Shown here piece after piece: positions 1 through 64,000 of a stretch of DNA of 64,000 nucleotides (positions are counted from its first letter, which is position 1; the number at the start of each line of letters is the position of its first letter). The translations under genes and the position numbers were made by a program. Under the pieces are notes generated by a model. The model did no database searches. It was not told where the DNA came from and saw nothing but the letters and a program-made list of their open reading frames with translations. The stretch is from contig NZ_CP136187.1 in the NCBI RefSeq assembly GCF_033193315.1, positions 3,913,501 through 3,977,500 on the forward strand. Direction: 5' to 3'. This DNA is from Agathobaculum sp. NTUH-O15-33. Its GTDB lineage: Bacteria; Bacillota; Clostridia; Oscillospirales; Butyricicoccaceae.

Positions 1-835
1 TATCGCGCAAGCCGGCGGTATCGGTCACACGCAGCAAAAGCTGGCCAACCTTGACATTTTCCTCAATCAGGTCGCGCGTCGTACCCGGGATAGGGGTGAC
101 GATCGCGCGCTCCCGTCCGAGCAGGGCGTTCAAAAGCGTGCTTTTTCCCGCGTTCGGGCGGCCGAGTATGACACAGGGCACGCCTTCGCGCAAAATACGG
201 CCGCGTTCATAGCTTTCAGCCATACGGTACAGGCGGCTGGTCACACGGTGCAGCAGCGCGGCTGCTTCGTCAAACAGCAGGGGATCAATCTCTTCATCCG
301 GAAAATCGACCACCGCATGGAAATGCGCGATCATGCCGATCAGCTCCTCGCGCATTTCATGCACGGGGGAGCCGACCGCGCCCATCACCTGCGCCGCGGC
401 ATTTTGCGCGGCTTCCGCCGTGCGGGCCGTGATCAAATCGTGCACAGCCTCCGCGCCGGATAGATCCATTTTACCGTTCAAAAAAGCGCGGCGGGTAAAT
501 TCCCCTGCTTCCGCCTGACGCACCCCCTGCTGAAACAGCGCTTCAAGCGCGAGACGCAGCACCGCGGTCGAGCCGTGGCACTGTAATTCCGCCATCGGCT
601 CGCCGGTATAGGTGTGGGGCATGTGCATCGCCACCGCGTAGCAGCAGTCGATCACCGCGCCCTTCTGGTCGCGCAGAACGCCGTAGACAAGCTTTTGTGC
701 GGGCGCATCCGTCAGCGGCGCGCCGTTTTTTGCTTCAAAAACAGCGCTTACCGCTTCTATCGCCCGTTCGCCCGATACCCGGATCAGTCCGATCGGTCCG
801 CCGGCCGAAGAAATGGCGGCAATGGTATCGTTCAT
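1..835 (-). CDS. mnmE: tRNA uridine-5-carboxymethylaminomethyl modification GTPase MnmE (3' part outside window)
   Basis: Only the first 278 codons are in the window; the gene runs off the left edge. The start is MNDTIAAISS at 835. The N-terminal folate-binding region (about residues 1-120) is followed by helical sequence and the inserted G domain, with the P-loop GRPNAGKST near residue 226, then TPIPGTTRD (G2) and DTAG (G3). In the known family MnmE works with MnmG to modify U34 of certain tRNAs. The C-terminal CxGK motif lies outside the window. It follows jag closely (19 bp), as in the usual rpmH-rnpA-yidD-yidC-jag-mnmE operon. Confidence 0.96.
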   Translation of the reverse strand, partial: MNDTIAAISSAGGPIGLIRVSGERAIEAVSAVFEAKNGAPLTDAPAQKLVYGVLRDQKGAVIDCCYAVAMHMPHTYTGEPMAELQCHGSTAVLRLALEALFQQGVRQAEAGEFTRRAFLNGKMDLSGAEAVHDLITARTAEAAQNAAAQVMGAVGSPVHEMREELIGMIAHFHAVVDFPDEEIDPLLFDEAAALLHRVTSRLYRMAESYERGRILREGVPCVILGRPNAGKSTLLNALLGRERAIVTPIPGTTRDLIEENVKVGQLLLRVTDTAGLRD

Positions 836-854
836 GTTTGCCCTCCCAGCCCGA

Positions 855-1847
855 TCAATGGTGGGAGCGGTAACCGTTTTCGGGCGCGATCACAACGCGG
901 CGGCCAGGTTCGGTGCCGGTCGAATAGGTCGTCACGCCGTTAAAATCCTGCAAAGCGGCATGGATAATGCGGCGCTCATAGGGGTTCATCGGTTCCAGCG
1001 TCATCGAACGGTGGGATTTTACCACCTTCATGGCCATTTTGCGGGCCAGCCGCTCCAGACTCTCACTGCGTTTCTCACGATAATTTTCGGTATCCACCGA
1101 CAGGCGGACATGCTCTTCAAGCGCGTTGTTCAGCACCAGAGAGCCGAGATACTGGATCGCGTCCAGCGTATCGCCGCGTCGGCCAATGACCGGGCCCATA
1201 TCCGGGCCGGCGATATTCAGGCGCAGCTGATCCGCTTCCACCTGAGGCAGTACGGTGATCTCATTTTCGATGCCCATCTTATGGAGAAGGCCGCCTACAA
1301 AATTGATCGCAAGCTCCTCTGCCTGCTTCATAGCGGCTTCGGATACCGGAATAATTTCGCGCTCCTTGGGTACGGAGGGCGTGATGGGTCGTTCGATCCG
1401 CTCGCGGCGCGGGCGGCTGCCCTCGCGGCGGGGACGGTCGGTACGGGCGGGGCGGTCGGTACGCTCCGTGCGCTCACGGCGCGGGGGACGCTCGCCGTCC
1501 AGCTTCTGGGGGACAAAATCCTTGGGCGCGGGCTTTACCAGACGGGGCGTGGTATCTTCCGTTGTGATGGAGAGCTTTTCCGTCGGCGCCGGTCTTGGCG
1601 CGGGCTTTTGCACCGGCTTTTCCGCCTTTTTCTCCACAGGAGCGGGAGCGGATTTCTGCACGGGTTCATCCGGCCCTTCATAGGAGACACGCACGCGCGC
1701 GGGCGTCGCGCCTATCCCTAAAAAGCCTCGTTTGCCGTTATCGAGCACTTCGACGGATACGTCGTCCCGGTCCATACCGAGCTGGCGCAGCGCGTTTTCA
1801 ATCGCGGCGTCGCGGTTTTCACCGGTGGCTTCCAAAACTTTCAGCAT
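855..1847 (-). CDS. jag: Jag/KhpB (EloR) RNA-binding protein
   Basis: 330 aa. The N-terminal Jag_N domain begins MLKVLEATGENRDAAIENAL and contains GFLGIG. It is followed by a low-complexity linker rich in Arg, Pro and Glu (about residues 60-175), then a KH domain with the GPVIGRRGDTLDAIQYL motif, and a C-terminal R3H domain (YREKRSESLERLA ... SMTLEPMNPYERRIIH). The family binds RNA and is linked to cell elongation and sporulation. The start lies directly beside the yidC stop, which is consistent with co-transcription and probable translational coupling. The long Arg-rich linker is typical of variable Jag linkers. Confidence 0.95.
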   Translation of the reverse strand: MLKVLEATGENRDAAIENALRQLGMDRDDVSVEVLDNGKRGFLGIGATPARVRVSYEGPDEPVQKSAPAPVEKKAEKPVQKPAPRPAPTEKLSITTEDTTPRLVKPAPKDFVPQKLDGERPPRRERTERTDRPARTDRPRREGSRPRRERIERPITPSVPKEREIIPVSEAAMKQAEELAINFVGGLLHKMGIENEITVLPQVEADQLRLNIAGPDMGPVIGRRGDTLDAIQYLGSLVLNNALEEHVRLSVDTENYREKRSESLERLARKMAMKVVKSHRSMTLEPMNPYERRIIHAALQDFNGVTTYSTGTEPGRRVVIAPENGYRSHH

Positions 1848-1848
1848 T

Positions 1849-2820
1849 TTATTTCTCCCCCTTCTTTTTCTTTGCGTTCTGTTCCGCGTTCAATTCACGC
1901 TGTTTTTCTTTCTTTTGCTGTTTTTCGCGCTCTAATTCCGCGGCGGCTTCACTTTCCTTCAGCTGCTGCTTTTTGCGGAAATGGCGGGTCAGGATGATTT
2001 CCTGCAAGCAGGTCAGCACGTTGTTCAGAATCCAGTAGATACCGATCGTGCCGGGCAGGATGAAGCCGAAGTAAACGCTCATCAGCGGCATCATCATCAT
2101 CATGGCCTTCATCGAGCCGTTCTGCTGAACGGCGGTGTTGTTGCCCTGCATCTTCTGCATGATAAAGCTGGACAGGAAAGCTGTCGCGCCCGACAGGATC
2201 GGGATGAGCCACATGATGCCGAAGTGCTTAATCGAGGGGATTTCGGCCAGATTAAGGCCTAGGAAGGTGAAATTGATCGGCACCAGCGTACCGCTTGTCC
2301 CTTCGACGATCTTCATGATATCCGCCGGGAAATTGCCGTTGGCGTCGATCAACTGGCTGAGCTTGTCGATGATCGTGATCTGGCCGTAGTAGCCGGCGGT
2401 CGCCGTGTCGATGCCGACCTTGACGGCGAGCGCGTCGATCACATCCTGACCAAAGCCGAGCATGAACTTCATCGGCTGCTGCACGGCGTAGTACAGACCC
2501 ATCATGATGGGCAGCTGGATAAACTGCGGCAGGCAGCCCGTCATCGGGTTTACGCCGTGCTTATCGTACAGCTTCTGCACTTCTTCGTTCATTTTAACGC
2601 GGTTGTTTGCGTATTTCTTCTGGATCGCCTGCATTTCGGCGTTCATCGCCGTCATAGACATCATGTTCTTTTTGCTTTTAACGCCAAGCGGGATCAGGAT
2701 CAATTTGATCAGCAGTGCAAACAGCATGACCGCAAGGCCATACGAATGCACCGCGTTGAAGATCGCCATCAGTACGATACCGAAAGGCCGTACGATAACG
2801 AGTCCGAATATATCGCCCAT
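1849..2820 (-). CDS. yidC: YidC/Oxa1-type membrane protein insertase
   Basis: 323 aa from ATG 2820, which has GGAGG five bases upstream. A longer reading from 2847 lacks such a site and its first codons fall in a small hairpin (2841-2862), so the inner start is preferred. The protein has the five-helix Oxa1 core of Gram-positive YidC1/SpoIIIJ and no large periplasmic domain: helix 1 near residues 8-30, a charged hairpin KSKKNMMSM...NRVKMNEEVQKLY, then helices around MTGCLPQFIQLPIMMGLY and YFGFILPGTIGIYWILNN. The tail is basic and coiled, rich in Lys and Glu, suiting ribosome contact. It inserts proteins into the cytoplasmic membrane with or without Sec. Confidence 0.95.
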   Translation of the reverse strand: MGDIFGLVIVRPFGIVLMAIFNAVHSYGLAVMLFALLIKLILIPLGVKSKKNMMSMTAMNAEMQAIQKKYANNRVKMNEEVQKLYDKHGVNPMTGCLPQFIQLPIMMGLYYAVQQPMKFMLGFGQDVIDALAVKVGIDTATAGYYGQITIIDKLSQLIDANGNFPADIMKIVEGTSGTLVPINFTFLGLNLAEIPSIKHFGIMWLIPILSGATAFLSSFIMQKMQGNNTAVQQNGSMKAMMMMMPLMSVYFGFILPGTIGIYWILNNVLTCLQEIILTRHFRKKQQLKESEAAAELEREKQQKKEKQRELNAEQNAKKKKGEK

Positions 2821-2866
2821 ATGTTCCTCCAAAAAGTTTTCGGTCAAAAAATCCTATGACCGTTTT

Positions 2867-3028
2867 CTCGCGCGCAGCGCGCATTAAATGTTAAATGGGA
2901 GCTTTGCTTCCATTTAACAAAAAACCGGGAGCATGTATCTCGGTTTTTTAACAAACCGGCGTAGAAGTGTGCCCAAAGGGCGCGCGCCGAAGCCGGAATT
3001 TTAAATCGAAACTGTAGTTTCGATTTAA
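2867..3028. repeat. Copy A of a dispersed modular palindromic element
   Basis: This 162-bp intergenic stretch between yidD and yidC is built from short hairpins. It starts CTCGCGCGCAGCGCGCA, then has a stem with arms TGTTAAATGG and CCATTTAACA, then the module ACCGGGAGCATGTATCTCGGTT, ACAAACCGGCGT, AAGTGTGCC, AAGGGCGCGCGC and GAAGCCGGAATT, and ends with the stem ATCGAAACTGTAGTTTCGAT. The same ordered modules recur at 13269-13484, 15723-16704 (inverted) and 36035-36178 (inverted). Copy A sits inside the rnpA-mnmE operon, so it would be transcribed. It has neither the terminal repeats nor the duplicated terminators of copies B and C. Confidence 0.75.
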
Positions 3029-3241
3029 TTATGGGACCGGGTCATACGGCTCGTGGTGACTGAACGGGTGACAGCGCATCAGCCGTTTGAACGCGAGCCA
3101 TCCTCCCTTGAGTGCGCCGTATTTTTCGATCGCTTCGACAGCGTACTGCGAGCAGGTCGGAATATAACGGCAGCAGGGGGATTTTAAAGGCGAGAGATAC
3201 CGGCGGTAAAAACGAATGGCCGCCAGCATCGCGCGCTTCAT
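3029..3241 (-). CDS. yidD: Membrane protein insertion efficiency factor YidD
   Basis: 70 aa with the family signature: [30 protein letters not shown], then [26 protein letters not shown]. Three Cys and the RCHPF motif are intact. YidD is a small peripheral membrane protein that assists YidC-dependent insertion. Its ATG overlaps the rnpA stop as ATGA (3238-3241), which indicates translational coupling. Confidence 0.95.
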
Positions 3242-3579
3242 GATTTTGTCGCGGCGCTGTTTTGCCCAAGCGTCCGCAGCAGCGATTTTTCAATTTCGTG
3301 GTAAGTGGCGCCGACCGCGCGGCTGCGCGCGACGAGCACCAGATCAAATCCCACGCCAAACCGGTCTTCGTTCAGGCGGTATGCCTCTCGAAACAGGCGC
3401 TTTACGCGGTTTCTTCCCACCGCGCCGGCAAGCTTAACGCTTACCGTAAGCCCCAGCCGGTTATAGCCGAGATTGTTTTTGCGGCTGTACAGCACGAGAT
3501 ACCGGTCAGCCGTTTGATTCCCCCGGTGATAAAGCCGGCGGAACTCATAATTTTGTTTTAGTGAAACCGTGTGTTTCAT
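3238..3579 (-). CDS. rnpA: Ribonuclease P protein component
   Basis: 113 aa starting [20 protein letters not shown] at 3579, with GGGAG upstream. An upstream in-frame extension to 3735 has no family similarity and is rejected. The RNR signature [15 protein letters not shown] is present (about residues 54-68). The protein binds the catalytic RNase P RNA and helps mature tRNA 5' ends. The stop overlaps the yidD start. A terminator hairpin separates it from rpmH, so rnpA is reached by read-through or a promoter in the 3580-3723 gap, where no clear promoter was seen. Confidence 0.95.
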
Positions 3580-3723
3580 AATGTTACTCCCCGTTTTTCC
3601 GGTGCCCCCAAAAAAACGAAATCGCTTTGCATCTAGTCGATCTGCAAAGATAGCCGGGTCTTTTTCTGCTCCGCGGCGGCCCGGCCCAAAACCTTTTTTA
3701 CCGCGCCCTATAAACGGGAAAAA

Positions 3724-3753
3724 ACGGGCCCGCATTTTTCAAAACGGGCCCGT
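3724..3753 (-). terminator. Intrinsic terminator after rpmH
   Basis: Arms ACGGGCCCG (3724-3732) and CGGGCCCGT (3745-3753) form a 9-bp stem. On the minus strand the stem is followed by TTTTTT. It lies 17 bp past the rpmH stop and probably sets the ratio of rpmH to downstream rnpA mRNA. Confidence 0.8.
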
Positions 3754-3769
3754 TCTTTGAGGTTTCAAA

Positions 3770-3904
3770 TTAGTGGGTCAAACGTGCGCGACCCTTGGCG
3801 CGGCGGCGGGCCAGAACCTTGCGGCCGTTCGACGTGCGCATACGCTTGCGAAAGCCGTGCTCCTTGGAACGCTGACGCTTCTTGGGCTGGTATGTTCTCT
3901 TCAT
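3770..3904 (-). CDS. rpmH: 50S ribosomal protein L34
   Basis: 44 aa beginning [20 protein letters not shown] and ending in an [12 protein letters not shown] tail; this is the full family length. A ribosome binding site AGGAGG lies upstream on the minus strand. It is a component of the large ribosomal subunit. It is the first gene of the leftward operon beside dnaA, the classic Firmicutes arrangement. Confidence 0.97.
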
Positions 3905-4009
3905 TTCGTGCACCTCCTGTTTTTCAAATTTACGGATGGGCACCGGCATAAGTCCGGTACAAATGCGGGCGCATGCCGCTGCCTTTCCGTATACGTTGAT
4001 ACAATGATT

Positions 4010-4038
4010 ATTATCTTATAAAAAGCTCAAAATGTCAA
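4010..4038 (-). promoter_or_regulatory. rpmH promoter
   Basis: On the minus strand TTGACA (4033-4038) is separated by 17 bp from GATAAT (4010-4015). It sits about 105 bp upstream of rpmH. Confidence 0.8.
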
Positions 4039-4150
4039 GGTTTTTTTCTTTTTTCAACATCTTGGGGCCTATCTGAATTCAACCACCATTTCTTGCGTTT
4101 TATATGCCGTCCGATTGCCCTCCCACCTTGTTCCATACCGGTATTTTTCA

Positions 4151-4179
4151 TTGAAACACGTCATATTTTGTGCTAAAAT
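4151..4179 (+). promoter_or_regulatory. dnaA promoter
   Basis: TTGAAA (4151-4156), a 17-bp spacer and TAAAAT (4174-4179), about 40 bp before the dnaA start. The rpmH-dnaA gap (3905-4218) holds two divergent promoters and no perfect DnaA box that I could see. Confidence 0.75.
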
Positions 4180-4218
4180 AGATTTATCTATTTGAAAACG
4201 GAATTTAGGAGGCATTTC

Positions 4219-5499
4219 ATGGCCAATAACATATTGGAAATGGCGCTCACATTGCTTGAGCGCGATTTTCCTCCCTCCAGCCTTTCCGCTTGGTTCGACG
4301 ACGTCACCGTCGTTTCCTTTGCGGAGGGCCATTTAATTCTGCACTCACCCGTGCAGTTTAAACAGGAATTTATCGAACAGAAATTTACCGAGCCGTTGCA
4401 AAACGCCATGCAGGAGCTGACGGGCGATCCGGTATCCGTACAGATTGTCACGGGCGAATACAGCGCCCCTTCGGCCACCGCCTCTCCCTATGACGATTAC
4501 ACGTTCGAGCGCTTCATCGTCGGTTCCAGCAATAAATTCGCGCACGCCGCCGCGATCGCGGTATCCAAAAGCCCGGCTGAAATCTACAATCCGCTGTTTA
4601 TCTACGGCCAATCCGGTCTTGGCAAAACGCACCTGATGTATGCGATTGCGGGCGCGATCCGTATCAGCCATCCGAATTACCGCATCATCTACGTCAAGGG
4701 CGAGGATTTCACCAATGAAGTCATCACCGCCATCCAACAGGGCAACATGCAGAATTTCCGCGCCAAGTACCGCATGGCCGATCTGCTCCTGATCGACGAT
4801 ATCCAGTTTATCGCGGGCAAGGAACGCACGCAGGAAGAATTTTTCCATACCTTCAACGCCCTGTACGAAGCCCAGCGCCAGATCGTGCTGACGAGCGACC
4901 GTCCCCCGAAGGAGATCAACACGCTGGAGGACCGCCTCAAGACCCGTTTTGAATGGGGCCTGATCGCGGACATTCAGCCGCCCGATTTTGAGACCCGCGT
5001 CGCTATCATCCGCGCCAAGGCTGAAAAAATGACCATTGCCCTGCCGGACGAGGTATCCACCTATATCGCGCAGAACATTCAGGCCAACATCCGCCAGCTC
5101 GAAGGCGCGGTGAAAAAGATCAAGGCCATGAAGGAGCTTATGGGAGAGACCATCGACGTGGAGCTTGCCCAGCGCGCGATCGAAGCGGTCAAAACCGAAA
5201 ACCCGGGTCTCAACCCGACGCCCGAACGCATCATGGAAGCGGTCGCGAACTATTTCTACATCCCGGTCGGCCAGCTGCTCTCGCACAACCGCTCCAAGGA
5301 CGTGGCCTATTCCAGACAGATGGCCATGTACCTGATTCGTCAGGAACTGGAATATTCCTTCCCCGATATCGCCAAAATATTCAACCGCGACCATACCACC
5401 GTCATGCACGCGTGCAACAAAATCGATGTGGAACGCCGCCAGTCCGGCGAGACCGAGGAAGTCATCAAAAAGCTGCATAACAACATCCGGGGCGAGTGA
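4219..5499 (+). CDS. dnaA: Chromosomal replication initiator DnaA
   Basis: 426 aa from ATG 4219, which has AGGAGG eight bases upstream; an earlier ATG at 4192 lacks a site. N-terminal domain I (MANNILEMALTLLERDFPPS) is followed by a short linker. The AAA+ domain has Walker A GQSGLGKTHLMYA and Walker B LLLIDDIQF, with the arginine-finger region EDRLKTRFEWGL. The C-terminal DNA-binding domain carries the signature YSRQMAMYLIRQEL...FNRDHTTVMHACNKI. It melts oriC after binding DnaA boxes such as those just downstream, and starts the rightward dnaA-dnaN-recF cluster. Confidence 0.98.
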   Translation: MANNILEMALTLLERDFPPSSLSAWFDDVTVVSFAEGHLILHSPVQFKQEFIEQKFTEPLQNAMQELTGDPVSVQIVTGEYSAPSATASPYDDYTFERFIVGSSNKFAHAAAIAVSKSPAEIYNPLFIYGQSGLGKTHLMYAIAGAIRISHPNYRIIYVKGEDFTNEVITAIQQGNMQNFRAKYRMADLLLIDDIQFIAGKERTQEEFFHTFNALYEAQRQIVLTSDRPPKEINTLEDRLKTRFEWGLIADIQPPDFETRVAIIRAKAEKMTIALPDEVSTYIAQNIQANIRQLEGAVKKIKAMKELMGETIDVELAQRAIEAVKTENPGLNPTPERIMEAVANYFYIPVGQLLSHNRSKDVAYSRQMAMYLIRQELEYSFPDIAKIFNRDHTTVMHACNKIDVERRQSGETEEVIKKLHNNIRGE

Positions 5500-5728
5500 A
5501 AATTTATCCACAATCCCCCTGTGTATTCCACAGCGGCTCCGCTGTGGACAAACTTTTGCCGGAAATACGCTGTGGAAATGATCCAAACCATGCACAAACT
5601 TTTCGCCATGCCATTTCCCCAGTAAAATCGACGGCAAAAATACTTATCCACATGATACACAGCCCTACTACTACGATAAATACCTATCTATTTCTTTTTA
5701 CTCAAAAAGCGCAGAAAGAGGAGAAACC
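5500..5728. other. Probable oriC (dnaA-dnaN intergenic region)
   Basis: Two perfect DnaA boxes TTATCCACA lie at 5504-5512 and 5644-5652. Between them are near-matches, for example the inverse of TTGTCCACA around 5543-5551, and short palindromic pieces such as CCACAGCGGCTCCGCTGTGG. An AT-rich stretch (about 5685-5705) follows the second box and could be the unwinding element. The dnaA-dnaN gap is a common position for oriC in Firmicutes. Confidence 0.8.
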
Positions 5729-6838
5729 ATGAAATTTTCCTGTGAAAAAGAAACGCTGCTCGGTTTGCTCGGCACCGCATCCCGCGCAGTAACCGGAAAA
5801 AGCGCCATGCCGCTGCTTGAAGGATTGCTGATCGAAGCGGAAAATGGCGAGCTCACCATTACCGGCTACGACCTTTCCATGGGCATACGAACCACGGCGG
5901 AAGCCGATATTGTGGAACCCGGCCGCATTGTACTGAATGCAAGACTGTTTTTCGATATCGTCCGCAAGCTGCCGACCGACGCGGTCTATCTCGAAACCGA
6001 CGACAAGCTGCTCACCACAATCAAGTGCGGCCGTTCGGTATTCAACCTGATCGCGACCGAAGCGGACGAATACCCCGCGTTGGCCGAAGTTTCAAACGAC
6101 ACCGGCTTTACCCTGCCGCAGGCGATCCTCAAGAGCATGATCGCGCAAACGATCTTTTCCGTTTCCGATAACGAATCCAAACCGATCCACACCGGCTGCC
6201 TGTTTGAACTCGAACCCGGCCAACTAAACGTGGTCGCCGTGGACGGCTATCGGCTCTCCGTGCGGCGCGAGCGCATCGATAGTATTTCCGGGGCCATGAA
6301 ATTCGTGGTGCCGGGCGCCTCGCTGCGCGAGATCGAACGCATTTTGACCGAGGAGGACGGCACGGTCGACATTTTCCCCGATCGCAAGAACATTTTGTTC
6401 CGCATTGGCTCCACCACGCTGATTACCCGCCTGATCGACGGCGAATTTCTCAATTACCGCGCGGCCATCCCCGCGGAATTTGAGCATAACGTGACCGTGG
6501 ACCGGCACGAGCTGATCACCTGTATCGAACGCGTTTCTCTGATCGTTTCCGAAAAGCTGAAAAACCCTGTCCGCTTCCACTTTGACGGCAGCTTTGTGCA
6601 GCTTTCCTGCATCACCGCGATTGGCAAGAGCTATGACGAATGCGCAATAGACGGCGAGGTAAGCGATCTGGAGATCGGTTTCAATAACCGCTACATGCTC
6701 GAAGCGCTGCGCGCAGCGGGCGAGGATACCGTGCGCCTGTCGCTCAAAGGCTCGCTCAATCCGGTGGTTGTGACGCCGCTGGAAGGCGACGCTTACACCT
6801 ATCTGGTCCTTCCGGTGAGGCTGAAAGCCAATGATTGA
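5729..6838 (+). CDS. dnaN: DNA polymerase III beta subunit (sliding clamp)
   Basis: 369 aa, a typical length, with three clamp domains. It starts MKFSCEKETLLGLLGTASRAV after AGAGGAGAAACC and ends YLVLPVRLKAND, the conserved clamp C-terminus. It encircles DNA as a dimer and tethers polymerase III. The last 8 bases overlap the start of the next gene (6831), so rlbA is translationally coupled. Confidence 0.98.
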   Translation: MKFSCEKETLLGLLGTASRAVTGKSAMPLLEGLLIEAENGELTITGYDLSMGIRTTAEADIVEPGRIVLNARLFFDIVRKLPTDAVYLETDDKLLTTIKCGRSVFNLIATEADEYPALAEVSNDTGFTLPQAILKSMIAQTIFSVSDNESKPIHTGCLFELEPGQLNVVAVDGYRLSVRRERIDSISGAMKFVVPGASLREIERILTEEDGTVDIFPDRKNILFRIGSTTLITRLIDGEFLNYRAAIPAEFEHNVTVDRHELITCIERVSLIVSEKLKNPVRFHFDGSFVQLSCITAIGKSYDECAIDGEVSDLEIGFNNRYMLEALRAAGEDTVRLSLKGSLNPVVVTPLEGDAYTYLVLPVRLKAND

Positions 6839-7046
6839 ACTGGAGATCCGTGAAGAGTATATTAAGCTCGATTCGTTTCTAAAGCTGGCAAACCTTGTTT
6901 CCTCCGGCGGCGAAGCAAAGATCCGCATCGCCGAAGGCGAGGTGCTGGTCAACGGAACACCCTGCCTACAGCGCGGGAAAAAGCTGCGTCCGGGCGATAC
7001 GGTATGCATGGACGGTCAGGAAGCCCGTGTGAAAGAGAAAATATGA
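6831..7046 (+). CDS. rlbA: S4-domain RNA-binding protein YaaA/RlbA
   Basis: 71 aa, almost entirely one S4 domain: IKLDSFLKLANLVSSGGEAK ... EVLVNGTPCLQRGKKLRPGDTV. Its position between dnaN and recF is the conserved Firmicutes one, where the protein is called YaaA or RlbA and is associated with ribosomal RNA/ribosome maturation. It overlaps dnaN upstream, and its stop overlaps the recF start as ATGA. Confidence 0.9.
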   Translation: MIELEIREEYIKLDSFLKLANLVSSGGEAKIRIAEGEVLVNGTPCLQRGKKLRPGDTVCMDGQEARVKEKI

Positions 7047-8143
7047 AGCTGATTACGCTGAATTTGCAAAATTTTCGCAATTATACCGAAGAAAAGTTTG
7101 TTTTCGATCCGTCGGTCAATCTGATTTGCGGCGAAAACGGACAGGGAAAGACCAACCTTCTCGAAGCGGTGGCCGCCCTTTCCACGATGCGCCTGTTCCG
7201 TACGGCGCAAAAGCGGGAAGGGCTGCGCTTTGACGCGGATTTCGCCAAAATATTGGCCGAAGTAGAGGCGCAGCACCGTGATTTTTCGCTCGATCTGCGC
7301 TTTTCCCGCGTAAAACCGATGGAGATCTACAAAAACGGCGTGCGTCAAAAGCGGCAGTCCGATGTGCAAGGACTTTTTAAAACTGTTTTATTCTGCCCGG
7401 AGGATCTTTCTTTGGTACGGCAGGGCGCGGCGGCGCGGCGGCGTTTTTTAGATACCGCGCTTTGCCAGCTTCGGCCTAATTACGCGCGCTGTCTGGAAGA
7501 ATACCACCGCCTGCACGAACATAAAATACGTATTCTGCGGGATAGCGAGCAAAATCCCTCCCTCCTCTCACTGTGGGAGGATTTTTCGCTTCGTATGGCC
7601 AAATTCGGCGCGCATATCATCCGTTACCGCGCCTATTATTGCAAGAAATTGCTCGCCGCTTCGGCCGAGCTGCACCGGGCGATTGCGCCGCAGGAGGAGC
7701 TATCCGGTGAATATCAGACCGTTAAGACCGTGACCGATCCGTTTGCCACGGCCTCTGTCATCGAGCAGCAGCTGATCGAGCATGTGTTATCCCATAAAAC
7801 GGCGGAAATCAAGGCGAGAAGCTGTCTTTCCGGACCCCATAAGGACGATCTGGTCATGCTTCTGAACGGCCGCAGCGCGTCGGCTTACGGCTCGCAGGGG
7901 CAGGTGCGTACCTGCACGCTGTCGCTCAAGCTGGCCGAGCGTGAATTATTCAACGGAGAGGACGGGGAATACCCGGTTTTGCTGCTGGACGACGTGCTTT
8001 CCGAGCTGGACCGTCGCCGGCAGGACTTTGTTTTGAACCATATTTCCGGCGGTCAGGTGCTGATCACCTGCTGTGAGGACGGAATATCTGAAAAACTGCA
8101 CGCCGGCGCAGTATTTCCCATAGAAAACGGCAAAATTATTTAA
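7043..8143 (+). CDS. recF: DNA replication and repair protein RecF
   Basis: 366 aa from ATG 7043 (MKLITLNLQNFRNY), which overlaps the rlbA stop. It has Walker A CGENGQGKTNLLEAV, the ABC-type signature LSGPHKDDL, and Walker B YPVLLLDDVLSELD with the D-loop. It is an SMC-like ATPase that loads RecA at gaps with RecO and RecR. Last gene of the dnaN-rlbA-recF unit; a new promoter follows. Confidence 0.97.
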   Translation: MKLITLNLQNFRNYTEEKFVFDPSVNLICGENGQGKTNLLEAVAALSTMRLFRTAQKREGLRFDADFAKILAEVEAQHRDFSLDLRFSRVKPMEIYKNGVRQKRQSDVQGLFKTVLFCPEDLSLVRQGAAARRRFLDTALCQLRPNYARCLEEYHRLHEHKIRILRDSEQNPSLLSLWEDFSLRMAKFGAHIIRYRAYYCKKLLAASAELHRAIAPQEELSGEYQTVKTVTDPFATASVIEQQLIEHVLSHKTAEIKARSCLSGPHKDDLVMLLNGRSASAYGSQGQVRTCTLSLKLAERELFNGEDGEYPVLLLDDVLSELDRRRQDFVLNHISGGQVLITCCEDGISEKLHAGAVFPIENGKII

Positions 8144-8181
8144 GTTTATCCCAGTTTTTTATACACAAGCTGGGGAAAAAG

Positions 8182-8190
8182 TGGTATAAT
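8182..8190 (+). promoter_or_regulatory. Extended -10 promoter before remB-gyrB
   Basis: TGGTATAAT (TGn plus TATAAT at 8185-8190) just after recF. No good -35 is seen at 17 bp, as is usual for extended -10 promoters. It would transcribe the inverted repeat at 8197-8317 as a leader and then remB, perhaps gyrB. Confidence 0.6.
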
Positions 8191-8196
8191 AAGATT

Positions 8197-8317
8197 AATT
8201 AGAAATTAGGAGTTAGGAATTAGGAGCTGAAGGAAACGCACGGGAGCGCATTTTTAAATTGCCGCTCAGCGGCATACATTATTTTAACTCCTACTTCCTA
8301 ACTTCTAACTCCTAATT
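8197..8317. repeat. Long imperfect inverted repeat between recF and remB
   Basis: A 32-bp left arm (8197-8228), built from ATTAGGAGTTAGGA-like units, is complementary to a 32-bp right arm (8286-8317) at 27 of 32 positions, with a 57-bp centre that contains a small hairpin (GCCGCTCAGCGGC). The arms are themselves made of short degenerate TTAGGA repeats. It lies between the promoter and the remB start, so it would fold in the 5' leader. Confidence 0.75.
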
Positions 8318-8337
8318 AAAAAATCGGAGATTTTTTA

Positions 8338-8598
8338 ATGTATTTGCATTTGGGTCAGGATTATGTAGTGCCGCTCCGGCAGGTTACCTGTGTGTTCGAT
8401 ATGGACACCGCGACCGCGTCAAAATGGACGCAGAAGCTGGTACGCCGCCTGCAGGAAGAAGGGCGCATCATCGAGCTGTACGAGGATCTGCCCCGTGCGG
8501 CCGTTTTGTGTGTGGGAGAGCTTGGCGAGTATCTGTACCTGACCGAGCTTTCTTCGCGCGCCCTGCAACGAAGAGTAGAAAAAAGATTTGCGATCTAA
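8338..8598 (+). CDS. remB: Extracellular matrix regulator RemB/DUF370 family
   Basis: 86 aa. MYLHLGQDYVVPLRQVTCVFDMD is followed by a helical charged segment and ends EYLYLTELSSRALQRRVEKRF. The recF-remB-gyrB position matches the YaaB/RemB gene of Bacillus. RemA/RemB proteins are DNA-binding regulators of biofilm and osmotic genes in Bacillus; the role here is by analogy only. Confidence 0.85.
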   Translation: MYLHLGQDYVVPLRQVTCVFDMDTATASKWTQKLVRRLQEEGRIIELYEDLPRAAVLCVGELGEYLYLTELSSRALQRRVEKRFAI

Positions 8599-10587
<1,989 letters not shown>

Positions 10588-10650
10588 TATCCGGTTTGTC
10601 TGTTATATGGGGTTTCTATATAAGTACAGCCAACTTTTTGGAGGCATAGA

Positions 10651-13230
10651 ATGAGTCAAGAATACGAAGAACAGAAAATCATACAGGTCGATCTGGAACG
10701 GGAGATGAAAAAGTCCTATATCGATTACGCAATGAGCGTAATCGTGGGACGCGCCCTGCCCGATGTACGCGATGGCCTAAAGCCCGTCCATCGCCGTATC
10801 CTGTATGCAATGTATGAGGACGGGCTGACCTCGGACAAGCCGTACCGCAAGTCGGCAACGACCGTCGGTAACGTGCTTGGCCGTTACCATCCGCACGGCG
10901 ACGCTTCGGTATACGACGCGCTTGTGCGTATGGCGCAGCCTTTTTCCCTGCACTATCCGCTGATTGACGGCCACGGTAACTTTGGTTCGGTTGACGGCGA
11001 TCCCCCGGCGGCTTACCGTTATACCGAAGCCCGCATGGCCAGAGTAGCAAATTATATGCTGGCGGATATCAAGAAGGATACGGTCGATTTTGGGCCGAAC
11101 TTCGATGAAGAGCGCAAGGAACCGCTTGTTCTGCCTTCCCGCTATCCCAATCTGTTGGTCAACGGTTCTTCCGGTATCGCGGTCGGTATGGCGACCAATA
11201 TCCCGCCGCATAACATGACCGAAGTGATCGACGGCGTTTGCTACGTGATCGATCACCCGGAAGCCGAGCTGGACGAAATTTGTCAGTTCATTAAGGGCCC
11301 GGATTTCCCGACCGGCGGCATTATCATGGGCCGCAGCGGCATCCGCGCGGCCTATGCGACCGGCCGCGGCAAGATCAAGCTGCGCGCCAAGGCGGAAATA
11401 GAAGAACTGGCGAACGGAAAAAGCCAGATTATCATTACCGAGATTCCGTATATGGTCAACAAGGCCCGTTTGGTGGAATCCATGGCGCAGCTGGTCAAGG
11501 ACAAGCGCGTGGACGGCATCACCAATATTCAGGACCATTCCTCGCGCGAGGGCATGCGGATTGTCGTCGACGTGCGGCGCGACGCAAACGCGCAGGTCAT
11601 TTTGAACCAGCTGTACAGCTATACCCAGCTGCAGGATACCATTTCGATGATCCATATCGCGCTGGTGCCGAGCGCGGCGCACCCGGATAAGCCGCAGCCG
11701 CGCGTGCTCACCCTGCGCCAGATCATCGACCATTATATCGAGTTTCAGAAAAACGTGGTCGCCCGCCGCACCCGGTTCGACCTGAAAAAGGCGAAGGACC
11801 GCGCGCACATTTTGGAAGGTCTGAAGGTCGCGACCGATAATATCGATCGCATCATCCAGATCATCCGCGCTTCCAAAAACGAAGCGGAAGCCAAGCAGAA
11901 TTTGATGAACGAGCCGTTCTGGATCGATCAGATCGCGCTGCTCGGCATTGTGGACGGCTCCGATCACTTTGAATTCCATATGGACGAATTACAGGCGCAG
12001 GCCATCGTCGATATGCGTTTGGGCCGTTTGTCCGGTCTGGAACAGCAGAAGATCGATGAGGAATACTCTGATCTGGAAGGAAAAATCGCGGGATTTGAGG
12101 AAGTTTTGTCGTCTGACTATAACATGTTGCAGGTCGTCAAGGAAGAACTGCAAGAGGTAAAGCAGAGATACGGCGACGAGCGCCACACGCGTATTGAAAA
12201 TGTAGCGGATGAGATCGATATCGAAGATTTGATCGAGGAGCAGGATTGCGCGTATACGCTAACGCATTTCGGCTATATCAAGCGCCAGCCCACCATGGTT
12301 TACCGTTCGCAGAAGCGCGGCGGCCGCGGCGTATCGGCAATGAGCACGCGCGAGGAAGACTTTGCGCGCAATATCTTCATCGGCTCCACCCACGATACTA
12401 TTTTGTTCTTCTCTGATCGCGGCAAGGTCTACAAGCTCAAGGGCTATCAGATCCCGGAGACCGGCCGTTCGGCCAAGGGCATGAATATCGTCAACCTGCT
12501 TGAATTGGAGAACGACGAGAAGATCACCGCCATGTTCCCGATCAAGGAATTTGTCGATGATAAATTCCTGTTCTTCGTCACCAGACGCGGCACGGTCAAG
12601 CGTATCGTATTGAGCGATCTGCAAAATATCCGCCGCGCCGGCCTGCGTGCGCTCAATCTGAACGAGGACGACGCGCTTGTCGACGTTCGTTTGACCGATG
12701 GCAATCAAAATATCCTGATCGCCACCCATCAGGGCCGCGCGATCTGCTTTGATGAAAACGAAGTGCGCGCCATGGGCCGTGTGGCCACAGGCGTGCGCGG
12801 CATTCGCCTATCGGATGAGGACTATGTCATCGGCGCGGGCCGCGCCCGTCCCGGCGCGCAGGTGCTGAGCATTACCGAAAACGGCTTTGGTAAGCGCACC
12901 CCGGTGGAGGAATACACCGTGCACCACCGTGGCGGCGGCGGCATCACGCTGCATAACCTGACGGAAAAGACCGGTCTTGTCGCGGGCCTGTCCATTGTGG
13001 ATGAGGATAACGACGTGATGATCATCACGAACGACGGCGTTATCATCCGCACACCGGTAGGGGAGATCCGCCAGTGCGGCCGCGGCAGCCAAGGCGTTAT
13101 CGTCATGCGCACCGGCGACGATGTAAAGGTTATTTCGATTGCCCGCACCGATCACGAGGAGGAAGAGCCCGAGATCGAGGAAGGCGCGGAAACCGTTTCA
13201 GAAGAAGCCGAAGAGACAACGGAAGAATAA
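10651..13230 (+). CDS. gyrA: DNA gyrase subunit A
   Basis: 859 aa. The N-terminal breakage-reunion domain has [21 protein letters not shown] and the catalytic Tyr in [10 protein letters not shown] (about residue 121). The C-terminal beta-pinwheel contains a GyrA box QKRGGRG, which marks it as gyrase rather than topoisomerase IV. The tail is very acidic ([20 protein letters not shown]), as in many gyrases. In the quinolone region the sequence is HGDASVYD: the position matching E. coli Ser83 is Ala, with Ser next to it. AGGCAT-type ribosome binding site is modest (GGAGG at 10639-10643). Confidence 0.98.
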
Positions 13231-13234
13231 TCGA

Positions 13235-13268
13235 AAGGCTCACCGCGGAGTTATCCGCGGTGAGCCTT
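13235..13268. terminator. gyrA hairpin, left copy of a duplicated terminator
   Basis: A 14-bp perfect stem (arms AAGGCTCACCGCGG and CCGCGGTGAGCCTT) with a 6-base loop, immediately after gyrA. It has no U-tract here. A 33/34-identical copy lies at 13485-13518 and is followed by Ts. The two copies bracket element copy B. Confidence 0.75.
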
Positions 13269-13484
13269 CAGCTTGTCTAAAGAACTCCCTCGCGCCACAG
13301 CGCGCATAAAATAGAATTTTGCCGCTTGCAGCAAAATTCATAAAAACCGGGAGCATGTATCTCGGTTTTTATACAAACCGACTTCAAGTGTGCCTGTAAG
13401 GCGCGCGCAGAAGCCGGAATTCTCGATCGAAATGGGGCTTTGTTTCGATCGACAGACTGTCAAAACTTGTTTTTTGACAGTCTG
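13269..13484. repeat. Copy B: palindromic element with terminal inverted repeats between duplicated terminators
   Basis: 216 bp. The left end reads CAGCTTGTCTAAAGAA; the inverse of the right end reads CAGACTGTCAAAAAAC, giving terminal repeats of the form CAGnnTGTCnAAA. Inside are CTCGCGCCACAGCGCGCA, a stem GAATTTTGC/GCAAAATTC, the module ACCGGGAGCATGTATCTCGG, AAGTGTGCC, AAGGCGCGCGC, GAAGCCGGAATT, and a stem with TCGATCGAAA and TTTCGATCGA arms. No open reading frame is seen. It is flanked on both sides by the gyrA terminator hairpin. Confidence 0.8.
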
Positions 13485-13518
13485 AAGGCTCATCGCGGAG
13501 TTATCCGCGGTGAGCCTT
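13485..13518. terminator. Right copy of the duplicated gyrA terminator
   Basis: Same 34-base hairpin as 13235-13268 with one base change, followed by TTTT on the plus strand. It would terminate gyrA read-through and abuts the stop of the convergent XRE gene. Confidence 0.8.
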
Positions 13519-13520
13519 TT

Positions 13521-13724
13521 TTATGATTCGTCTGTGAAGGTGAAGATTTCTTCCACACGAAGCCCAAATACCTTTGCGATATCCATCGCCAGCTTGAGGG
13601 AAGGATTATACTGTCCCTTTTCCAGCCGTCCTATGGTCTCGCGGCGCACGCCGACCAGTTCGGCCAGCTGGGCCTGATCCATGCTGTGAGCGGCGCGCAG
13701 TTCCTTTATTTTTGTTTGCAGCAT
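13521..13724 (-). CDS. Small XRE-family (Cro/CI) DNA-binding regulator
   Basis: 67 aa, a single helix-turn-helix domain: [60 protein letters not shown]. This is the short YozG-like type often paired with a small membrane protein. It starts 2 bp after the stop of the upstream membrane-protein gene and is surely co-transcribed from the promoter at 14184-14212. Target unknown; autoregulation is likely by analogy. Confidence 0.85.
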
Positions 13725-13726
13725 AA

Positions 13727-14137
13727 TCAGCGCCCAAAACGTTCATAAAGCAGAAAAATACCGTCGTGCAGCAGGTTCAAAACGGCAAATAGCAAAATGA
13801 TTTCGCTGCGCGAGAGTGAAATAGCCTGAATATCCAGCCGACTGCTTAGCAGCACAAAAATGGCGAATACAAGGAAAAAGCCATCGTACAGCATGGAATT
13901 TGCCTTATAATTGTTTTGCGCCGCGCGTTCATCCGGTTTTTCCACCTTGGAGCCGAGCGTGGTGTAAATAATGGCTACCACGGTCGCAAGAAGAATCACG
14001 GTAATGACAATCTTCAATGGGACCGGCAACCCTCTGACCGGAAAAAACAGGGCCATGGATTGAAAAAAGACAACGATAGCCCAAGAAATAACGCTGATCA
14101 GCTTGGCGCGCGTCAAAGAAAGCATTGGCAATGTCAT
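13727..14137 (-). CDS. Small integral membrane protein paired with XRE regulator
   Basis: 136 aa from ATG 14137 with AAAGG upstream; a longer reading to 14212 would cover the promoter. Four hydrophobic segments are visible: [55 protein letters not shown] and [18 protein letters not shown], with a basic/acidic loop [15 protein letters not shown] between the second and third. This matches a common arrangement in Firmicutes where a four-helix protein and a short XRE protein form a two-gene unit. Function not known. Confidence 0.75.
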
Positions 14138-14183
14138 AGAAATCAACCTTTCAGATGTGATGTATTTGTATCTTTGTGAGATA

Positions 14184-14212
14184 AATATATCACATACAGG
14201 AGAGGATGTCAA
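14184..14212 (-). promoter_or_regulatory. Promoter of the membrane protein/XRE pair
   Basis: On the minus strand TTGACA (14207-14212), 17-bp spacer, TATATT (14184-14189), about 45 bp before the start at 14137. Confidence 0.8.
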
Positions 14213-14260
14213 GATTTTTATGAATTTGCTTCACCCCGCCGTTTTGCGGCTTTTACCACT

Positions 14261-14431
14261 CTAATTCTTTTTCTCTTTTGCTTCTTGAAACCGCGCGCAA
14301 GATGGCGTATTTGGTTTGCGGTCCTTTAATCGTGGATGGACGCAGTGTCCGCAAAAAATCTCTTTATAATTTTTCCTCGATTTAATATAGTGTTGGCGAA
14401 AATATTTGCAGTCCTTACAGATGCTATCCAT
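14261..14431 (-). CDS. Small Cys-rich (zinc-ribbon-like) protein, 56 aa
   Basis: ATG 14431 is preceded by AGGAGG with an 8-base gap, a strong site. The product begins MDSICKDCKYFRQHY and has CxxC at residues 5-8, a second CxxC (CGHC) at 27-30 and a lone Cys at 45 in TPSCARFQEAKEKK. Two CxxC pairs suggest zinc binding. It is a stand-alone gene between the XRE pair and rnhA. No function assigned. Confidence 0.7.
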   Translation of the reverse strand: MDSICKDCKYFRQHYIKSRKNYKEIFCGHCVHPRLKDRKPNTPSCARFQEAKEKKN

Positions 14432-14542
14432 AATTTATACCTCCTCATTCACCTACATTATAGTCTAAATTTTTAATTTTTGTTGAAAATACACTTAATC
14501 GGATGTAAAAAAGCTTTTAGCATTTTTTTCTTCACCCAATTA

Positions 14543-14551
14543 TGCTATAAT
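14543..14551 (+). promoter_or_regulatory. rnhA promoter (extended -10)
   Basis: TGCTATAAT (TATAAT at 14546-14551), 26 bp before the rnhA start. No convincing -35. Confidence 0.6.
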
Positions 14552-14576
14552 AAGAAAAAAACATTTGGGAGATACT

Positions 14577-15014
14577 ATGAAAAACGTGACGATCTATACG
14601 GACGGCGCTTGTTCGGGCAACCCGGGACCGGGCGGCTGGGGCGCGGTTATGCAATACGGAAAATTTGAAAAAGAGCTGTCCGGTTCCGAACCCATGACCA
14701 CCAATAACCGCATGGAGCTGCTCGGCGTGATCACCGCGCTGGAGGCGCTATCCGAGCCGTGCATCGTCGATCTTTATTCGGACAGCAAATATGTGGTGGA
14801 CGGCATTACCAAGGGCTGGGCCAAAAGCTGGCGCGCCAAAGGGTGGGTTAAGGGAGATAAAAAACCCGCGAAAAATCCGGAGCTGTGGGGAAGGCTTCTT
14901 GATTTATTGGACAAACATCAGGTAAAGTTCCATTGGGTCAAGGGTCATGCGGACAATCCCTATAATAACCGCTGTGACGAATTGGCCGTGGGGGAGTACC
15001 AAAAATACAAATAA
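14577..15014 (+). CDS. rnhA: Ribonuclease HI
   Basis: 145 aa from ATG 14577, which has GGGAG upstream. The active-site acidic residues are all visible: Asp in [17 protein letters not shown], Glu in [10 protein letters not shown], Asp in [12 protein letters not shown] and the last Asp in NNRCDELA, with the conserved His in WVKGHADNP. It degrades RNA in RNA-DNA hybrids. The next gene overlaps its 3' end in another frame. Confidence 0.97.
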
Positions 15015-15687
15015 GGGGGCGGACGATACGGAACAGAAAGGCCTGCGCCGTGTAAGAACCGGCACGCTAATCTTTTATTATGTGTTCACGATCTGCGCGG
15101 GCATTTTTGCCTTAAAACGCGATGCCGCGATCTATAATATTCTTTTGGTGGCGGCCGCGTTTTTGCTGCCCGCCGTACCGCTGTTGCTGTATCGTGTGTT
15201 CCATTTGCGCCCGGTCTATTTGCTGGAAATTATTTTTGATTTGTTCGTTCTGGCGGCCGTATCCTTTGCCAGTTTGTTCGGCGGCTATGAGCTGATCCCG
15301 ATTTGGGATAAAATCCTGCACTTTTTATCCGGTTTCTTATTCGCAGTATTGGGCACGGTCGTTTATTTTTCCATGAAACCCGGACACCGGCGCGAAAAGG
15401 CGGACGCCTTTAACGCTGCCCTTTATACTTGGATGTTTTCCATGATGAGCGCGGTGCTTTGGGAGATATGGGAATATATCGTTTCCTTCACCGGTCCGGA
15501 TCCACAGCAGGTTGCAACGACCGGCGTCGGCGATACGATGCAGGATATCATCGTTTGCACGATCGGCGGGCTGATCACCGGTATTTCTTGCTGGAAGTAT
15601 CTGCGGCACATGGGTGAGCAACGTCATGTCGGCCTGATGATGCGTCTGTTTGAATCTTATTATCAACAGAATGTGGATAACTTATAA
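14947..15687 (+). CDS. Membrane protein, YjdF/DUF2238-like
   Basis: 246 aa as read from ATG 14947, but the first about 25 residues overlap rnhA and look non-native. The membrane part starts near [16 protein letters not shown] (about 15055). No ATG or GTG lies between, so the true start may be a rare codon such as CTG 15043, or the long overlap is real. About six hydrophobic segments are seen, with motifs [25 protein letters not shown] and [19 protein letters not shown], which resemble the YjdF family. Function unknown. A terminator follows. Confidence 0.75.
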
Positions 15688-15689
15688 AA

Positions 15690-15722
15690 AAGGAAAGCCC
15701 GCCTAATCGGCGGGCTTTCCTT
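15690..15722. terminator. Terminator after the YjdF-like gene, left copy of a duplicate
   Basis: A 14-bp stem (arms AAGGAAAGCCCGCC and GGCGGGCTTTCCTT) with a 5-base loop, 2 bp after the stop. A 31/33-identical copy lies at 16705-16737. The two bracket element copy C. Confidence 0.85.
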
Positions 15723-16704
15723 GAGGATGTCGAAAAATGAGTTTTTCGACATCCTTCGATCGAAACAAAGCCCCATTTCGATCGAGAATTCCGGCTCTGA
15801 CGCGCGCCCTTTGGGCACACTTCGCCGCCGGTTTGTTCAGCCCATAGGCCTCTATCCATTTTCCGCCGCCGTGCGGCGATTAAATGAGAGCAAACCGAGT
15901 TACATGCTCCCGGTTTTTGGTCAAATTGAAGCAAAGCTTCAATTTTCAATTAGTGCTTTAGCGGTGGCGTATTTGCAGAGCAAATACGGTAAGAACCGCC
16001 CGCAATGCGGGTGGGATTCAAGTTTAAACAAAAAAGGACTTCCAAACTGATAAAATGGTGAGTGTTCAAGCCACCAAAGAAACAGAAAGGAAGACCTTTA
16101 TGGCAAACAGTTTAGCACATACAAAATGGGTATGCAAGTATCACATCGTATTCACACCGAAATATCGAAGGAAAATAATCTATAAGCAGCTGCGAAAAGA
16201 TATACAGCAAATTATAAAGGATTTGTGCAAGTGGAAGGGTGTGGAAATCATCGAAGGGCATATGATGCCTGACCATATTCATTTACTCGTAAGCGTGCCG
16301 CCGAAATACAGTATCTCGCAGTTTATGGGATATTTAAAAGGGAAAAGTGCGATGATGATATTCGAGCGGCATGGGAATTTAAAATATAAATTCGGCAGTC
16401 GTAATTTCTGGGCGACTGGATATTATGTGAGCACGGTAGGAATCAATACGGCCACGATTCAAAAATATATCAGGGAGCAAGATAAGCAGGATCAAATCGA
16501 AGATAGCTTAAGTAAGAAAGAATATGTTGACCCTTTCAAGGGTAGTAAGTAGTCTTACCATCAGGGCTTGAACGAAGTGAAAGCCAGCGTCTTTTAGGCG
16601 CTGGCTTTTTTTTATGCCCTTATAGGGCTTGTTCATGCCACCCCGCTTTGGGGTGGTCATGACTTTATTGCGCGCTGCGGCGCGAGGACTTTTTCGACAA
16701 GCTG
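15723..16704. mobile_element. Copy C: palindromic element carrying an IS200-type transposase, between duplicated terminators
   Basis: 982 bp. Its right end inverted reads CAGCTTGTCGAAAAAG and its left end reads GAGGATGTCGAAAAAT, matching the terminal repeats of copy B. Next to the left end is a hairpin GATGTCGAAAAA/TTTTTCGACATC, then the same modules as copies A and B in inverse order (TTTCGATCGA stem, GAATTCCGGC, CGCGCGCCCTTTGGGCACAC, ATGCTCCCGGTTTTT). Extra hairpins (TTGAAGC/GCTTCAA, GTATTTGC/GCAAATAC, ACCCCGCTTTGGGGT) flank tnpA. Either the IS inserted into a copy, or this is a larger autonomous version of the element. Confidence 0.7.
16100..16552 (+). CDS. tnpA: IS200/IS605-family transposase TnpA
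   Basis: 150 aa from ATG 16100 (MANSLAHTKWVCKYHIVFTP), the usual IS200 length, with AGAAAGGAAG upstream. It is a Y1 HUH single-strand transposase: the HUH motif is DHIHLLVSVPP (about residues 63-73) and the C-terminal helix with the candidate nucleophile Tyr is KYIREQDKQDQIE. No tnpB is present. It appears intact and potentially active. A hairpin GCCAGCG/CGCTGGC followed by Ts lies 30 bp downstream (about 16581-16611), in the expected right-end region. Confidence 0.92.
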   Translation: MANSLAHTKWVCKYHIVFTPKYRRKIIYKQLRKDIQQIIKDLCKWKGVEIIEGHMMPDHIHLLVSVPPKYSISQFMGYLKGKSAMMIFERHGNLKYKFGSRNFWATGYYVSTVGINTATIQKYIREQDKQDQIEDSLSKKEYVDPFKGSK

Positions 16705-16737
16705 AAGAAAAGCCCGCCTGATCGGCGGGCTTTCCTT
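16705..16737. terminator. Right copy of the duplicated terminator of copy C
   Basis: Same 33-base hairpin as 15690-15722 with two changes, followed by TT on the plus strand. It lies at the junction where the element ends in GACAAGCTG. Confidence 0.8.
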
Positions 16738-16790
16738 TTGTCTTGTATAGACAAAGAAAGTGAAATATTTTTAGGCAGATGATACAGAGA

Positions 16791-16982
16791 TCAGCCCTCG
16801 GTATGAATGACCGAAACAGGGCAGCCACCGGCGGCCTCCTGCGCGCCAGCCTTCTGCGCGTCGTCGTCCGGCTGGTGATAAACCTCGGCAAGACCATCGT
16901 CCGCAATGCGGAACACCTCGGGGCAAGTACCCTCGCACAGGCCGCAGGAAATGCAGCCGTCGCGATCGATTTTAACTTCCAT
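16791..16982 (-). CDS. Ferredoxin, single [4Fe-4S] type
   Basis: 63 aa: MEVKIDRDGCISCGLCEGTCP, then an acidic Ala-rich stretch and GGCPVSVIHTEG. Cys 10, 13, 16 and 54 would hold one cluster; the extra Cys20 is what is left of a two-cluster pattern whose second CxxCxxC is missing. It is an electron carrier typical of anaerobes. It is a monocistronic minus-strand gene with a strong site (AAGGAGTTG) at the start. Confidence 0.92.
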   Translation of the reverse strand: MEVKIDRDGCISCGLCEGTCPEVFRIADDGLAEVYHQPDDDAQKAGAQEAAGGCPVSVIHTEG

Positions 16983-17037
16983 CTAAAACAACTCCTTTCT
17001 TACCAAAAGTATGCGCGAAAGGAAGACGTTTTATAAC

Positions 17038-17070
17038 AAAAAAGCGCCCGGATTTTTCCGGACGCTTTTT
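17038..17070 (-). terminator. Terminator after asparaginase gene
   Basis: AAGCG.CCGG / CCGG.CGCTT stem with one internal mismatch and a 6-base loop, with T-tract on the minus strand; 10 bp past the ansA stop. Confidence 0.75.
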
Positions 17071-17080
17071 CTTTGGATTG

Positions 17081-17992
17081 TTAAATTTCGCCGCACATAA
17101 TGGCGGCGACCGCGTCCACCGTGGTGCGGTGCCCAAGGGAGATCGCGCCCATGGCTTCCGCCCGGCGGCCGACCTCGTATTTATGCAAATTGGTCTCTCC
17201 TTCGATACACTGGCTGGTCAAATAGACCTTGGTGCCGCTCATGATAAGCTTTTGCACCACCTTTTCCAGACGCTGCGGGATACCGCCCGAACCAAAGCCT
17301 TCGATGATAACCTTGGGATAGCGCGCAAGAAAATCGAAAATAGAGGGATCGAGATCGGGCACCAGCTTCATCAGTACGATGTGCGGATCGACCTGATCGA
17401 CAAAATACGGCTCGCCGCCAAGCAGCGGAACGATGCTTAACCGTACGTTGCCTTCCTCGTCCACCGTGCCGGCGAGCGGTGCGCCGACGGAACGGAACGC
17501 GTCCACCGCGGTGGAGTGCATTTTAACCACATGGTTGCCCCGGATGATCCGGCCGTGCAGCACGGCGGCGACGCCCGTCCAGCCCGAGCAGGCCACGCGG
17601 AAGGCGTCCAGCAGATTGCGCTCCGCGTCGGAATCCGGGTCGCCTCCCATGGGCTTCTGCGCGCCGGTCAGGATTACGGGCTTGTTCAGGTTGCGCAGCA
17701 CGTGGTACAATAGGGCGGAAGTATAGGACAGAGTATCCGTGCCGTGTGTAACGACAAAGCCGTCGTACCGGTCGTAGTTCTGCCAAATACAGGTGGCTAT
17801 TTTCATGCGGTCTTCCGCGCACATATCGGTGGAATCGATCGTAAGCGGGTTCTCCACAACGACCTTGCATATTTTGCCGATCTCGGGCAGCATTTCAAGC
17901 AGTTCTTCTCCGGTGAGAGAGGGGGCGAGACCGCGGCCGGTCTGCCGGCAGGCGATGGTGCCGCCGGTAGCGACCATTAAAATGTGTTTCAT
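17081..17992 (-). CDS. ansA: L-asparaginase (type I-like)
   Basis: 303 aa. The first catalytic Thr is in VATGGTIAC, the second Thr-Asp pair in VVTHGTDTLSYTSALL, and the Lys in LTGAQKPMGGDPDSDAERN. It lacks a signal peptide, so it is a cytoplasmic enzyme hydrolysing asparagine to aspartate and ammonia. It is about 20-30 residues shorter than many homologues, but both domains appear complete. It lies 19 bp after the preceding alcohol dehydrogenase gene, so the two may be one transcript. Confidence 0.93.
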   Translation of the reverse strand: MKHILMVATGGTIACRQTGRGLAPSLTGEELLEMLPEIGKICKVVVENPLTIDSTDMCAEDRMKIATCIWQNYDRYDGFVVTHGTDTLSYTSALLYHVLRNLNKPVILTGAQKPMGGDPDSDAERNLLDAFRVACSGWTGVAAVLHGRIIRGNHVVKMHSTAVDAFRSVGAPLAGTVDEEGNVRLSIVPLLGGEPYFVDQVDPHIVLMKLVPDLDPSIFDFLARYPKVIIEGFGSGGIPQRLEKVVQKLIMSGTKVYLTSQCIEGETNLHKYEVGRRAEAMGAISLGHRTTVDAVAAIMCGEI

Positions 17993-18011
17993 CGGTTAGG
18001 ACCTTCTTATT

Positions 18012-19169
18012 TTATTGATAGCTTTCTCTTAGGATATCGATGATATCCTCTCGGGAAAGCGGCGCGGGATCAAGGCGGAACAGGCCGCCCATGGTATCGC
18101 GCGCGTTGTCGGCGATCTTGCCGAAATCCTCCGGCACGATGCCGTAGCCCGACATACGCAGATGGGCCACTTCGCAGTTTTTCATCAGATCGCCCAAAGC
18201 GTCGATAAAATGCTGCGGCTCGGACGCGTCCGTTTTGCCGAGCGCGCGTGCGAGCGCGACGAGCTTGTCGCCGCTGGACTGGAAGAAATGCTTCCAGTAA
18301 GCCTTGGAAATCACGATAAGGCCCGCGCCATGCGGCAATTCTGGATGAAACGCGGAAAGCGCGTGCTCAATCGCATGCTCGCCCGTGCAGGAAGAGAGCG
18401 ATTCAACAAAACCCGCCAGCGTGTTGGCCAGCGCCACGTTGCCGCGCGCTGGCTTATCGCCTCCGTCATGCACGGCGGTGGGCAGCGAAGCGCCGATCAG
18501 CTCCACCGCGCGCAGAGAAAACATTTCGCTGATGGGGTTGGCGCAGGTGGCGATATAGCCCTCGCATGCGTGGAACAGCGCGTCAAAGCCCTGATAGGCG
18601 GTCAGGTGTGGGGGCACCGTCATCATAAAGTCGGGATCTACGATCGAAAGGAACGGGAAGGTCTTATCCGTTCCGCCGCCGATCTTCTGTTCGCCGTTGG
18701 AAATGACGGTGAACGGGTCGGCTTCCGTGCCTGTGCCGGCGGTCGTCGTCACGGCGATTACGGGCAGGCCGTCGTTCTTGATTTTTTGGCCCTTGCCGGT
18801 GCCGCCCACGATATAATCCCACCAATCGCCCTCGTTGGTGGCCATGATGGAAACGGCTTTTGCCGTATCGATCGAGGAACCGCCGCCCAGACCGACGATG
18901 AAGGAGCAGTTTTCCTCGCGGCAGAGCTTGGCGCATTCGCGCACGCCCTCAATCGTGGGGTTGGGCTGCACCTTATTATAGACCAGTGTATCGTGTCCGC
19001 CCTCTCGCAGCGCTTCGGCCACCTTGCCGACATAGCCAAGGCGGGTGGTGGAAGTTCCGCCCGTAATAATCAGGCCTTTGCCTTCCGGCAGCTTGGCGCG
19101 CGAAAGCTTTTTCACCGAGCCGGGGCCGAAGAAGATACGGGTGGGCATATAAAATTTAAAGTTATCCAT
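18012..19169 (-). CDS. Iron-containing alcohol dehydrogenase (first of three)
   Basis: 385 aa, group III Fe-ADH. The Rossmann-like N-terminal domain has VGLGGGSSIDTAKAV (NAD(P) binding) and TTTAGTGTEADPFTVI. Metal ligands are seen in GFDALFHACEGY (Asp, His) and in GEHAIEHALSAFHPELPHG (two His). The substrate cannot be told from sequence; butanol, lactaldehyde or 1,3-propanediol dehydrogenases share this fold. AGGAGG precedes the ATG at 19169. It shares little sequence with the two other Fe-ADHs here (43400-44581, 57355-58545). Confidence 0.93.
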   Translation of the reverse strand: MDNFKFYMPTRIFFGPGSVKKLSRAKLPEGKGLIITGGTSTTRLGYVGKVAEALREGGHDTLVYNKVQPNPTIEGVRECAKLCREENCSFIVGLGGGSSIDTAKAVSIMATNEGDWWDYIVGGTGKGQKIKNDGLPVIAVTTTAGTGTEADPFTVISNGEQKIGGGTDKTFPFLSIVDPDFMMTVPPHLTAYQGFDALFHACEGYIATCANPISEMFSLRAVELIGASLPTAVHDGGDKPARGNVALANTLAGFVESLSSCTGEHAIEHALSAFHPELPHGAGLIVISKAYWKHFFQSSGDKLVALARALGKTDASEPQHFIDALGDLMKNCEVAHLRMSGYGIVPEDFGKIADNARDTMGGLFRLDPAPLSREDIIDILRESYQ

Positions 19170-19320
19170 TTTACACCTCCTGTAAAAAAATGGGGGGTCT
19201 CCAAAAAACCCCTCAACATACCTATTATATCACTATGAAACAGAAATGAAAATAGGTAAATGGATGAATATTGGAATTGTTTTTTGGTACTTTTTAAGGC
19301 GAAAAAAGCGGGAAAAGCGC

Positions 19321-19349
19321 TTGACGAAGGTGTTTTCCGGTGTTATTAT
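19321..19349 (+). promoter_or_regulatory. Promoter of the structured RNA candidate
   Basis: TTGACG (19321-19326), 17-bp spacer, TATTAT (19344-19349), predicting transcription from about 19356 into a gene-free stretch of over 700 bp. Confidence 0.7.
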
Positions 19350-19355
19350 TATGTC

Positions 19356-20118
19356 ACAACAAAGGAAGGGCAAACACCATACCAAAGCAGGGGCTTTGGC
19401 AAAGGCGAAACCCAAGAAAAAACTTTGTACCGCTTAATGAGAAAGGGGTGAGTCCAATGGTAACGGAGTTTGAACCCTATCAGTTTGCGGGACTCGCCGC
19501 GACGCTGTAACCGAAAGAGTAAAGGTGATTAGCAATAAGCGAGTTCCAGAAAAAATCGGATGTGCAAAAAAGCCTGCGTGTTTTCTAGGATTCAAGTAAA
19601 AGCGGCATCCTTCGAGGAAGTTATCCTCATCTCGTGAAGTTTCCATTCCGCAGTCATACACGAACAAAAAGAAAGCCACTATTGCAGGTCACGCACAGAA
19701 ATCCGAAAATTTCAGCAAAAGCAATTTGAGTGCTTGCGTCGGCGAAAACATCTTAACGATATACCTGTAAAGCCAAAAATAGTGCTCGCCCAATGGCCGA
19801 TGGGCATACTGATGAGTATGGCGAAGCATAAGCGGATCAGAGAAGAACGCAGCGACGATATCAACGCTTCCTGAAAGTGATCCGGGCAATACGGGAACAG
19901 AATCGACCCGCCGAGAAGTAAACGCAGCAAAAAATTGATATAGAATCCCCCGTGCGGATACAAGCGATGTCAGTCAATCGTTTCCGTCAACAAACGAACC
20001 GCAGTCGGGCGATTCCCGTAAACGATAGGTGATAAAAATTCCATCCAACCAAAAAGAAAAGGAACCAAATGGAAAATCAGAATACTTAAGGGCCCTGCCG
20101 GATGGTGGGGCCTTTAAT
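19356..20118 (+). ncRNA. Large structured noncoding RNA candidate (about 760 nt)
   Basis: No convincing gene is present on either strand from 19190 to 20165, yet the stretch has a promoter, many helices and a terminator. Helices seen: CCAAAGC (19382-19388) with GCTTTGG (19393-19399); GGTGAGTCC (19447-19455) with GGACTCGCC (19490-19498); GCCCA (19788-19792) with TGGGC (19801-19805); CATACT (19805-19810) with AGTATG (19815-19820); CGGATCA (19833-19839) with TGATCCG (19878-19884); CCCGTGCGG (19949-19957) with CCGCA-GT-CGGG (19999-20009), enclosing AAGCGAT (19962-19968) with ATCGTTT (19977-19983). Loops are A-rich and base use is lower in GC than the flanks. I could not assign it to a known family; size suggests comparison with OLE, GOLLD and ROOL. 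Confidence 0.6.
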
Positions 20119-20120
20119 TT
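20086..20120 (+). terminator. Terminator of the RNA candidate
   Basis: TTAAGGGCCC (20086-20095) pairs with GGGCCTTTAA (20108-20117), 10 bp with one G-U, followed by TTTTG. Confidence 0.8.
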
Positions 20121-20134
20121 TGTGTTTAAAGCTA

Positions 20135-20162
20135 AAAAAGGGAGCCGTTAGGCTCCCTTTTT
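20135..20162. terminator. Bidirectional terminator between RNA candidate and SLH gene
   Basis: AAAAAGGGAGCC / GGCTCCCTTTTT with a GTTA loop. It lies 4 bp beyond the stop of the convergent SLH gene and serves it on the minus strand. Confidence 0.85.
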
Positions 20163-20165
20163 GAT

Positions 20166-20918
20166 TTACTTGGTAATCAGTTTCAGGCCTTCGTAGGCTT
20201 TGGCCACAAAGCGCTGTTCCATATTAAACGCGATCTGCGCCATTTCCGCGCGGGTCACGTTGCCCTTGGGGTTAAAGGAGCCGTTCGCGTTGCCGCGCAG
20301 CAGATCGTTCGCAATGCAGAAGCGCACGGGCTCTACCGCAAACTTGCTGATCGAAGCGGCGTCCGTAAACTCTTCTATCGCCATGCCGGAGGATGCGTCC
20401 GCCGAGGTCGGCACCAGATACTGATAGTAACGCTCTAACACAGCGGCCAGCTCTTCCCGGGTAATATTTGCGTTCGGGTTGATCTTGTGCTGCTCGTCGC
20501 CCTTCATAATATCGGAATAATAGCAGAAGGAAACGCCCTGCAGGAAGGGTGCGCTGATCTCATTGTAATCCGCCATTTCTTTCAGCGCGTTGCCCGCGTT
20601 CTCCACGTCGCTCACGTTGCGCAGTTTCGCGTCGCGGAAGATTGTTTCCGCAACTTCCTCACGGGTAATGGCAACCTCGGGTTCAAAGTTGACCTTGCCG
20701 CCCATAGCGGCGGACAGATCAATCAGATTGTATTTCAGCACATAGTCTACCGCCGCCTTGTACCATGCGGTATCAGCCACATCATCCGGAACGCCGGAAG
20801 AAACGGGCGCGGTTTGGTTGGGCGCAATGTCCATCTGGTCATCGGCGGCAAGCGCGGTGGCGCCCATGGACAATGCCATGACAGCGGACAGGCCGGCGGC
20901 AAGAATTCTTTTTTTCAT
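20166..20918 (-). CDS. Secreted S-layer homology (SLH) domain protein
   Basis: 250 aa. Signal peptide MKKRILAAGLSAVMALSMGATALAA, with a likely cut after ALA. The rest is three SLH-like repeats with typical ITREEVAETIFRDAK, ITREELAAVLERYYQ and VTRAEMAQIAFNMEQ motifs, about 60 residues apart (starting near 50, 115 and 185). SLH repeats bind pyruvylated cell-wall polymer. There is no additional enzymatic domain, so it is a pure wall-binding protein. AAGGAG precedes the ATG. A TATAAT at 20974-20979 on the minus strand is a possible -10. Confidence 0.9.
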   Translation of the reverse strand: MKKRILAAGLSAVMALSMGATALAADDQMDIAPNQTAPVSSGVPDDVADTAWYKAAVDYVLKYNLIDLSAAMGGKVNFEPEVAITREEVAETIFRDAKLRNVSDVENAGNALKEMADYNEISAPFLQGVSFCYYSDIMKGDEQHKINPNANITREELAAVLERYYQYLVPTSADASSGMAIEEFTDAASISKFAVEPVRFCIANDLLRGNANGSFNPKGNVTRAEMAQIAFNMEQRFVAKAYEGLKLITK

Positions 20919-21046
20919 CGGTATCGATCTCCTTTTTTGTCAGAGGGAATAAGTTCCCCCATACTTCGACACCATTATACTCTTTTTCAGCCTTGCTGAC
21001 GAGTAGACCGTACAGAAATATCAGTTTATCACATAAAAAGCAGACT

Positions 21047-22441
21047 TTAATCCTTATAAAACGCTCCAAAGCCCTTATATGCCATATAAAGGTCCAGCTT
21101 GGCGATCAGCTCAAACGGCGCGTGCATGGAGAGAACGGGCACGCCTGCGTCCACCGTATCGATGTTGCGGTTGGCCAGATACATGGCGACCGTGCCGCCG
21201 CCGCCCTGATCGACGCGGCCAAGCTGGCCGGTCTGCCAGATGATATCGGACTTATCAAAAATGCAGCGGATACGGGCCATCAGCTCGGCCGTCGCATCCG
21301 ATGTGCCGGATTTACCGCGCGCGCCCGTGTATTTTACCAGCGCGAAGCCGCAGTTGGCGCGCGCGTCGTTCCGTTTTTCCGAAACTTCCGGGAAATTCGG
21401 ATCGAAGGCGTTGCACACATCCGCCGAAAGGCAGATAGAGTTTTCATAGCATTCCTCGGGCAATACCTCTTGCGCACGGCAAAGATCAGCCATAAAGGTG
21501 TCAAACGCGCGGGACTGCATGCCCGTTACGCCGTCCGAGCCGGTTTCTTCTTTATCCACCAGCAGCGCGACGCAGGTGTGCGCGGGCGTGCCCTTGAGAT
21601 CGAGCAGCGCGGTCGCAGCCGTATAGGAGCAAACGCGGTCGTCATGACCGTAAGCGCCGATGAACGAACGGTCGAAACCGATATCGCAGGCTTGGAAGGC
21701 GGGTACACAGCACAGCTCCGCCGAAAGGAAATCGGCTTCCGTCATGCCGTATTCATGGTTCAAATGCTCCATCACCGCGAGCTTTACCTTTTCGGTCACC
21801 TTTTCATCCTCGGTTTCGGACGGGACAGAGCCGATCAGAATGTTCATCCCCTCGCCCTTAACGATCTCGGTGGCTTTTTTGGCCATTTGCTCGCTGGCAA
21901 GATGGGGCAGCAGATCGGTAATGACGAATTTCGGATCGTTCGGCCCGCTGCCGACGCGGATATTGACCGTTTTGACGCGGCCATTGTGGCAAACGCAGAC
22001 AACGCCGCGCAGCTCCAGCGGGATGGCGGTCCACTGGTACTTTTTGATGCCGCCGTAATAATGGGTTTTGAAATAGGCCATGCCGCTGTCTTCATAGAGC
22101 GGCACGGTGCGGATATCGACCCGGGGCGCGTCCAAATGCGCGGCAGTCAGCCGCACGCCGTCCTTTAGGCTCTTTTTGCCGATTACGGCAAGCGTTACGC
22201 CCTTATTGCGGTTGACGCGGTACAGGCGGTCGCCCGCGGCAACGGCTTCGCCGCGCGTATAGGCGCGAAAGCCCTTGCTTTCCGCCATGCGGACAAGCTC
22301 CGTCACAGCGTCGCGTTCGGTTTTGCCTTCGTCCAAAAAGGCTTTGTAACCCTCGGCATAGGTCTGCATGGCGGTCTTGTCGCTTCGGGTCAGGCGGTCA
22401 AAACCGGCTTTTTTGTCGTAGAACAGGTCTTCTGCTTTCAT
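21047..22441 (-). CDS. M18-family aminopeptidase
   Basis: 464 aa. Dinuclear zinc site residues are visible in LTAAHLDAPR, AYGHDDRVC, DKEETGSDG and LSMHAPFE. The mid-protein proline-rich beta domain (YGGIKKYQWTAIPLELRGVV) is of the M18 type. The enzyme removes N-terminal, often acidic, residues from peptides. Its start overlaps the coaE stop (ATGA), and it is the last gene of a five-gene leftward run ppk-prfA-sua5-coaE-M18. Confidence 0.93.
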   Translation of the reverse strand: MKAEDLFYDKKAGFDRLTRSDKTAMQTYAEGYKAFLDEGKTERDAVTELVRMAESKGFRAYTRGEAVAAGDRLYRVNRNKGVTLAVIGKKSLKDGVRLTAAHLDAPRVDIRTVPLYEDSGMAYFKTHYYGGIKKYQWTAIPLELRGVVCVCHNGRVKTVNIRVGSGPNDPKFVITDLLPHLASEQMAKKATEIVKGEGMNILIGSVPSETEDEKVTEKVKLAVMEHLNHEYGMTEADFLSAELCCVPAFQACDIGFDRSFIGAYGHDDRVCSYTAATALLDLKGTPAHTCVALLVDKEETGSDGVTGMQSRAFDTFMADLCRAQEVLPEECYENSICLSADVCNAFDPNFPEVSEKRNDARANCGFALVKYTGARGKSGTSDATAELMARIRCIFDKSDIIWQTGQLGRVDQGGGGTVAMYLANRNIDTVDAGVPVLSMHAPFELIAKLDLYMAYKGFGAFYKD

Positions 22442-23034
22442 ATTGCATTCTCCTTTAGTAAGGTGTCGTATAGCTGCTTTGTTTGGCGGCGCAGGTTTTC
22501 CAGATCGCCGCTGTTATCGATCAGATAGTCGCAGCGCGCGCGGTAATATGCATCATCCGGCTGGGCGTCGATGCGGGCGCGGGCGGCTGTTTCGGATAAT
22601 CCGTCGCGCGCCATGATGCGTTCCACGCGGGTTTCCCGCCCTGCGATCACACCGATCACGCGCTCGCACAGTACTTCCGCGCCGGTCTCAAACAGGGTCG
22701 GCGCGTCGTACAGCACAATGGGATGGTCTGAAAAGGACTCCAGCGCTTGGATCGAAGCGGCGCGGATATAGGGCGTGGTGATATCGTTGAGCAGCGCCAA
22801 CTGATCCGGGTCGGCAAAGACGATACGCGCGAGAGCGGGGCGGTCGAGCGCGCCGTTTGGCAACAAAATATCGCCAAAGGCGGATTGCAGCGCGTCCAGC
22901 ATGGCGGTATCCGATTCACACAGACGGCGATAAACCGCGTCCGCGTCCACCGAGGCGGCGCCCAGCTCGCAGAGCAGACCGGCAACCGTGCCCTTTCCCG
23001 TACCGCTTCCGCCTGTTAAGCCTATTATTTTCAT
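22438..23034 (-). CDS. coaE: Dephospho-CoA kinase
   Basis: 198 aa from ATG 23034 (MKIIGLTGGSGTGKGTVAGL) with AAAGGA upstream; a longer in-frame reading to 23322 is shadow sequence over sua5. The P-loop is TGGSGTGKGT, and the substrate-binding YDAPTLFETGAE and lid RVERIMARDGLSETAARARI are conserved. It makes coenzyme A in the last step of the pathway. The stop overlaps the next gene's start. Confidence 0.96.
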   Translation of the reverse strand: MKIIGLTGGSGTGKGTVAGLLCELGAASVDADAVYRRLCESDTAMLDALQSAFGDILLPNGALDRPALARIVFADPDQLALLNDITTPYIRAASIQALESFSDHPIVLYDAPTLFETGAEVLCERVIGVIAGRETRVERIMARDGLSETAARARIDAQPDDAYYRARCDYLIDNSGDLENLRRQTKQLYDTLLKENAI

Positions 23035-23071
23035 TGTAACCAGTCCTTTTAGGGATATGCGGAACAAAAAT

Positions 23072-24097
23072 TTAAAGCTCGATGATATGGAAGCCGGCGG
23101 CTTTTTTGATGCGGTTGGAAACCGCGAGTCCCAAGCCCTCGTCCGATGGGCACTGTGCCCAGATCGTATGTACATCGGTTTCATCAAACGCACGCAGCGC
23201 GTCAAAAACCTCGCGCGCCTGCGTGGGCAGATCGTCCGACCGGCCGAAGGAAACAACGAAAAGTCCTGCAAATGCGGCCGCGCATTCGTCAAAGCATAAT
23301 ACGCCGTCCGCCCGCGCCGCATGCGCGAGAATATAGGCGGCGCTTTCCGCCGGCGCGCCGCGCACAGCGGTCACAGGCGCTTTGGGCGCGTAATGACGGT
23401 ATTTCATGCCCGGCGCGGAAACGCGCGTATCATCGCTTATTTTTTCGTAAAGCGCGCGGTCCACTTCCACTTCGCCCAGCACGGTCTCCAACTGTTCAAG
23501 CGTTATGCCGCCCGGACGGAGCAAGCGCGGCTTTTCTCCCGCGAGCGAAACAACGGTCGATTCCACGCCGACGCCGCAAGCGCCGCCGTCCAAAATGGCG
23601 GCAATCTTTCCGTCCATATCGTTCAAAACATGCTCCGCCGTTGTGGTGGAGGGCCGCCCCGAGGTATTGGCGCTGGGCGCGGCCAGCGGAACGCCCGCCG
23701 CGCGGATCAATTCGCGCGCCATTGGGTGCGAGGGCAGGCGGATACCCACCGTGTCCAGCCCGCAGGAGACCTCGTTCGGGATACAATCCCCCTTGGGCAC
23801 GATCATGGTCAGCGGGCCGGGCCAAAAGGCCTCCGCCAAACGGGCCGCGCTATCAGGCACATGGGGGCACAGATCGTAGATCTGCTGAAAATCCGCGATA
23901 TGGACGATCAGCGGATTATCCTGCGGCCGGCCTTTGGCGCGGAAGATTTTTTCCACTGCCGCGCCATTCAGCGCGTTTGCCGCCAGTCCATACACCGTTT
24001 CCGTGGGCATACCCACCACTTCGCCCGCTTTTATCAGAGTAGCGGCGGTTTGCATTGCGGTTTTATCGGATTGTGGGGAAAGTATAACGGTTTTCAT
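23072..24097 (-). CDS. sua5: Threonylcarbamoyl-AMP synthase (Sua5 type)
   Basis: 341 aa, the two-domain Sua5 form. The YrdC domain (about 10-200) has MPTETVYGLAANA, KGRPQDNPLIVHI, RLPSHP and APSANTSGRPSTT. A linker with APGMKYRHYAPKAPV leads to the C-terminal Sua5 domain (about 235-341), ending GLAVSNRIKKAAGFHIIEL. It makes threonylcarbamoyl-adenylate for the t6A37 tRNA modification. It follows prfA by 102 bp; the release-factor methylase gene prmC, often found between them, is absent here. Confidence 0.95.
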   Translation of the reverse strand: MKTVILSPQSDKTAMQTAATLIKAGEVVGMPTETVYGLAANALNGAAVEKIFRAKGRPQDNPLIVHIADFQQIYDLCPHVPDSAARLAEAFWPGPLTMIVPKGDCIPNEVSCGLDTVGIRLPSHPMARELIRAAGVPLAAPSANTSGRPSTTTAEHVLNDMDGKIAAILDGGACGVGVESTVVSLAGEKPRLLRPGGITLEQLETVLGEVEVDRALYEKISDDTRVSAPGMKYRHYAPKAPVTAVRGAPAESAAYILAHAARADGVLCFDECAAAFAGLFVVSFGRSDDLPTQAREVFDALRAFDETDVHTIWAQCPSDEGLGLAVSNRIKKAAGFHIIEL

Positions 24098-24199
24098 TGA
24101 ATTTACACTTCCAAATTATAATTAATGGGGTGATAATGCGGATTAAGTGGAGAACCGCCCCCTTTGTCTTGGCGCTCTTGTCTTGCTCTTGTTTTCCCT

Positions 24200-25264
24200 T
24201 TATCCCTCGCCCTGCGCGCGCAGCTTTTCGGCGGTGTCGGCGGCAATCAGCGCGTCCAGCACCTCGTCCATGTCGCCGTTCAAAAACTGATCGAGCTTAT
24301 AAAGCGTCAGCTTAATGCGGTGATCGCTCACGCGATTCTCCGGGAAATTATAGGTACGGATACGCTCGGACCGGTCGCCCGTGCCGACCTGACTTTTGCG
24401 GTCAGCCGCGATGGCGGCGTTTTGCTTTTCCACCTCGGCTTCATACAGCCGGGAACGGAGCACACGCATGGCCTTGTCCCGGTTTTTATGCTGGCTGCGC
24501 TCATCCTGACATTCGACCACGGTGTTGGTCGGGATGTGGGTGATGCGGATGGCCGAGCTTGTTTTATTGATATGCTGGCCGCCCGCGCCGCTGGAACGGA
24601 AGGTATCGACGCGCAGATCGCCCGGATCGAGATAAAAGTCCACCTCTTCGGCTTCGGGCAGCACGGCCACCGTCGTGGTGGAGGTGTGCACGCGGCCTTG
24701 GCTTTCGGTTTCGGGCACGCGCTGCACACGGTGCACGCCGGATTCAAATTTCAGCCGCGAATAGACTTTTTCACCCGCGACCCGGAAAATGATCTCCTTA
24801 TAGCCGCCAAGCTCGGTCTCGTTCGCGCTCATGATCTCGGTTTCCCAGCCGCGCCGCGCCGCGTACATGGTGTACATACGGTACAGGTCGCCCGCGAACA
24901 GGGCGGATTCCTCACCGCCCGCGCCGCCGCGGATCTCAACGAAAATATTCTTTTCATCGTTCGGGTCGCGCGGCAATAACAGCAGTTTCAGCTCGTTTTC
25001 CAGCAGGGCCACGTCATTTTTCGCGGTAGCCAGTTCTTCCTGAGCCAGCTCCCTCATATCGGGGTCGTTCAGCAGCTCGGTCGCTTCCTCTATGGCTGTG
25101 TGCGCGGCCTGATATTTTCGGTACGCGGTCACGATGGGTTCCAGATCGCCGCGTTCCTTGAGGAGCTTCGCGGCCCGCGCCGGGTCGTCGTACAGGTCAG
25201 GCGCGGAAAGGCGCGCCTCGAGCTCGTCGAGTCGCGCCGCAAGGGCTTCTATTTTTTCAAACAT
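24200..25264 (-). CDS. prfA: Peptide chain release factor 1
   Basis: 354 aa from ATG 25264 (MFEKIEALAARLDELEARLS) with AGAGAGG upstream; the longer reading to 25450 is shadow over ppk. The catalytic loop is SSGAGGQHINKTSSAIRI (GGQ). The codon-recognition tripeptide region VQRVPETESQGRVHTS has PET in the PxT position, which fits RF1 (UAA/UAG). The C-terminal signature GDRSERIRTYNFPENRVSDH is present. Confidence 0.97.
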   Translation of the reverse strand: MFEKIEALAARLDELEARLSAPDLYDDPARAAKLLKERGDLEPIVTAYRKYQAAHTAIEEATELLNDPDMRELAQEELATAKNDVALLENELKLLLLPRDPNDEKNIFVEIRGGAGGEESALFAGDLYRMYTMYAARRGWETEIMSANETELGGYKEIIFRVAGEKVYSRLKFESGVHRVQRVPETESQGRVHTSTTTVAVLPEAEEVDFYLDPGDLRVDTFRSSGAGGQHINKTSSAIRITHIPTNTVVECQDERSQHKNRDKAMRVLRSRLYEAEVEKQNAAIAADRKSQVGTGDRSERIRTYNFPENRVSDHRIKLTLYKLDQFLNGDMDEVLDALIAADTAEKLRAQGEG

Positions 25265-25313
25265 GGTTTTTTCCTCTCTAAAAAGGGGATATGAGCCGCC
25301 GGAGGGGAAGCGT

Positions 25314-27452
25314 TTACTCCTCCACCTTGCCCAGCAGCTTATTGAAGAATTTACGCCATCCGGTGGGTTCGGGTGCGCTTCGTTCGGGCTGGTTGTGCGC
25401 GTTTTCCATGGCTTCACGCATGAGTTGGACCTGCGCGCTCGTCGGACCAAGGGAAGTAGCGGGCTTTTTGATATAGCTGCCGTCCGGCTGGAGCAGGCGG
25501 GCCTTGACGGTGTCCTCGCGCATGGCGCGCAGAACGCCGTGCAGACGGGCGCGTACCTCGGGCGAATCGATGGGGCAGGCGATTTCGACGCGGCGCTCGG
25601 TGTTGCGGGTCATCAAATCGGCGGAGGAAATATACATTTTCTCCGCGTCGTCGCGGCCGAATACAAAGATGCGCGAATGCTCCAAATAACGGCCCACGAT
25701 GCTGGTCACGGTGATGCGGTCGGTCTTGCCGGGCACGCCGGGCAGCAGACAGCAGATGCCGCGCACGATCATTTCCACGGTTACGCCCGCGCACGAGGCT
25801 TCCCGCAGCTTGGCGATGATGTCGATATCGGTCAGCGAATTGAACTTTAAGAGAATATAGCCGTCGCCGCCGCGCGCGATCTGTTCGTCGATCAGCCCCA
25901 GAATGCGCGGTTTAAAGCCGTTCGGCGCGACAAGCAGGCGGTCATACCGCCCTTCCAGATTGCCGAGCGCCATATTGTTGAAAAACGTGTTCGCATCCAC
26001 GCCGATGGATTCGGACGAGGTGACGAGGGACACATCGGTATAGAGCGTCGCGGTTTTTTCGTTGTAGTTGCCCGTGCCGACCTGCGTGATATAACGGACC
26101 CCGCCTTTTTCGCGCCGGGTGATCAGGCATATTTTAGAGTGTACCTTGTAATCCTCAAAGCCATAGATGATTTTGCAGCCGGCTTCCTCCAAGCGCTCGG
26201 ACCAGTCGATATTGTTTTGTTCGTCAAACCGGGCGCGCAGCTCGATCAGCGCGGTCACGTCCTTGCCGTTTTCAGCGGCGGCGCACAGGTATTCGACCAG
26301 CTTTGCCTTGCGCGCGATGCGGTAGATCGTAATGCGGATGGAAACAACGGCGGGATCGTTCGCGGCCTCGCGGATCATCTGCAAAAACGGCTCCATCGAT
26401 TCATAGGGATAGGAAAGCAGGATATCGCGCCGGAGCGCCTGCTTTAAAAGGCTTTGGCCCGCGGGCAGCATGGCGGGCTGCTGGGGCGAAAACGGCGGAT
26501 CGGACAGGGCGGCGCGGCGCGTGGAGGACAGGCAGTCACCCAGCGTATCGGCATAATCCATTTTCAGCGGCGCGGTGCGCGAAATGAAGATCTGGTTATC
26601 CGTCACATCCAACCGGCGGCGGAAATACTCGGTAAAATGGTCGCTGATGGGACGTGAAATCTCGACCCGGACCACCGCAAGGCGGCGGCGCTGGCGCAGC
26701 AGCTTCTCCATTTTTTTGCGAAAATCCGTTTCGTATTCAAAGGCTTCGTCGTCCGGGTTGATATCGGCGTTGCGGGTGACGCAGAACACGGTTTTTTCCA
26801 GCACATCGTACATTTCAAACACATGGCCGGCGTATTCAAGCAAAATAGCTTCGATCGGCACGTAACGGGTCTTGCTGTCCGGCATAAACACCAGCGTGGG
26901 CAGCGAGGCGGGCACGGGCAGCAGGCCAAGCACCTCGTTCTTTTTACGGCTGAGCAGCGCGCCGATATGCAGCACCTTGCCTTCCAGATGGGGGAAGGGA
27001 TGGTGCCCGTCAACGATCTGCGGGGACAGAACGGGCGCGACCACATTTTTAAAGTACTGCTTGATAAACTTCTGCTCGTGCGGCGCAAGGTCGGCGATAT
27101 CAAGGCGTTCCAGCCCTTCGTCCCGCAAACGTGTCTCAACGTCGGCAAACGCGCGGTCGCGCCGTTCGTACAGCGGGGGTACGGCGGCGTAAATACGGCG
27201 TAGCTGCTCCTTGGCGGTCATACCGGATTTATTATCGATCCCGTTTTTGTCCACAGCGGCCATGTCGCATAGGCTGCCGACGCGGATCATAAAAAATTCA
27301 TCCAGATTGCTGGTGAAAATCGCAAGAAATTTGACCCGCTCAAGCAGCGGCACGGTCTCATCTTCCGCCTCGGCGAGTACGCGCGCGTTGAACTGCAGCC
27401 AAGAGAGCTCGCGGTTCTGCGTGAAGCCCTGATCCCATATCACATCCGGCAT
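25314..27452 (-). CDS. ppk: Polyphosphate kinase 1
   Basis: 712 aa, full PPK1 length. N-terminal NRELSWLQFNARVLAEAED and NLDEFFMIRVGSL are typical. The catalytic His is in GFEDYKVHSKICLIT, with downstream GTGNYNEKTATLYTD and ILLKFNSLTDIDIIAKLREAS. It reversibly makes polyphosphate from ATP. The last about 40 residues (from about 675) are a variable, charged tail. First gene of the leftward operon; the family I pyrophosphatase gene is divergent. Confidence 0.96.
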   Translation of the reverse strand: MPDVIWDQGFTQNRELSWLQFNARVLAEAEDETVPLLERVKFLAIFTSNLDEFFMIRVGSLCDMAAVDKNGIDNKSGMTAKEQLRRIYAAVPPLYERRDRAFADVETRLRDEGLERLDIADLAPHEQKFIKQYFKNVVAPVLSPQIVDGHHPFPHLEGKVLHIGALLSRKKNEVLGLLPVPASLPTLVFMPDSKTRYVPIEAILLEYAGHVFEMYDVLEKTVFCVTRNADINPDDEAFEYETDFRKKMEKLLRQRRRLAVVRVEISRPISDHFTEYFRRRLDVTDNQIFISRTAPLKMDYADTLGDCLSSTRRAALSDPPFSPQQPAMLPAGQSLLKQALRRDILLSYPYESMEPFLQMIREAANDPAVVSIRITIYRIARKAKLVEYLCAAAENGKDVTALIELRARFDEQNNIDWSERLEEAGCKIIYGFEDYKVHSKICLITRREKGGVRYITQVGTGNYNEKTATLYTDVSLVTSSESIGVDANTFFNNMALGNLEGRYDRLLVAPNGFKPRILGLIDEQIARGGDGYILLKFNSLTDIDIIAKLREASCAGVTVEMIVRGICCLLPGVPGKTDRITVTSIVGRYLEHSRIFVFGRDDAEKMYISSADLMTRNTERRVEIACPIDSPEVRARLHGVLRAMREDTVKARLLQPDGSYIKKPATSLGPTSAQVQLMREAMENAHNQPERSAPEPTGWRKFFNKLLGKVEE

Positions 27453-27482
27453 GTCTGATCCCCCTCTATGCAGCGGTATATC

Positions 27483-27494
27483 TTTATTATACCA
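27483..27494 (-). promoter_or_regulatory. ppk operon promoter (extended -10)
   Basis: On the minus strand TGGTATAAT with TATAAT at 27486-27491, about 35 bp before ppk. The rest of the 270-bp ppk-ppa gap (27453-27722) shows no gene and no other clear signal. Confidence 0.55.
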
Positions 27495-27722
27495 CAGCGG
27501 CTGAGAAAAAAAAAGGTCCCATCAGCCCATTGGGCGCCGCTGGTTGTAAAATTTTATACGCCATCATAATAGCTGTCTTACGGATATTATATCGCATTTC
27601 TCCATGGTAACAATGAGTTTTTTGTAAAAAGAACGGAAAAACCTTTTTGCCAGCTCTATTGCGGCGGCAGTTAGAATCTGCTAAACTAGGCTTACCAGAG
27701 AAAGAAGAAGGGAATGAAACGC

Positions 27723-28274
27723 ATGCGAAACATTTGGCACGACATCGATCCCCGCTATGTGACGCCCGATAAATTCGTGGCCGTCATCGAGATCCCCGCA
27801 TACAGCAAAAAGAAGTATGAGCTGGATAAGGAAACCGGGCTGCTGCGGCTCGACCGTATCCTCTATACCTCGACCCATTATCCTGCCAATTACGGCTTTA
27901 TTCCCCGCACCTACGCGGACGACGGCGATCCGCTCGATGTGCTGGTGCTCTGTTCGGAAACGCTCGATCCGCTGATCGAAGTGACCTGTTACCCAATCGG
28001 GGTCATTCGCATGATCGATTCCGACGAGGTGGACGATAAGATCATCGCCATCCCCTGTGAGGACCCAAACTGGAACTATTATCATGATATCGATCAGCTG
28101 CCGCCCCATTACGCCAACGAGATCGCGCACTTTTTCGAGGTGTACAAGGGTCTGGAGCACAAGCAGACCACCACCTCGGACGCGCTGCCCCGCGACGACG
28201 CGGTCAAGGTGATCGAGGATTGCCTTGAGCGCTATCAGGTGCATTTTTGCGGCAAGCGCCCGGAAAGAGACTGA
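27723..28274 (+). CDS. ppa: Inorganic pyrophosphatase (family I)
   Basis: 183 aa from ATG 27723 (MRNIWHDIDPRYVTPDKF). An in-frame ATG at 27714 lies too close to the AGAAGG site, so the inner start is preferred. Family I active-site residues include KYELDKETG, YPANYGFIPRTYADDGDPLDVLVL (Asp cluster) and DSDEVDDKIIAIP. It hydrolyses pyrophosphate in the cytoplasm. It is divergent from ppk, which gives a phosphate-polymer theme at this locus. Confidence 0.95.
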   Translation: MRNIWHDIDPRYVTPDKFVAVIEIPAYSKKKYELDKETGLLRLDRILYTSTHYPANYGFIPRTYADDGDPLDVLVLCSETLDPLIEVTCYPIGVIRMIDSDEVDDKIIAIPCEDPNWNYYHDIDQLPPHYANEIAHFFEVYKGLEHKQTTTSDALPRDDAVKVIEDCLERYQVHFCGKRPERD

Positions 28275-28275
28275 A

Positions 28276-28313
28276 AAAGAGCCTATCGCTTGTAAAAAGG
28301 CGATAGGTTCTTT
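28276..28313 (+). terminator. ppa terminator
   Basis: 14-bp stem AAAGAGCCTATCGC / GCGATAGGTTCTTT with one G-U, just after the ppa stop. Confidence 0.85.
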
Positions 28314-28389
28314 GTTTGCAAAATTTTTTTGGATTGCGTGGGAAATATCGGGCCTGTCAAACGTGTTGTAGGTGAAAGGAGTTGAGCAT

Positions 28390-28863
28390 GTGTGTTCGTC
28401 TGGTACCAATGAATACATTTGCCGCATCGTCGACCGGTATAGCCGTATGCTGCATAAGCTGGCCCTTACGCGGCTTTCACCCACGGATGCGGAGGACGTT
28501 GTGCAAGAAGTTCTGATCAAGCTGATGACAACGCTTCCCAAGTTCCGCGATGAGGAGCATGAAAAGGCATGGCTGATCCGTGCGACGATGAACCGCGCCT
28601 GCGATTTTCGCCGCGCGGCGGCCAAAGCCACCGTTCCGATCGACCAGCTTGAACTGCCGGCCCGGGAAGACGAAGCCCAGCTTCTTTCCGCTGTGCGCAC
28701 CTTGCCCGGCAAATACAGCGCTGTCATCCATCTGTACTATTACGAAGGCTATTCCATTAAGGAAATAGCGAAATTATTGAGACTGCCTGCATCAACCGTG
28801 GGGTCCCGCTTGGCACGAGGCCGGGCCAGACTGAAAGAAATCATAAAGGAGGACTTCGAATGA
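28390..28863 (+). CDS. ECF-type RNA polymerase sigma factor
   Basis: 157 aa from GTG 28390, which has AAAGGAG eight bases upstream. The upstream GTG at 28372 lacks a site. Region 2 is YICRIVDRYSRMLHKLALTRL...DAEDVVQEVLIKLMTTL with WLIRATMNRACDFRR; region 4 is LPGKYSAVIHLYYYEGYSIKEIAKLLRLPASTVGSRLARGRARLKE. Its stop overlaps the next gene (ATGA), its likely membrane anti-sigma partner. Confidence 0.92.
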   Translation: MCSSGTNEYICRIVDRYSRMLHKLALTRLSPTDAEDVVQEVLIKLMTTLPKFRDEEHEKAWLIRATMNRACDFRRAAAKATVPIDQLELPAREDEAQLLSAVRTLPGKYSAVIHLYYYEGYSIKEIAKLLRLPASTVGSRLARGRARLKEIIKEDFE

Positions 28864-29657
28864 ACCGCGAAAAATACCGCGCCGCCCTGAACGCCACAGA
28901 GCTGAGGGAGGACTTTCGTAAGGAAACCATTGAGAAGCTCACACGTGTGACAGGCGGGCGAACGGAAAAGGAGATCGAATTGATGAAAACCAGACGTTCT
29001 TTAAAGCATACCATCGCGGCCACCGCGGCGGCGGCCGCCCTAATCGTTTCGGCAGCGGCGGCGGCGACGCTGCTCAGTCCGAATCAGGTAGCGGGGGAGC
29101 TGTCCGATTCCACACTGCAATCGGCATTTGATAGCGTGGGCGCGACCCGGATCGACCAAAGCGTGCAATCAGAGGGATATACCTTTACGCTTGCCGGCAT
29201 GGTGAGCGGCGCGGGCCTATCAGATTATGCACAGGAGGTGGACGAGGAGCGCACGTATGTGGTAGCCTCGATCGCGCGTACGGACGGCACGGCGATGGGC
29301 GATCCTGCAAATAATCTAAACACGGTATTCACGCCGCTGGTCTCGGGCTATTTGCCGTGGCAGGTCAACGCATGGACGCTGGGCGGCTCCGCCGCGTCCT
29401 TTACAAAGGACGGCGTGGCGTATTATCTGTTTGACTGCGCAAATCTGGAGGTTTTTGCCGACCACACCGTGTATCTGGCCGCATATGAGGGTGATGCGCC
29501 CTCCAACAAGGAATTTCAAATGCATGAGGACGGGACCATTTCGTTCACAAATGATATCAAGGGCCCGCACGCCCTGTTCACGATCCCGCTGGACCCGGCC
29601 AAAGCCGACCCGGCGGCGGCCGAGCAAATGCTGCGCGAGATTGGACTCGTGGAATAA
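28860..29657 (+). CDS. Membrane-anchored putative anti-sigma factor
   Basis: 265 aa. A short cytoplasmic N-terminus (MNREKYRAALNATELREDFR ... RTEKEIELMKTR) is followed by a single membrane segment HTIAATAAAAALIVSAAAAATLL (about 50-72) and an extracellular domain of about 190 residues with no motif I recognise. The overlap with the ECF sigma gene and this topology suggest it holds that sigma factor. The N-terminal part resembles anti-sigma peptides that begin with NREKYRAAL-like helices. The function is inferred. Confidence 0.75.
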   Translation: MNREKYRAALNATELREDFRKETIEKLTRVTGGRTEKEIELMKTRRSLKHTIAATAAAAALIVSAAAAATLLSPNQVAGELSDSTLQSAFDSVGATRIDQSVQSEGYTFTLAGMVSGAGLSDYAQEVDEERTYVVASIARTDGTAMGDPANNLNTVFTPLVSGYLPWQVNAWTLGGSAASFTKDGVAYYLFDCANLEVFADHTVYLAAYEGDAPSNKEFQMHEDGTISFTNDIKGPHALFTIPLDPAKADPAAAEQMLREIGLVE

Positions 29658-29672
29658 GCACGTGATAACAAA

Positions 29673-29711
29673 AAAAGCGCCTATTGCTTCCAATAAGCAA
29701 TAGGCGCTTTT
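29673..29711. terminator. Bidirectional terminator between anti-sigma gene and cysS
   Basis: 17-bp perfect stem, arms AAAAGCGCCTATTGCTT and AAGCAATAGGCGCTTTT, 5-base loop. Confidence 0.9.
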
Positions 29712-29716
29712 CTATA

Positions 29717-31135
29717 TTATTCTCTCGTCCACTGCGTGCCTTGGCGGGTGTCCTTAATGGTAACGCCCATATCGGACAGTTCGCCGCGGATGCGGTCGGC
29801 TTCGGCAAAATCCTTATTTTTCTTTGCTTCCGCGCGCGCGGCGATCAGCGCTTCGATCTTCTCCGCGTCCGGGTCGGCGGCGGCGTCCTCGCGCTTTTGC
29901 GCAATGTTCAGTACGCCGGTCAGCTCCATAAACAGGGCGTGCGCGGCCTGCAAAAACGCGCGGGTGGCGTCCTGATGCGCGCCCGTGTAGGCGTTGATCT
30001 CGCGCGTGAGTTCAAATACGGCGGAAAGCGCGTCGGCCGTGTTCAGGTCGTCGTCCATCGCATCGATAAACTTTTGCTTGTAGGCGGAAAGCGCGGTCAG
30101 CTTTTCGGTTTCATCGGCGGTCATGGCGTCTCCGGCGGCTTTTTGGATGCGGAACTCCAAATTATTCCGCGCTTCGTACAGGCGGGCGAGCGAGGCCTTG
30201 TTCATATTCAGCGAATCGACCGAATAGTTCAGCGGCGTACGGTAGTGGGCGGAAAGCATGAACATGCGGATGGTCTCATAGCCAAATTCCTTCGCGGCGT
30301 CGCGCACCATAAAGAAGTTGCCCTTGGATTTGGACATTTTCTCATTATCGATGGTCAGGAAGCCGTTGTGCAGCCAGTAGCGCGCAAAATCGCAGCCGTT
30401 GGCGCATTCGGACTGGGCAATCTCGTTTTCATGGTGCGGGAAGATCAGGTCAAGCCCGCCGGAGTGGATGTCGATCGTCGGGCCGAGGTACTTGGTCGCC
30501 ATGGCCGAGCATTCGATATGCCAGCCCGGACGGCCCTTGGAGCCCCACGGCGTGTCCCACGCGGGCTCGCCGGGCTTGGCGGCCTTCCAGACCGCGAAAT
30601 CCATGGGGTCTTCCTTGGTTTCGCCAACCGAGATACGCGCGCCGGCCTGTAAGTCCTCCATCGGCTGGTGGCACAGCTTGCCGTAGCCGGGATCGGATTT
30701 CACGCGGAAGTATACATCGCCGTTATCGGCCAGATAGGCGTGGCCGTTATCCAGCAGTTTCTGTACGATGTCGATGATCGCGTCCATGGTCTCGGTCGCG
30801 CGCGGGTGGTAGGTCGCGCGGCCAATGCCGAGGCCCTCCGCGTCCACGTAGTATTCCTTGATATACCGCTCCGCGATGGTGTTGAAATCAACGCCTTCCT
30901 CATTGGCCTTATTGATGACCTTGTCGTCGATATCGGTAAAATTCTGCACAAAATCCACCTTGTAGCCGCGGTATTCAAAATAGCGGCGCAGGATATCGAA
31001 CACAATGAACGGTCTGGCGTTGCCGACATGGAAATAGTTGTACACCGTCGGGCCGCAGGAGTACATTTTAACCTCGCCCGGGGTAAGCGGCACAAACTCC
31101 TCCTTTTGGCGCGTCAGGGTATTGAATAGTTTCAT
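29717..31135 (-). CDS. cysS: Cysteinyl-tRNA synthetase
   Basis: 472 aa. MYSCGPTVYNYFHVGNARPF-type HIGH region (zinc Cys and HVGN) sits near residue 28-38, the zinc-site WHIECSAM is at about 208-215, and KMSKSKGNFF (KMSKS) at about 268. It charges tRNA-Cys. Expression is very likely controlled by the T-box leader upstream (31175-31432), which carries a Cys specifier. Confidence 0.97.
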   Translation of the reverse strand: MKLFNTLTRQKEEFVPLTPGEVKMYSCGPTVYNYFHVGNARPFIVFDILRRYFEYRGYKVDFVQNFTDIDDKVINKANEEGVDFNTIAERYIKEYYVDAEGLGIGRATYHPRATETMDAIIDIVQKLLDNGHAYLADNGDVYFRVKSDPGYGKLCHQPMEDLQAGARISVGETKEDPMDFAVWKAAKPGEPAWDTPWGSKGRPGWHIECSAMATKYLGPTIDIHSGGLDLIFPHHENEIAQSECANGCDFARYWLHNGFLTIDNEKMSKSKGNFFMVRDAAKEFGYETIRMFMLSAHYRTPLNYSVDSLNMNKASLARLYEARNNLEFRIQKAAGDAMTADETEKLTALSAYKQKFIDAMDDDLNTADALSAVFELTREINAYTGAHQDATRAFLQAAHALFMELTGVLNIAQKREDAAADPDAEKIEALIAARAEAKKNKDFAEADRIRGELSDMGVTIKDTRQGTQWTRE

Positions 31136-31432
31136 AGCGGTTCTCCTTACTTGATTCTTTATTTTATATCAATTTTTACAGTTTAATAAACATGCCGCCT
31201 CTCAAGGTTTCCCTTAAGAGGCGGCAAACATCCGTTTTCCGCGGTTCCACTCCCAGTTTCTCGCTTTTTGCCCGCTGTAACGGGCGAGACCCGCGGGGCA
31301 TTGCCCCCGATGCTCGGGGACGCACGTTCGCCGTTCCCCCGCAGGGCCTTTGCAGCAAGACGGCCCCTCTCTGAAGCGGGCGAAAACGGGTACTCTTTCC
31401 CTTCTTCGCAACGATACGCTATTTTTTATTGT
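31136..31432 (-). promoter_or_regulatory. T-box leader of cysS (tRNA-Cys sensing)
   Basis: On the minus strand the leader contains the T-box bulge GAACCGCGG (31239-31248 region, preceded by GAGTG), an upstream stem I region with GAAGAAGGG and AGAGAGGGG, and a candidate specifier TGC (Cys codon) in the GCTGCAAAGG segment. The terminator is GCCGCCTCT (31194-31202) with AGAGGCGGC (31217-31225). Uncharged tRNA-Cys is expected to favour the antiterminator and cysS read-through. Confidence 0.88.
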
Positions 31433-31438
31433 GAAACC

Positions 31439-31467
31439 AGTATAGCAAGCGCGAAGCGCAAAGTCAA
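31439..31467 (-). promoter_or_regulatory. cysS promoter
   Basis: TTGACT (31462-31467), 17-bp spacer, TATACT (31439-31444) on the minus strand. It overlaps the 3' end of the EAL gene. Confidence 0.8.
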
Positions 31468-34400
31468 GTGGGCCCATTGCCGTTATTAGGCAGGCCGCTT
31501 TGCGCGCTGATTGAACGGACGAGCCGCACGAGCTCCTCCGGCACCAAGGGCGGCTCGAACGCCGGGCGCGCAAGAAAATAGCCCTGCACATAATCCACGC
31601 CCATGCGGATGACCGTTTCCAGCTCGGCCTTCGTTTCCACGCCCTCCGCCACCAGGCGGATGCCGCGCTCACTGGCGTAGGAGATCAGGTTGCCGACGAT
31701 TTTTTGTTTATCGCGGTCGATATCGATATCGCGCACAAGCGACATATCGATCTTGACGTATTCTGGCGCGAGCGTCAGCAGCACATATTCGCTGTTGTAT
31801 CCGCTGCCGTAATCATCCAGCGCAAAGGCGGCGTTCCAGCGCCGGTTCCAGCGGCGCTTTTCCTCCAACACGCCCTCGCGCACGCGCTCGTTTTCCGTGA
31901 TCTCCACCACAAAGCGGGGCAGATAATCGGCAAAGCGCGTTTCAAACTGCTCGGAATCCTCCTGCGTGAGCAGTTGGTTGGGGATGGAGTTGATAAAGGC
32001 GCGCACGCCCGGCGCGATGCGCCCGTTTTCACAGTGCGAAACAAAGCTGCCCATGGCGCTGAACAGCGTCATGGATTCAATGCGGTTGAGCTGGCTTTCC
32101 TGCTGCGCGATCTCCAAAATGTCCTTGGGCATTTTCAGCGTTTCAAGGTCGGAGCGCATCAGCGCTTCATACGCAAAGATATCGCCGGTGCGGGTGCTGA
32201 TAATCGGCTGCCAGTAATAAATCAAATGATCGCCGCCAAGCAGCAGGTTGAATTCCTCCCGGCACTTCTGCAGCCGGGTGGCCGAGCGGTAGGAAAGCAT
32301 GTCGAAATCATAAAGGTCGCCCTTGCCGTTGCGTTTTACCTCGTACATGGCAAAGTCGGCATATCGCACCAGCTCGGTAAAGTCGGTCGTGTTGCGCGGA
32401 TATCAAGGCGATGCCGCCCGACGCGCTGATCGGAAATTTACCGCCGTCCGGCAAGGGCACGCTCTGCGTATTCAGGTTTTGCTTGAGCGCGCGGATGAGG
32501 TTGCGGATCTTTTGCTCGGAATCATAGCCGTAGAAGAAAACGAACATTTCATCGCCCGACTGGCGGCAGACCAGCGTGCCGGGCGGCGCGGAATGGATTA
32601 GGCTGTCCGCCAGACAGCGGATGTACTTATCGCCGTAATCGTGGCCGTAGGTATCGTTGATGAACTTGAGATTGTCCAGATCGACCATCAAAAGCGCGGC
32701 GATGCCGAGCGATTCCGGATGGAATGTGAACAAATCGTTCATGACGCGGTGGAACGCGCGGCGGCTGAGCAGCCCGGTCAGCAAATCGTGGTCGCGTTCA
32801 TGCTCCACCTTTTGCCGTTCCAGCGTGGCGGCGGTGATATCCTCGGCCAGACCGATGACGCGTTCCTCCGATTCAATGCAGCGCAGGCGCACATACACGC
32901 TGCGCGGCGTGCCCGGCATACAGAAAACGCTTTCCGTGGCGCCGTCCGACAAGGTTTCGTGCTGCTCGACATAATCGCGCAGCGAATCGAGCTTATCTCC
33001 AAATTCGTTGACGGAAAACGTGTGCGCGTCGATGTTCGGCAGGCCGAACACCATGAAGAAATCATCCGTCACGAAAAGCGCGCCGGTCTTTTTGTTGATC
33101 TCAAACCCGCCGATGCGGATACTGGCCATTTCAAGGATCTTGGTGAATTTCAGCGAGGTTTCAAACACATCGTCGCTGAGCGACTCGATCTTGCTGGTCA
33201 GCAGGTCGATCTCCTTGATATGGGTCTTTTGAAAGCGAAGGGGCTTATCCTTCGCCGCGCGTTCCAGATCGCGCGTCAGCGTGGTGACGGGTTCGGAGAT
33301 CGCATAGCTGACCACGCAGACCACGGAAAGGCCCAAAACGAGCAGGATCACGCCGAGAGACAGCACGGTGCGCTGCACCGAACGGGAAAACTGGAAAATA
33401 TGGTGGCTGTCCGCTATGCCGATCAAGGCCCAGCGCGTGCCGGAAAACGGCGCGTTGGAGTTATAAAGGGATAAGTACTGCACGGCCGCGTAAAGCTTTT
33501 CCGAATCGCTTTCCACACGGAACGTGTTGTTTTTGCTTTCGCCGTAAAGCGTGAGCGCGGCCGCCGCGCCGTTGACGCCTTGCGACTGGTAGGGGCCGCT
33601 TGCAAACACTGTGCGGAAATGCTCGCCGTCCTCGGTCACGGCCAGCAGATAAGAGCCGTTGGAACCGTCCAGCAGTTCGCGGTTGGGGATGACCTTGCTC
33701 AAATAGTCGAGCGTCAGCTCGATGCCGACGACCCCGTACAGGGTACCGTCCGCAAGGCGAAGCGGGACCGAATAGGAGATCGCGGAACGGCTGTCGTCCG
33801 GCAGGCGGTAGGCTTCGCTCCAATAGCCAAGATCGGACCAGCCAAGCTCCGGGTGGGAAACGGCGGTGCGGTAGGGCAGGTAAAACAGATCGTCATATTT
33901 ATTTTGCTGCTCAAAGGTGAATTTTGTTCGCCAATCGCTGTCCGTCGCGATACCGAGCTTGTCCACCAGCGCGGTCGGCGCGCGCTTGAGCAGCAGGTCG
34001 CGGTTATCGTCCGAAGCGCTCGACACGGGGTCCAGATCGCGCAGATACAGGCCGCATTTGTCCTGTACGTCGTCCTCCGAAAGGTCGTCTGTGTTTAAAA
34101 TCAGAAAAGCGCCCGTGACCGAGTTTTTGCGGATCACGCTGATCAGATCATCCGCTACCGCGCCGAGCATGACGTTATAGCTGGCTTCATCCGTGCCGAT
34201 ATGGGCAAGGTCTATCTGCTTGCCGTCCCGCAGCTGCTCCACCTTGCCGTTGATGGAATCAATGGTAAGGCCCAGATCGGTCCAGCCGGAGACCATTTCA
34301 TTTTCCAGATATCCCTTGCGGTTTTTGACCTGCTCGCCCAAAATATCGAGCGCGTTTTGGTCAAGCTGGCGCAGCACGCCCCCAAAGAAAAGCACGCTTA

Positions 34401-34500
34401 CCATGGCGACGATCAGGACGAGCAACAGGATACTGAGCGGGCGAAACAGCTTTTGCACAATCGAGCCGCTGCGCCGGACACGCTGTTTATGGTTGTTCAT
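31464..34500 (-). pseudogene. Cache-GGDEF-EAL cyclic-di-GMP protein, split by a frameshift
   Basis: One gene of about 1010 codons read in two frames. Part 1 (34500 to about 32400): membrane helix near 20-40, a large extracellular sensor with dCache-like features (GVVGIELTLDYLSKVIPNRELL), a second helix (VLSLGVILLVLGLSVVCVVSYA, about 365-390), a PAS-like segment, and a GGDEF domain (MVDLDNLKFINDTYGHDYGD) with site RQSGDEMF, a degenerate GGDEF. Near 32393-32400 the frame changes by one base: in the shifted frame the expected NTTDFTELVRYADFAMYEVK continues. Part 2 (to 31464) is an EAL domain with YEALMR, DDYGSGY, VKIDMSLVR, LVAEGVET and VQGYFLARP, all catalytic motifs intact. It is probably a phosphodiesterase. 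The shift may be real or a sequencing error. Confidence 0.85.
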
Positions 34501-34536
34501 GGGAGCTGTCTCACCTGTCTTTCCCGGGGAAATACG

Positions 34537-35988
34537 TTATTGCACCAACGCTTCCAGCTCGGTTTTGGTGGCCTGATACCATTCTTCAAAGCGTTCATCC
34601 GTGGTAAAGCGGGCGGCGGCCTGCGCGCGCGGCGTGCCCGCGTCCACCAGCTTTTGCACCTCGGCGGCATCGGCCGCGGCGGCGTCCGTTATGGCGTATT
34701 CCAGTACATTGCGCGCTTCGGTGCCGTTTGCAAATGCCTTGGGGGTATATAGCTTATTTCCGTTTACCGTGTCGATCGCGACCGATACGATGCGGTCGAC
34801 GATATCGCCGTCGCTTGTCGCACCCTGTTCGCGTATGTATTCGATGTCGTTTGCTTCCTTTTTGACCGGCAAATAGCCGGATTCGATCGAAAATTTACTG
34901 TTTCGCTGTTTATCGGTAAACCACTTGAGGAAAAGGACGGAGGCGTATTCCTCGCTCTCCTCCGCCTGCGTGACGACCATGCCCGCGCCCTGCTGCACCG
35001 CGGTGGGCTGTCCGCCCTCGAACTGCGGCGCGGGGAGCACCTCTACCTCGATCGGATACTGGTGATCGTCGTCTATGATGACGCTGCTGGGGAAAAAGGT
35101 CGCGCCGGAGGACGAACCCACAAACGAAATGACCTTGCCGGTCTTGACGTCGTCCGAGCGGAAGCGTCCGTTTGCTGCGAAATAGCCGCGCACAAACGGC
35201 ACGTAGTAGTTATCCCACAGCTTGCGCACGATGTCTTCGTCAAAATGCAGGGCGGGCTTGCCGTCCTTCTGCGCGAAGAGCTCCATGCCGAGCTGTTCCG
35301 CGCCGATCAGGAAGTAGTTGGCGATCGCGTCGCGGCCGAAAAAGGCCTTGCCGTCGTCCGGTTTTTCGGTCTGGCTGTCGGTCCAGTTGTAATACTGCTC
35401 CGCCAGCTCGGTCACGCCCTCGATGGTCTCGCACTGGCTCAGTTCGGCGCCGGTGGCCTTGGCGAACGCGTCCCAATCGGTCTTGTTGAGCATGAAAATT
35501 TCCGTGGATTTTGCAATCGGAAAAATCTTCAGGCTGTCGTCGGTGCTGAAACGCCCTTCCTCGATGTAGCCGTCCACATATTCGTTCAGCTCATCCTTGG
35601 TAAAATAGGGGTTCAGGTCGGCCGCGAGGCCAAGGCCGTCCACCGCGTAGGCGGTATCGGCGTAGGCCGCGAAAATATTGGGCATTTCGGCGGCACCCAC
35701 CTTTTTATTGGCGGAATCCAGCACGCTCGTTTGCAGATCGACAACGGAACCAAGGCTGGACGCTTCGACGATAATGCCTTGGTCGAGCCCTTCGGTATGG
35801 TTGAATTCCGTCACCAGCTGGTCGAACGCTTCCTGTTGGGTGCCGTTATAATAGTGCCACACGGTAACGGTGACCGGATTGTTCGGATCGAGCCGCGCGG
35901 TTTTAACCTTGTCCTTGCCGCAGCCGCTCAGCAGCAGCCCCGCGCAAAGGAGCGCGGCCAAAGCCCGTATTTTAAAACGATGAGTCAT
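34537..35988 (-). CDS. Extracellular solute-binding lipoprotein (family 1)
   Basis: 483 aa from ATG 35988 (MTHRFKIRALAALLCAGLLL) with AGGAGG six bases upstream. The lipobox is LLLSGCG, so it is a lipoprotein. The mature part begins VTVTVWHYYNGTQQEAFDQL, typical of sugar-type ABC binding proteins, and carries FAAYADTAYA, KWFTDKQRNSKFSIESGYLP. No ABC permease or ATPase gene is nearby. It lies 36 bp before the Cache-GGDEF-EAL gene and shares its promoter, so it may act as a ligand-binding partner for that sensor instead of transport. Confidence 0.9.
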   Translation of the reverse strand: MTHRFKIRALAALLCAGLLLSGCGKDKVKTARLDPNNPVTVTVWHYYNGTQQEAFDQLVTEFNHTEGLDQGIIVEASSLGSVVDLQTSVLDSANKKVGAAEMPNIFAAYADTAYAVDGLGLAADLNPYFTKDELNEYVDGYIEEGRFSTDDSLKIFPIAKSTEIFMLNKTDWDAFAKATGAELSQCETIEGVTELAEQYYNWTDSQTEKPDDGKAFFGRDAIANYFLIGAEQLGMELFAQKDGKPALHFDEDIVRKLWDNYYVPFVRGYFAANGRFRSDDVKTGKVISFVGSSSGATFFPSSVIIDDDHQYPIEVEVLPAPQFEGGQPTAVQQGAGMVVTQAEESEEYASVLFLKWFTDKQRNSKFSIESGYLPVKKEANDIEYIREQGATSDGDIVDRIVSVAIDTVNGNKLYTPKAFANGTEARNVLEYAITDAAAADAAEVQKLVDAGTPRAQAAARFTTDERFEEWYQATKTELEALVQ

Positions 35989-36034
35989 ACCCTTCCTCCT
36001 CAAGAATCACCGATGGCCTTAAGAATCGATGATG

Positions 36035-36178
36035 ATATTTTTCGATCGAAACAAAGCCCCATTTCGATCGAGCATTCCGGCTTCGGCGCGCGCCTTTCAG
36101 GCACGCTTCTCCGCCGGTTTTTCGTCAAATTGAAGCTTTGCTTCAATTCCCCATTTAATGGCGCGCTCCGGCGCGGGG
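36035..36178. repeat. Copy D of the modular palindromic element (inverted, shortened)
   Basis: Contains the TCGATCGAAA/TTTCGATCGA stem, CATTCCGGCTTCGGCGCGCGCC, TTTCAGGCACGCTTCTCCGCCGGTTTTT, the stem ATTGAAGC/GCTTCAAT and GGCGCGCTCCGGCGCG. The ATGCTCCCGG module seen in the other copies is missing. No duplicated terminator flanks it. Between the promoter at 36207-36235 and the solute-binding protein gene, so it forms most of that operon's 5' leader. Confidence 0.7.
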
Positions 36179-36206
36179 GTTCTCCAATTCTAGATGATAC
36201 CTTATC

Positions 36207-36235
36207 ATTATAACATGCTCATGGGTGGTGGGCAA
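36207..36235 (-). promoter_or_regulatory. Promoter of the binding-protein/c-di-GMP operon
   Basis: On the minus strand TTGCCC (36230-36235), 17-bp spacer, TATAAT (36207-36212) with an extended TGT. It gives a leader of about 210 nt containing repeat copy D. Confidence 0.75.
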
Positions 36236-36258
36236 ATCTTTCCACGTGATTTTGGTTA

Positions 36259-39200
36259 TCAGGTGTGTATGGAAACGGCTTTCTCGACTGTTTCGGCATA
36301 GCGTTCGACCAGCTCGCCCGCCATTTCGATCGGCACCTCGCCCTTTTCCAGACGCAGGGAGACATAGGGGGTCGACCCCGCGTTGAGCAGCAGCCGCCCG
36401 CGGTAGGTCTTATCGCCGCACAGGGCGGACAGGCGGCGGAAATCCGCGTCCGCAAAGGTCATGAGCAGCCGTCCGTCCGCCTGCTTGATCTCGGAAATGC
36501 CCTGCTCCGAAGCCTTGGCGCGCAATAGCGCGATATCGAGCAGCGCGACCGCTTGCTCCGGCGGCTCGCCAAAGCGGTCGATCATTTCGTCCAGCATGTC
36601 GCTCTTCTGTTCCTCGGTGCGGATAAGCGCGATGCGGCGGTACAGGTCGACACGCTGGCCCGCGTCCGGCACATAGTCCGCGGGAAGGTTTGCCGAAAGC
36701 AGCAGCTCCGCCGCGCAGTCGACGCGGGCGCGCGGGGTCTCGCCCTTTTCCTCGGTCACGGCTTCTTCCAGCAGCTTGAGGTACAGATCGTAGCCCACGC
36801 TCATCATGTGGCCCGATTGCTCCGGCCCCAGTACGTTGCCCGCGCCGCGTATCTCCAGATCGCGCATGGCGATCTTGAAGCCCGAGCCAAAGGCCGCGTA
36901 TTCGCGAATGGCGGAAAGGCGTTTCTGCGCGATCTCGCTGAGGGCCTTGCCGCGCCGGTAAGTCAGGTAGGCATAGGCGTGGCGGCTGGAACGGCCGACG
37001 CGGCCGCGGATCTGGTGCAGCTGCGCCAGACCCATGGCGTCCGCGTTTTCAATGATCAGCGTGTTGGCGTTGGGAATGTCGATGCCGGTCTCGATGATCG
37101 TGGTGCAGACAAGGATGTCGGTCTCGCCGTCCGCCATGGCGTTCATGGCCGAGGCAATTTCCTTTTGCGTCATTTTGCCGTGCACGATACCGACCTCGGC
37201 GTCCGGCAGGTGCTGCTTTAGGCGCAGCGCGCACCGCGCGATGGATTCAACATGGTTGTGCAGATAGTACACCTGCCCGCCGCGCGAAAGCTCGCGGCGC
37301 ATCGCGTCCAACAGCACGCCTTCGTTCTGTTCCAAAACAAAGGTTTGCACGGGGTGGCGGTTTAAAGGCGGCTCTTCGATGGCCGACATATCGCGGATGC
37401 CGGAAAGCGCCATATTGAGCGTGCGCGGAATGGGCGTGGCCGAAAGCGTCAGCACGTCCACCTGCTTGGACATTTCCTTGAGCGTTTCCTTATGGCTCAC
37501 GCCGAAGCGCTGCTCCTCATCCACAACCAGCAGGCCAAGGTCTTTGAATTTCAGATCCTTGCGGAACAGCTTATGCGTGCCGATGACCAGATCGATCGAA
37601 CCGGCTTCCAGCTTTTGCAGAATCTTTTTCTGTTCGGAGGTCGTTTTATACCGCGTCAGCAGTTCGATGGTGATCGGATGCCCCTGAAAGCGCTGCAAAG
37701 CGGTCAGAAAATGCTGGCGGGCCAGTACGGTGGTCGGCACCAAGATAGCGGCCTGCTTGCCCGCGAGGATGCACTTCATCACCGCGCGCAGCGCGACCTC
37801 GGTCTTGCCAAAGCCAACGTCGCCGCAGAGCAGGCGGTCCATCGGCCGGTCGGATTCCATATCGCTTTTAATCTCCGCGATGCAGCGCAGCTGGTCCTCG
37901 GTCTCCTCGTAGGGGAAGGCGTCCTCAAATTCGCGCTGCCACTCGTCGTCCGGCGGGAAGGAGAACCCCTTTAGCTTGGCGCGCGCGGCGTATAGCTGGA
38001 TCAGCCCCTCGGCCAGTTCCTTGGCGGCGGCCTTGGCCCGCGCCTTGGCGCGCGACCAATCCGCGCCGCCCAGCTTGTTCAGCCGGGTGCGCTCGGAATC
38101 GCCGCCGCCGATATATTTGGAGATCAGGTCTAGGCTGGTCGCGGGCACATAGAGAAAATCCGTGCCCGCGAAAGCGATCTTGATAAAATCGCGGTCGGCT
38201 CCGTCCACCTCCATGCGCTCCATGCCGACAAAGCGGCCGATGCCGTGGTGCTCGTGCACGACAAGGTCGCCCGGCGTCAAATCGGTATAGCTTTTTACCC
38301 TGTCGCGGCCCCCGCGACGGGGCGCCACCTTTTTGCGGCGGGCCAATACCTGCCCTTCGGTCATGACGACAAGGCCGGTTTCCGGGTATTCAAAGCCGGC
38401 GGATAGCGTGCCCTCTAAAATAGCGACTTGCTTGGGCTTGGGCAACAGATCGCTCAGCGCCGCCTTGACGCCCGCGCCGGAAAGCGCGTCCAGCATGTTT
38501 TTGCACCGAAGCTCGCTGCCGCACACAACGGCAACCGCTTTGCCCTGCTGGATAAAGCCCGCGATATCGGCCGCGGCCAGATCGAGGTTGCCGCCGTAGG
38601 CGTTCATTTGGCTGGCCGTAAAATTTTGCAGAACGGCCGGGGCCAGCTCGGGCACCGTGTTTAAAAAGCTGTCCAGCCGCACGATGGGGCGGCGCAGACG
38701 GCACAGACCCGCGAAATCAAGCGTGAAATCGCCGGGGTCGGGCGGCATTTCGCCGCGTTCCAAAAGGGCCGTGATATCGTCGCCCACGCGCGCGTCAAAA
38801 TCCCGCGCGGCTTCATGCAGGCGGGGCGTGTCCTCAATCAGCAAAACCGCGTTTTCGGGCAGATAATCGAGCGCGGTCGTCATTTCCGGGTAAATAAGCG
38901 GCAGATATTTATCCGCGCTGGGCAGCGAGCCGGTCTCGCGCAGGCGTTCGGCGTCCCGCGCGATATGAGCGGCCAGATCGGGGTGCTTTTTGCGGCGCGT
39001 TTTCAGCAGCTGCTCGATCGCGTCCGCCAGCCCGTTCGCGCCGCCCGGGGCCAGATGCACCAGCGTTTCCATGCGCGGCAGGCAGGTAAGAGAGGAAACG
39101 TTGTCCAACCGCCGCTGGCTGCCCACATCGAAGGTGGAGATCGAATCGATCTCGTCGTCCCAAAATTCAACGCGGAAGGGGTGCTCGGCGTTTGCCGGGA

Positions 39201-39741
39201 ATACGTCCAAAATACCGCCGCGCACGGAGAATTGGCCCGTGCCCTCCACCTGAATGCAGCGCTCGTAGCCCGCCTCGGTCAGGCGGGCGGTCAGGCCTTC
39301 CAAAGGCGCGGTTTGCCCGGCCTCCAGCGTGAGCGTTGCGCGGCGCAGGATATCGGGCGGCAGCGTGCGCTGCAACGCAGCCGGCGCGGAGAGCACCGAC
39401 AGCGGCGCATCGGCTAGGCGGCAGAGCGCCGCGATCCGTTTTTGCTCATAGCCGCGCGAAACGCCCGCCACGTTTACCATCACGAGGTCGCGGTAGGAAA
39501 CGGTAAGCACGTCCCGTTCGGCAAAACCCGCGATATCCGCGGCCATGCGTGTCGCGCCCGATTCGTCCGCGGTCAGCACGGCCACCGGGCGGTTCAGGTC
39601 GAGCTGAAGGGCCGCCGCGATATGCGCCTTATGGATCGGCGAAAGACCCACCGCGAGCACCGGCGTTTGCCCGGCCTTGATCGCCGCGCGGACCTCGCGG
39701 TATTCGGCAAGCGCCGATATGCTTTTTGTTATTTCGATCAT
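36259..39741 (-). CDS. mfd: Transcription-repair coupling factor Mfd
   Basis: 1160 aa. UvrB-like N-terminal part with GTGQFSVRGGILDVFPANAEHP, an RNA-polymerase-interacting domain (LTPGDLVVHEHHGIGRFVGME), and the RecG-like helicase with Walker A CGDVGFGKTEVALRA, DEEQRFGVSHKE (DEEQ box), TATPIPRTL, and QIRGRVGRSSRHAYAYL. The C-terminal TRCF domain is complete. It displaces stalled polymerase and recruits UvrA. Upstream is a divergent lipoprotein gene. The start site has only a weak ribosome binding site (AGGGATGG). Confidence 0.97.
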   Translation of the reverse strand: MIEITKSISALAEYREVRAAIKAGQTPVLAVGLSPIHKAHIAAALQLDLNRPVAVLTADESGATRMAADIAGFAERDVLTVSYRDLVMVNVAGVSRGYEQKRIAALCRLADAPLSVLSAPAALQRTLPPDILRRATLTLEAGQTAPLEGLTARLTEAGYERCIQVEGTGQFSVRGGILDVFPANAEHPFRVEFWDDEIDSISTFDVGSQRRLDNVSSLTCLPRMETLVHLAPGGANGLADAIEQLLKTRRKKHPDLAAHIARDAERLRETGSLPSADKYLPLIYPEMTTALDYLPENAVLLIEDTPRLHEAARDFDARVGDDITALLERGEMPPDPGDFTLDFAGLCRLRRPIVRLDSFLNTVPELAPAVLQNFTASQMNAYGGNLDLAAADIAGFIQQGKAVAVVCGSELRCKNMLDALSGAGVKAALSDLLPKPKQVAILEGTLSAGFEYPETGLVVMTEGQVLARRKKVAPRRGGRDRVKSYTDLTPGDLVVHEHHGIGRFVGMERMEVDGADRDFIKIAFAGTDFLYVPATSLDLISKYIGGGDSERTRLNKLGGADWSRAKARAKAAAKELAEGLIQLYAARAKLKGFSFPPDDEWQREFEDAFPYEETEDQLRCIAEIKSDMESDRPMDRLLCGDVGFGKTEVALRAVMKCILAGKQAAILVPTTVLARQHFLTALQRFQGHPITIELLTRYKTTSEQKKILQKLEAGSIDLVIGTHKLFRKDLKFKDLGLLVVDEEQRFGVSHKETLKEMSKQVDVLTLSATPIPRTLNMALSGIRDMSAIEEPPLNRHPVQTFVLEQNEGVLLDAMRRELSRGGQVYYLHNHVESIARCALRLKQHLPDAEVGIVHGKMTQKEIASAMNAMADGETDILVCTTIIETGIDIPNANTLIIENADAMGLAQLHQIRGRVGRSSRHAYAYLTYRRGKALSEIAQKRLSAIREYAAFGSGFKIAMRDLEIRGAGNVLGPEQSGHMMSVGYDLYLKLLEEAVTEEKGETPRARVDCAAELLLSANLPADYVPDAGQRVDLYRRIALIRTEEQKSDMLDEMIDRFGEPPEQAVALLDIALLRAKASEQGISEIKQADGRLLMTFADADFRRLSALCGDKTYRGRLLLNAGSTPYVSLRLEKGEVPIEMAGELVERYAETVEKAVSIHT

Positions 39742-39776
39742 GTGTTCACCATCCCTACTGTGCGATAAGAAATAAT

Positions 39777-39805
39777 TTGAAATATTTACTAATTCATGCT
39801 ATACT
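39777..39805 (+). promoter_or_regulatory. Promoter of the lipoprotein gene
   Basis: TTGAAA (39777-39782), 17-bp spacer, TATACT (39800-39805) with an extended TGC. Confidence 0.8.
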
Positions 39806-39852
39806 GTGTTTGCCCGTTTGGGAAATTGAAAGGAACGAAGGAGATCATAACT

Positions 39853-40431
39853 ATGCAGAAAACCATGAAGCGGCTGGCTGCCGCACTCACCGCCGCACTT
39901 CTCACCCTGAGCCTTGCCGCGTGCGGCGGCGACGCCTCAAGCAGCGCTTCGGACGCGCCGGACGTCGCCGCGCTGACCGCCTATGACGCGCCGAGCGGTA
40001 CATTTTCGGTATCCATGCCCGAGATCGAGGGCGGCTGGACCACGACCGACGGCGGCAATGAGTACCATCTGGTGCTGGACAACAGCGATCGAAGCTTTAC
40101 CGTGATGATCCAAGCGCTGCCGATGGAGCAGGCGCAAACCACGATCAAAGATTTGGACGGCCTGATCGATCTGTACCGTCAAACCACGCTCGGCTCGTTT
40201 GGAGACCCGACCGCCGCGGAGGTCGTTATCGGCGATCCCGCGATCGAGGGCGTCAAGTCGGACGCTTATGAAGTGGAGCAGAGCGGCCAGAAGGCCAAGG
40301 CGCTTGTCAGCTATTTCGGCACGGATAAGGCCTACTACGTGTGCATCCTGACCGGTACGGCGGACGCGTATGATGCAAACGTCAGCGCCGTACAGGCCGC
40401 GTTGACCACCTTCACCGAAAAGCAAGCATAA
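39853..40431 (+). CDS. Secreted lipoprotein of unknown function
   Basis: 192 aa from ATG 39853 (MQKTMKRLAAALTAALLTLS) with AAGGAG upstream. Lipobox LSLAACGGD. The mature part starts with an Ser/Ala-rich spacer and then one domain of about 160 residues with VIGDPAIEGVKSDAYEVEQ and KALVSYFGTDKAYYVCILTG, reminiscent of PsbP-like or DUF-type proteins that use alpha/beta folds. No enzyme motif. Monocistronic, with its own promoter and terminator. Confidence 0.8.
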   Translation: MQKTMKRLAAALTAALLTLSLAACGGDASSSASDAPDVAALTAYDAPSGTFSVSMPEIEGGWTTTDGGNEYHLVLDNSDRSFTVMIQALPMEQAQTTIKDLDGLIDLYRQTTLGSFGDPTAAEVVIGDPAIEGVKSDAYEVEQSGQKAKALVSYFGTDKAYYVCILTGTADAYDANVSAVQAALTTFTEKQA

Positions 40432-40455
40432 ACCGTCCCCCATCCACGCGCTGCA

Positions 40456-40479
40456 AAAGACAGGCTTCGGCCTGTCTTT
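40456..40479 (+). terminator. Lipoprotein gene terminator
   Basis: AAAGACAGGC / GCCTGTCTTT with a UUCG tetraloop, followed by a T run. Confidence 0.9.
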
Positions 40480-40500
40480 TTTTATGGGCGCATGCCAAAA

Positions 40501-40522
40501 GGGCAGATTTTGCAATCTGCCC
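40501..40522 (-). terminator. Terminator after nifU
   Basis: GGGCAGATT / AATCTGCCC with loop TTGC, T-tract on the minus strand, 26 bp beyond the nifU stop. Confidence 0.8.
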
Positions 40523-40548
40523 TACTGGTATATGAATTTTTCTTGGAT

Positions 40549-40995
40549 TTAATGCTCGTGATGATCATGCGCGTGGCACGCGGCACAGTCCATGCTGCAG
40601 CCGAGCAGCTCGGTCGGGTCCTTGCCCTGCCGCTTATAGTAGTCCGCGATCGCGGAGCGAAGCGCTTCCTCGGCCAATACCGAGCAGTGCATTTTGACCG
40701 GCGGCAGGCCGTCGAGCGCTTCGGCGACCGCCTTGTTGGTCAGCTTCAGCGCTTCCTCAAGCGTCTTGCCCTTGACCATTTCGGTCGCCATGGAGCTGGT
40801 GGCGATTGCCGCGCCGCAGCCGAAGGTCTTGAACTTGACGTCCTCGATCACGCCGTCGTCCGATACCTTGAGGTAGATCTTCATGATGTCGCCGCACTTG
40901 GCGTTGCCGACCTCGCCCACACCGTTGGCGTTTTCAATTTCACCCACGTTGCGCGGGTTGGTGAAATGGTCGAGTACCTTTTCGCTGTATTGCAT
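40549..40995 (-). CDS. nifU: Iron-sulfur cluster scaffold NifU/IscU
   Basis: 148 aa. The three scaffold Cys are in NAKCGDIM, KTFGCGAA and VKMHCSVLA. The C-terminus has an additional CSMDCAACHAHDHHEH stretch, rich in Cys and His, beyond the usual scaffold. It receives sulfur from NifS and assembles [2Fe-2S]/[4Fe-4S] clusters. Operon with nifS, 19 bp apart. No nitrogenase genes are here, so this is the housekeeping Isc-type system. Confidence 0.95.
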   Translation of the reverse strand: MQYSEKVLDHFTNPRNVGEIENANGVGEVGNAKCGDIMKIYLKVSDDGVIEDVKFKTFGCGAAIATSSMATEMVKGKTLEEALKLTNKAVAEALDGLPPVKMHCSVLAEEALRSAIADYYKRQGKDPTELLGCSMDCAACHAHDHHEH

Positions 40996-41014
40996 ACTTT
41001 TCTATCTCCTTTAA

Positions 41015-42250
41015 TCAGTGCGCGTGCAAATCGCTTGCCGCGGTGAGATTGGGTTTGCCGTTTTCCCAAACCGGACTCATCGAACGCAGCGTGGCAATGA
41101 CCTTTGTTACAGCCGCGATGATATAGTCGACGTCCTCTTCGGTGTTCTGCTCGCCAAGGGTCAGGCGCAGCGAGCCGTGGGCGATCTCGTGCTTCAGGCC
41201 GATTGCCATCAGCACGTGGCTGGGGTCCAAGGAGCCGGTCGAGCAGGCCGAGCCGGTCGAGCCGCACACGCCCTCGTTATCCAGCAAAAGAATCAGGCCT
41301 TCGCCCTCAATCGCCTCGAACACGAACGAAGCCGTGCCCGGCAGACGGTTCACCGGGTCGCCGGTAAAGTGGGTATAGGGGATTTTCATGATGCCGTCCT
41401 TCAGCCGGTCGGTCAGCCCGCGGACGTAGCGCATCTTTTCCTCCATGCCGTCAATCGCGTCGGTAATCGCGGCGGCAAGGCCGATGCAGCCCGCCGTGTT
41501 TTCCGTGCCCGATACAAGTCCGCGCTCCTGACCGCCGCCGTAGACCAGCGGCGCCAAGGCGATGCCCTTTTTCAGGTACAGCGCGCCCACGCCGCGCGGG
41601 CCGCGGAACTTATGCGCCGAAAGAGAGAGCATGTCGATGCCCATCTCCTGCACGTCGATCTTCATATGGCCAACGGCCTGCACCGCGTCCGTATGGAACA
41701 CAGCGCCCGCCGCGTGCGTCAGCTCGGCGATCTCGCGCAAGGGCTGGATCGTGCCGATCTCGTTGTTTGCCGCCATAATGGTGACAAGCGCGGTATCCTT
41801 GGAAAGCGCGTTTTTCAGCTGCTCCAAATCGATATGGCCCTCGCTGTCCACATCGAGGTAGGTCACGGTGAAGCCTTCCTTTTCAAGCGCCTCGCAGGTG
41901 TATAAAACGGCGTGATGCTCGATCTTGGAGGTGATCAGGTGTTTTCTTCCCTTGGCGCCGGGGCCGTGCATGAAGCCGCGGATGGCAAGGTTGTCCGCCT
42001 GCGAACCGCCGCCGGTGAAGATGATCTCGCCGGGGGCGAAATCATTTTGCTCATTGACCGGGAAGGCCGCGTTCAGCGCCCGGCCGACCTGTACGCGCGC
42101 TTCATTCAGCGCTTCCTTGGCCGCGCGGCCGATGCGGTAAAGCGAAGAGGGGTTGCCGTAATATTCGGTCAGCCACGGCTTCATCGCTTCAAAGGCGTGC
42201 GTGGAGAGCGGCGTGGTTGCCGCGTTATCTGCATAAACAAATTTTTTCAT
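41015..42250 (-). CDS. nifS: Cysteine desulfurase NifS/IscS
   Basis: 411 aa. PLP Lys in LSLSAHKFRGPRG, substrate motif NNEIGTIQP, sulfur-carrying Cys in VCGSTGSACSTGSLDPSHVL. Converts cysteine to alanine and transfers sulfur to NifU. The first residues (KKFVYADNAATTPL) are standard, and the C-terminus ends DLHAH. Promoter with an overlapping dyad lies upstream. Confidence 0.96.
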   Translation of the reverse strand: MKKFVYADNAATTPLSTHAFEAMKPWLTEYYGNPSSLYRIGRAAKEALNEARVQVGRALNAAFPVNEQNDFAPGEIIFTGGGSQADNLAIRGFMHGPGAKGRKHLITSKIEHHAVLYTCEALEKEGFTVTYLDVDSEGHIDLEQLKNALSKDTALVTIMAANNEIGTIQPLREIAELTHAAGAVFHTDAVQAVGHMKIDVQEMGIDMLSLSAHKFRGPRGVGALYLKKGIALAPLVYGGGQERGLVSGTENTAGCIGLAAAITDAIDGMEEKMRYVRGLTDRLKDGIMKIPYTHFTGDPVNRLPGTASFVFEAIEGEGLILLLDNEGVCGSTGSACSTGSLDPSHVLMAIGLKHEIAHGSLRLTLGEQNTEEDVDYIIAAVTKVIATLRSMSPVWENGKPNLTAASDLHAH

Positions 42251-42300
42251 GGCGTTTCTGCCTTTCTAACACTAAAAAAGCTTGGTTTTTTACCTCTTTA

Positions 42301-42343
42301 AATATACACCCGGAGCGGGCAGTTTAGCAAGCGAAAAACTGCC
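42301..42343 (-). promoter_or_regulatory. nifS promoter with overlapping inverted repeat
   Basis: On the minus strand TTGCTA (42325-42330), 18-bp spacer, TATATT (42301-42306). An inverted repeat GGCAGTTT (42318-42325) / AAACTGCC (42336-42343) covers the -35 and looks like an operator. The regulator is unknown. Confidence 0.6.
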
Positions 42344-42399
42344 AAAACGGATGGGCTCAAATATATTCTTTTCCATCATTTTGTGCATTTTATGTGTAT

Positions 42400-43260
42400 T
42401 TAACCGCGCTTCTTCGTTTGTACGTGTTTTTTCAGCTTTTGAAGCACGTCGTCATACTGCGCCGAACGGGCCGTCGGGTTGCCGCGCAGCAGGCTTTTCC
42501 GGGTGCGTTTCAGGCCTTCCGCGCGTTCGTCAAAGCGGGCGCGCACCTCGTCCAGCCGGGCAAGGATCTCTTCTTTGGCGTCCGTGGCTTTTTCCATCGC
42601 GTCGTCTAGGCGCTCGTTCAGCTCGCCGCGCGCTTCGTCCACGCGGTAGGATAGGTTGGTCAGCTTGACCATAGCGGTTTCGGAAAGCTGCTCACGCAGC
42701 TCTTCGCCCTGCTGACGCAGCTTGTCGAGCTCTTCCAGCACCTTGGCCAGATCGAGCGCGGTGCGCACGGAAACAGCCACATCGGAAGCAAACATCGCGG
42801 TCAGCGCCACACAGACCAAGATCAGCGTCAGCTGCGGCAGCCAAATGACGAGGGTCTCGATCGGCGGGTGGATGAACCGGGCGAGAATAAGCCCCATAAA
42901 GCCCCAGCAGATCGAGCTTTGCAGACAAATGCGTCCCTGAAACTGGAACCGGTGCTCGGAATAATCCCAGTACTTTACCTTAAACATGGTCTCCATCAGC
43001 CAGCCGACAAGGTATTCAAAAATCGTCGCGGCGATCATGCTCCAAAGGAAAAGCGCGATCGGGCGGTCATGCAGAGGCAGCGAGATATGCAGAAGCATGG
43101 TCGCGCCAAAGCCGTAGATCGGCAGCATGGGCCCCCGCAAAAAGCCGCGGTTGACCGCGTGCCGCTGCTGGACCGAAACGACCGTCGATTCAAAACACCA
43201 GCCGAGGAAACAATAAATATAAAATATCAAAAGCCATTGCAAAAAGGAATACTCGTACAC
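42400..43260 (-). CDS. CmpB-type membrane protein (putative ABC transporter permease domain)
   Basis: 286 aa if started at GTG 43260; TTG 43269 is also possible, and neither has a strong ribosome binding site. The upstream in-frame extension to 43917 is shadow over the alcohol dehydrogenase. About five membrane segments: LQWLLIFYIYCFLGWCFES, GFGATMLLHISL, ALFLWSMIAATIFEYLVGW, SICWGFMGLILARFI and LTLILVCVALTAMFA. The motif FLGWCFESTV...NRGFLRGPMLPIYGFGA and EYLVGWLMETMF...YWDYS are the CmpB (PF06541-type) signature. The C-terminal 110 residues are a charged coiled coil. Confidence 0.85.
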   Translation of the reverse strand: MYEYSFLQWLLIFYIYCFLGWCFESTVVSVQQRHAVNRGFLRGPMLPIYGFGATMLLHISLPLHDRPIALFLWSMIAATIFEYLVGWLMETMFKVKYWDYSEHRFQFQGRICLQSSICWGFMGLILARFIHPPIETLVIWLPQLTLILVCVALTAMFASDVAVSVRTALDLAKVLEELDKLRQQGEELREQLSETAMVKLTNLSYRVDEARGELNERLDDAMEKATDAKEEILARLDEVRARFDERAEGLKRTRKSLLRGNPTARSAQYDDVLQKLKKHVQTKKRG

Positions 43261-43302
43261 AGTAATCAATGCCCGCTCTTTCTTTGAAAATAGTGCCTCT
43301 TT

Positions 43303-43346
43303 ATTGTATCGGATATTTTGACTTTTGGCAAGTACATGGGTATAAT
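43303..43346. promoter_or_regulatory. Overlapping divergent promoters of the CmpB-like gene and Fe-ADH
   Basis: Plus strand TTGACT (43318-43323), 17-bp spacer, TATAAT (43341-43346) toward the ADH. Minus strand TTGCCA (43326-43331), 17-bp spacer, TACAAT (43303-43308) toward the CmpB-like gene. The two -35 regions are 2 bp apart, so the two transcripts would compete for polymerase. Confidence 0.85.
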
Positions 43347-43399
43347 ACAAAGTAATACAGAAGCTATTGGCGACGAAAGATGAAGGGGTGGAACATAAC

Positions 43400-44581
43400 A
43401 TGCAAAATTTTACGCTTAAGCTGCCGACGGAGATCGTATTTGGCCGGGCAATCGAGGACCAGATTGGAGAAAAGCTGGGGGCGCTTGGCGCGCGGCGCGT
43501 CATGGTGCACTTTGGCGGTTCCAGCGCGCGCGGAAGCGGCCTGCTGGGCCGCGTCGAGGAAAGCCTTGGCCGCGCGGGCTTAACGTTTATTGAGCTTGGC
43601 GGCGTTTCACCCAACCCGAAGCTTTCGCTTGTGCGCGAGGGGATCGAAATAGCAAAGCGCGAAGGGGTCGATTTTATTCTGGCCGTGGGCGGCGGCTCGG
43701 TCATCGACTCGGCGAAGGGCATCGGCATGGGCGTCGCCACCGGGCGCGACCCGTGGGAATTTGCCTGCGCCGGCACCGCGCCCGATTCCACCCTGCCCAT
43801 CGGCACCGTGCTCACGCTTGCGGCGGCGGGCAGCGAAATGAGCAACTCCTGCGTGCTCACCAATGAGGAAACCATGGAGAAGCGCGGCATCACCAGCCAG
43901 ACCAACCGTCCGTGCATCAGCTTTTTAAATCCGGAGAATACCTACACCGTTTCTAAATTCCAAACGGGCTGCGGCGTGGTCGATATTATGATGCATACGT
44001 TCGAGCGTTATTTTATGCCGGGCAACGCGGATACCGATCTGACCGACCGTCTGGCCGAAGGACTGCTCATCGCCGTGCGCGACGCGGGCCGGCGCGCCAT
44101 CGCGAACCCGCGCGATTATGAAGCGCGCGCCACGCTGATGTGGGCGGGCAGCCTATCCCACAACAACCTGACCGAGCTGGGTCGCGTCAATAAGTTCTTC
44201 CCGGTTCACAAGATCGAACATGAATTTTCCGCCCTGCACGATGAGATCGCGCACGGCGCGGGCCTGTCGGTACTATTCCCCGCGTGGGCTAAATTCGTCA
44301 TGCCGCACGATGTGAACCGGTTTGCGCAGCTTGCGAACCGTGTTTTCGGTGTGGAAATGGATTTTGACCGCCCGGAACGCACCGCGGCCGAAGGCATCGA
44401 AACGATCAAGCGCTTTTTTGAAGAGATCGACATGCCGGTGCACATGTCCCAGCTTGGAATTGTTCCCGGGGAATATGAGAAATTGGCTGAAAACGCCATG
44501 CATACCGTGGGTGGTCCGGTCAAGAGCCATATCCCGCTAGGCAAGGACGAACTGACCCAAATCTTCAAGCTTGCGGAATAA
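43400..44581 (+). CDS. Iron-containing alcohol dehydrogenase, butanol-dehydrogenase-like (second)
   Basis: 393 aa from ATG 43400 (MQNFTLKLPTEIVFG) with AAGGGGTGG upstream. VGGGSVIDSAKGIGMGV and LAAAGSEMSNSCVLTN are the cofactor motifs. Metal ligands are in VVDIMMHTFERY and VHKIEHEFSALHDEIAHG. It is of the BdhA/YqhD type, which reduces aldehydes with NAD(P)H. Its own strong promoter is at 43318-43346, and a terminator follows. Confidence 0.94.
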   Translation: MQNFTLKLPTEIVFGRAIEDQIGEKLGALGARRVMVHFGGSSARGSGLLGRVEESLGRAGLTFIELGGVSPNPKLSLVREGIEIAKREGVDFILAVGGGSVIDSAKGIGMGVATGRDPWEFACAGTAPDSTLPIGTVLTLAAAGSEMSNSCVLTNEETMEKRGITSQTNRPCISFLNPENTYTVSKFQTGCGVVDIMMHTFERYFMPGNADTDLTDRLAEGLLIAVRDAGRRAIANPRDYEARATLMWAGSLSHNNLTELGRVNKFFPVHKIEHEFSALHDEIAHGAGLSVLFPAWAKFVMPHDVNRFAQLANRVFGVEMDFDRPERTAAEGIETIKRFFEEIDMPVHMSQLGIVPGEYEKLAENAMHTVGGPVKSHIPLGKDELTQIFKLAE

Positions 44582-44586
44582 GTATG

Positions 44587-44630
44587 AAGAGCAGAGTACG
44601 TTGCTTATCAAAGTGGCGTGCCCTGCTCTT
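44587..44630 (+). terminator. Terminator after the second Fe-ADH
   Basis: AAGAGCAG / CTGCTCTT stem around a 28-base loop, followed by a T run. Confidence 0.7.
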
Positions 44631-44662
44631 TTTTATTGTTGTCGGACAAAGCGATCCGAAAA

Positions 44663-44962
44663 AATGTCATTCAGATAAGATCAGGCAAGACAAAAAGGTA
44701 ACGCAAACACAGAAAAAGTAGGGCGCGACGCCCTCGGCGCGCCGAGAACGAAGCACCGGGATAAGTGAGAGCATCAAACAGGCCGGTACGGCCGAGCGAA
44801 GGGACATGGGTTTTCAGGAAGTGTTACATCCCTTCGAGACGGCGCGCCGAGGCGTGGTCCAGACCAGCTTCTTTTGGCCTTCGGCCAATTCACCTTCTCG
44901 CGCCCTACGATCTCGGTGAATCCCTTGTTTCTCCTATGCGTTTCCCTTAACTAAATGACATT
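44663..44962. mobile_element. 300-bp MITE-like element with 17-bp terminal inverted repeats
   Basis: Ends match AATGTCATTYAGWTAAG in inverse orientation (44663-44679 and 44946-44962; 15 of 17). Inside, AGGGCGCGA (about 44721) faces TCGCGCCCT (about 44897), and GACGCCCTCGGCGCGCCGAG faces CTCG-like GACGGCGCGCCGAGGCGTGG. Further hairpins such as GGCCTTCGGCC are present. No transposase frame. It fills the gap between the Fe-ADH terminator and the coiled-coil gene. Whether other copies exist in the genome is unknown. Confidence 0.75.
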
Positions 44963-45004
44963 GGCTGTTTACACAATATATTTCTTTAGTGGCGGCAGGG
45001 GTTA

Positions 45005-45013
45005 TGCTATAAT
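45005..45013 (+). promoter_or_regulatory. Promoter of the coiled-coil gene (extended -10)
   Basis: TGCTATAAT (TATAAT at 45008-45013), just downstream of the MITE-like element. Confidence 0.55.
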
Positions 45014-45043
45014 AAGGGCAGTGAAAGCGGGAGGTACATAGCG

Positions 45044-45979
45044 ATGACCGAATTTGATCAGCAGCTCCATCTATTAAGCGGGCAGATCGCGCGGCAAAAG
45101 AAACTGCGCGCCATGCTGCAGGATCTTTACAGCCAACAGCGCGAGCTGGAAGCGCGGGAAACCGAGCTTGCGGCCCGCCGGGCCGAGGAACAGAAGGATG
45201 TGGACCGTTTAGAGGGCCGCAGTCTGGCCGCGTTTTTTTACGGTATGCTGGGCAAGAAGGAGGAAAAGCTCGATCAGGAGCAGCGGGAAGCCTATGCGGC
45301 TGCCGTCAAGCACGACAGCGTGGTGCGGGAGCTTGCGGCGGTAAAGCAGGATATCCGTTCGTGGGAGAATGAGCTTGCCGCGCTGAACGGTTGTGAAAAG
45401 CAGTATCAGGACGTGCTGGCTGCAAAGACCGAAGCGCTGAAACACAGCGACCCGGTGCGCGGGGAACAGATCTTGCAGCTGGAACGGCGCATTGCGGCGT
45501 GCAGCAGCCAACTGAAAGAGATCCGCGAAGCGGCCGACGCCGGGCAGTACGCGCTTTCCACCGCAAACGGCATTGCGTCCAGCCTGAACAGCGCCGAAAG
45601 CTGGGGCACTTGGGATATACTGGGCGGCGGCCTTGTTACCGACATGGTCAAGCACAGCCATTTGGACGAAGCGCAAACAAAGGTGGAAGAACTGCAAATG
45701 CAGCTTCGCCGCTTCAAAACCGAGCTGAGCGATGTGACGATTTACGCGGATATGCAGATACAGATCGACGGTTTTCTGCGCTTTGCCGATTACTTTTTCG
45801 ATAATCTGTTTACCGATTGGGCGGTGTTGGACCATATCCATGCCTCACAGGGACAAATAAACGGTGTGATCGCCCAGATTCAAACCGTGCTCAACCAACT
45901 GAACGAAATGAAAAGCGCCTGCGAAGCATCCCGCGAGCAGGCCCAAACCGAGCTGGACGCGTTTATCGTTCAAGCGTAA
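45044..45979 (+). CDS. Coiled-coil protein of unknown function
   Basis: 311 aa, no signal peptide or membrane helix. Residues 1-150 and about 205-311 are heptad-like and rich in Gln, Glu, Leu and Lys (QQRELEARETELAARRAEEQ). Between them is a short Gly-rich segment NSAESWGTWDILGGGLVTDM followed by VKHSHLDEAQTKVEELQ, which looks like the conserved core. It is a stand-alone gene with GGGAGG upstream. I recognise no family; a cytoplasmic scaffold is possible. Confidence 0.8.
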   Translation: MTEFDQQLHLLSGQIARQKKLRAMLQDLYSQQRELEARETELAARRAEEQKDVDRLEGRSLAAFFYGMLGKKEEKLDQEQREAYAAAVKHDSVVRELAAVKQDIRSWENELAALNGCEKQYQDVLAAKTEALKHSDPVRGEQILQLERRIAACSSQLKEIREAADAGQYALSTANGIASSLNSAESWGTWDILGGGLVTDMVKHSHLDEAQTKVEELQMQLRRFKTELSDVTIYADMQIQIDGFLRFADYFFDNLFTDWAVLDHIHASQGQINGVIAQIQTVLNQLNEMKSACEASREQAQTELDAFIVQA

Positions 45980-45986
45980 ATACAAG

Positions 45987-46023
45987 GACCCGTGTTCCTG
46001 CCACCAAAGCAGGAACACGGGTC
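45987..46023. terminator. Terminator between the coiled-coil gene and the zinc-ribbon gene
   Basis: 15-bp perfect stem (GACCCGTGTTCCTGC / GCAGGAACACGGGTC), 7-base loop; weak T-tract. Confidence 0.7.
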
Positions 46024-46049
46024 TGTTTGATATGCAGTAAAAGGTATGC

Positions 46050-46271
46050 TCAGAACACTCGTGGGTATTTTTCACGCAAAGCTGGAATATCATCCTGATC
46101 GATCCACTCTTCGCTGTAGCCGCAATCACAGCAAACCAACCTGTGAATCGGTACGGCGGAGAAAAGCGTAACGCCAACCGGGATATAGCATTGCCTGTAT
46201 TTTGTGGGATCGAGTGTTACGTCAATAATAGTTTCACCAGAGCATTTGGGACACTTTTTAGTATGTTTCAT
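46050..46271 (-). CDS. Small zinc-ribbon protein
   Basis: 73 aa with two CxxC pairs, HTKKCPKCSGETIIDVTLD and HRLVCCDCGYSEEWID, plus PAL...YPRVF at the end. AAAGGAG precedes the ATG. Such proteins often read MK-CPKCGG and are of unknown role. The 46272-46489 stretch beyond it contains a 64-residue minus-strand frame (46258-46452) with no ribosome binding site, which I do not call. Confidence 0.75.
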   Translation of the reverse strand: MKHTKKCPKCSGETIIDVTLDPTKYRQCYIPVGVTLFSAVPIHRLVCCDCGYSEEWIDQDDIPALREKYPRVF

Positions 46272-46489
46272 CTGACAAAGCTCCTTTCAAACATACGATG
46301 CCGATTACTCTGCGATACGGCCTTTCGTTATCTGTGTAAATGTTACAGCCAGTGTCCGGTTTGAAATGATATACTATTTTCAATAAAGTGACTTGCTTGA
46401 TTAGATTTTCGTACATACCATCTTCACTGATTATATATTGTAGACCGTTCATATTAGGACCATTTACGATAAATGACGGCCGTCCATCA

Positions 46490-46573
46490 CTAAAAAGATA
46501 TATGCGGATTAATGCCGCGCAGCATGACAGGATAGTTGCCGTTTTCGCGTTTTTGTCTAGTCACTTTGGGCAT
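46490..46573 (-). pseudogene. Decayed REP-associated transposase (RAYT) start, copy 1
   Basis: From ATG 46573 the frame reads MPKVTRQKRENGNYPVMLRG and stops after a further 7 codons, matching the first 20 residues of the larger copy at 50079 (MPRGPRQKSESGNYHIMLRG). All catalytic regions are gone. Confidence 0.75.
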
Positions 46574-46650
46574 AAAATCACCCCACTCGCACCATAGCAT
46601 ACGAATGGGGTGATTGTCAACACGGAAGAACCGTTCCTGTGTGCACGAGT
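46571..46650. repeat. REP-like repeat, copy 1
   Basis: Contains a hairpin TCACCCCA/TGGGGTGA around a 20-base loop, then TTGTCAACACGGAAGAACCG and TTCCTGTGTGCACG. The same order is found at 49371-49440 and 50074-50154, and a variant tail at 49179-49207 (inverse) and 49800-49835. These repeats flank the RAYT remnants. Confidence 0.8.
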
Positions 46651-46653
46651 AAT

Positions 46654-47145
46654 TTAATTGGCATAATTCACTTTTATACACTCCGTAAATCCAGACGGAT
46701 CACCCGACTTTGCTTTGTCGATATTATCACGAAGATATTGACGGGTTGCATCGTCACAGCGATCTGCGCCCATATAGGGCATATCAAACGCTTTTTCCAA
46801 TTCTTCCAATGCTTTTTCTGCACGTTTTGGATCAGTGTTATAGGTGTCCAGCCATTCTTTCATCCAGTAGTATTCCCAAAGGTTTGAAGCTCTTGTATCG
46901 CCATAGCCAATCTGGAAAGACGCGCCGGTATCTTCTCCTTCCAGTTTTTCCGGCAAAGTGACACCTTCCGGCCAGTTCAAATTGTCGATGGATTGCAGAT
47001 ATTCGGCTTCTATATGTTCAAAGTCGGTAAAATCTTTCGCATCCGAGTTGGAATGGGAACACCCTGCCATCACCAGACAGGCAAGCAGCATGATATCCAT
47101 AAGAATTTGTTTTGCACCATTGGCTTTCTTACTCATTTTTTTCAT
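46654..47145 (-). CDS. Lipoprotein of unknown function
   Basis: 163 aa. Start MKKMSKKANGAKQILMDIML with AAGGAGG upstream, lipobox CLVMAGCSHSN. The mature part is acidic and Trp/Tyr-rich (DTGASFQIGYGDTRASNLWEYYWMKEW). AT-rich relative to the core genome. It is separated from the upstream two-component system by a terminator, so it is probably its own unit. Confidence 0.75.
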   Translation of the reverse strand: MKKMSKKANGAKQILMDIMLLACLVMAGCSHSNSDAKDFTDFEHIEAEYLQSIDNLNWPEGVTLPEKLEGEDTGASFQIGYGDTRASNLWEYYWMKEWLDTYNTDPKRAEKALEELEKAFDMPYMGADRCDDATRQYLRDNIDKAKSGDPSGFTECIKVNYAN

Positions 47146-47278
47146 GTTATAAATCCTCCTTGAATGATACTGATAAGTGCTAGGGCCGGCAATGACCCGC
47201 CGAGCAGTGCCGTGGCGGCGAATGCCGCAATCGTAAATGGTTGCTACGAATTTTATATTTTGAAAAAGTAGAAATAAA

Positions 47279-47325
47279 AAAGGCTCCTACTCTGATGTTT
47301 TCATTGTATCAGAATAGGAGTCTTT
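47279..47325 (-). terminator. Terminator after the histidine kinase gene
   Basis: AAAGGCTCCTA...TCTGAT / ATCAGA...TAGGAGTCTTT, 17 pairs with one mismatch and one G-U; T-tract on the minus strand. 61 bp past the kinase stop. Confidence 0.8.
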
Positions 47326-47385
47326 ATTTCTTTGTTTGTACACAAGAGAATCCTCTTTTATACTACGGAATTTCTTACGATTTTC

Positions 47386-48468
47386 CTACGAAAGAGGGAG
47401 GGTCACGGTAAATTTGATTTTTTCATTCTCGCTTTCTGCAATAATGGTTCCTTTGTGGAGGTCTACAATTTGTTTGGCAATGGCAAGGCCCAAACCAGCG
47501 CCGCCGCTTGTGCTCCTTGCTGTATCAAGGCGATAAAACTGTTCAAATACCTGCGACAGCTTTTCCTTTGGGATCGTATTACCGCAATTTTCAAATGCAA
47601 TGATCATCCTTTCTTCCTGCTGCGCCGCTGTAATCGTAATGGTTGTATCGTGGAAGCTATAAATAACCGCATTGCGAAGAAGATTATCAAACACACGTTG
47701 TATTTTATCTGCGTCACAGCGAAGGGTTACACTTTTCGGGGCACAAAGATCACATTGCAGGTTTTTATCTTTTAACATGGGATTGAATTCGTATATAAGC
47801 TGCTCAAGCAAGCGCGTCAAGTCTATTTCCGTATATTGCAAAGTGATATTAGATAAATTGAATCTTGTAATTTCAAAAAATTCATTGATTAGGTCTTCAA
47901 GCCGTTCCGCTTTATTGAGAGAGATAGAAAGATATTTCGTCCTAAGTTCTTCTGAAATTTTCGGTTCATCGCGCAATAGCATTAAATAGCCCATTACAGA
48001 AGAAAGCGGGGTTTTTAGATCGTGTGCAAGGTACATGATCAAATCGTTTTTTCGTTGTTCGTTCTCTTTTGCCAGTCTTGCATTATTTTGAGACTCTTGT
48101 TTTAAGTGGTTGATCTTTAACGCGATCTCGCTAAGCTCCGGCGATAGTTCAATGTAATCTACGTCTTTATCAAATAATTTGCCTGTGGCCTGCTGCAATT
48201 CATCCACATAAGCGACCACTTTCTTTAGTAGCCGGTATGTAAGAATGATGATGCACACAGCCCATAGTATAGTAGCCGCGGCTCCTAAATAGAGGGAACG
48301 GTAAACCATATAATACTGCGGAACATATTTGCTAAGCACCCATTGTAAACCCATGCCCAACAAATTAGAAGCGATTAGGATAATTGCAGATATAATTCCG
48401 CACTGGATGATATAGCTTTTGAAAAGGGTTTTCAGCAGATTATTTTTCTCCCCTTTATTCGATTTCAT
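47386..48468 (-). CDS. Histidine kinase, VanS-like
   Basis: 360 aa. Two membrane segments (IIQCGIISAIILIASNLLGM and AAATILWAVCIIILTYRLL) flank a short outside loop. The phospho-His is in LAHDLKTPLSSVMGY, N-box DNLLRNAVIYS, and the G2 box GAGLGLAIAKQIV. Resembles kinases of VanS type, but no van resistance genes are in this window. Overlaps the response regulator by 14 bp. The base composition is AT-rich, which suggests acquisition. Confidence 0.9.
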   Translation of the reverse strand: MKSNKGEKNNLLKTLFKSYIIQCGIISAIILIASNLLGMGLQWVLSKYVPQYYMVYRSLYLGAAATILWAVCIIILTYRLLKKVVAYVDELQQATGKLFDKDVDYIELSPELSEIALKINHLKQESQNNARLAKENEQRKNDLIMYLAHDLKTPLSSVMGYLMLLRDEPKISEELRTKYLSISLNKAERLEDLINEFFEITRFNLSNITLQYTEIDLTRLLEQLIYEFNPMLKDKNLQCDLCAPKSVTLRCDADKIQRVFDNLLRNAVIYSFHDTTITITAAQQEERMIIAFENCGNTIPKEKLSQVFEQFYRLDTARSTSGGAGLGLAIAKQIVDLHKGTIIAESENEKIKFTVTLPLS

Positions 48469-49153
48469 AGCCTACACCCCAAACCGTTTTTATAAATCTT
48501 GGCTTTTTTGGTGGTTCGTTCAGCTTTTCTCTAAGGCGACCAATGTGCGCCATTACGGTGCTGTTATTGTTCAGATATTTTTCTTTCCATACGGCTTCAA
48601 ACAATTCTTCTGAAGGTATGACTTTACCCTGATGTTCGCACAGATACCAAAGAATCGAAAACTCAATGGGAGTCAGCGACAATTCCTTTCCATACAAAAA
48701 GCATTTGTGGCTATCTTTATTGATCACAAGACCTCTGATGTCAAATTCCGTCTTTTCAGCAGATTGTTTTAAAACAGAGGTATTATATTTGGAACAACGT
48801 CTTAATTGTGTTTTTACCCTTGCAACAACCTCCAATGGGTTAAACGGCTTGGTCATATAATCGTCTGCCCCAATGGTTAATCCCATGATCTTATCGCTGT
48901 CCTTAATTTTAGCGGTTAGCATAATAACAGGAAAATAGAAATTTTCCCTTATTTTTTGGCAGATACGAAACCCGTCCGTATCCGGTAACATAATGTCTAT
49001 TATCGCCAAATCAATTTCCGTTTCTTGCATACATTGTAAAGCATCAGTCCCATTATAAAACTTGTATACGGTATAATTGTCATTCGTCAAATAGACTTCA
49101 AGCAGATCGGCAATCTCTTTTTCATCATCTACAACAAGAATTTTCTCATTCAT
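48455..49153 (-). CDS. OmpR-family response regulator, VanR-like
   Basis: 232 aa from ATG 49153, which has AAGGAG eight bases upstream (49159 is too close). Receiver with LVVDDEKE, phospho-Asp in AIIDIMLPD, Thr in VIMLTAK and Lys in MTKPFNP. The winged-helix effector ends RFIKTVWGVGYEIE. Pairs with the adjacent kinase. Targets are unknown, possibly the nearby lipoprotein or autoregulation. Confidence 0.92.
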   Translation of the reverse strand: MNEKILVVDDEKEIADLLEVYLTNDNYTVYKFYNGTDALQCMQETEIDLAIIDIMLPDTDGFRICQKIRENFYFPVIMLTAKIKDSDKIMGLTIGADDYMTKPFNPLEVVARVKTQLRRCSKYNTSVLKQSAEKTEFDIRGLVINKDSHKCFLYGKELSLTPIEFSILWYLCEHQGKVIPSEELFEAVWKEKYLNNNSTVMAHIGRLREKLNEPPKKPRFIKTVWGVGYEIE

Positions 49154-49178
49154 CGTCATTGCTCCTTATATTTAAACA

Positions 49179-49447
49179 CAACACACAGGGACGGTTCTTT
49201 TGTGTTATCCATTGCTGACGATACCTAGGGGTCAACCGGTTAAACGGATGATCGTTCTGCCGAAGGGATGCGCCATTTTGTTTAAGCGCGCGGATGGGGA
49301 CAAGTCTTGCAGTGCGGCGGGATTATCTGTGCCGCCTGATAAGATAGTTGCTTTTGTATAGGCGCTCTGGGCATAAAATCACCCCACTCGCACCATAGCA
49401 TACGAATGGGGTGATTGTCAACACGGTAGAACTGTGCCTATGCGCAT
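49179..49447. repeat. REP-like repeats and a RAYT fragment, copy 2
   Basis: 49179-49207 carries ACACAGGGACGGTTCTTTTG in inverse orientation. 49371-49440 carries ATAAAATCACCCCACTCGCA and TTGTCAACACGGTAGAACTG. On the minus strand an ATG at 49372 begins MPRAPIQKQLSYQ, a short remnant of the RAYT N-terminus. No other feature seen in this 290-bp gap. Confidence 0.65.
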
Positions 49448-49449
49448 AA

Positions 49450-49761
49450 TTATTCTATCTTGTTTATATTATGAATTATTTTCAAAAGATACTTGAGGAA
49501 AAGATAAATACAAATTATGTTTAGAATTAAGGGCAATATGTCAATTTTGTAGTTGGAATAATTTAAGTCCTTTAACAGGGAAATTATATTAACTTCATCG
49601 GTTGAGTAATAATATTCAAAAAAGGTGAATGGAAATCCGCCTGAGTACGTATTGAATCCACTACCTTGCTGAGAATTCATATGAATTCCATTGAAAAACA
49701 CCGTAAAAAGAGCAATCAGTAAAGAAACTATTAAACCTTTAAATGAAAATTTTAGTTTCAT
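49450..49761 (-). CDS. Small membrane protein of unknown function
   Basis: 103 aa. N-terminal segment LIVSLLIALFTVFFNGIHM and C-terminal segment IDILPLILNIICIYLFLKYLL, with a Ser/Gly/Tyr-rich loop (QQGSGFNTYSGGFPFTFFEYYYS). Very AT-rich and flanked by REP-type repeats. Weak site GAGGCG. No family recognised. Confidence 0.55.
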   Translation of the reverse strand: MKLKFSFKGLIVSLLIALFTVFFNGIHMNSQQGSGFNTYSGGFPFTFFEYYYSTDEVNIISLLKDLNYSNYKIDILPLILNIICIYLFLKYLLKIIHNINKIE

Positions 49762-49788
49762 GATAGTACGCCTCAGCTTATATAGTAT

Positions 49789-50079
49789 TCACCCTTGCAC
49801 ACATGCACACAGAAGAACCGTCCCTGTGTGCACGCCAATGCGCTTGAAAATCTGTTCAAGTGAATCAGCGTTCGGCATGGTTTGCAGAAGTAGATGAATG
49901 TGGTTGCTCATCAAACAATAGGCATATAAATGAAAGCCGCTGATCGCTTTGCAATCACAGAGTATTTGCAGAAATTTTTCGCGATCTTCATCGGTTTCAA
50001 AAATGTTTTGCTGATTCACGCCGCGCAGCATGATATGGTAGTTGCCGCTTTCACTTTTTTGTCTAGGTCCTCTAGGCAT
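49789..50079 (-). pseudogene. Truncated REP-associated tyrosine transposase (RAYT), copy 3
   Basis: From ATG 50079: MPRGPRQKSESGNYHIMLRG, then FETDEDREKFLQIL, and the HUH motif in YCLMSNHIHLLLQTM. It stops after FKRIGV, where the next REP repeat (49800-49835) supplies the last codons. The C-terminal half with the catalytic Tyr is missing, so it is inactive. The frame upstream of 50079 (to 50238) is repeat sequence. Confidence 0.85.
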
Positions 50080-50154
50080 AAAATCACCCCACTCGCACCA
50101 TAGCATACGAATGGGGTGATTGTCAACACAGAAGAACCGTCCCTGTGTGCACTG
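50074..50154. repeat. REP-like repeat, copy 3
   Basis: Hairpin TCACCCCA/TGGGGTGA then TTGTCAACACAGAAGAACCG and TCCCTGTGTGC. The last part forms CACAG/CTGTG. Identical in order to 46571-46650; the inner tail recurs at 49800-49835, on the other side of the RAYT remnant, so the remnant is bracketed by the repeats. Confidence 0.8.
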
Positions 50155-50191
50155 TGTGCATGGAAAATCCCCCTTTCTTGAATGATAGAGA

Positions 50192-50220
50192 GGGGCGGCA
50201 GCACTCCTTGCTGTCGCCCC
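50192..50220. other. Isolated hairpin in spacer before the SDR gene
   Basis: GGGGCGGCAG / CTGTCGCCCC, 10 bp with one G-U; no T-tract. The 95 bp after it contain no gene. Confidence 0.5.
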
Positions 50221-50314
50221 TTGATTGCCCACCAGCAAGGACAGGCGGGGCTGTCAACGGCGGGTGCAGCCCGTTCATCTTGACCGTTGACCGGCTCGAT
50301 TGGCTTTGCTATAT

Positions 50315-50935
50315 TTACGACTTTTTTCTTCCGTCCTGTGTGATACTGATACTCTCTTTCAAATATAAATTTTCGTCTAAAATAAGTTCTACCGCCAGTT
50401 TGACAAGAGCGGGAATAGTTGTAATATAACCTTTTGCCGGCTCGCCTTTTACGGATAACACAAAATTATCTTCTGCTCCCTCTTTCAAATATCCCGGACG
50501 GATAACTGTATAATTCAGATTGCTTGTTTCAACAATGTCAACAGCTTGGCGATTTGGTAACTGCGCAGGTTCATTGTCAAGATTATCTTCGCCGTCTATT
50601 TCATCCGGAATTTCGTTATAAATCCCAACTGCTCCCATAAAAATAAGACGTTTTATGTTACATTCAGACATTGCCACGACAATATTTTCTGCAATCTGCG
50701 GTAATGCTTCTCCAGATATAGCGCAATATACAACGTCCTGCTCGTGCATTGCTTTTTTCAAATCCTCAATATTTTCCGCGTTACCGTTGATAACGGTTGT
50801 GCGAGGACTATCAGAAAACATGTTCCCCGCATGACGGGCAAACAGAGTAACATGAGTATCTGTATCTGACAGTAGTTTTTTTGTAATGGCACTTCCGGCT
50901 GTACCAGTCGCGCCTAATAATAAAATGTTTTTCAT
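50315..50935 (-). CDS. NAD(P)H-binding SDR-like reductase
   Basis: 206 aa. Rossmann start MKNILLLGATGTAGSAITKKL, NGNAENIEDLKKAM, and MGAVGIYNEIPDE. Lacks the classical YxxxK, so it is an atypical, NmrA-like SDR. AAGGAG precedes the ATG. 16 bp after the aldo/keto reductase in one operon, under the MerR-type promoter. Substrate unknown. Confidence 0.85.
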   Translation of the reverse strand: MKNILLLGATGTAGSAITKKLLSDTDTHVTLFARHAGNMFSDSPRTTVINGNAENIEDLKKAMHEQDVVYCAISGEALPQIAENIVVAMSECNIKRLIFMGAVGIYNEIPDEIDGEDNLDNEPAQLPNRQAVDIVETSNLNYTVIRPGYLKEGAEDNFVLSVKGEPAKGYITTIPALVKLAVELILDENLYLKESISITQDGRKKS

Positions 50936-50951
50936 AATGTATTTTCTCCTT

Positions 50952-51785
50952 TTACCATTTCATAGCAGCTTCTACCATAGTAGGATTTTCTGGATTTCCA
51001 ATCATTGGAGCCGCTATATCCATATTTACAAGTTGTTCCATTTCTGCTGCATTTAATTCAAAATCTAATATGCTCAAATTTTCCTTTATACGTTGCTCAT
51101 GGACTGACTTCGGTATAATAATAATGTTACTCTGCATAAGAAAACGTAATGCAATCTGGGCGGGTGTTCTTCCATAAGCATTTGCAATCCTCATTAAGAC
51201 AGGATTTTCAAACATTTCATTTTTTCGTCCCTGTCCCAATGGTGCATATGCCATGTGCTGAACATGATATTTTTCTAGCCAATCATGTTCTGCTCGACGC
51301 TGACAAAGTAAATGGGTTTCTATCTGATTGACAGCGGGGACAACATTGTTAAATTCAATCAAATCAATCAAACGGTCTGGGGTAAAGTTTGAAACACCGA
51401 TAGCCCGGATTTTCCCCTCTTGATATAGCTTTTCTAGCTGTCGCCATGCAGCATAATAATTGCCAAAGGGCCAGTGAAGCAATACAAGGTCAAGATAGTC
51501 GGTTTTCAGTTTTTTAAGTGACATTTCCACGGTTTCACAAGTACTCTCATAAGAGCGGAAATTTACTTTTGTGACAATAAACAATTCCTTACGGGAAATG
51601 CCGCTTTTTACAATCGCATTTCCAACCGCTGTCTCATTTCCGTATGCCTCTGCTGTATCAATCATACGGTAGCCACTACAGAGTGCGGTCAAAACGCTTT
51701 CTTCACACTCTGCACCGCTCATCAGAAAAGTACCGAAGCCGAGCATAGGCATTTGAATATCATTGTTCAAAGTAATCTTATTCAT
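50952..51785 (-). CDS. Aldo/keto reductase
   Basis: 277 aa from ATG 51785 (MNKITLNNDIQMPMLGFGTF) with CGGAGG upstream; the frame open to 51845 lacks a site. Catalytic tetrad: Asp in MIDTAEAYGNE (with Tyr), Lys in FIVTKVNFRS, His in DLVLLHWPFGN. GVSNFTPDRLIDLI and IIIPKSVHEQRIKENL are the NADPH-binding motifs. Reduces aldehydes or ketones. Confidence 0.93.
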   Translation of the reverse strand: MNKITLNNDIQMPMLGFGTFLMSGAECEESVLTALCSGYRMIDTAEAYGNETAVGNAIVKSGISRKELFIVTKVNFRSYESTCETVEMSLKKLKTDYLDLVLLHWPFGNYYAAWRQLEKLYQEGKIRAIGVSNFTPDRLIDLIEFNNVVPAVNQIETHLLCQRRAEHDWLEKYHVQHMAYAPLGQGRKNEMFENPVLMRIANAYGRTPAQIALRFLMQSNIIIIPKSVHEQRIKENLSILDFELNAAEMEQLVNMDIAAPMIGNPENPTMVEAAMKW

Positions 51786-51847
51786 ATCAATTCCTCCGTT
51801 TATTCTTGTTGTCGCACTTGAGAAGCTAATTTTCTTGTGATACAATC

Positions 51848-51878
51848 ATCATAGCAAGTTTGGGTAACTCGAAGTCAA
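51848..51878 (-). promoter_or_regulatory. MerR-type promoter with 19-bp spacer
   Basis: On the minus strand TTGACT (51873-51878) and TATGAT (51848-51853) are 19 bp apart, and the spacer holds a dyad AGTTACCCAAACT. The long spacer with a central dyad is the hallmark of promoters switched on by MerR-family regulators. The regulator gene is at 52248. Confidence 0.8.
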
Positions 51879-51909
51879 TACTTTTTTTGATTTTGGAAAG
51901 GAAAATGAA

Positions 51910-52242
51910 ATGGCAATTACAATAAACATTTATTACAGCGGTAGGAACGGAAACGCAAGAAAATATGCTGAAGAAATGGTCGCAAGCGGTATTGTAAATG
52001 AGATTCGTACAGAAACAGGTAATCTCCGATATGAATACTTTTTCCCTATGGAAGATAAAGAAACAATACTTTTGATTGATACGTGGACTGACCAACAGTC
52101 GATTGACCTTCACCATGCCTCCCCCATGATGTCGAAGATTACAGAACTGCGTGAAAAATATGACTTACACATGAAAGTGGAGCGATACTTGTCGGATGAA
52201 GTTGCTATTCCAACAGCGGATAAAAAATTTATAAGAGGGTGA
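51910..52242 (+). CDS. Antibiotic-biosynthesis-monooxygenase (ABM)-fold protein
   Basis: 110 aa. MAITINIYYSGRNGNARKYA ... TETGNLRYEYFFPMEDKETI, LLIDTWTDQQSIDLHHASPM: the ferredoxin-like dimeric ABM pattern with LIDTW and the HHAS segment, near quinol monooxygenase YgiN. Its stop is 5 bp before the merR ATG. AAAGGAAAATGAA spacing gives a fair site. Confidence 0.8.
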   Translation: MAITINIYYSGRNGNARKYAEEMVASGIVNEIRTETGNLRYEYFFPMEDKETILLIDTWTDQQSIDLHHASPMMSKITELREKYDLHMKVERYLSDEVAIPTADKKFIRG

Positions 52243-52247
52243 AATCC

Positions 52248-52673
52248 ATGACCTATACGTTAAAGCAGTTTGCGGAGATGTTCCACACAACAGAGCATAC
52301 CCTCCGATATTATACCGACATCAATCTTTTGCCCTGTCAACGTGACAAAAGAAACCGCCGGATTTTCAACGAAGAATCTGTCAACTGGATGCAGGGAATT
52401 TCCTGCCTAAAAGGCTGCGGAGCGTCCATAGAGGATATTAAAGAATACTGCGAATTGTGCCACTTGCCGGAATCAAGGGAAACGCTTTATGCAAGGTATC
52501 AAATCATTCTCTGTCAACGAGAACAAGCATATAAGCGGATAGAGGAAGCCAAAACAACAGCGGCTTATATGGACAAAAAAGTAAAGCATTATGAACAGAT
52601 TTTGTCTGGGATTATCCCAGATGATAGCAATCCGGAAACATGGACAGAAGATACAAGACCTGAAAAGCATTAA
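52248..52673 (+). CDS. MerR-family transcriptional regulator
   Basis: 141 aa from ATG 52248, which has AGAGGG eight bases upstream; a GTG at 52239 is possible. The helix-turn-helix is YTLKQFAEMFHTTEHTLRYY with TDINLLPCQRDKRNRRIF. C-terminal coiled coil (REQAYKRIEEAKTTAAYMDK). Few conserved sensor Cys are seen, so it belongs with the NmlR/AdhR-like, not metal-sensing, members. Likely activates the divergent reductases. Confidence 0.9.
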   Translation: MTYTLKQFAEMFHTTEHTLRYYTDINLLPCQRDKRNRRIFNEESVNWMQGISCLKGCGASIEDIKEYCELCHLPESRETLYARYQIILCQREQAYKRIEEAKTTAAYMDKKVKHYEQILSGIIPDDSNPETWTEDTRPEKH

Positions 52674-52729
52674 AATTACGGAATAGTGGGCTGCTGCCTT
52701 TCAAATACTTATTTGCTACTTTACCGCAC

Positions 52730-53125
52730 ATGAGCCTTTGGGCAGGTGGGTATCATGCGGATTCTCACTTTAGCTGTTTTTTCTGTTTTCTCGGTATTTT
52801 CGGTGCGGCATTCGCTGTTACGCTGCTGCTGCCGCAAACCATCTGGAAAGCGGCAGCTATTGCAGCGTCGGTAATCAGCTTGTGCCTGATCCTTACACTG
52901 GCCCCATTAGCGCATCCCAACAAAAGGGTGAATGAGCGAAAGGGGCAAAGGAATAGAAAACGAAGTTTCATGCTAGCCATACTTTACTTAATACTTGCAA
53001 TCACTTGGCTATTATTGCCCTCCGCGCCCGTTACATGGATATTCCATTTGTTTTTAGGCGAGTTTTTTGCCGCTCTTTCGCTTGCGGCGGGAAAAATAAA
53101 AAATTTAAGAAGGTCTTCCCCATGA
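52730..53125 (+). pseudogene. agrB: AgrB peptide-processing protease, N-terminally truncated
   Basis: 131 aa from ATG 52730. MSLWAGGYHADSHFSC contains the catalytic pair: His of GGYHA and a Cys seven residues on, as in AgrB. Three to four membrane segments follow, with PLAHPNKRVNERKGQRNRKR. Usual AgrB has about 190-210 residues with about 60-70 more before the GGYHA motif. The in-frame sequence upstream (LPFKYLFATLPH) is AgrB-like but has no start codon before the MerR gene, so the 5' end was lost at this junction. Its stop overlaps agrD (ATGA). Confidence 0.75.
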
Positions 53126-53256
53126 AAAAGCTCTACGGATTATTTCTGAAAAGCGCAAGTGCTCTTGCCGCGCTGACACTGGTGATTGCCACGGTAGCAA
53201 ATGGTTCCACCTGCTGGTTTACTTCTTATCAGCCGGAAGAGCCTGATATGGATTGA
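53122..53256 (+). CDS. agrD: AgrD-type cyclic autoinducer peptide precursor
   Basis: 44 aa: MKKLYGLFLKSASALAALTL then VIATVANGSTCWFTSYQPEEPDMD. The amphipathic leader, a TCWFTSY core with the ring Cys, and a YQPEEP acidic tail are the Clostridia AgrD pattern. It is encoded directly after agrB and translationally coupled to it (ATGA). No AgrC/AgrA-type kinase or regulator is adjacent. Confidence 0.8.
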   Translation: MKKLYGLFLKSASALAALTLVIATVANGSTCWFTSYQPEEPDMD

Positions 53257-53281
53257 AGAAGCAATGTAACATAAAATGACA

Positions 53282-53325
53282 AACCCGCCCCCAGATTCGG
53301 CTGTCAGCCGTTCAGGGGGCGGGTT
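53282..53325. terminator. Bidirectional terminator after agrD
   Basis: AACCCGCCCCC / GGGGGCGGGTT, 11-bp stem with a 22-base loop; serves agrD and the convergent membrane protein gene. Confidence 0.8.
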
Positions 53326-53341
53326 AATTTGGTACACTTCC

Positions 53342-54085
53342 TTAGCTCACATCATACGCAAGCAAAAGCACAAGAAACAAGATGTACAGACCGCCGACCA
53401 GCCATGGTTTGGAAAACACCACATCACGGGTGGGCTCGCCGGTTTCGTCTACTTGGAGCGCCGTTTGCCATGCGGGGTTGTGCAGTTTACGCTTGCAGAT
53501 TTCTCCCCAACGGCGGCCGGATTGCGCTTTTGATCGCTCGGCGCCGACTAGCAGCAACACGAGGAGCAGAGACAGCGGCACCCATTTCGGCGCGAGACCT
53601 TTGCCGCGCTGAACGATATTTGCGCCCATGGCAATATCCAAAGCTTCCGCCGCATTCGGCGGTACGGGCCGCTGAACGGATGCGTGCTGATTGTCCAGCC
53701 AAGCGGACTTCTGCGAAGCATAGGTTTCATTAACGCCGCCGCTTGTATTGAGCAATGCGCCGTTTTGCCAAATCCCTTGCAGCAGAACAATTCCCTTGCG
53801 GTCCTCTACCGTGATGGCTTGCCCGTTCTGTTCGATCAAAAACGTCTGGGGTGCGTTCCATTCATAGGTAATGGTAACGGTGCTGCCGGAATCTGTTTGC
53901 AAGACGGAAATAGTGCCGTCACTGGCGGCATAGCGTGTTTCGTCGTCATTTACCTGTGTTTGGTAATACGCGCCCCGGTACTGAAAAACCGGCGAGGTGT
54001 AAAGGCGGTAGTAGAAAACGGCAAATACAGTGGCTGCCGCAAGCGCTAAGATGCTGAGAGTGATTTTGCAAAACCGTTTCTGCAT
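53342..54085 (-). CDS. Membrane protein of unknown function
   Basis: 247 aa from ATG 54085 (MQKRFCKITLSILALAAATV) with GAAGGAG upstream. One N-terminal helix, an extracellular beta-rich domain of about 130 residues (YQTQVNDDETRYAASDGTIS), then a helix WVPLSLLLVLLLVGA, a cytosolic basic loop and a last helix WLVGGLYILFLVLLLAYDVS. No family recognised. Confidence 0.75.
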   Translation of the reverse strand: MQKRFCKITLSILALAAATVFAVFYYRLYTSPVFQYRGAYYQTQVNDDETRYAASDGTISVLQTDSGSTVTITYEWNAPQTFLIEQNGQAITVEDRKGIVLLQGIWQNGALLNTSGGVNETYASQKSAWLDNQHASVQRPVPPNAAEALDIAMGANIVQRGKGLAPKWVPLSLLLVLLLVGAERSKAQSGRRWGEICKRKLHNPAWQTALQVDETGEPTRDVVFSKPWLVGGLYILFLVLLLAYDVS

Positions 54086-54104
54086 GAATGCAGCTCCTTC
54101 TGAA

Positions 54105-54136
54105 AAACCCGGACGCGCCGAAGCGCGCCCGGGTTT
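54105..54136. terminator. Hairpin between the membrane protein gene and pgcA
   Basis: AAACCCGG.CGCGC / GCGCG.CCGGGTTT around a CGAA loop, one mismatch, 3 bp past the pgcA stop; can serve pgcA on the minus strand. Confidence 0.75.
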
Positions 54137-54139
54137 CAT

Positions 54140-55867
54140 TTACTTAACGATTTCCTTTGCGGCGGAAACGAGGGCGGCGACCTTATCGGCGGCGTCGGCC
54201 TTGCTCGCGCCCTTGGCCATGATGTAGACCTTTACCTTGGGCTCTGTGCCGGATGGGCGGATGATGAAGATCGTGCCGCCCGAAAGCTCATAGTACAGCA
54301 CGTTTTGGCCTTGCAGCTCCATGGGCTCGGTCTTGCCGTCCGCAAGAGAAGTGCGTGTGCCGGGCTGATAGTCGCGGATGAATTCGACCTTGTCCGGGCC
54401 GACCTGCTGCAGCGGGGTCTGGCGCAGCTCCTCCATCAGCTCCTTCATGCGCTGCAAACCGGATACGCCGGGCATGGTGATGGAGATGGTCTGTTCGCAA
54501 TAATAGCCGTACTTTTCGTACATTTCCTCCATCGCGTCGTACAGGGTCTTGCCCTGCGTGCGGTAGTAGGCAGCCATTTCTGCGATCAGCATGGAGGCGG
54601 TGACGGCATCCTTGTCGCGCGCGTAGTCGCCGCACAGGTAGCCGTAGGATTCCTCGAACGCGAAGATATACTCGTGCGAACCGGTGTTTTCAAATTCCTT
54701 GATCTTTTCAGCGAGGAACTTAAAGCCGGTGAACGTTTCAAAGCAGGCGACGCCGTTCTGTTCGGCGGCGGCGCGCGCCATTTCGGTGGTGACGATGCTC
54801 TTGAGCACCGCCGGGTGGCGCGGCATGGTGCCGGTCAGCTTCTTGGCGGTGATGATGTAATCCGTCAGCAGTACGCCGACCTGATTGCCCGAAAGGGAAA
54901 TATATTCGCCGGTCTTATCCTTTAATACAATGCCGGTGCGGTCGGCGTCCGGGTCGGTGCCGATGATCAGATCAACGCCGTTTTCCTTCGCCAGCTCGAT
55001 CGCAAGGTTGAAGCCCTCCTTATTTTCCGGGTTGGGGCTCTTGACCGTCGGGAAATCGCCGTCAATCACCATTTGGTGCGGCTCGCAGATGATGTGCTTG
55101 TAGCCAAGGCGCTGCAAAATTTCGGGCACCAGACGGTAGCCCGCGCCGTGGAACGGGGTGTAAACAAGCTTGAATTCGTCCGCGACCTGCTTTACGCAGT
55201 CCGGATTAACCGCTACCTTAAGCACTTCACTGAGGTAAGCCTCGTCCGTTTCTTTGCTGAGGATGCGGATCATGCCGCTCTTGACGAATTCGTCATAATC
55301 GCCGGTGCGCACGCCGGTGAACAGATCAGTCGCGGCCATTTCGCGGGCGACCATGTCGGCTTCCTGCGGGGGCAACTGCGCGCCGTCCTCCCAGTAGACC
55401 TTATAGCCGTTGTATTCCTTGGGGTTATGGCTGGCCGTGATATTGATGCCCGCGATGCAGCCATAGTGCCGGATGGCAAAGGACAGCTCGGGCGTGGGGC
55501 GCAGTTCATCAAACAGCAGGGTCTTGATGCCGCTTGCCGCGAGAATGCAGGCGGATTGCTGCGCAAATTCGGGCGAGAAGTGGCGGCTGTCGAACGCAAT
55601 GGCGACGCCGCGCTCCATCTGCTGTTTGCCGCCCGCGACGACCAGATTGGCAAGGCCCTGCGTTGCCTGACCGACGGTAAAGCGGTTCATGCGGTATAGG
55701 CCCACGCCAAGTACGCCGCGCAAACCGGCGGTGCCGAACGAAAGCGGCGCGAAGAACCTGCTTTCGATCTCTTCCTTATTATCTTTGATGGCCGTGAGCT
55801 CAGCGCGTTCCTCCGCCGTCAGCTCCGGACGGCTCAGCCAGCGGCTGTATTCCGACATATAATCCAT
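54140..55867 (-). CDS. pgcA: Phosphoglucomutase/phosphomannomutase
   Basis: 575 aa. Phospho-Ser loop TASHNPKEYNGYK, metal loop DPDADRTGIV, sugar-binding FAFEESYGYLCGD and phosphate-binding RPSGTEPKVKVY are all intact. AFDSRHFSPEFAQ and APLSFGTAGLRGVLG complete the alpha-D-phosphohexomutase pattern. Interconverts glucose 1- and 6-phosphate for wall polymers and glycogen. A promoter TTGCAT-16-TATAAT lies upstream on the minus strand (55914-55941). Confidence 0.95.
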   Translation of the reverse strand: MDYMSEYSRWLSRPELTAEERAELTAIKDNKEEIESRFFAPLSFGTAGLRGVLGVGLYRMNRFTVGQATQGLANLVVAGGKQQMERGVAIAFDSRHFSPEFAQQSACILAASGIKTLLFDELRPTPELSFAIRHYGCIAGINITASHNPKEYNGYKVYWEDGAQLPPQEADMVAREMAATDLFTGVRTGDYDEFVKSGMIRILSKETDEAYLSEVLKVAVNPDCVKQVADEFKLVYTPFHGAGYRLVPEILQRLGYKHIICEPHQMVIDGDFPTVKSPNPENKEGFNLAIELAKENGVDLIIGTDPDADRTGIVLKDKTGEYISLSGNQVGVLLTDYIITAKKLTGTMPRHPAVLKSIVTTEMARAAAEQNGVACFETFTGFKFLAEKIKEFENTGSHEYIFAFEESYGYLCGDYARDKDAVTASMLIAEMAAYYRTQGKTLYDAMEEMYEKYGYYCEQTISITMPGVSGLQRMKELMEELRQTPLQQVGPDKVEFIRDYQPGTRTSLADGKTEPMELQGQNVLYYELSGGTIFIIRPSGTEPKVKVYIMAKGASKADAADKVAALVSAAKEIVK

Positions 55868-55913
55868 GTGCTGTTCACCTCATCCATTTATTTGGCGCAA
55901 TGCCACTATGTAA

Positions 55914-55941
55914 ATTATACAATATCTGTGTGTCAATGCAA
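55914..55941 (-). promoter_or_regulatory. pgcA promoter
   Basis: On the minus strand TTGCAT (55936-55941), 16-bp spacer, TATAAT (55914-55919). The rest of the 279-bp gap to the integrase holds the element at 56086-56117. Confidence 0.6.
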
Positions 55942-56085
55942 GGGGTTTTGCGCGAGTTTGTGAGATTGACCGAACAGAAGCGGAATATTGCATAAATAGG
56001 ACCAGCGTTTTTTGGGCAGTAAGTAAAAATGCCAATAGGGACGCTGAAAAAATACCTTTGTCCGTGCGATAAATTAGGCTATTTA

Positions 56086-56117
56086 TGCTACAATTAATTT
56101 TGTCACGTTCGACAAAA
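56086..56117 (+). promoter_or_regulatory. Integrase promoter with downstream operator-like dyad
   Basis: TGCTACAAT (TACAAT at 56089-56094, extended -10) followed at once by a perfect inverted repeat TTTTGTC (56098-56104) / GACAAAA (56111-56117). A repressor bound here would block transcription start. Confidence 0.65.
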
Positions 56118-56146
56118 AACAACATAAAGTGAGGTAAAATGACAAC

Positions 56147-57184
56147 ATGGACAAAGTAAAAATTTATGAGGAGGATGGCTGTATCCACTTCGTTCTGCGC
56201 CCTGAGGAGCTGATGCGTTTGCGGTATTCCGAGGAATCAAGCACAATGCTGGTCACTTTTTTTGACCGGTGGCTGACGCTGATGGAAACGCAGGTGCGCG
56301 AAAATACGATGGATGGGTACCGTTATATTTATCAAAAACACATTCTACCGTTTTTCGGCGCGCGTAAGGTGACGCTTGCCACCGCGCGGCCGGCGGATTT
56401 TCAGGAATTCGTCAATCAGAAATTTGCGGAGGGGCTTTCGCCGACCTCGATCGTCAAGTTTCATTCGATCCTGCACAAGTGTATGAAATATGCGGTATCG
56501 CTTCAAATTATCCCGCTGAATCCGGCGGATAACGTGATGCTGCCCAAGCGCCGCGCGTTCCGGGGACAGGTGTACAACCGCACGCAGATCAACGTGTTTA
56601 TCGCGGCGGCGCTGCATTCCCCGGCGGAGGCGGCGTTTGTGCTTGCCGCAACCTATGGACTGCGGCGAAGCGAAGCCGCGGGTTTGCGGTGGAGCGCGGT
56701 CGACCTGCGCGCGCGCACGATGATCATCAACCACACGGCGGTGCAGTCGGGCGGGCGCGTGATCTATGCCGATAATGTAAAGACCAAATCAAGCTACCGC
56801 ACCCTGCCGCTTTCGGATTCGCTTAAGCGGTATTTGAGCGACCTGCGGCGGCGGCAGAATGAAAACCGGCGCAGGCTGGGCAAGGCTTACCACAAAAGCG
56901 ATTACGTTTGCTGCCACGAAAACGGCGTGCCGCTCCGGCCCGATTATATCACCCGGGAATTTGAGCGGGTGTGCCGCGGGGCCGCGCTGCCGCGCATTCG
57001 CTTTCACGATTTGCGGCATTCGGTGGCGACCATTTTGCTGCAACAGGGCTTTTCGCTGAAACAAATACAAGATTGGCTGGGGCATTCGGATATTTCCACC
57101 ACGGCAAACGTATACGCCCACGTGCCCTATATCGAAAAGGTATCCATTGCCAAGGGGGCCACGCCGGTCATCGGCGTGATGTGA
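56147..57184 (+). CDS. Tyrosine recombinase (phage/integrative-element integrase type)
   Basis: 345 aa. N-terminal SAM-like domain (about 35-125: FFDRWLTLMETQVRENTMDG). Catalytic residues: Arg in TYGLRRSEAAGL, Lys in VKTKSSYRTLPL, His-x-x-Arg in FHDLRHSVATIL, His in WLGHSDIST and Tyr in TANVYAHV. All are intact. No excisionase, relaxase or phage gene is nearby and no att repeat was recognised, so it is a solo recombinase, perhaps a remnant of a lost element or a host-domesticated one. Confidence 0.9.
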   Translation: MDKVKIYEEDGCIHFVLRPEELMRLRYSEESSTMLVTFFDRWLTLMETQVRENTMDGYRYIYQKHILPFFGARKVTLATARPADFQEFVNQKFAEGLSPTSIVKFHSILHKCMKYAVSLQIIPLNPADNVMLPKRRAFRGQVYNRTQINVFIAAALHSPAEAAFVLAATYGLRRSEAAGLRWSAVDLRARTMIINHTAVQSGGRVIYADNVKTKSSYRTLPLSDSLKRYLSDLRRRQNENRRRLGKAYHKSDYVCCHENGVPLRPDYITREFERVCRGAALPRIRFHDLRHSVATILLQQGFSLKQIQDWLGHSDISTTANVYAHVPYIEKVSIAKGATPVIGVM

Positions 57185-57301
57185 ACAGAGCGCGGAACGG
57201 GGCGGCCCACACACTGAATTTGTGAACAAACAATTAAATTTATTGGACATTAAAATAATGGATTGAAAATGCTTTTGAAATATGTTAGTGTTAGATCGTT
57301 A

Positions 57302-57311
57302 GTTAATTAAC
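57302..57311. other. Palindrome upstream of the third Fe-ADH
   Basis: GTTAATTAAC, a 10-bp perfect palindrome 43 bp before the start, downstream of a weak TTGAAA-like -35 at 57276. A possible operator (weak resemblance to Rex half-sites TTAACAA, but no 4-bp spacer). Confidence 0.35.
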
Positions 57312-57354
57312 AATTAAACCGATGGACCGAACGACTGAATAGGAGCGTAAAAGT

Positions 57355-58545
57355 ATGGCGAGATTTACATTACCGAGAGACCTGTATCACGGCAAAGACG
57401 CGCTGGAAGCGCTGAAGACGCTTTCCGGCAAAAAGGCGATCGTCGTAGTGGGCGGCGGCTCTATGAAGCGCTTTGGATTTCTGCAAAAGGTAGAGGATTA
57501 CTTAAAAGAAGCCGGTATGGAAGTAAAGCTGTTTGAGGGCGTGGAGCCCGATCCTTCCGTGGAAACCGTGATGAAGGGCGCGGCCGCGATGCGCGCGTTC
57601 GAGCCGGATTGGATCGTTTCCATCGGCGGCGGCTCTCCGATCGACGCGGCCAAGGCCATGTGGGCGTTTTACGAGTATCCGGACGTAACGTTCGAGGATC
57701 TTTGCATCCCCTTCAACTTCCCGACGCTTCGCACCAAGGCAAAGTTCTGCGCGATCTCGTCCACCTCCGGCACAGCGACCGAGGTGACCGCGTTCTCCGT
57801 CATCACCGATTATCAGAAGGGCATCAAGTACCCGCTGGCCGACTTTAATATCACGCCCGACGTTGCCATCGTCGATCCCTCGCTGGCCGAGACCATGCCC
57901 AAAAAGCTGACCGCGCACACCGGCATGGACGCAATGACGCACGCGATCGAAGCCTATGTATCCACGCTGCACTGTGATTTTACCGATCCGCTGGCGCTGC
58001 ACGCCATCGAAATGGTGAGCGACGATCTGATCGCCTCCTTTAACGGCGATATGGAAGCCAGAGACCGTATGCATAACGCACAGTGCTTGGCCGGTATGGC
58101 GTTCTCCAACGCGCTGCTCGGCATTGTGCATTCAATGGCGCACAAGACCGGCGCGGCCTACTCGGGCGGCCATATCGTGCACGGCTGCGCGAACGCGATG
58201 TACCTGCCCAAGGTGATCAAGTTCAACGCCAAGGAGCCCGCCGCGGCCGAGCGCTTTGCGAAGATCGCAAAGTTTTTAGGCCTTGCCGGTGGTTCGACGG
58301 ATGAACTGGTGGACGCGCTGATCGCGCACCTGAAAAAGATGAATCAGGCGCTTGAAATTCCGTCCTGCATCCGCGATTATGAGGGCGGCATCATCGACGA
58401 GAAGGAATTTCTCGACAAGCTGCCCACCGTGGCGCAGCTCGCCGTGGACGATGCGTGCACCGGTTCCAACCCGCGCGGCATCGATGCGGAGCAGATGGCA
58501 AAGCTGCTCAAGTGCTGCTTCTACGATGAAGAAGTAGACTTCTAA
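57355..58545 (+). CDS. Iron-containing alcohol dehydrogenase (third)
   Basis: 396 aa from ATG 57355, with a GGAGCG site. Cofactor motifs IVVVGGGSMKRFGF, SIGGGSPIDAAKAMWAFY and SSTSGTATEVTAFSVITD. Metal ligands in TGMDAMTHAIEAY and HSMAHKTGAAYSGGHIVHGCANA. Of the Adh type near AdhE C-terminal half and other NAD-dependent ethanol/butanol dehydrogenases. Has its own terminator. Confidence 0.94.
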   Translation: MARFTLPRDLYHGKDALEALKTLSGKKAIVVVGGGSMKRFGFLQKVEDYLKEAGMEVKLFEGVEPDPSVETVMKGAAAMRAFEPDWIVSIGGGSPIDAAKAMWAFYEYPDVTFEDLCIPFNFPTLRTKAKFCAISSTSGTATEVTAFSVITDYQKGIKYPLADFNITPDVAIVDPSLAETMPKKLTAHTGMDAMTHAIEAYVSTLHCDFTDPLALHAIEMVSDDLIASFNGDMEARDRMHNAQCLAGMAFSNALLGIVHSMAHKTGAAYSGGHIVHGCANAMYLPKVIKFNAKEPAAAERFAKIAKFLGLAGGSTDELVDALIAHLKKMNQALEIPSCIRDYEGGIIDEKEFLDKLPTVAQLAVDDACTGSNPRGIDAEQMAKLLKCCFYDEEVDF

Positions 58546-58561
58546 AGTTCAATAAATAGCC

Positions 58562-58594
58562 AAAGCGCTCCTCAAGTTTTTTGAGGAGCGCTTT
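58562..58594 (+). terminator. Terminator after the third Fe-ADH
   Basis: AAAGCGCTCCTCAA / TTGAGGAGCGCTTT, 14-bp perfect stem, 5-base loop, T run. Confidence 0.9.
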
Positions 58595-58667
58595 TTGGCA
58601 AACGGTTGGCGCGCACGAAGCAATATGTTAGAATGGGCTTAGGAAAAAAACCAAAGGAGAAGCTTTG

Positions 58668-59018
58668 ATGAAAAAACGCTGTGTATTGGTAATGGCCTTA
58701 GGGCTGCTGCTCCTTTGCGCGGGCTGCACCAAGGAACAAAAGCAGAAAAGTGATGTGTTGACGCTGGACCGGGTGACCGAACTGGCTGAAAAGGGAAGCA
58801 ACCTTTCGTGGGACGATTTCGCGGCATATGAAAGCGAAGAGATTGGCAGCGGGCTTTACATCCTGCATTATGCGATCGATGATGATTTCTACTTGCTGAT
58901 CGGCGGCGGCAGTCAAACAGAGGCGCCCATGTACATTCGTTTGGTGCGTACGAGCGATAATGAAAGCTACATCGATATCCGAACGGATGACGTGCAGGCA
59001 TTTCTCAATGAAGCATAA
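58668..59018 (+). CDS. Small lipoprotein of unknown function
   Basis: 116 aa from ATG 58668 (MKKRCVLVMALGLLLLCAGC), AAAGGAG upstream. Lipobox LLCAGCTKE. The mature 95 residues have no known motif (SNLSWDDFAAYESEEIGSGL). Monocistronic. Confidence 0.75.
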   Translation: MKKRCVLVMALGLLLLCAGCTKEQKQKSDVLTLDRVTELAEKGSNLSWDDFAAYESEEIGSGLYILHYAIDDDFYLLIGGGSQTEAPMYIRLVRTSDNESYIDIRTDDVQAFLNEA

Positions 59019-59022
59019 CGCC

Positions 59023-59292
59023 AAAAGGGGCTGTAAAAAACTGTTGCAAAATAGAAGAGTACCCAAATGTCATTCTGAACGAAGTGAAGAATCTCGCGCG
59101 AACGCGCGGAATTACGCTGGGAACGCGCGTTCGCGCGAGATTCGCACTCATTAAAATGCCGCTAAGCGGCAGATTAAGGATAGCAGACTACGGTCTCGTC
59201 GCTTCGCTTCTCAGAATGACAAAATTGGTAGCATTCTTCGCTTTGCAACAGTTTTCTATTCATTTGTGAGAACTTATTTTACAGCCCCTTTT
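59023..59292. mobile_element. Nested palindromic (MITE-like) element, 270 bp
   Basis: Three nested inverted repeats: AAAAGGGGCTGTAAAA (59023-59038) with TTTTACAGCCCCTTTT (59277-59292); ACTGTTGCAAA (59040-59050) with TTTGCAACAGT (59242-59252); and TGTCATTCTGAACGAAG (59068 on) with CGCTTCGCTTCTCAGAATGACA inverse (to about 59221). In the centre CTCGCGCGAACGCGC faces GCGCGTTCGCGCGAG. No gene. The GTCATTCTGA-CGAAG motif resembles widespread small repeats. It follows the lipoprotein stop and could act as its terminator. Confidence 0.75.
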
Positions 59293-59311
59293 GTGTTTGA
59301 CGACATAAAAT

Positions 59312-60739
59312 TTAGCAGTTGACCGGCTTTGTATAGTCAGCGGCATGGCCGGATCTTTGCGCGGCCACCCCTTCGGGCGTATGGTTGTTCAGGTGGCGCA
59401 CGATATACACGGAAAGCGCCGCCGCGGCGATAAAGGAAACGATATCCGCCACCGGCGCGGAGTAGAGCGTGCCATAAACGCCGAAAACGCGCGGCAGCAA
59501 CAGCACGAGGGGCACACTTAAAACAAAATCGCGCAGCAGGGAAAGGCCCATGGACAGCAGCGGCTTGCCCAGCGATTGCAGAAAGATGCTGATCGATTTT
59601 TGAATGCAGCACAGAACGATGGTGCACAGGTAAACGCGGAACGCCAGCACGGCGAATTCGTTATACAATCCATCCTCGCTGCCGAAAATGCCGATGATCT
59701 GCATCGGGAAGCATTCAAAACACAGCATGGCGACCGCGCCGACAATGATCTCGGCCGCCAGCATGGTGCGGAACAACTGCTTGACGCGCTTGCCGTAGCC
59801 CGCGCCGTAGTTATAGCCCACGATCGGCTGGCAACCCGCCGCGATGCCGACCACGATGGCGATCACGATTTGGAAGATCTTCATCACAATACCTACCACG
59901 GTGAGCGGGATATCCGCGCCGTACTTGGACTGCGCGCCGTAAATGACCAGCATGTTGTTCATCGCCGCCATGATTATGACAATGGAAATCTGCGTGAGCA
60001 GACTGCTGATGCCGAGGGGCAGGAAATGCCCCATCATACGGCCGGAGGGACGGAAGCTGGATCTTTTCAGCCGGAACGCCTTGGTGTGGCGCAAATAGTA
60101 GACCGCCAGCAACGCGGAAACGATCTGCCCCGCGACCGTGGCAAGCGCCGCGCCCCGCATGCCCCAATGCAATACGAAAATAGCGATCGGGTCCAAAACG
60201 ACGTTGATTAAACAGCCCGCCAACGTGGACAGCATGGCAAAGCGCGGGCTGCCATCCGAACGGATGAGCGAGTTCATGGCATTGCCGAACATGAAAAAGG
60301 GAATGCCGATTAAAATATAATCGTAGTACTCGCTTGCATAGGCAAGATTGTTTTCTGTGGCGCCGAAGCTTTGCAGCACGCCCTGCTTGCAAACAGCCAG
60401 CAACACCGTGAGCAGCACACTGGCCGCGACGATAACGACCACCGCGTTGCCCGCGCATTTATGCGCGCCCTCCGCGTCCTGCCTGCCTTGGCAGATGCTG
60501 AGAAAGGCCGCGCAGCCGTCGCCCACCAGCAGGGCAAGCGCCAGCGCGATGACCGTGACCGGGAAAACGACGTTGGTAGCGCCGTTGCCCAGATAGCCCA
60601 CGCCCCAGCCGATGAAGATCTGATCGACGATGTTGTAAAGCGACGAGACCAGCAGCGACAGAATGCAGGGAATGGAAAACCGAAGCATCAGCTTGCCGAT
60701 CCGTTCGGTTGCCAAATAGCCATTGGTATTTTGATTCAT
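59312..60739 (-). CDS. MATE-family multidrug/sodium antiporter
   Basis: 475 aa, twelve predicted membrane segments. ERIGKLMLRFSIPCILSLLV, NIVDQIFIGWGVGYLGNGAT and PLGISSLLTQISIVIIMAAM are typical MATE repeats. Exports cationic compounds by Na+ or H+ exchange. Divergent from the LysR gene, from a promoter at 60789-60817. GGAGGT precedes the start. Confidence 0.93.
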   Translation of the reverse strand: MNQNTNGYLATERIGKLMLRFSIPCILSLLVSSLYNIVDQIFIGWGVGYLGNGATNVVFPVTVIALALALLVGDGCAAFLSICQGRQDAEGAHKCAGNAVVVIVAASVLLTVLLAVCKQGVLQSFGATENNLAYASEYYDYILIGIPFFMFGNAMNSLIRSDGSPRFAMLSTLAGCLINVVLDPIAIFVLHWGMRGAALATVAGQIVSALLAVYYLRHTKAFRLKRSSFRPSGRMMGHFLPLGISSLLTQISIVIIMAAMNNMLVIYGAQSKYGADIPLTVVGIVMKIFQIVIAIVVGIAAGCQPIVGYNYGAGYGKRVKQLFRTMLAAEIIVGAVAMLCFECFPMQIIGIFGSEDGLYNEFAVLAFRVYLCTIVLCCIQKSISIFLQSLGKPLLSMGLSLLRDFVLSVPLVLLLPRVFGVYGTLYSAPVADIVSFIAAAALSVYIVRHLNNHTPEGVAAQRSGHAADYTKPVNC

Positions 60740-60788
60740 TTGTACCTCCTAAAAGTGCCGGGCATAGCGCCCGGGCGATATCCTCTCT

Positions 60789-60817
60789 TCTATATTTTAC
60801 CGCGCTTTTTCTTGCAA
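60789..60817 (-). promoter_or_regulatory. MATE gene promoter
   Basis: On the minus strand TTGCAA (60812-60817), 17-bp spacer, TATAGA (60789-60794). Upstream (60833-60864) is an AT-rich imperfect dyad, GTTATCATTAAT ... ATTAATAAC, a candidate LysR site in the shared spacer. Confidence 0.55.
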
Positions 60818-60877
60818 GGGAAATTCAAATGCGTTATCATTAATAAAGAAAATGAATTAATAACAGGAGGGCCGACA

Positions 60878-61762
60878 ATGAATACCGTTCAGTTGGAATG
60901 CTTTTTGGCCGTGGCCGAGCATTTGAATTTTGCGCGCGCCGCGGAAGCGCTGCATATCACACAGCCTGCTGTGACGCACCAGATCCGTTCGCTGGAAAGC
61001 GAGCTGGGAGCCGAACTGTTTCACCGCACGACCCGCAGCGTCGAACTGACGGAAGAGGGGTATCTGTTCATTGGCGACGCCAGAAGCATACTGGGCATAT
61101 CGCAGGCGGCGAGAATGCGGCTGAGGCACCGGTCCGAAAAAGAGACGCTGCCCTTTATCCTCGGTTGCCGTACGCCGGGGGAAACGCGGTTTTTACCCGC
61201 GGTATTGCGGCGGCTGATGCGGGCGTATCCCAACCTGCACCCGGTATTGAAAAATGATCCCGTATCGGTCATGCGCAGCCATTTGGAGGACGGTTCGGTG
61301 GATGCGGTGCTGGGCTGGAAGGAAAAGAACGCCGCGTGCCGTTTTAGCGAATTAGCCCGCACCGAAGCGGCGCTGGTCGTATCGCCGGAGCACCCGCTCG
61401 CGGAACGTGCGCAAGCCACGTTTGCGGATATCCATGAAGGCTGCGTGATCCTGTTCGATCCCCGCCGCAATCCGCAGGCCATGTCCGCTTTGCAGCACGA
61501 AGCCGCCGGGGCGCGCCCCGCTTCGCAGGTGTATTTTTGCGAGGATAATGAGTGCGCTATGACATTGGTAAAGGCGGGCGTTGGATGCACGCTCCTGCCC
61601 GATCTGCCGCAGCTGCGCGATCCCGCGCTGCGCTATATTCCGTTTGAAAAGAAAAACCCGGTATCCTTTGGTGTATATTACAAAAGTTTGGGACAGCACC
61701 CGGCGCTTAAAACGTTTATCGAACTCGCCCGCGAAGCGCTCGCGCCGGGCGCTGTGAAATAA
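60878..61762 (+). CDS. LysR-family transcriptional regulator
   Basis: 294 aa from ATG 60878 (MNTVQLECFLAVAEHLNFAR) with AGGAGG upstream; the frame open further back overlaps the MATE gene and is rejected. HTH: NFARAAEALHITQPAVTHQI RSLESELGAELF. The effector domain is complete. Likely controls the divergent MATE exporter. Confidence 0.94.
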   Translation: MNTVQLECFLAVAEHLNFARAAEALHITQPAVTHQIRSLESELGAELFHRTTRSVELTEEGYLFIGDARSILGISQAARMRLRHRSEKETLPFILGCRTPGETRFLPAVLRRLMRAYPNLHPVLKNDPVSVMRSHLEDGSVDAVLGWKEKNAACRFSELARTEAALVVSPEHPLAERAQATFADIHEGCVILFDPRRNPQAMSALQHEAAGARPASQVYFCEDNECAMTLVKAGVGCTLLPDLPQLRDPALRYIPFEKKNPVSFGVYYKSLGQHPALKTFIELAREALAPGAVK

Positions 61763-61765
61763 TAT

Positions 61766-61804
61766 AAAAATCCGTCGGTGTAGTTGTTACATCGACGGAT
61801 TTTT
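61766..61804. terminator. Bidirectional terminator
   Basis: AAAAATCCGTCGGTGTA / TACATCGACGGATTTTT with 5-base loop and one G-U; serves LysR and the convergent secreted-protein gene. Confidence 0.9.
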
Positions 61805-61812
61805 TTTGTTTT

Positions 61813-62226
61813 TTATTTAAAATAACCGTAATCTTCTGTATGTTGTCCAGTTTCCAGTAAAGTGACATTTTTATAGGCCTCTAAACTTATCTGCAGACGA
61901 TAACTATACCCATGAGCTACAGGCCATGTTTTGGTCGTAATACGTGTTGAACGAGCATCAGCCTCAGTTGACCAAGTTTTCAAAGTAACCCATGAACCGT
62001 TTTTTAATTGTTGTAACGATGCATAAAGCTTAACGTTATCCACCCCTATGGTTGCAGCACTTCCGTCGGCCGATACGCTTGCTGTTCCGCCAGATGATAT
62101 ATCGATAGAACCACCTACACTAGTCACATAGTTCCAATAAGGAACTATCTTATTTGCCGCAGCATAACTCATTGCCGTAGCAAATACCAAAATGGCAACT
62201 ACCAATATCTTGTTCTTTTTTTTCAT
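61813..62226 (-). CDS. Small secreted protein
   Basis: 137 aa with a signal peptide (KKKNKILVVAILVFATAMSYAAA). The mature part is beta-rich: YWNYVTSVGGSIDISSGGTA, DNVKLYASLQQLKNGSWVTL and ending YKNVTLLETGQHTEDYGYFK. Resembles small secreted DUF6147-type proteins. Third gene downstream of the ECF sigma gene, 65 bp after the anti-sigma gene, so possibly in that operon. Confidence 0.75.
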   Translation of the reverse strand: MKKKNKILVVAILVFATAMSYAAANKIVPYWNYVTSVGGSIDISSGGTASVSADGSAATIGVDNVKLYASLQQLKNGSWVTLKTWSTEADARSTRITTKTWPVAHGYSYRLQISLEAYKNVTLLETGQHTEDYGYFK

Positions 62227-62291
62227 TTTAAAACCTCCCTAATTTATTCTATTAAAATAAACGAAATATAGGAAGGAAAAATTACAATGTA

Positions 62292-62996
62292 TTAAGAGAA
62301 ATCTATACTTTCTAAGATTTTGACTGCTTCATCTTTGGATATATATCCAGTTAAATGATACATATGTTCATTAATACCCCAAGTAATCGCAATACGATTA
62401 TCCTTTTCAGTAATTAATGCCGGTGTTCCTTGTATTGTAAACTCTTGGACATATGCATTTTCAGTATCTATGGAAGCATTTGACTGTTGTAATTTAAATT
62501 GCAATATATAAAACTGTCCTTCATCATTGACATATTCAATATCAATTCCATCATTTTTATACTCTTGCACTGATGAAACAGCAAATCCGTTTGGTACATA
62601 GGTAGGGAGATAATGATTAAATTCATTTGATATAGATGGCACAGACTTTTGTACTTCAACTTTAGAATGAGTATCATCTAATTGCAAGAAAAATGAGAGG
62701 AAAGAGATACGGAATGCATCTACATTGGCGATAGTGACTCCTCCAATTGTTATAAGTATTACCAAGCATACTGTGAGCCGCTTAAATACACTTCTATGTT
62801 TAACCCACCAAATTCTGCGTTGCTCGCTATGAATTAATCGTTTCATCTGCTTTTCAAACTTTAAAGAAAAAACATGTGGCTTTATGTTATTCGCCCGCAG
62901 TTCTTCTTCTGTTTTTAATTCACAATTCTCGTCCAATTCCACATATTCGTCTAATGCAATTTCAATTAACTTGTCAAAACTATCTTTATCAGACAT
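62292..62996 (-). CDS. Membrane anti-sigma-like protein (DUF4367-type C-terminus)
   Basis: 234 aa. Cytoplasmic part of about 70 residues, one membrane segment LTVCLVILITIGGVTIANVDAF (about 73-94), and an extracellular domain ending YHLTGYISKDEAVKILESIDFS typical of DUF4367. Overlaps the sigma gene stop by 8 bp (62989-62996), which indicates a sigma/anti-sigma pair. Confidence 0.85.
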   Translation of the reverse strand: MSDKDSFDKLIEIALDEYVELDENCELKTEEELRANNIKPHVFSLKFEKQMKRLIHSEQRRIWWVKHRSVFKRLTVCLVILITIGGVTIANVDAFRISFLSFFLQLDDTHSKVEVQKSVPSISNEFNHYLPTYVPNGFAVSSVQEYKNDGIDIEYVNDEGQFYILQFKLQQSNASIDTENAYVQEFTIQGTPALITEKDNRIAITWGINEHMYHLTGYISKDEAVKILESIDFS

Positions 62997-63537
62997 CGCC
63001 GCATGCGCTCCCTTCTTCCAGTAATTTCAATAGCTTGGCTTTTGCACGAGCAAGATGTTGGTTTACTGTATTTGCTGGAATGCCAAGCAAGTTACCGGTC
63101 TCCTCTGCGGTATGCTGATATAGGCAACGTAATTTGATCACGTCGCGGTACTTGGGGGGCAATTTATCTATCGCATTTACTATTTCTAAATACCCAAGTT
63201 TTCCAAGCACTATATCTTCGACAGTTACAACTTCTGAAACTGCTTCCACAAAGTCTATTGGAATCGCTTCTTGATGGCGACGGCGGTAAACATCTATAGC
63301 TGTATTCCTCACTATAATAACGAGATAATCACGCCTTTTGTTACAAGATAGTTGCGATATCATTTTTATATTTTTTGCTACTTTTATAAAAGTCTCAGCT
63401 ACTACATCCTCAGAAAGTTGTACATCATGCAAAATGCCATATGCAATTTGAAAGAGTCCTGCTCGAAATTGTTTATAAATCTGTTCAAATACACTAATAT
63501 CATGTGCATCCTCTACTAAAGCATATAAATACAGCAT
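62989..63537 (-). CDS. ECF-type RNA polymerase sigma factor (second)
   Basis: 182 aa. Region 2: FEQIYKQFRAGLFQIAYGIL, DVQLSEDVVAETFIKVAKNI. Region 4: LPPKYRDVIKLRCLYQHTAEETGNLLGIPANTVNQHLARAKAKLLK. AT-rich like its two downstream genes, in contrast to the ppk-side pair at 28390. Start has AGGAGGGGG upstream. Stress or envelope signal sensing is typical of such pairs. Confidence 0.9.
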   Translation of the reverse strand: MLYLYALVEDAHDISVFEQIYKQFRAGLFQIAYGILHDVQLSEDVVAETFIKVAKNIKMISQLSCNKRRDYLVIIVRNTAIDVYRRRHQEAIPIDFVEAVSEVVTVEDIVLGKLGYLEIVNAIDKLPPKYRDVIKLRCLYQHTAEETGNLLGIPANTVNQHLARAKAKLLKLLEEGSACGDV

Positions 63538-63858
63538 GACCCCCTCCTTTAAACCATTAAATTATAGCATAATTTGATATGCTATGCCAAGCCAAAAACA
63601 TATTTTGGAGATTAAGCCTACTAATAATTGTGAAGTTACCTTTTTAATGAACGGAACGTTAATGTGTGTATAAATATTACAGTTTTATTTAACAAACGTT
63701 TTCGCACAAGTTCTTATATTTCAGCAATATACCATCTTGTTGGAATATGCTATTATTCTCCTATAAAAACTTTATTTGAGAGGGGATGTTAACTTTATTT
63801 GCATATGATAAGGAACTAGATATATGGCTGTTTCAACAGCAGAAAGAGAGGTTACGCA
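63538..63858. other. AT-rich intergenic stretch
   Basis: No gene seen. A possible rightward promoter is TGCTATTAT (-10 TATTAT near 63751) before the small frame at 63859. A GAACGGAACGTTA dyad at about 63648 is weak. Confidence 0.4.
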
Positions 63859-63999
63859 ATGAAAAAATCAATTGCAGTATTAATGTGTTTTATAATGCTA
63901 TTTACTTCAGCAGGTGCTAGCCAAATATCCTGTGGATATTTGGGTATTACAGAATATACAAATATGGATAACGTACTTCTGGACGGCATTATGTGGTAA
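63859..63999 (+). CDS. Small secreted peptide, 46 aa
   Basis: ATG 63859 with AGAGAGG seven bases upstream; MKKSIAVLMCFIMLFTSAGA is a signal peptide, followed by SQISCGYLGITEYTNMDNVL and LDGIMW, then TAA one base before the window end. AT-rich. It could be a real short peptide or the broken start of a longer secreted protein. No family recognised. Confidence 0.5.
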   Translation: MKKSIAVLMCFIMLFTSAGASQISCGYLGITEYTNMDNVLLDGIMW

Positions 64000-64000
64000 A

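Follow-up and report, generated by a model that had tools for sequence, protein, structure and literature searches.

A large structured RNA gene of Agathobaculum with an extended Shine-Dalgarno site and a micro-ORF in its closing helix: a candidate ribosome-engaging regulator

Within a 64,000-nucleotide stretch of Agathobaculum sp. NTUH-O15-33 DNA, referred to below as the window, the interval between an alcohol dehydrogenase gene and a gene for an SLH-domain protein almost certainly carries the gene of a structured RNA. In our best explanation, for which we claim close to, though short of, an even chance as a whole, the gene is single-copy and vertically inherited, its product belongs to a newly recognised RNA family defined by an extended Shine-Dalgarno hairpin in the 5' part, and the RNA would be a dual-function, ribosome-engaging regulator, acting in trans, whose fold is coupled to initiation at a micro-ORF. 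Taken singly, and as read from the sequence, translation of the micro-ORF is probable, while a ribosome-coupled regulatory function can be proposed tentatively. The RNA is new to Rfam 15.

An earlier note on this DNA had described a gene-free stretch running from a promoter (TTGACG-17-TATTAT) to a T-tailed hairpin taken as a terminator, and both signals are present (Table 1). The promoter could be aligned in those genus sequences that were long enough to reach it, and a terminator was recognised by eye at the equivalent place in some relatives only (L006, L018, L019, L023). The stretch is not gene-free, as it holds a conserved 17-codon ORF, and the idea of a purely non-coding RNA is not supported. 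Upstream lies a gene for an iron-containing alcohol dehydrogenase (Fe-ADH; 18012-19169, minus strand), with an asparaginase gene beyond it, and downstream a gene for the SLH-domain protein (20166-20918, minus strand), which is convergent, as the earlier note had said, and situated beyond the RNA's terminator. A cis-regulatory leader was rejected, the terminator being followed by the convergent SLH gene and a same-strand downstream gene being absent. A whole-genome DNA search found a single copy in the window's genome. A gene for an IS200-like transposase (Y1_Tnp) is present at window positions 16055-16552, approximately 3 kb upstream.

Table 1. Features of the RNA gene, in window coordinates.
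Feature	Position	Strand	Description	Basis
Promoter	19321-19349	+	−35 TTGACG (19321-19326), 17-nt spacer, −10 TATTAT (19344-19349) preceded by TGT	sequence
Inferred transcript	19356-20121	+	approximately 765 nt, predicted start to terminator end	promoter and terminator positions; fold z −8.08
5' anti-Shine-Dalgarno element	19368-19378	+	GGGC-AAA-CACC	can pair with 19447-19455
Hairpin with strongest covariation	19382-19399	+	CCAAAGC/GCTTTGG	alignment pairs 40-49 (E 0.0006) and 39-50 (E 0.04)
Extended Shine-Dalgarno site	19441-19455	+	GAAAGGGGTGAGTCC, complementary to the 16S 3' end apart from a single bulged G	−21.7 kcal/mol
Hairpin 1	19447-19455 / 19490-19498	+	encloses the start codon	31 sequences, several families
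Micro-ORF	19457-19510	+	17 codons, ATG at 19457, MVTEFEPYQFAGLAATL then stop	start and stop conservation in the genus
Closing helix P1	19483-19503 / 20004-20023	+	long-range, first strand inside the micro-ORF	19 pairs, on average paired in 20.6 of 21 relatives
Long helix of the genus consensus	19572-19584 / 19669-19682	+		covarying alignment columns 278-377, E 0.045
Helix closing the conserved core domain	19734-19744 / 19909-19927	+		genus consensus and mapping
Most conserved core	19786-19824	+	twin GAUG-loop hairpins, GCC-GAUG-GGC and AUACU-GAUG-AGUAU, within a covarying stem	outer stem pair 516-555, E 0.004
CGGATCA/TGATCCG helix	19833-19839 / 19878-19884	+	helix of the earlier note	pair types across 21 species
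Intrinsic terminator	about 20088-20121	+	T-tailed hairpin	sequence

The segment 19355-20120 gave a predicted folding energy of −229.3 kcal/mol, as compared to −189.7 (sd 4.9) for 20 dinucleotide shuffles (z −8.08). The RNAalifold consensus of 21 Agathobaculum sequences contained 120 pairs, 32 of them with two-sided change(s); the underlying alignment (A2) held 21 of the 23 genus sequences with coordinates, the near-duplicate L011 and the truncated L012 being omitted. In a covariation test written in the manner of R-scape, with a tree-preserving null and 100 simulations, 5 of the 120 structure pairs reached E<0.05, and these were spread over four helices. A more stringent test of all pairs gave no pair with E below 1, yet the structure holds 5 of the best 9. 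These results bear out the earlier idea of a large structured RNA with many helices, as the fold beats its shuffles and there are conserved helices, some of them covarying. That idea would have failed had there been no conserved homologues or no significant covariation; homologues exist, and covariation is present.

Individual helices differ in their support. P1 shows two-sided changes in three pairs, with a best covariation E of 0.13, and thus has none at 0.05. The long helix of the genus consensus is weak in the window's own sequence, where 8 of 11 pairs form. CGGATCA/TGATCCG, which the earlier note had singled out, proved to be conserved with two-sided changes: among the 21 species one of its pairs occurs as AU in 10, GC in 6, GU in 2 and UA in 1, and another as CG in 11 and UA in 7, the best pair having an E of 0.11 in the R-scape-like test. 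A second helix proposed there, of 9 bp with a GT bulge (19949-20009), is present in the window but not conserved; four of its nine pairs form in just 2, 3, 3 and 7 of the 21 relatives, and it is incompatible with the conserved P1. An exact 24-mer of the core was found in four Butyricicoccus contigs and one Agathobaculum contig. A viral origin was rejected, this 24-mer being in 0 viral contigs, and so was a viral link through a loose ribosome-site pattern, the 53 stretches matching it being close to chance by an estimate with an assumed collection size and no control.

DNA matches to the RNA occurred in 31 of 87 genomes of the taxonomic family: 24 of 25 in Agathobaculum (own genome counted; some partial), all 6 in Butyricicoccus (genus g2, both genera being identified by the contigs with the core 24-mer) and 1 of 2 in genus g7. 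Within the genus, the genome lacking a match (G004) is a draft assembly from the window's own species. The Butyricicoccus form is compact (345-357 nt in four loci with the terminator called at the right place) and, by eye, divergent from the same alcohol dehydrogenase gene. A covariance model of this compact form matched 22 of 394 genomes of the order, all of the home family, and added genera g3 and g4. In several other Agathobaculum species (L003-L005, L007-L009) the similarity among them runs past the end of the window's RNA, and inspection by eye revealed no terminator in the 420 nt next to the core; these RNAs may be approximately 1 kb or longer.

A ribosome-site pattern with a variable spacer reached further, giving 58 matches in 51 of the 394 genomes and in many families, with 1 match for the reversed control; part of the matches simply mark the ordinary ribosome site of a longer gene, 6 sites being assigned to such genes. 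The matches were sorted into standalone RNAs and mRNA leaders. Most of the standalone RNAs keep hairpin 1, in which the site pairs with a segment approximately 30-42 nt downstream within the ORF, and no more than 10 of 200 shuffles were as good in 20 of 28 such RNAs (main copies), as compared to 0 of 14 leaders; for the remaining 8 of 28, 11 to 122 of 200 shuffles were as good. A model of hairpin 1, R2, gave matches in family f23 (20 of 120 genomes) and across the class (15 of 291 genomes), the weaker matches in both including ordinary ribosome sites and chance. No fewer than three further families of the order contain relatives, of approximately 0.35-1.1 kb, that share this module. Two loci of family f67, outside the order (L176, L181), are candidate distant relatives with, by eye, a compensatory GUGAGACC/GGUCUUGC in hairpin 1.

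The extended site was also seen in other settings. In two Agathobaculum genomes (L133, at G000:C1:3042180, and L130, in G001), the motif AAAG..GGGTGAGTCCnATGG stands ahead of the start of a longer, ordinary protein gene. In other families of the order (L152-L155, L158, L160-L162, L164, L169, L129), the same extended site with a mini-ORF of 2-35 codons, such as MG-stop, MA-stop or MGS-stop, is located upstream of genes, most of whose products start, by eye, with hydrophobic, signal-peptide-like residues. Lacking hairpin 1, these may be a separate leader element. A broad regulon of mRNA leaders sharing the motif was rejected: each of 24 genomes contained 0-3 exact copies of GTGAGTCCNATGG, which is too rare for a large regulon at the exact-match level, and the leaders are without hairpin 1 (0 of 14).

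That no neighbour gives a clue, as the earlier note put it, holds in the window's genome and fails elsewhere, since relatives of two other families adjoin 6S RNA. When up to about 1.5 kb per side was searched at 18 loci of families f23 and f26, 6S RNA was found 518-1092 nt upstream on the opposite strand (head-to-head) at 15 (L067, L068, L070, L124, L126, L175, L179, L190, L191, L195, L196, L198, L200, L205, L206) and was missing at L128, L177 and L189. An ORF of 99-111 residues lies between 6S and the RNA; the one tested against Pfam is DUF1292, and the others are similar by eye. The window genome's own 6S is at C1:2916259-2916450 (69.1 bits), approximately 1 Mb off. Pairing of the motif with the neighbouring 6S RNA was considered and dropped, as it was no better than shuffles in 15 of 15 cases. 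Within the home family, an asparaginase gene is nearby in g4, g5 and g7, and D-Ala-D-Ala ligase adjoins three g3 loci (all by eye; one piece of the latter tested).

Scanning the window with the 4227 families of Rfam 15 at gathering gave no match to the RNA body, nor did a scan of 18800-20600 to E 10, in which the only matches were weak ones to unrelated small RNAs, nearly all over terminators. Relatives scanned with E up to 5, with E up to 1 or at gathering likewise gave no family matching the RNA body; 6S and tRNA were found in these scans, so the procedure works. OLE, GOLLD, ROOL and HEARO, the classes against which the earlier note had asked for a search, were presumably among the families scanned, and none of them matched: OLE gave nothing at gathering in the window and nothing to E 10 in 18800-20600, and GOLLD, ROOL and HEARO nothing in the window, in 18800-20600 or in the relatives. 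The 6S model (RF00013) did not match at this RNA. Of the earlier suggestion, a known ornate class or a new one, the large structured RNA with no Rfam match stands and membership in an existing ornate class does not. RNAIII of Staphylococcus aureus is a dual-function regulatory RNA, long and structured, with a small ORF; in the RNA described here, by comparison, the 17-codon ORF is built into the closing helix, and the family is spread over several families of a Clostridia order.

In the literature searched, as far as the sources were available, no description of this RNA was found, and an anonymous entry among the 3161 candidates in the supplement of Fremin and Bhatt 2021 (PMC8040213) is possible. 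Like OLE, GOLLD and ROOL, the RNA has many helices, a comparable size range and a function that is mostly open (PMC12286853). Unlike them, it has no Rfam match, carries an extended Shine-Dalgarno site with a micro-ORF, and has a core 24-mer that is in 0 viral contigs. The odc1-type uORF RNA motif also combines a structured RNA with a conserved short ORF and a pairing that may hide the ribosome site; it is, according to PMC8632094, the leader of a downstream gene, whereas this RNA stands alone.

When pairing with the 16S 3' end was computed for 22-nt windows every 2 nt on both strands of the whole 64 kb, the extended Shine-Dalgarno site ranked first among 63,978 (−21.7 kcal/mol; runner-up −20.4), and 0 of the 44 long ORFs of the window had a stronger one, the best reaching −15.7 kcal/mol. 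The 16S 3' tail used, GGAUCACCUCCUUUCU, is exact in the window's genome, at the one place found. Pairing ranged from −15.2 to −21.7 kcal/mol in 28 relatives, themselves chosen by the motif, with RNA ends for this and for the motif and folding counts below set automatically (346-1308 nt; some rough). The bulged G is retained even though pairing with 16S would be stronger without it, and the site may therefore be under constraints besides 16S. A start codon follows in 23 of 23 genus sequences with no earlier in-frame stop, and the stop position is shared by 22 (TAA 18, TGA 4), L024 having lost it. For the loop codons pN/pS was 0.57 in frame as compared to 0.77 and 0.81 in the other frames, a modest difference which is suggestive only. 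As regards a dual-function RNA, a conserved micro-ORF start and an extreme ribosome site accompany the structured body at the level of sequence. Extended pairing of Shine-Dalgarno and anti-Shine-Dalgarno near a start codon is documented in S. aureus (PMC13009471), and a strong Shine-Dalgarno, even with no start codon, stabilises RNAs in bacteria lacking RNase E according to a review (PMC3997798); both make the ribosome part plausible.

Positions 19447-19455 of the site have three potential partners, namely the 16S tail, the ORF segment 19490-19498 (forming hairpin 1) and the 5' element 19368-19378, and the ORF segment in turn belongs to P1 as well. In an alignment (A5) of 31 of 38 listed hairpin sequences from several families, 92.1% of hairpin 1 cells were paired, as compared to 25-44% with one strand slid by 1-3 columns, and 7 cells had changes on both sides; its covariation score was matched by 1 of 500 shuffles and its number of pair types by 158 of 500. 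Eight pairs of the 5' element form in 19-21 of 21 relatives but are nearly invariant and so bring no covariation support. P1 wins in the full-length fold, where enforcing hairpin 1 costs 16.6 kcal/mol, opening the ribosome site 8.7 kcal/mol and opening the 35-nt footprint 14.3 kcal/mol. These opening costs are below the 21.7 kcal/mol from 16S pairing, so that 16S binding could pay for them. Hairpin 1 was populated to just 12% in the window's nascent 5' 220 nt; among the 28 RNAs, 19 had it at 50% or more when folded locally, and only 2 when folded at full length.

From the promoter and terminator signals, the conserved helices, the 16S-complementary site with its micro-ORF and the competing complementarities we infer the following course of events. 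30S subunits would attach to the extended site, bringing a ribosome onto the micro-ORF, and both 30S binding and translation would compete with closure of the RNA. Because P1 takes one of its strands from the 3' half of the ORF, a translating ribosome would hold the RNA open, and an idle ribosome would let P1 form, sealing the molecule. The RNA might thereby report or respond to initiation capacity, in trans.

A second explanation, unlikely in our judgement, is that of a stabilised structural RNA whose ribosome site acts like STAB-SD, a parked 30S subunit blocking a 5' exonuclease, while the body binds a protein or ligand and the peptide is incidental. Motif copies with no start codon behind them in relatives L175, L195 and L196 are consistent with this, as is the location of the most conserved core (19786-19824) far from the ORF. 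It would also agree with stabilisation by a strong Shine-Dalgarno with no start codon where RNase E is absent, and with STAB-SD of Bacilli the RNA shares strong Shine-Dalgarno complementarity and, in some relatives, the missing start codon (PMC3997798). However, the window has one site, lying approximately 85 nt downstream of the predicted 5' end, and the genus sequences have a start codon (23/23) and the same stop (22/23) behind it; here, in contrast to STAB-SD, a start codon and small ORF usually follow, and the site is embedded in a large structured RNA.

Repeated motifs suggest a further possibility. CsrB/RsmZ-type sponges repeat a short GGA motif within one RNA, and a CsrB-like sponge, in which repeated GUGA-N-UCC and NAUG-loop hairpins titrate an RNA-binding protein, seems to us quite improbable here. 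GUGA-N-UCC occurred 40 times in 23 of the 28 relatives (23,283 nt), as compared to approximately 1.4 expected, one copy per RNA being mostly due to selection; the reversed, complemented and reverse-complemented controls gave 0 and a version without the N gave 3. Further copies are found in g3, g5, f26 and some f23 RNAs, up to five in L175, and some lack a start codon. CC[ACG]AUGG occurred 53 times in the 28 RNAs, as compared to 4 for the reversed control, one per RNA again reflecting selection. N is mostly G, as expected of a sequence-specific binder. The RNA resembles CsrB/RsmZ in having a short motif repeated in some relatives. The motif is GUGA-N-UCC rather than GGA, though, the window's RNA holds a single copy, GUGAGUCC, rather than many, the repeats are lineage-specific, and a binding protein was not found. 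Other sites for the 16S tail below −13.5 kcal/mol numbered 39, a mild excess over the shuffle mean of 27.6 (maximum 34 in 20). In g3 (L145, L146, L148), tandem units resembling GAAAG-n-GGUGAGUCC-n-AUGGGC form arrays beside the main copy, and their ORFs stop, by eye, mostly after two or three codons and after seven in one copy.

6S RNA is a decoy of RNA polymerase. On an analogous reading, in which we place similarly little confidence, this RNA would be a ribosome-docking RNA that captures 30S subunits through approximately 14-15 bp with the 16S tail (one bulge being kept). Just as 6S titrates polymerase, it would titrate or sense ribosomes at initiation, and some lineages would carry as many as five additional docking motifs, along with mini-ORFs two or three codons long, next to 6S.

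Slightly more doubtful still is that the transcript is mainly an mRNA for the 17-aa peptide, whose structured 3' UTR is very long. The window's strongest ribosome site, the conserved frame and, by eye, a glutamate at codon 4 in many relatives would fit a peptide. Against it, both the frame and the sequence of the C-terminal half differ from family to family, whereas the hairpin is kept (by eye), and hundreds of nucleotides of conserved, partly covarying structure lie downstream of the ORF. A decayed protein gene, a neighbour's cis-acting leader or a mobile element is very improbable: decay could be read from the indels outside the ORF, which are of any length, and an IS200-like transposase lies approximately 3 kb away, but the neighbours, divergent or convergent here, differ from genus to genus although the RNA persists, helices covary, there is one copy in the genome, and nothing points to a decayed protein gene.

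If our preferred reading, a dual-function RNA engaging the ribosome, is true, these loci would constitute an uncatalogued RNA family of gut bacteria, present in Agathobaculum and Butyricicoccus as well as in further families of the order, whose large structured RNA incorporates a super-extended ribosome site and a micro-ORF in the helix that closes it. In two families most of the loci examined place the RNA next to 6S RNA, and this suggests a connection with the global control of growth. Whether bacteria use structured RNAs to sense or trap ribosomes at initiation could then be tested cleanly on this family.
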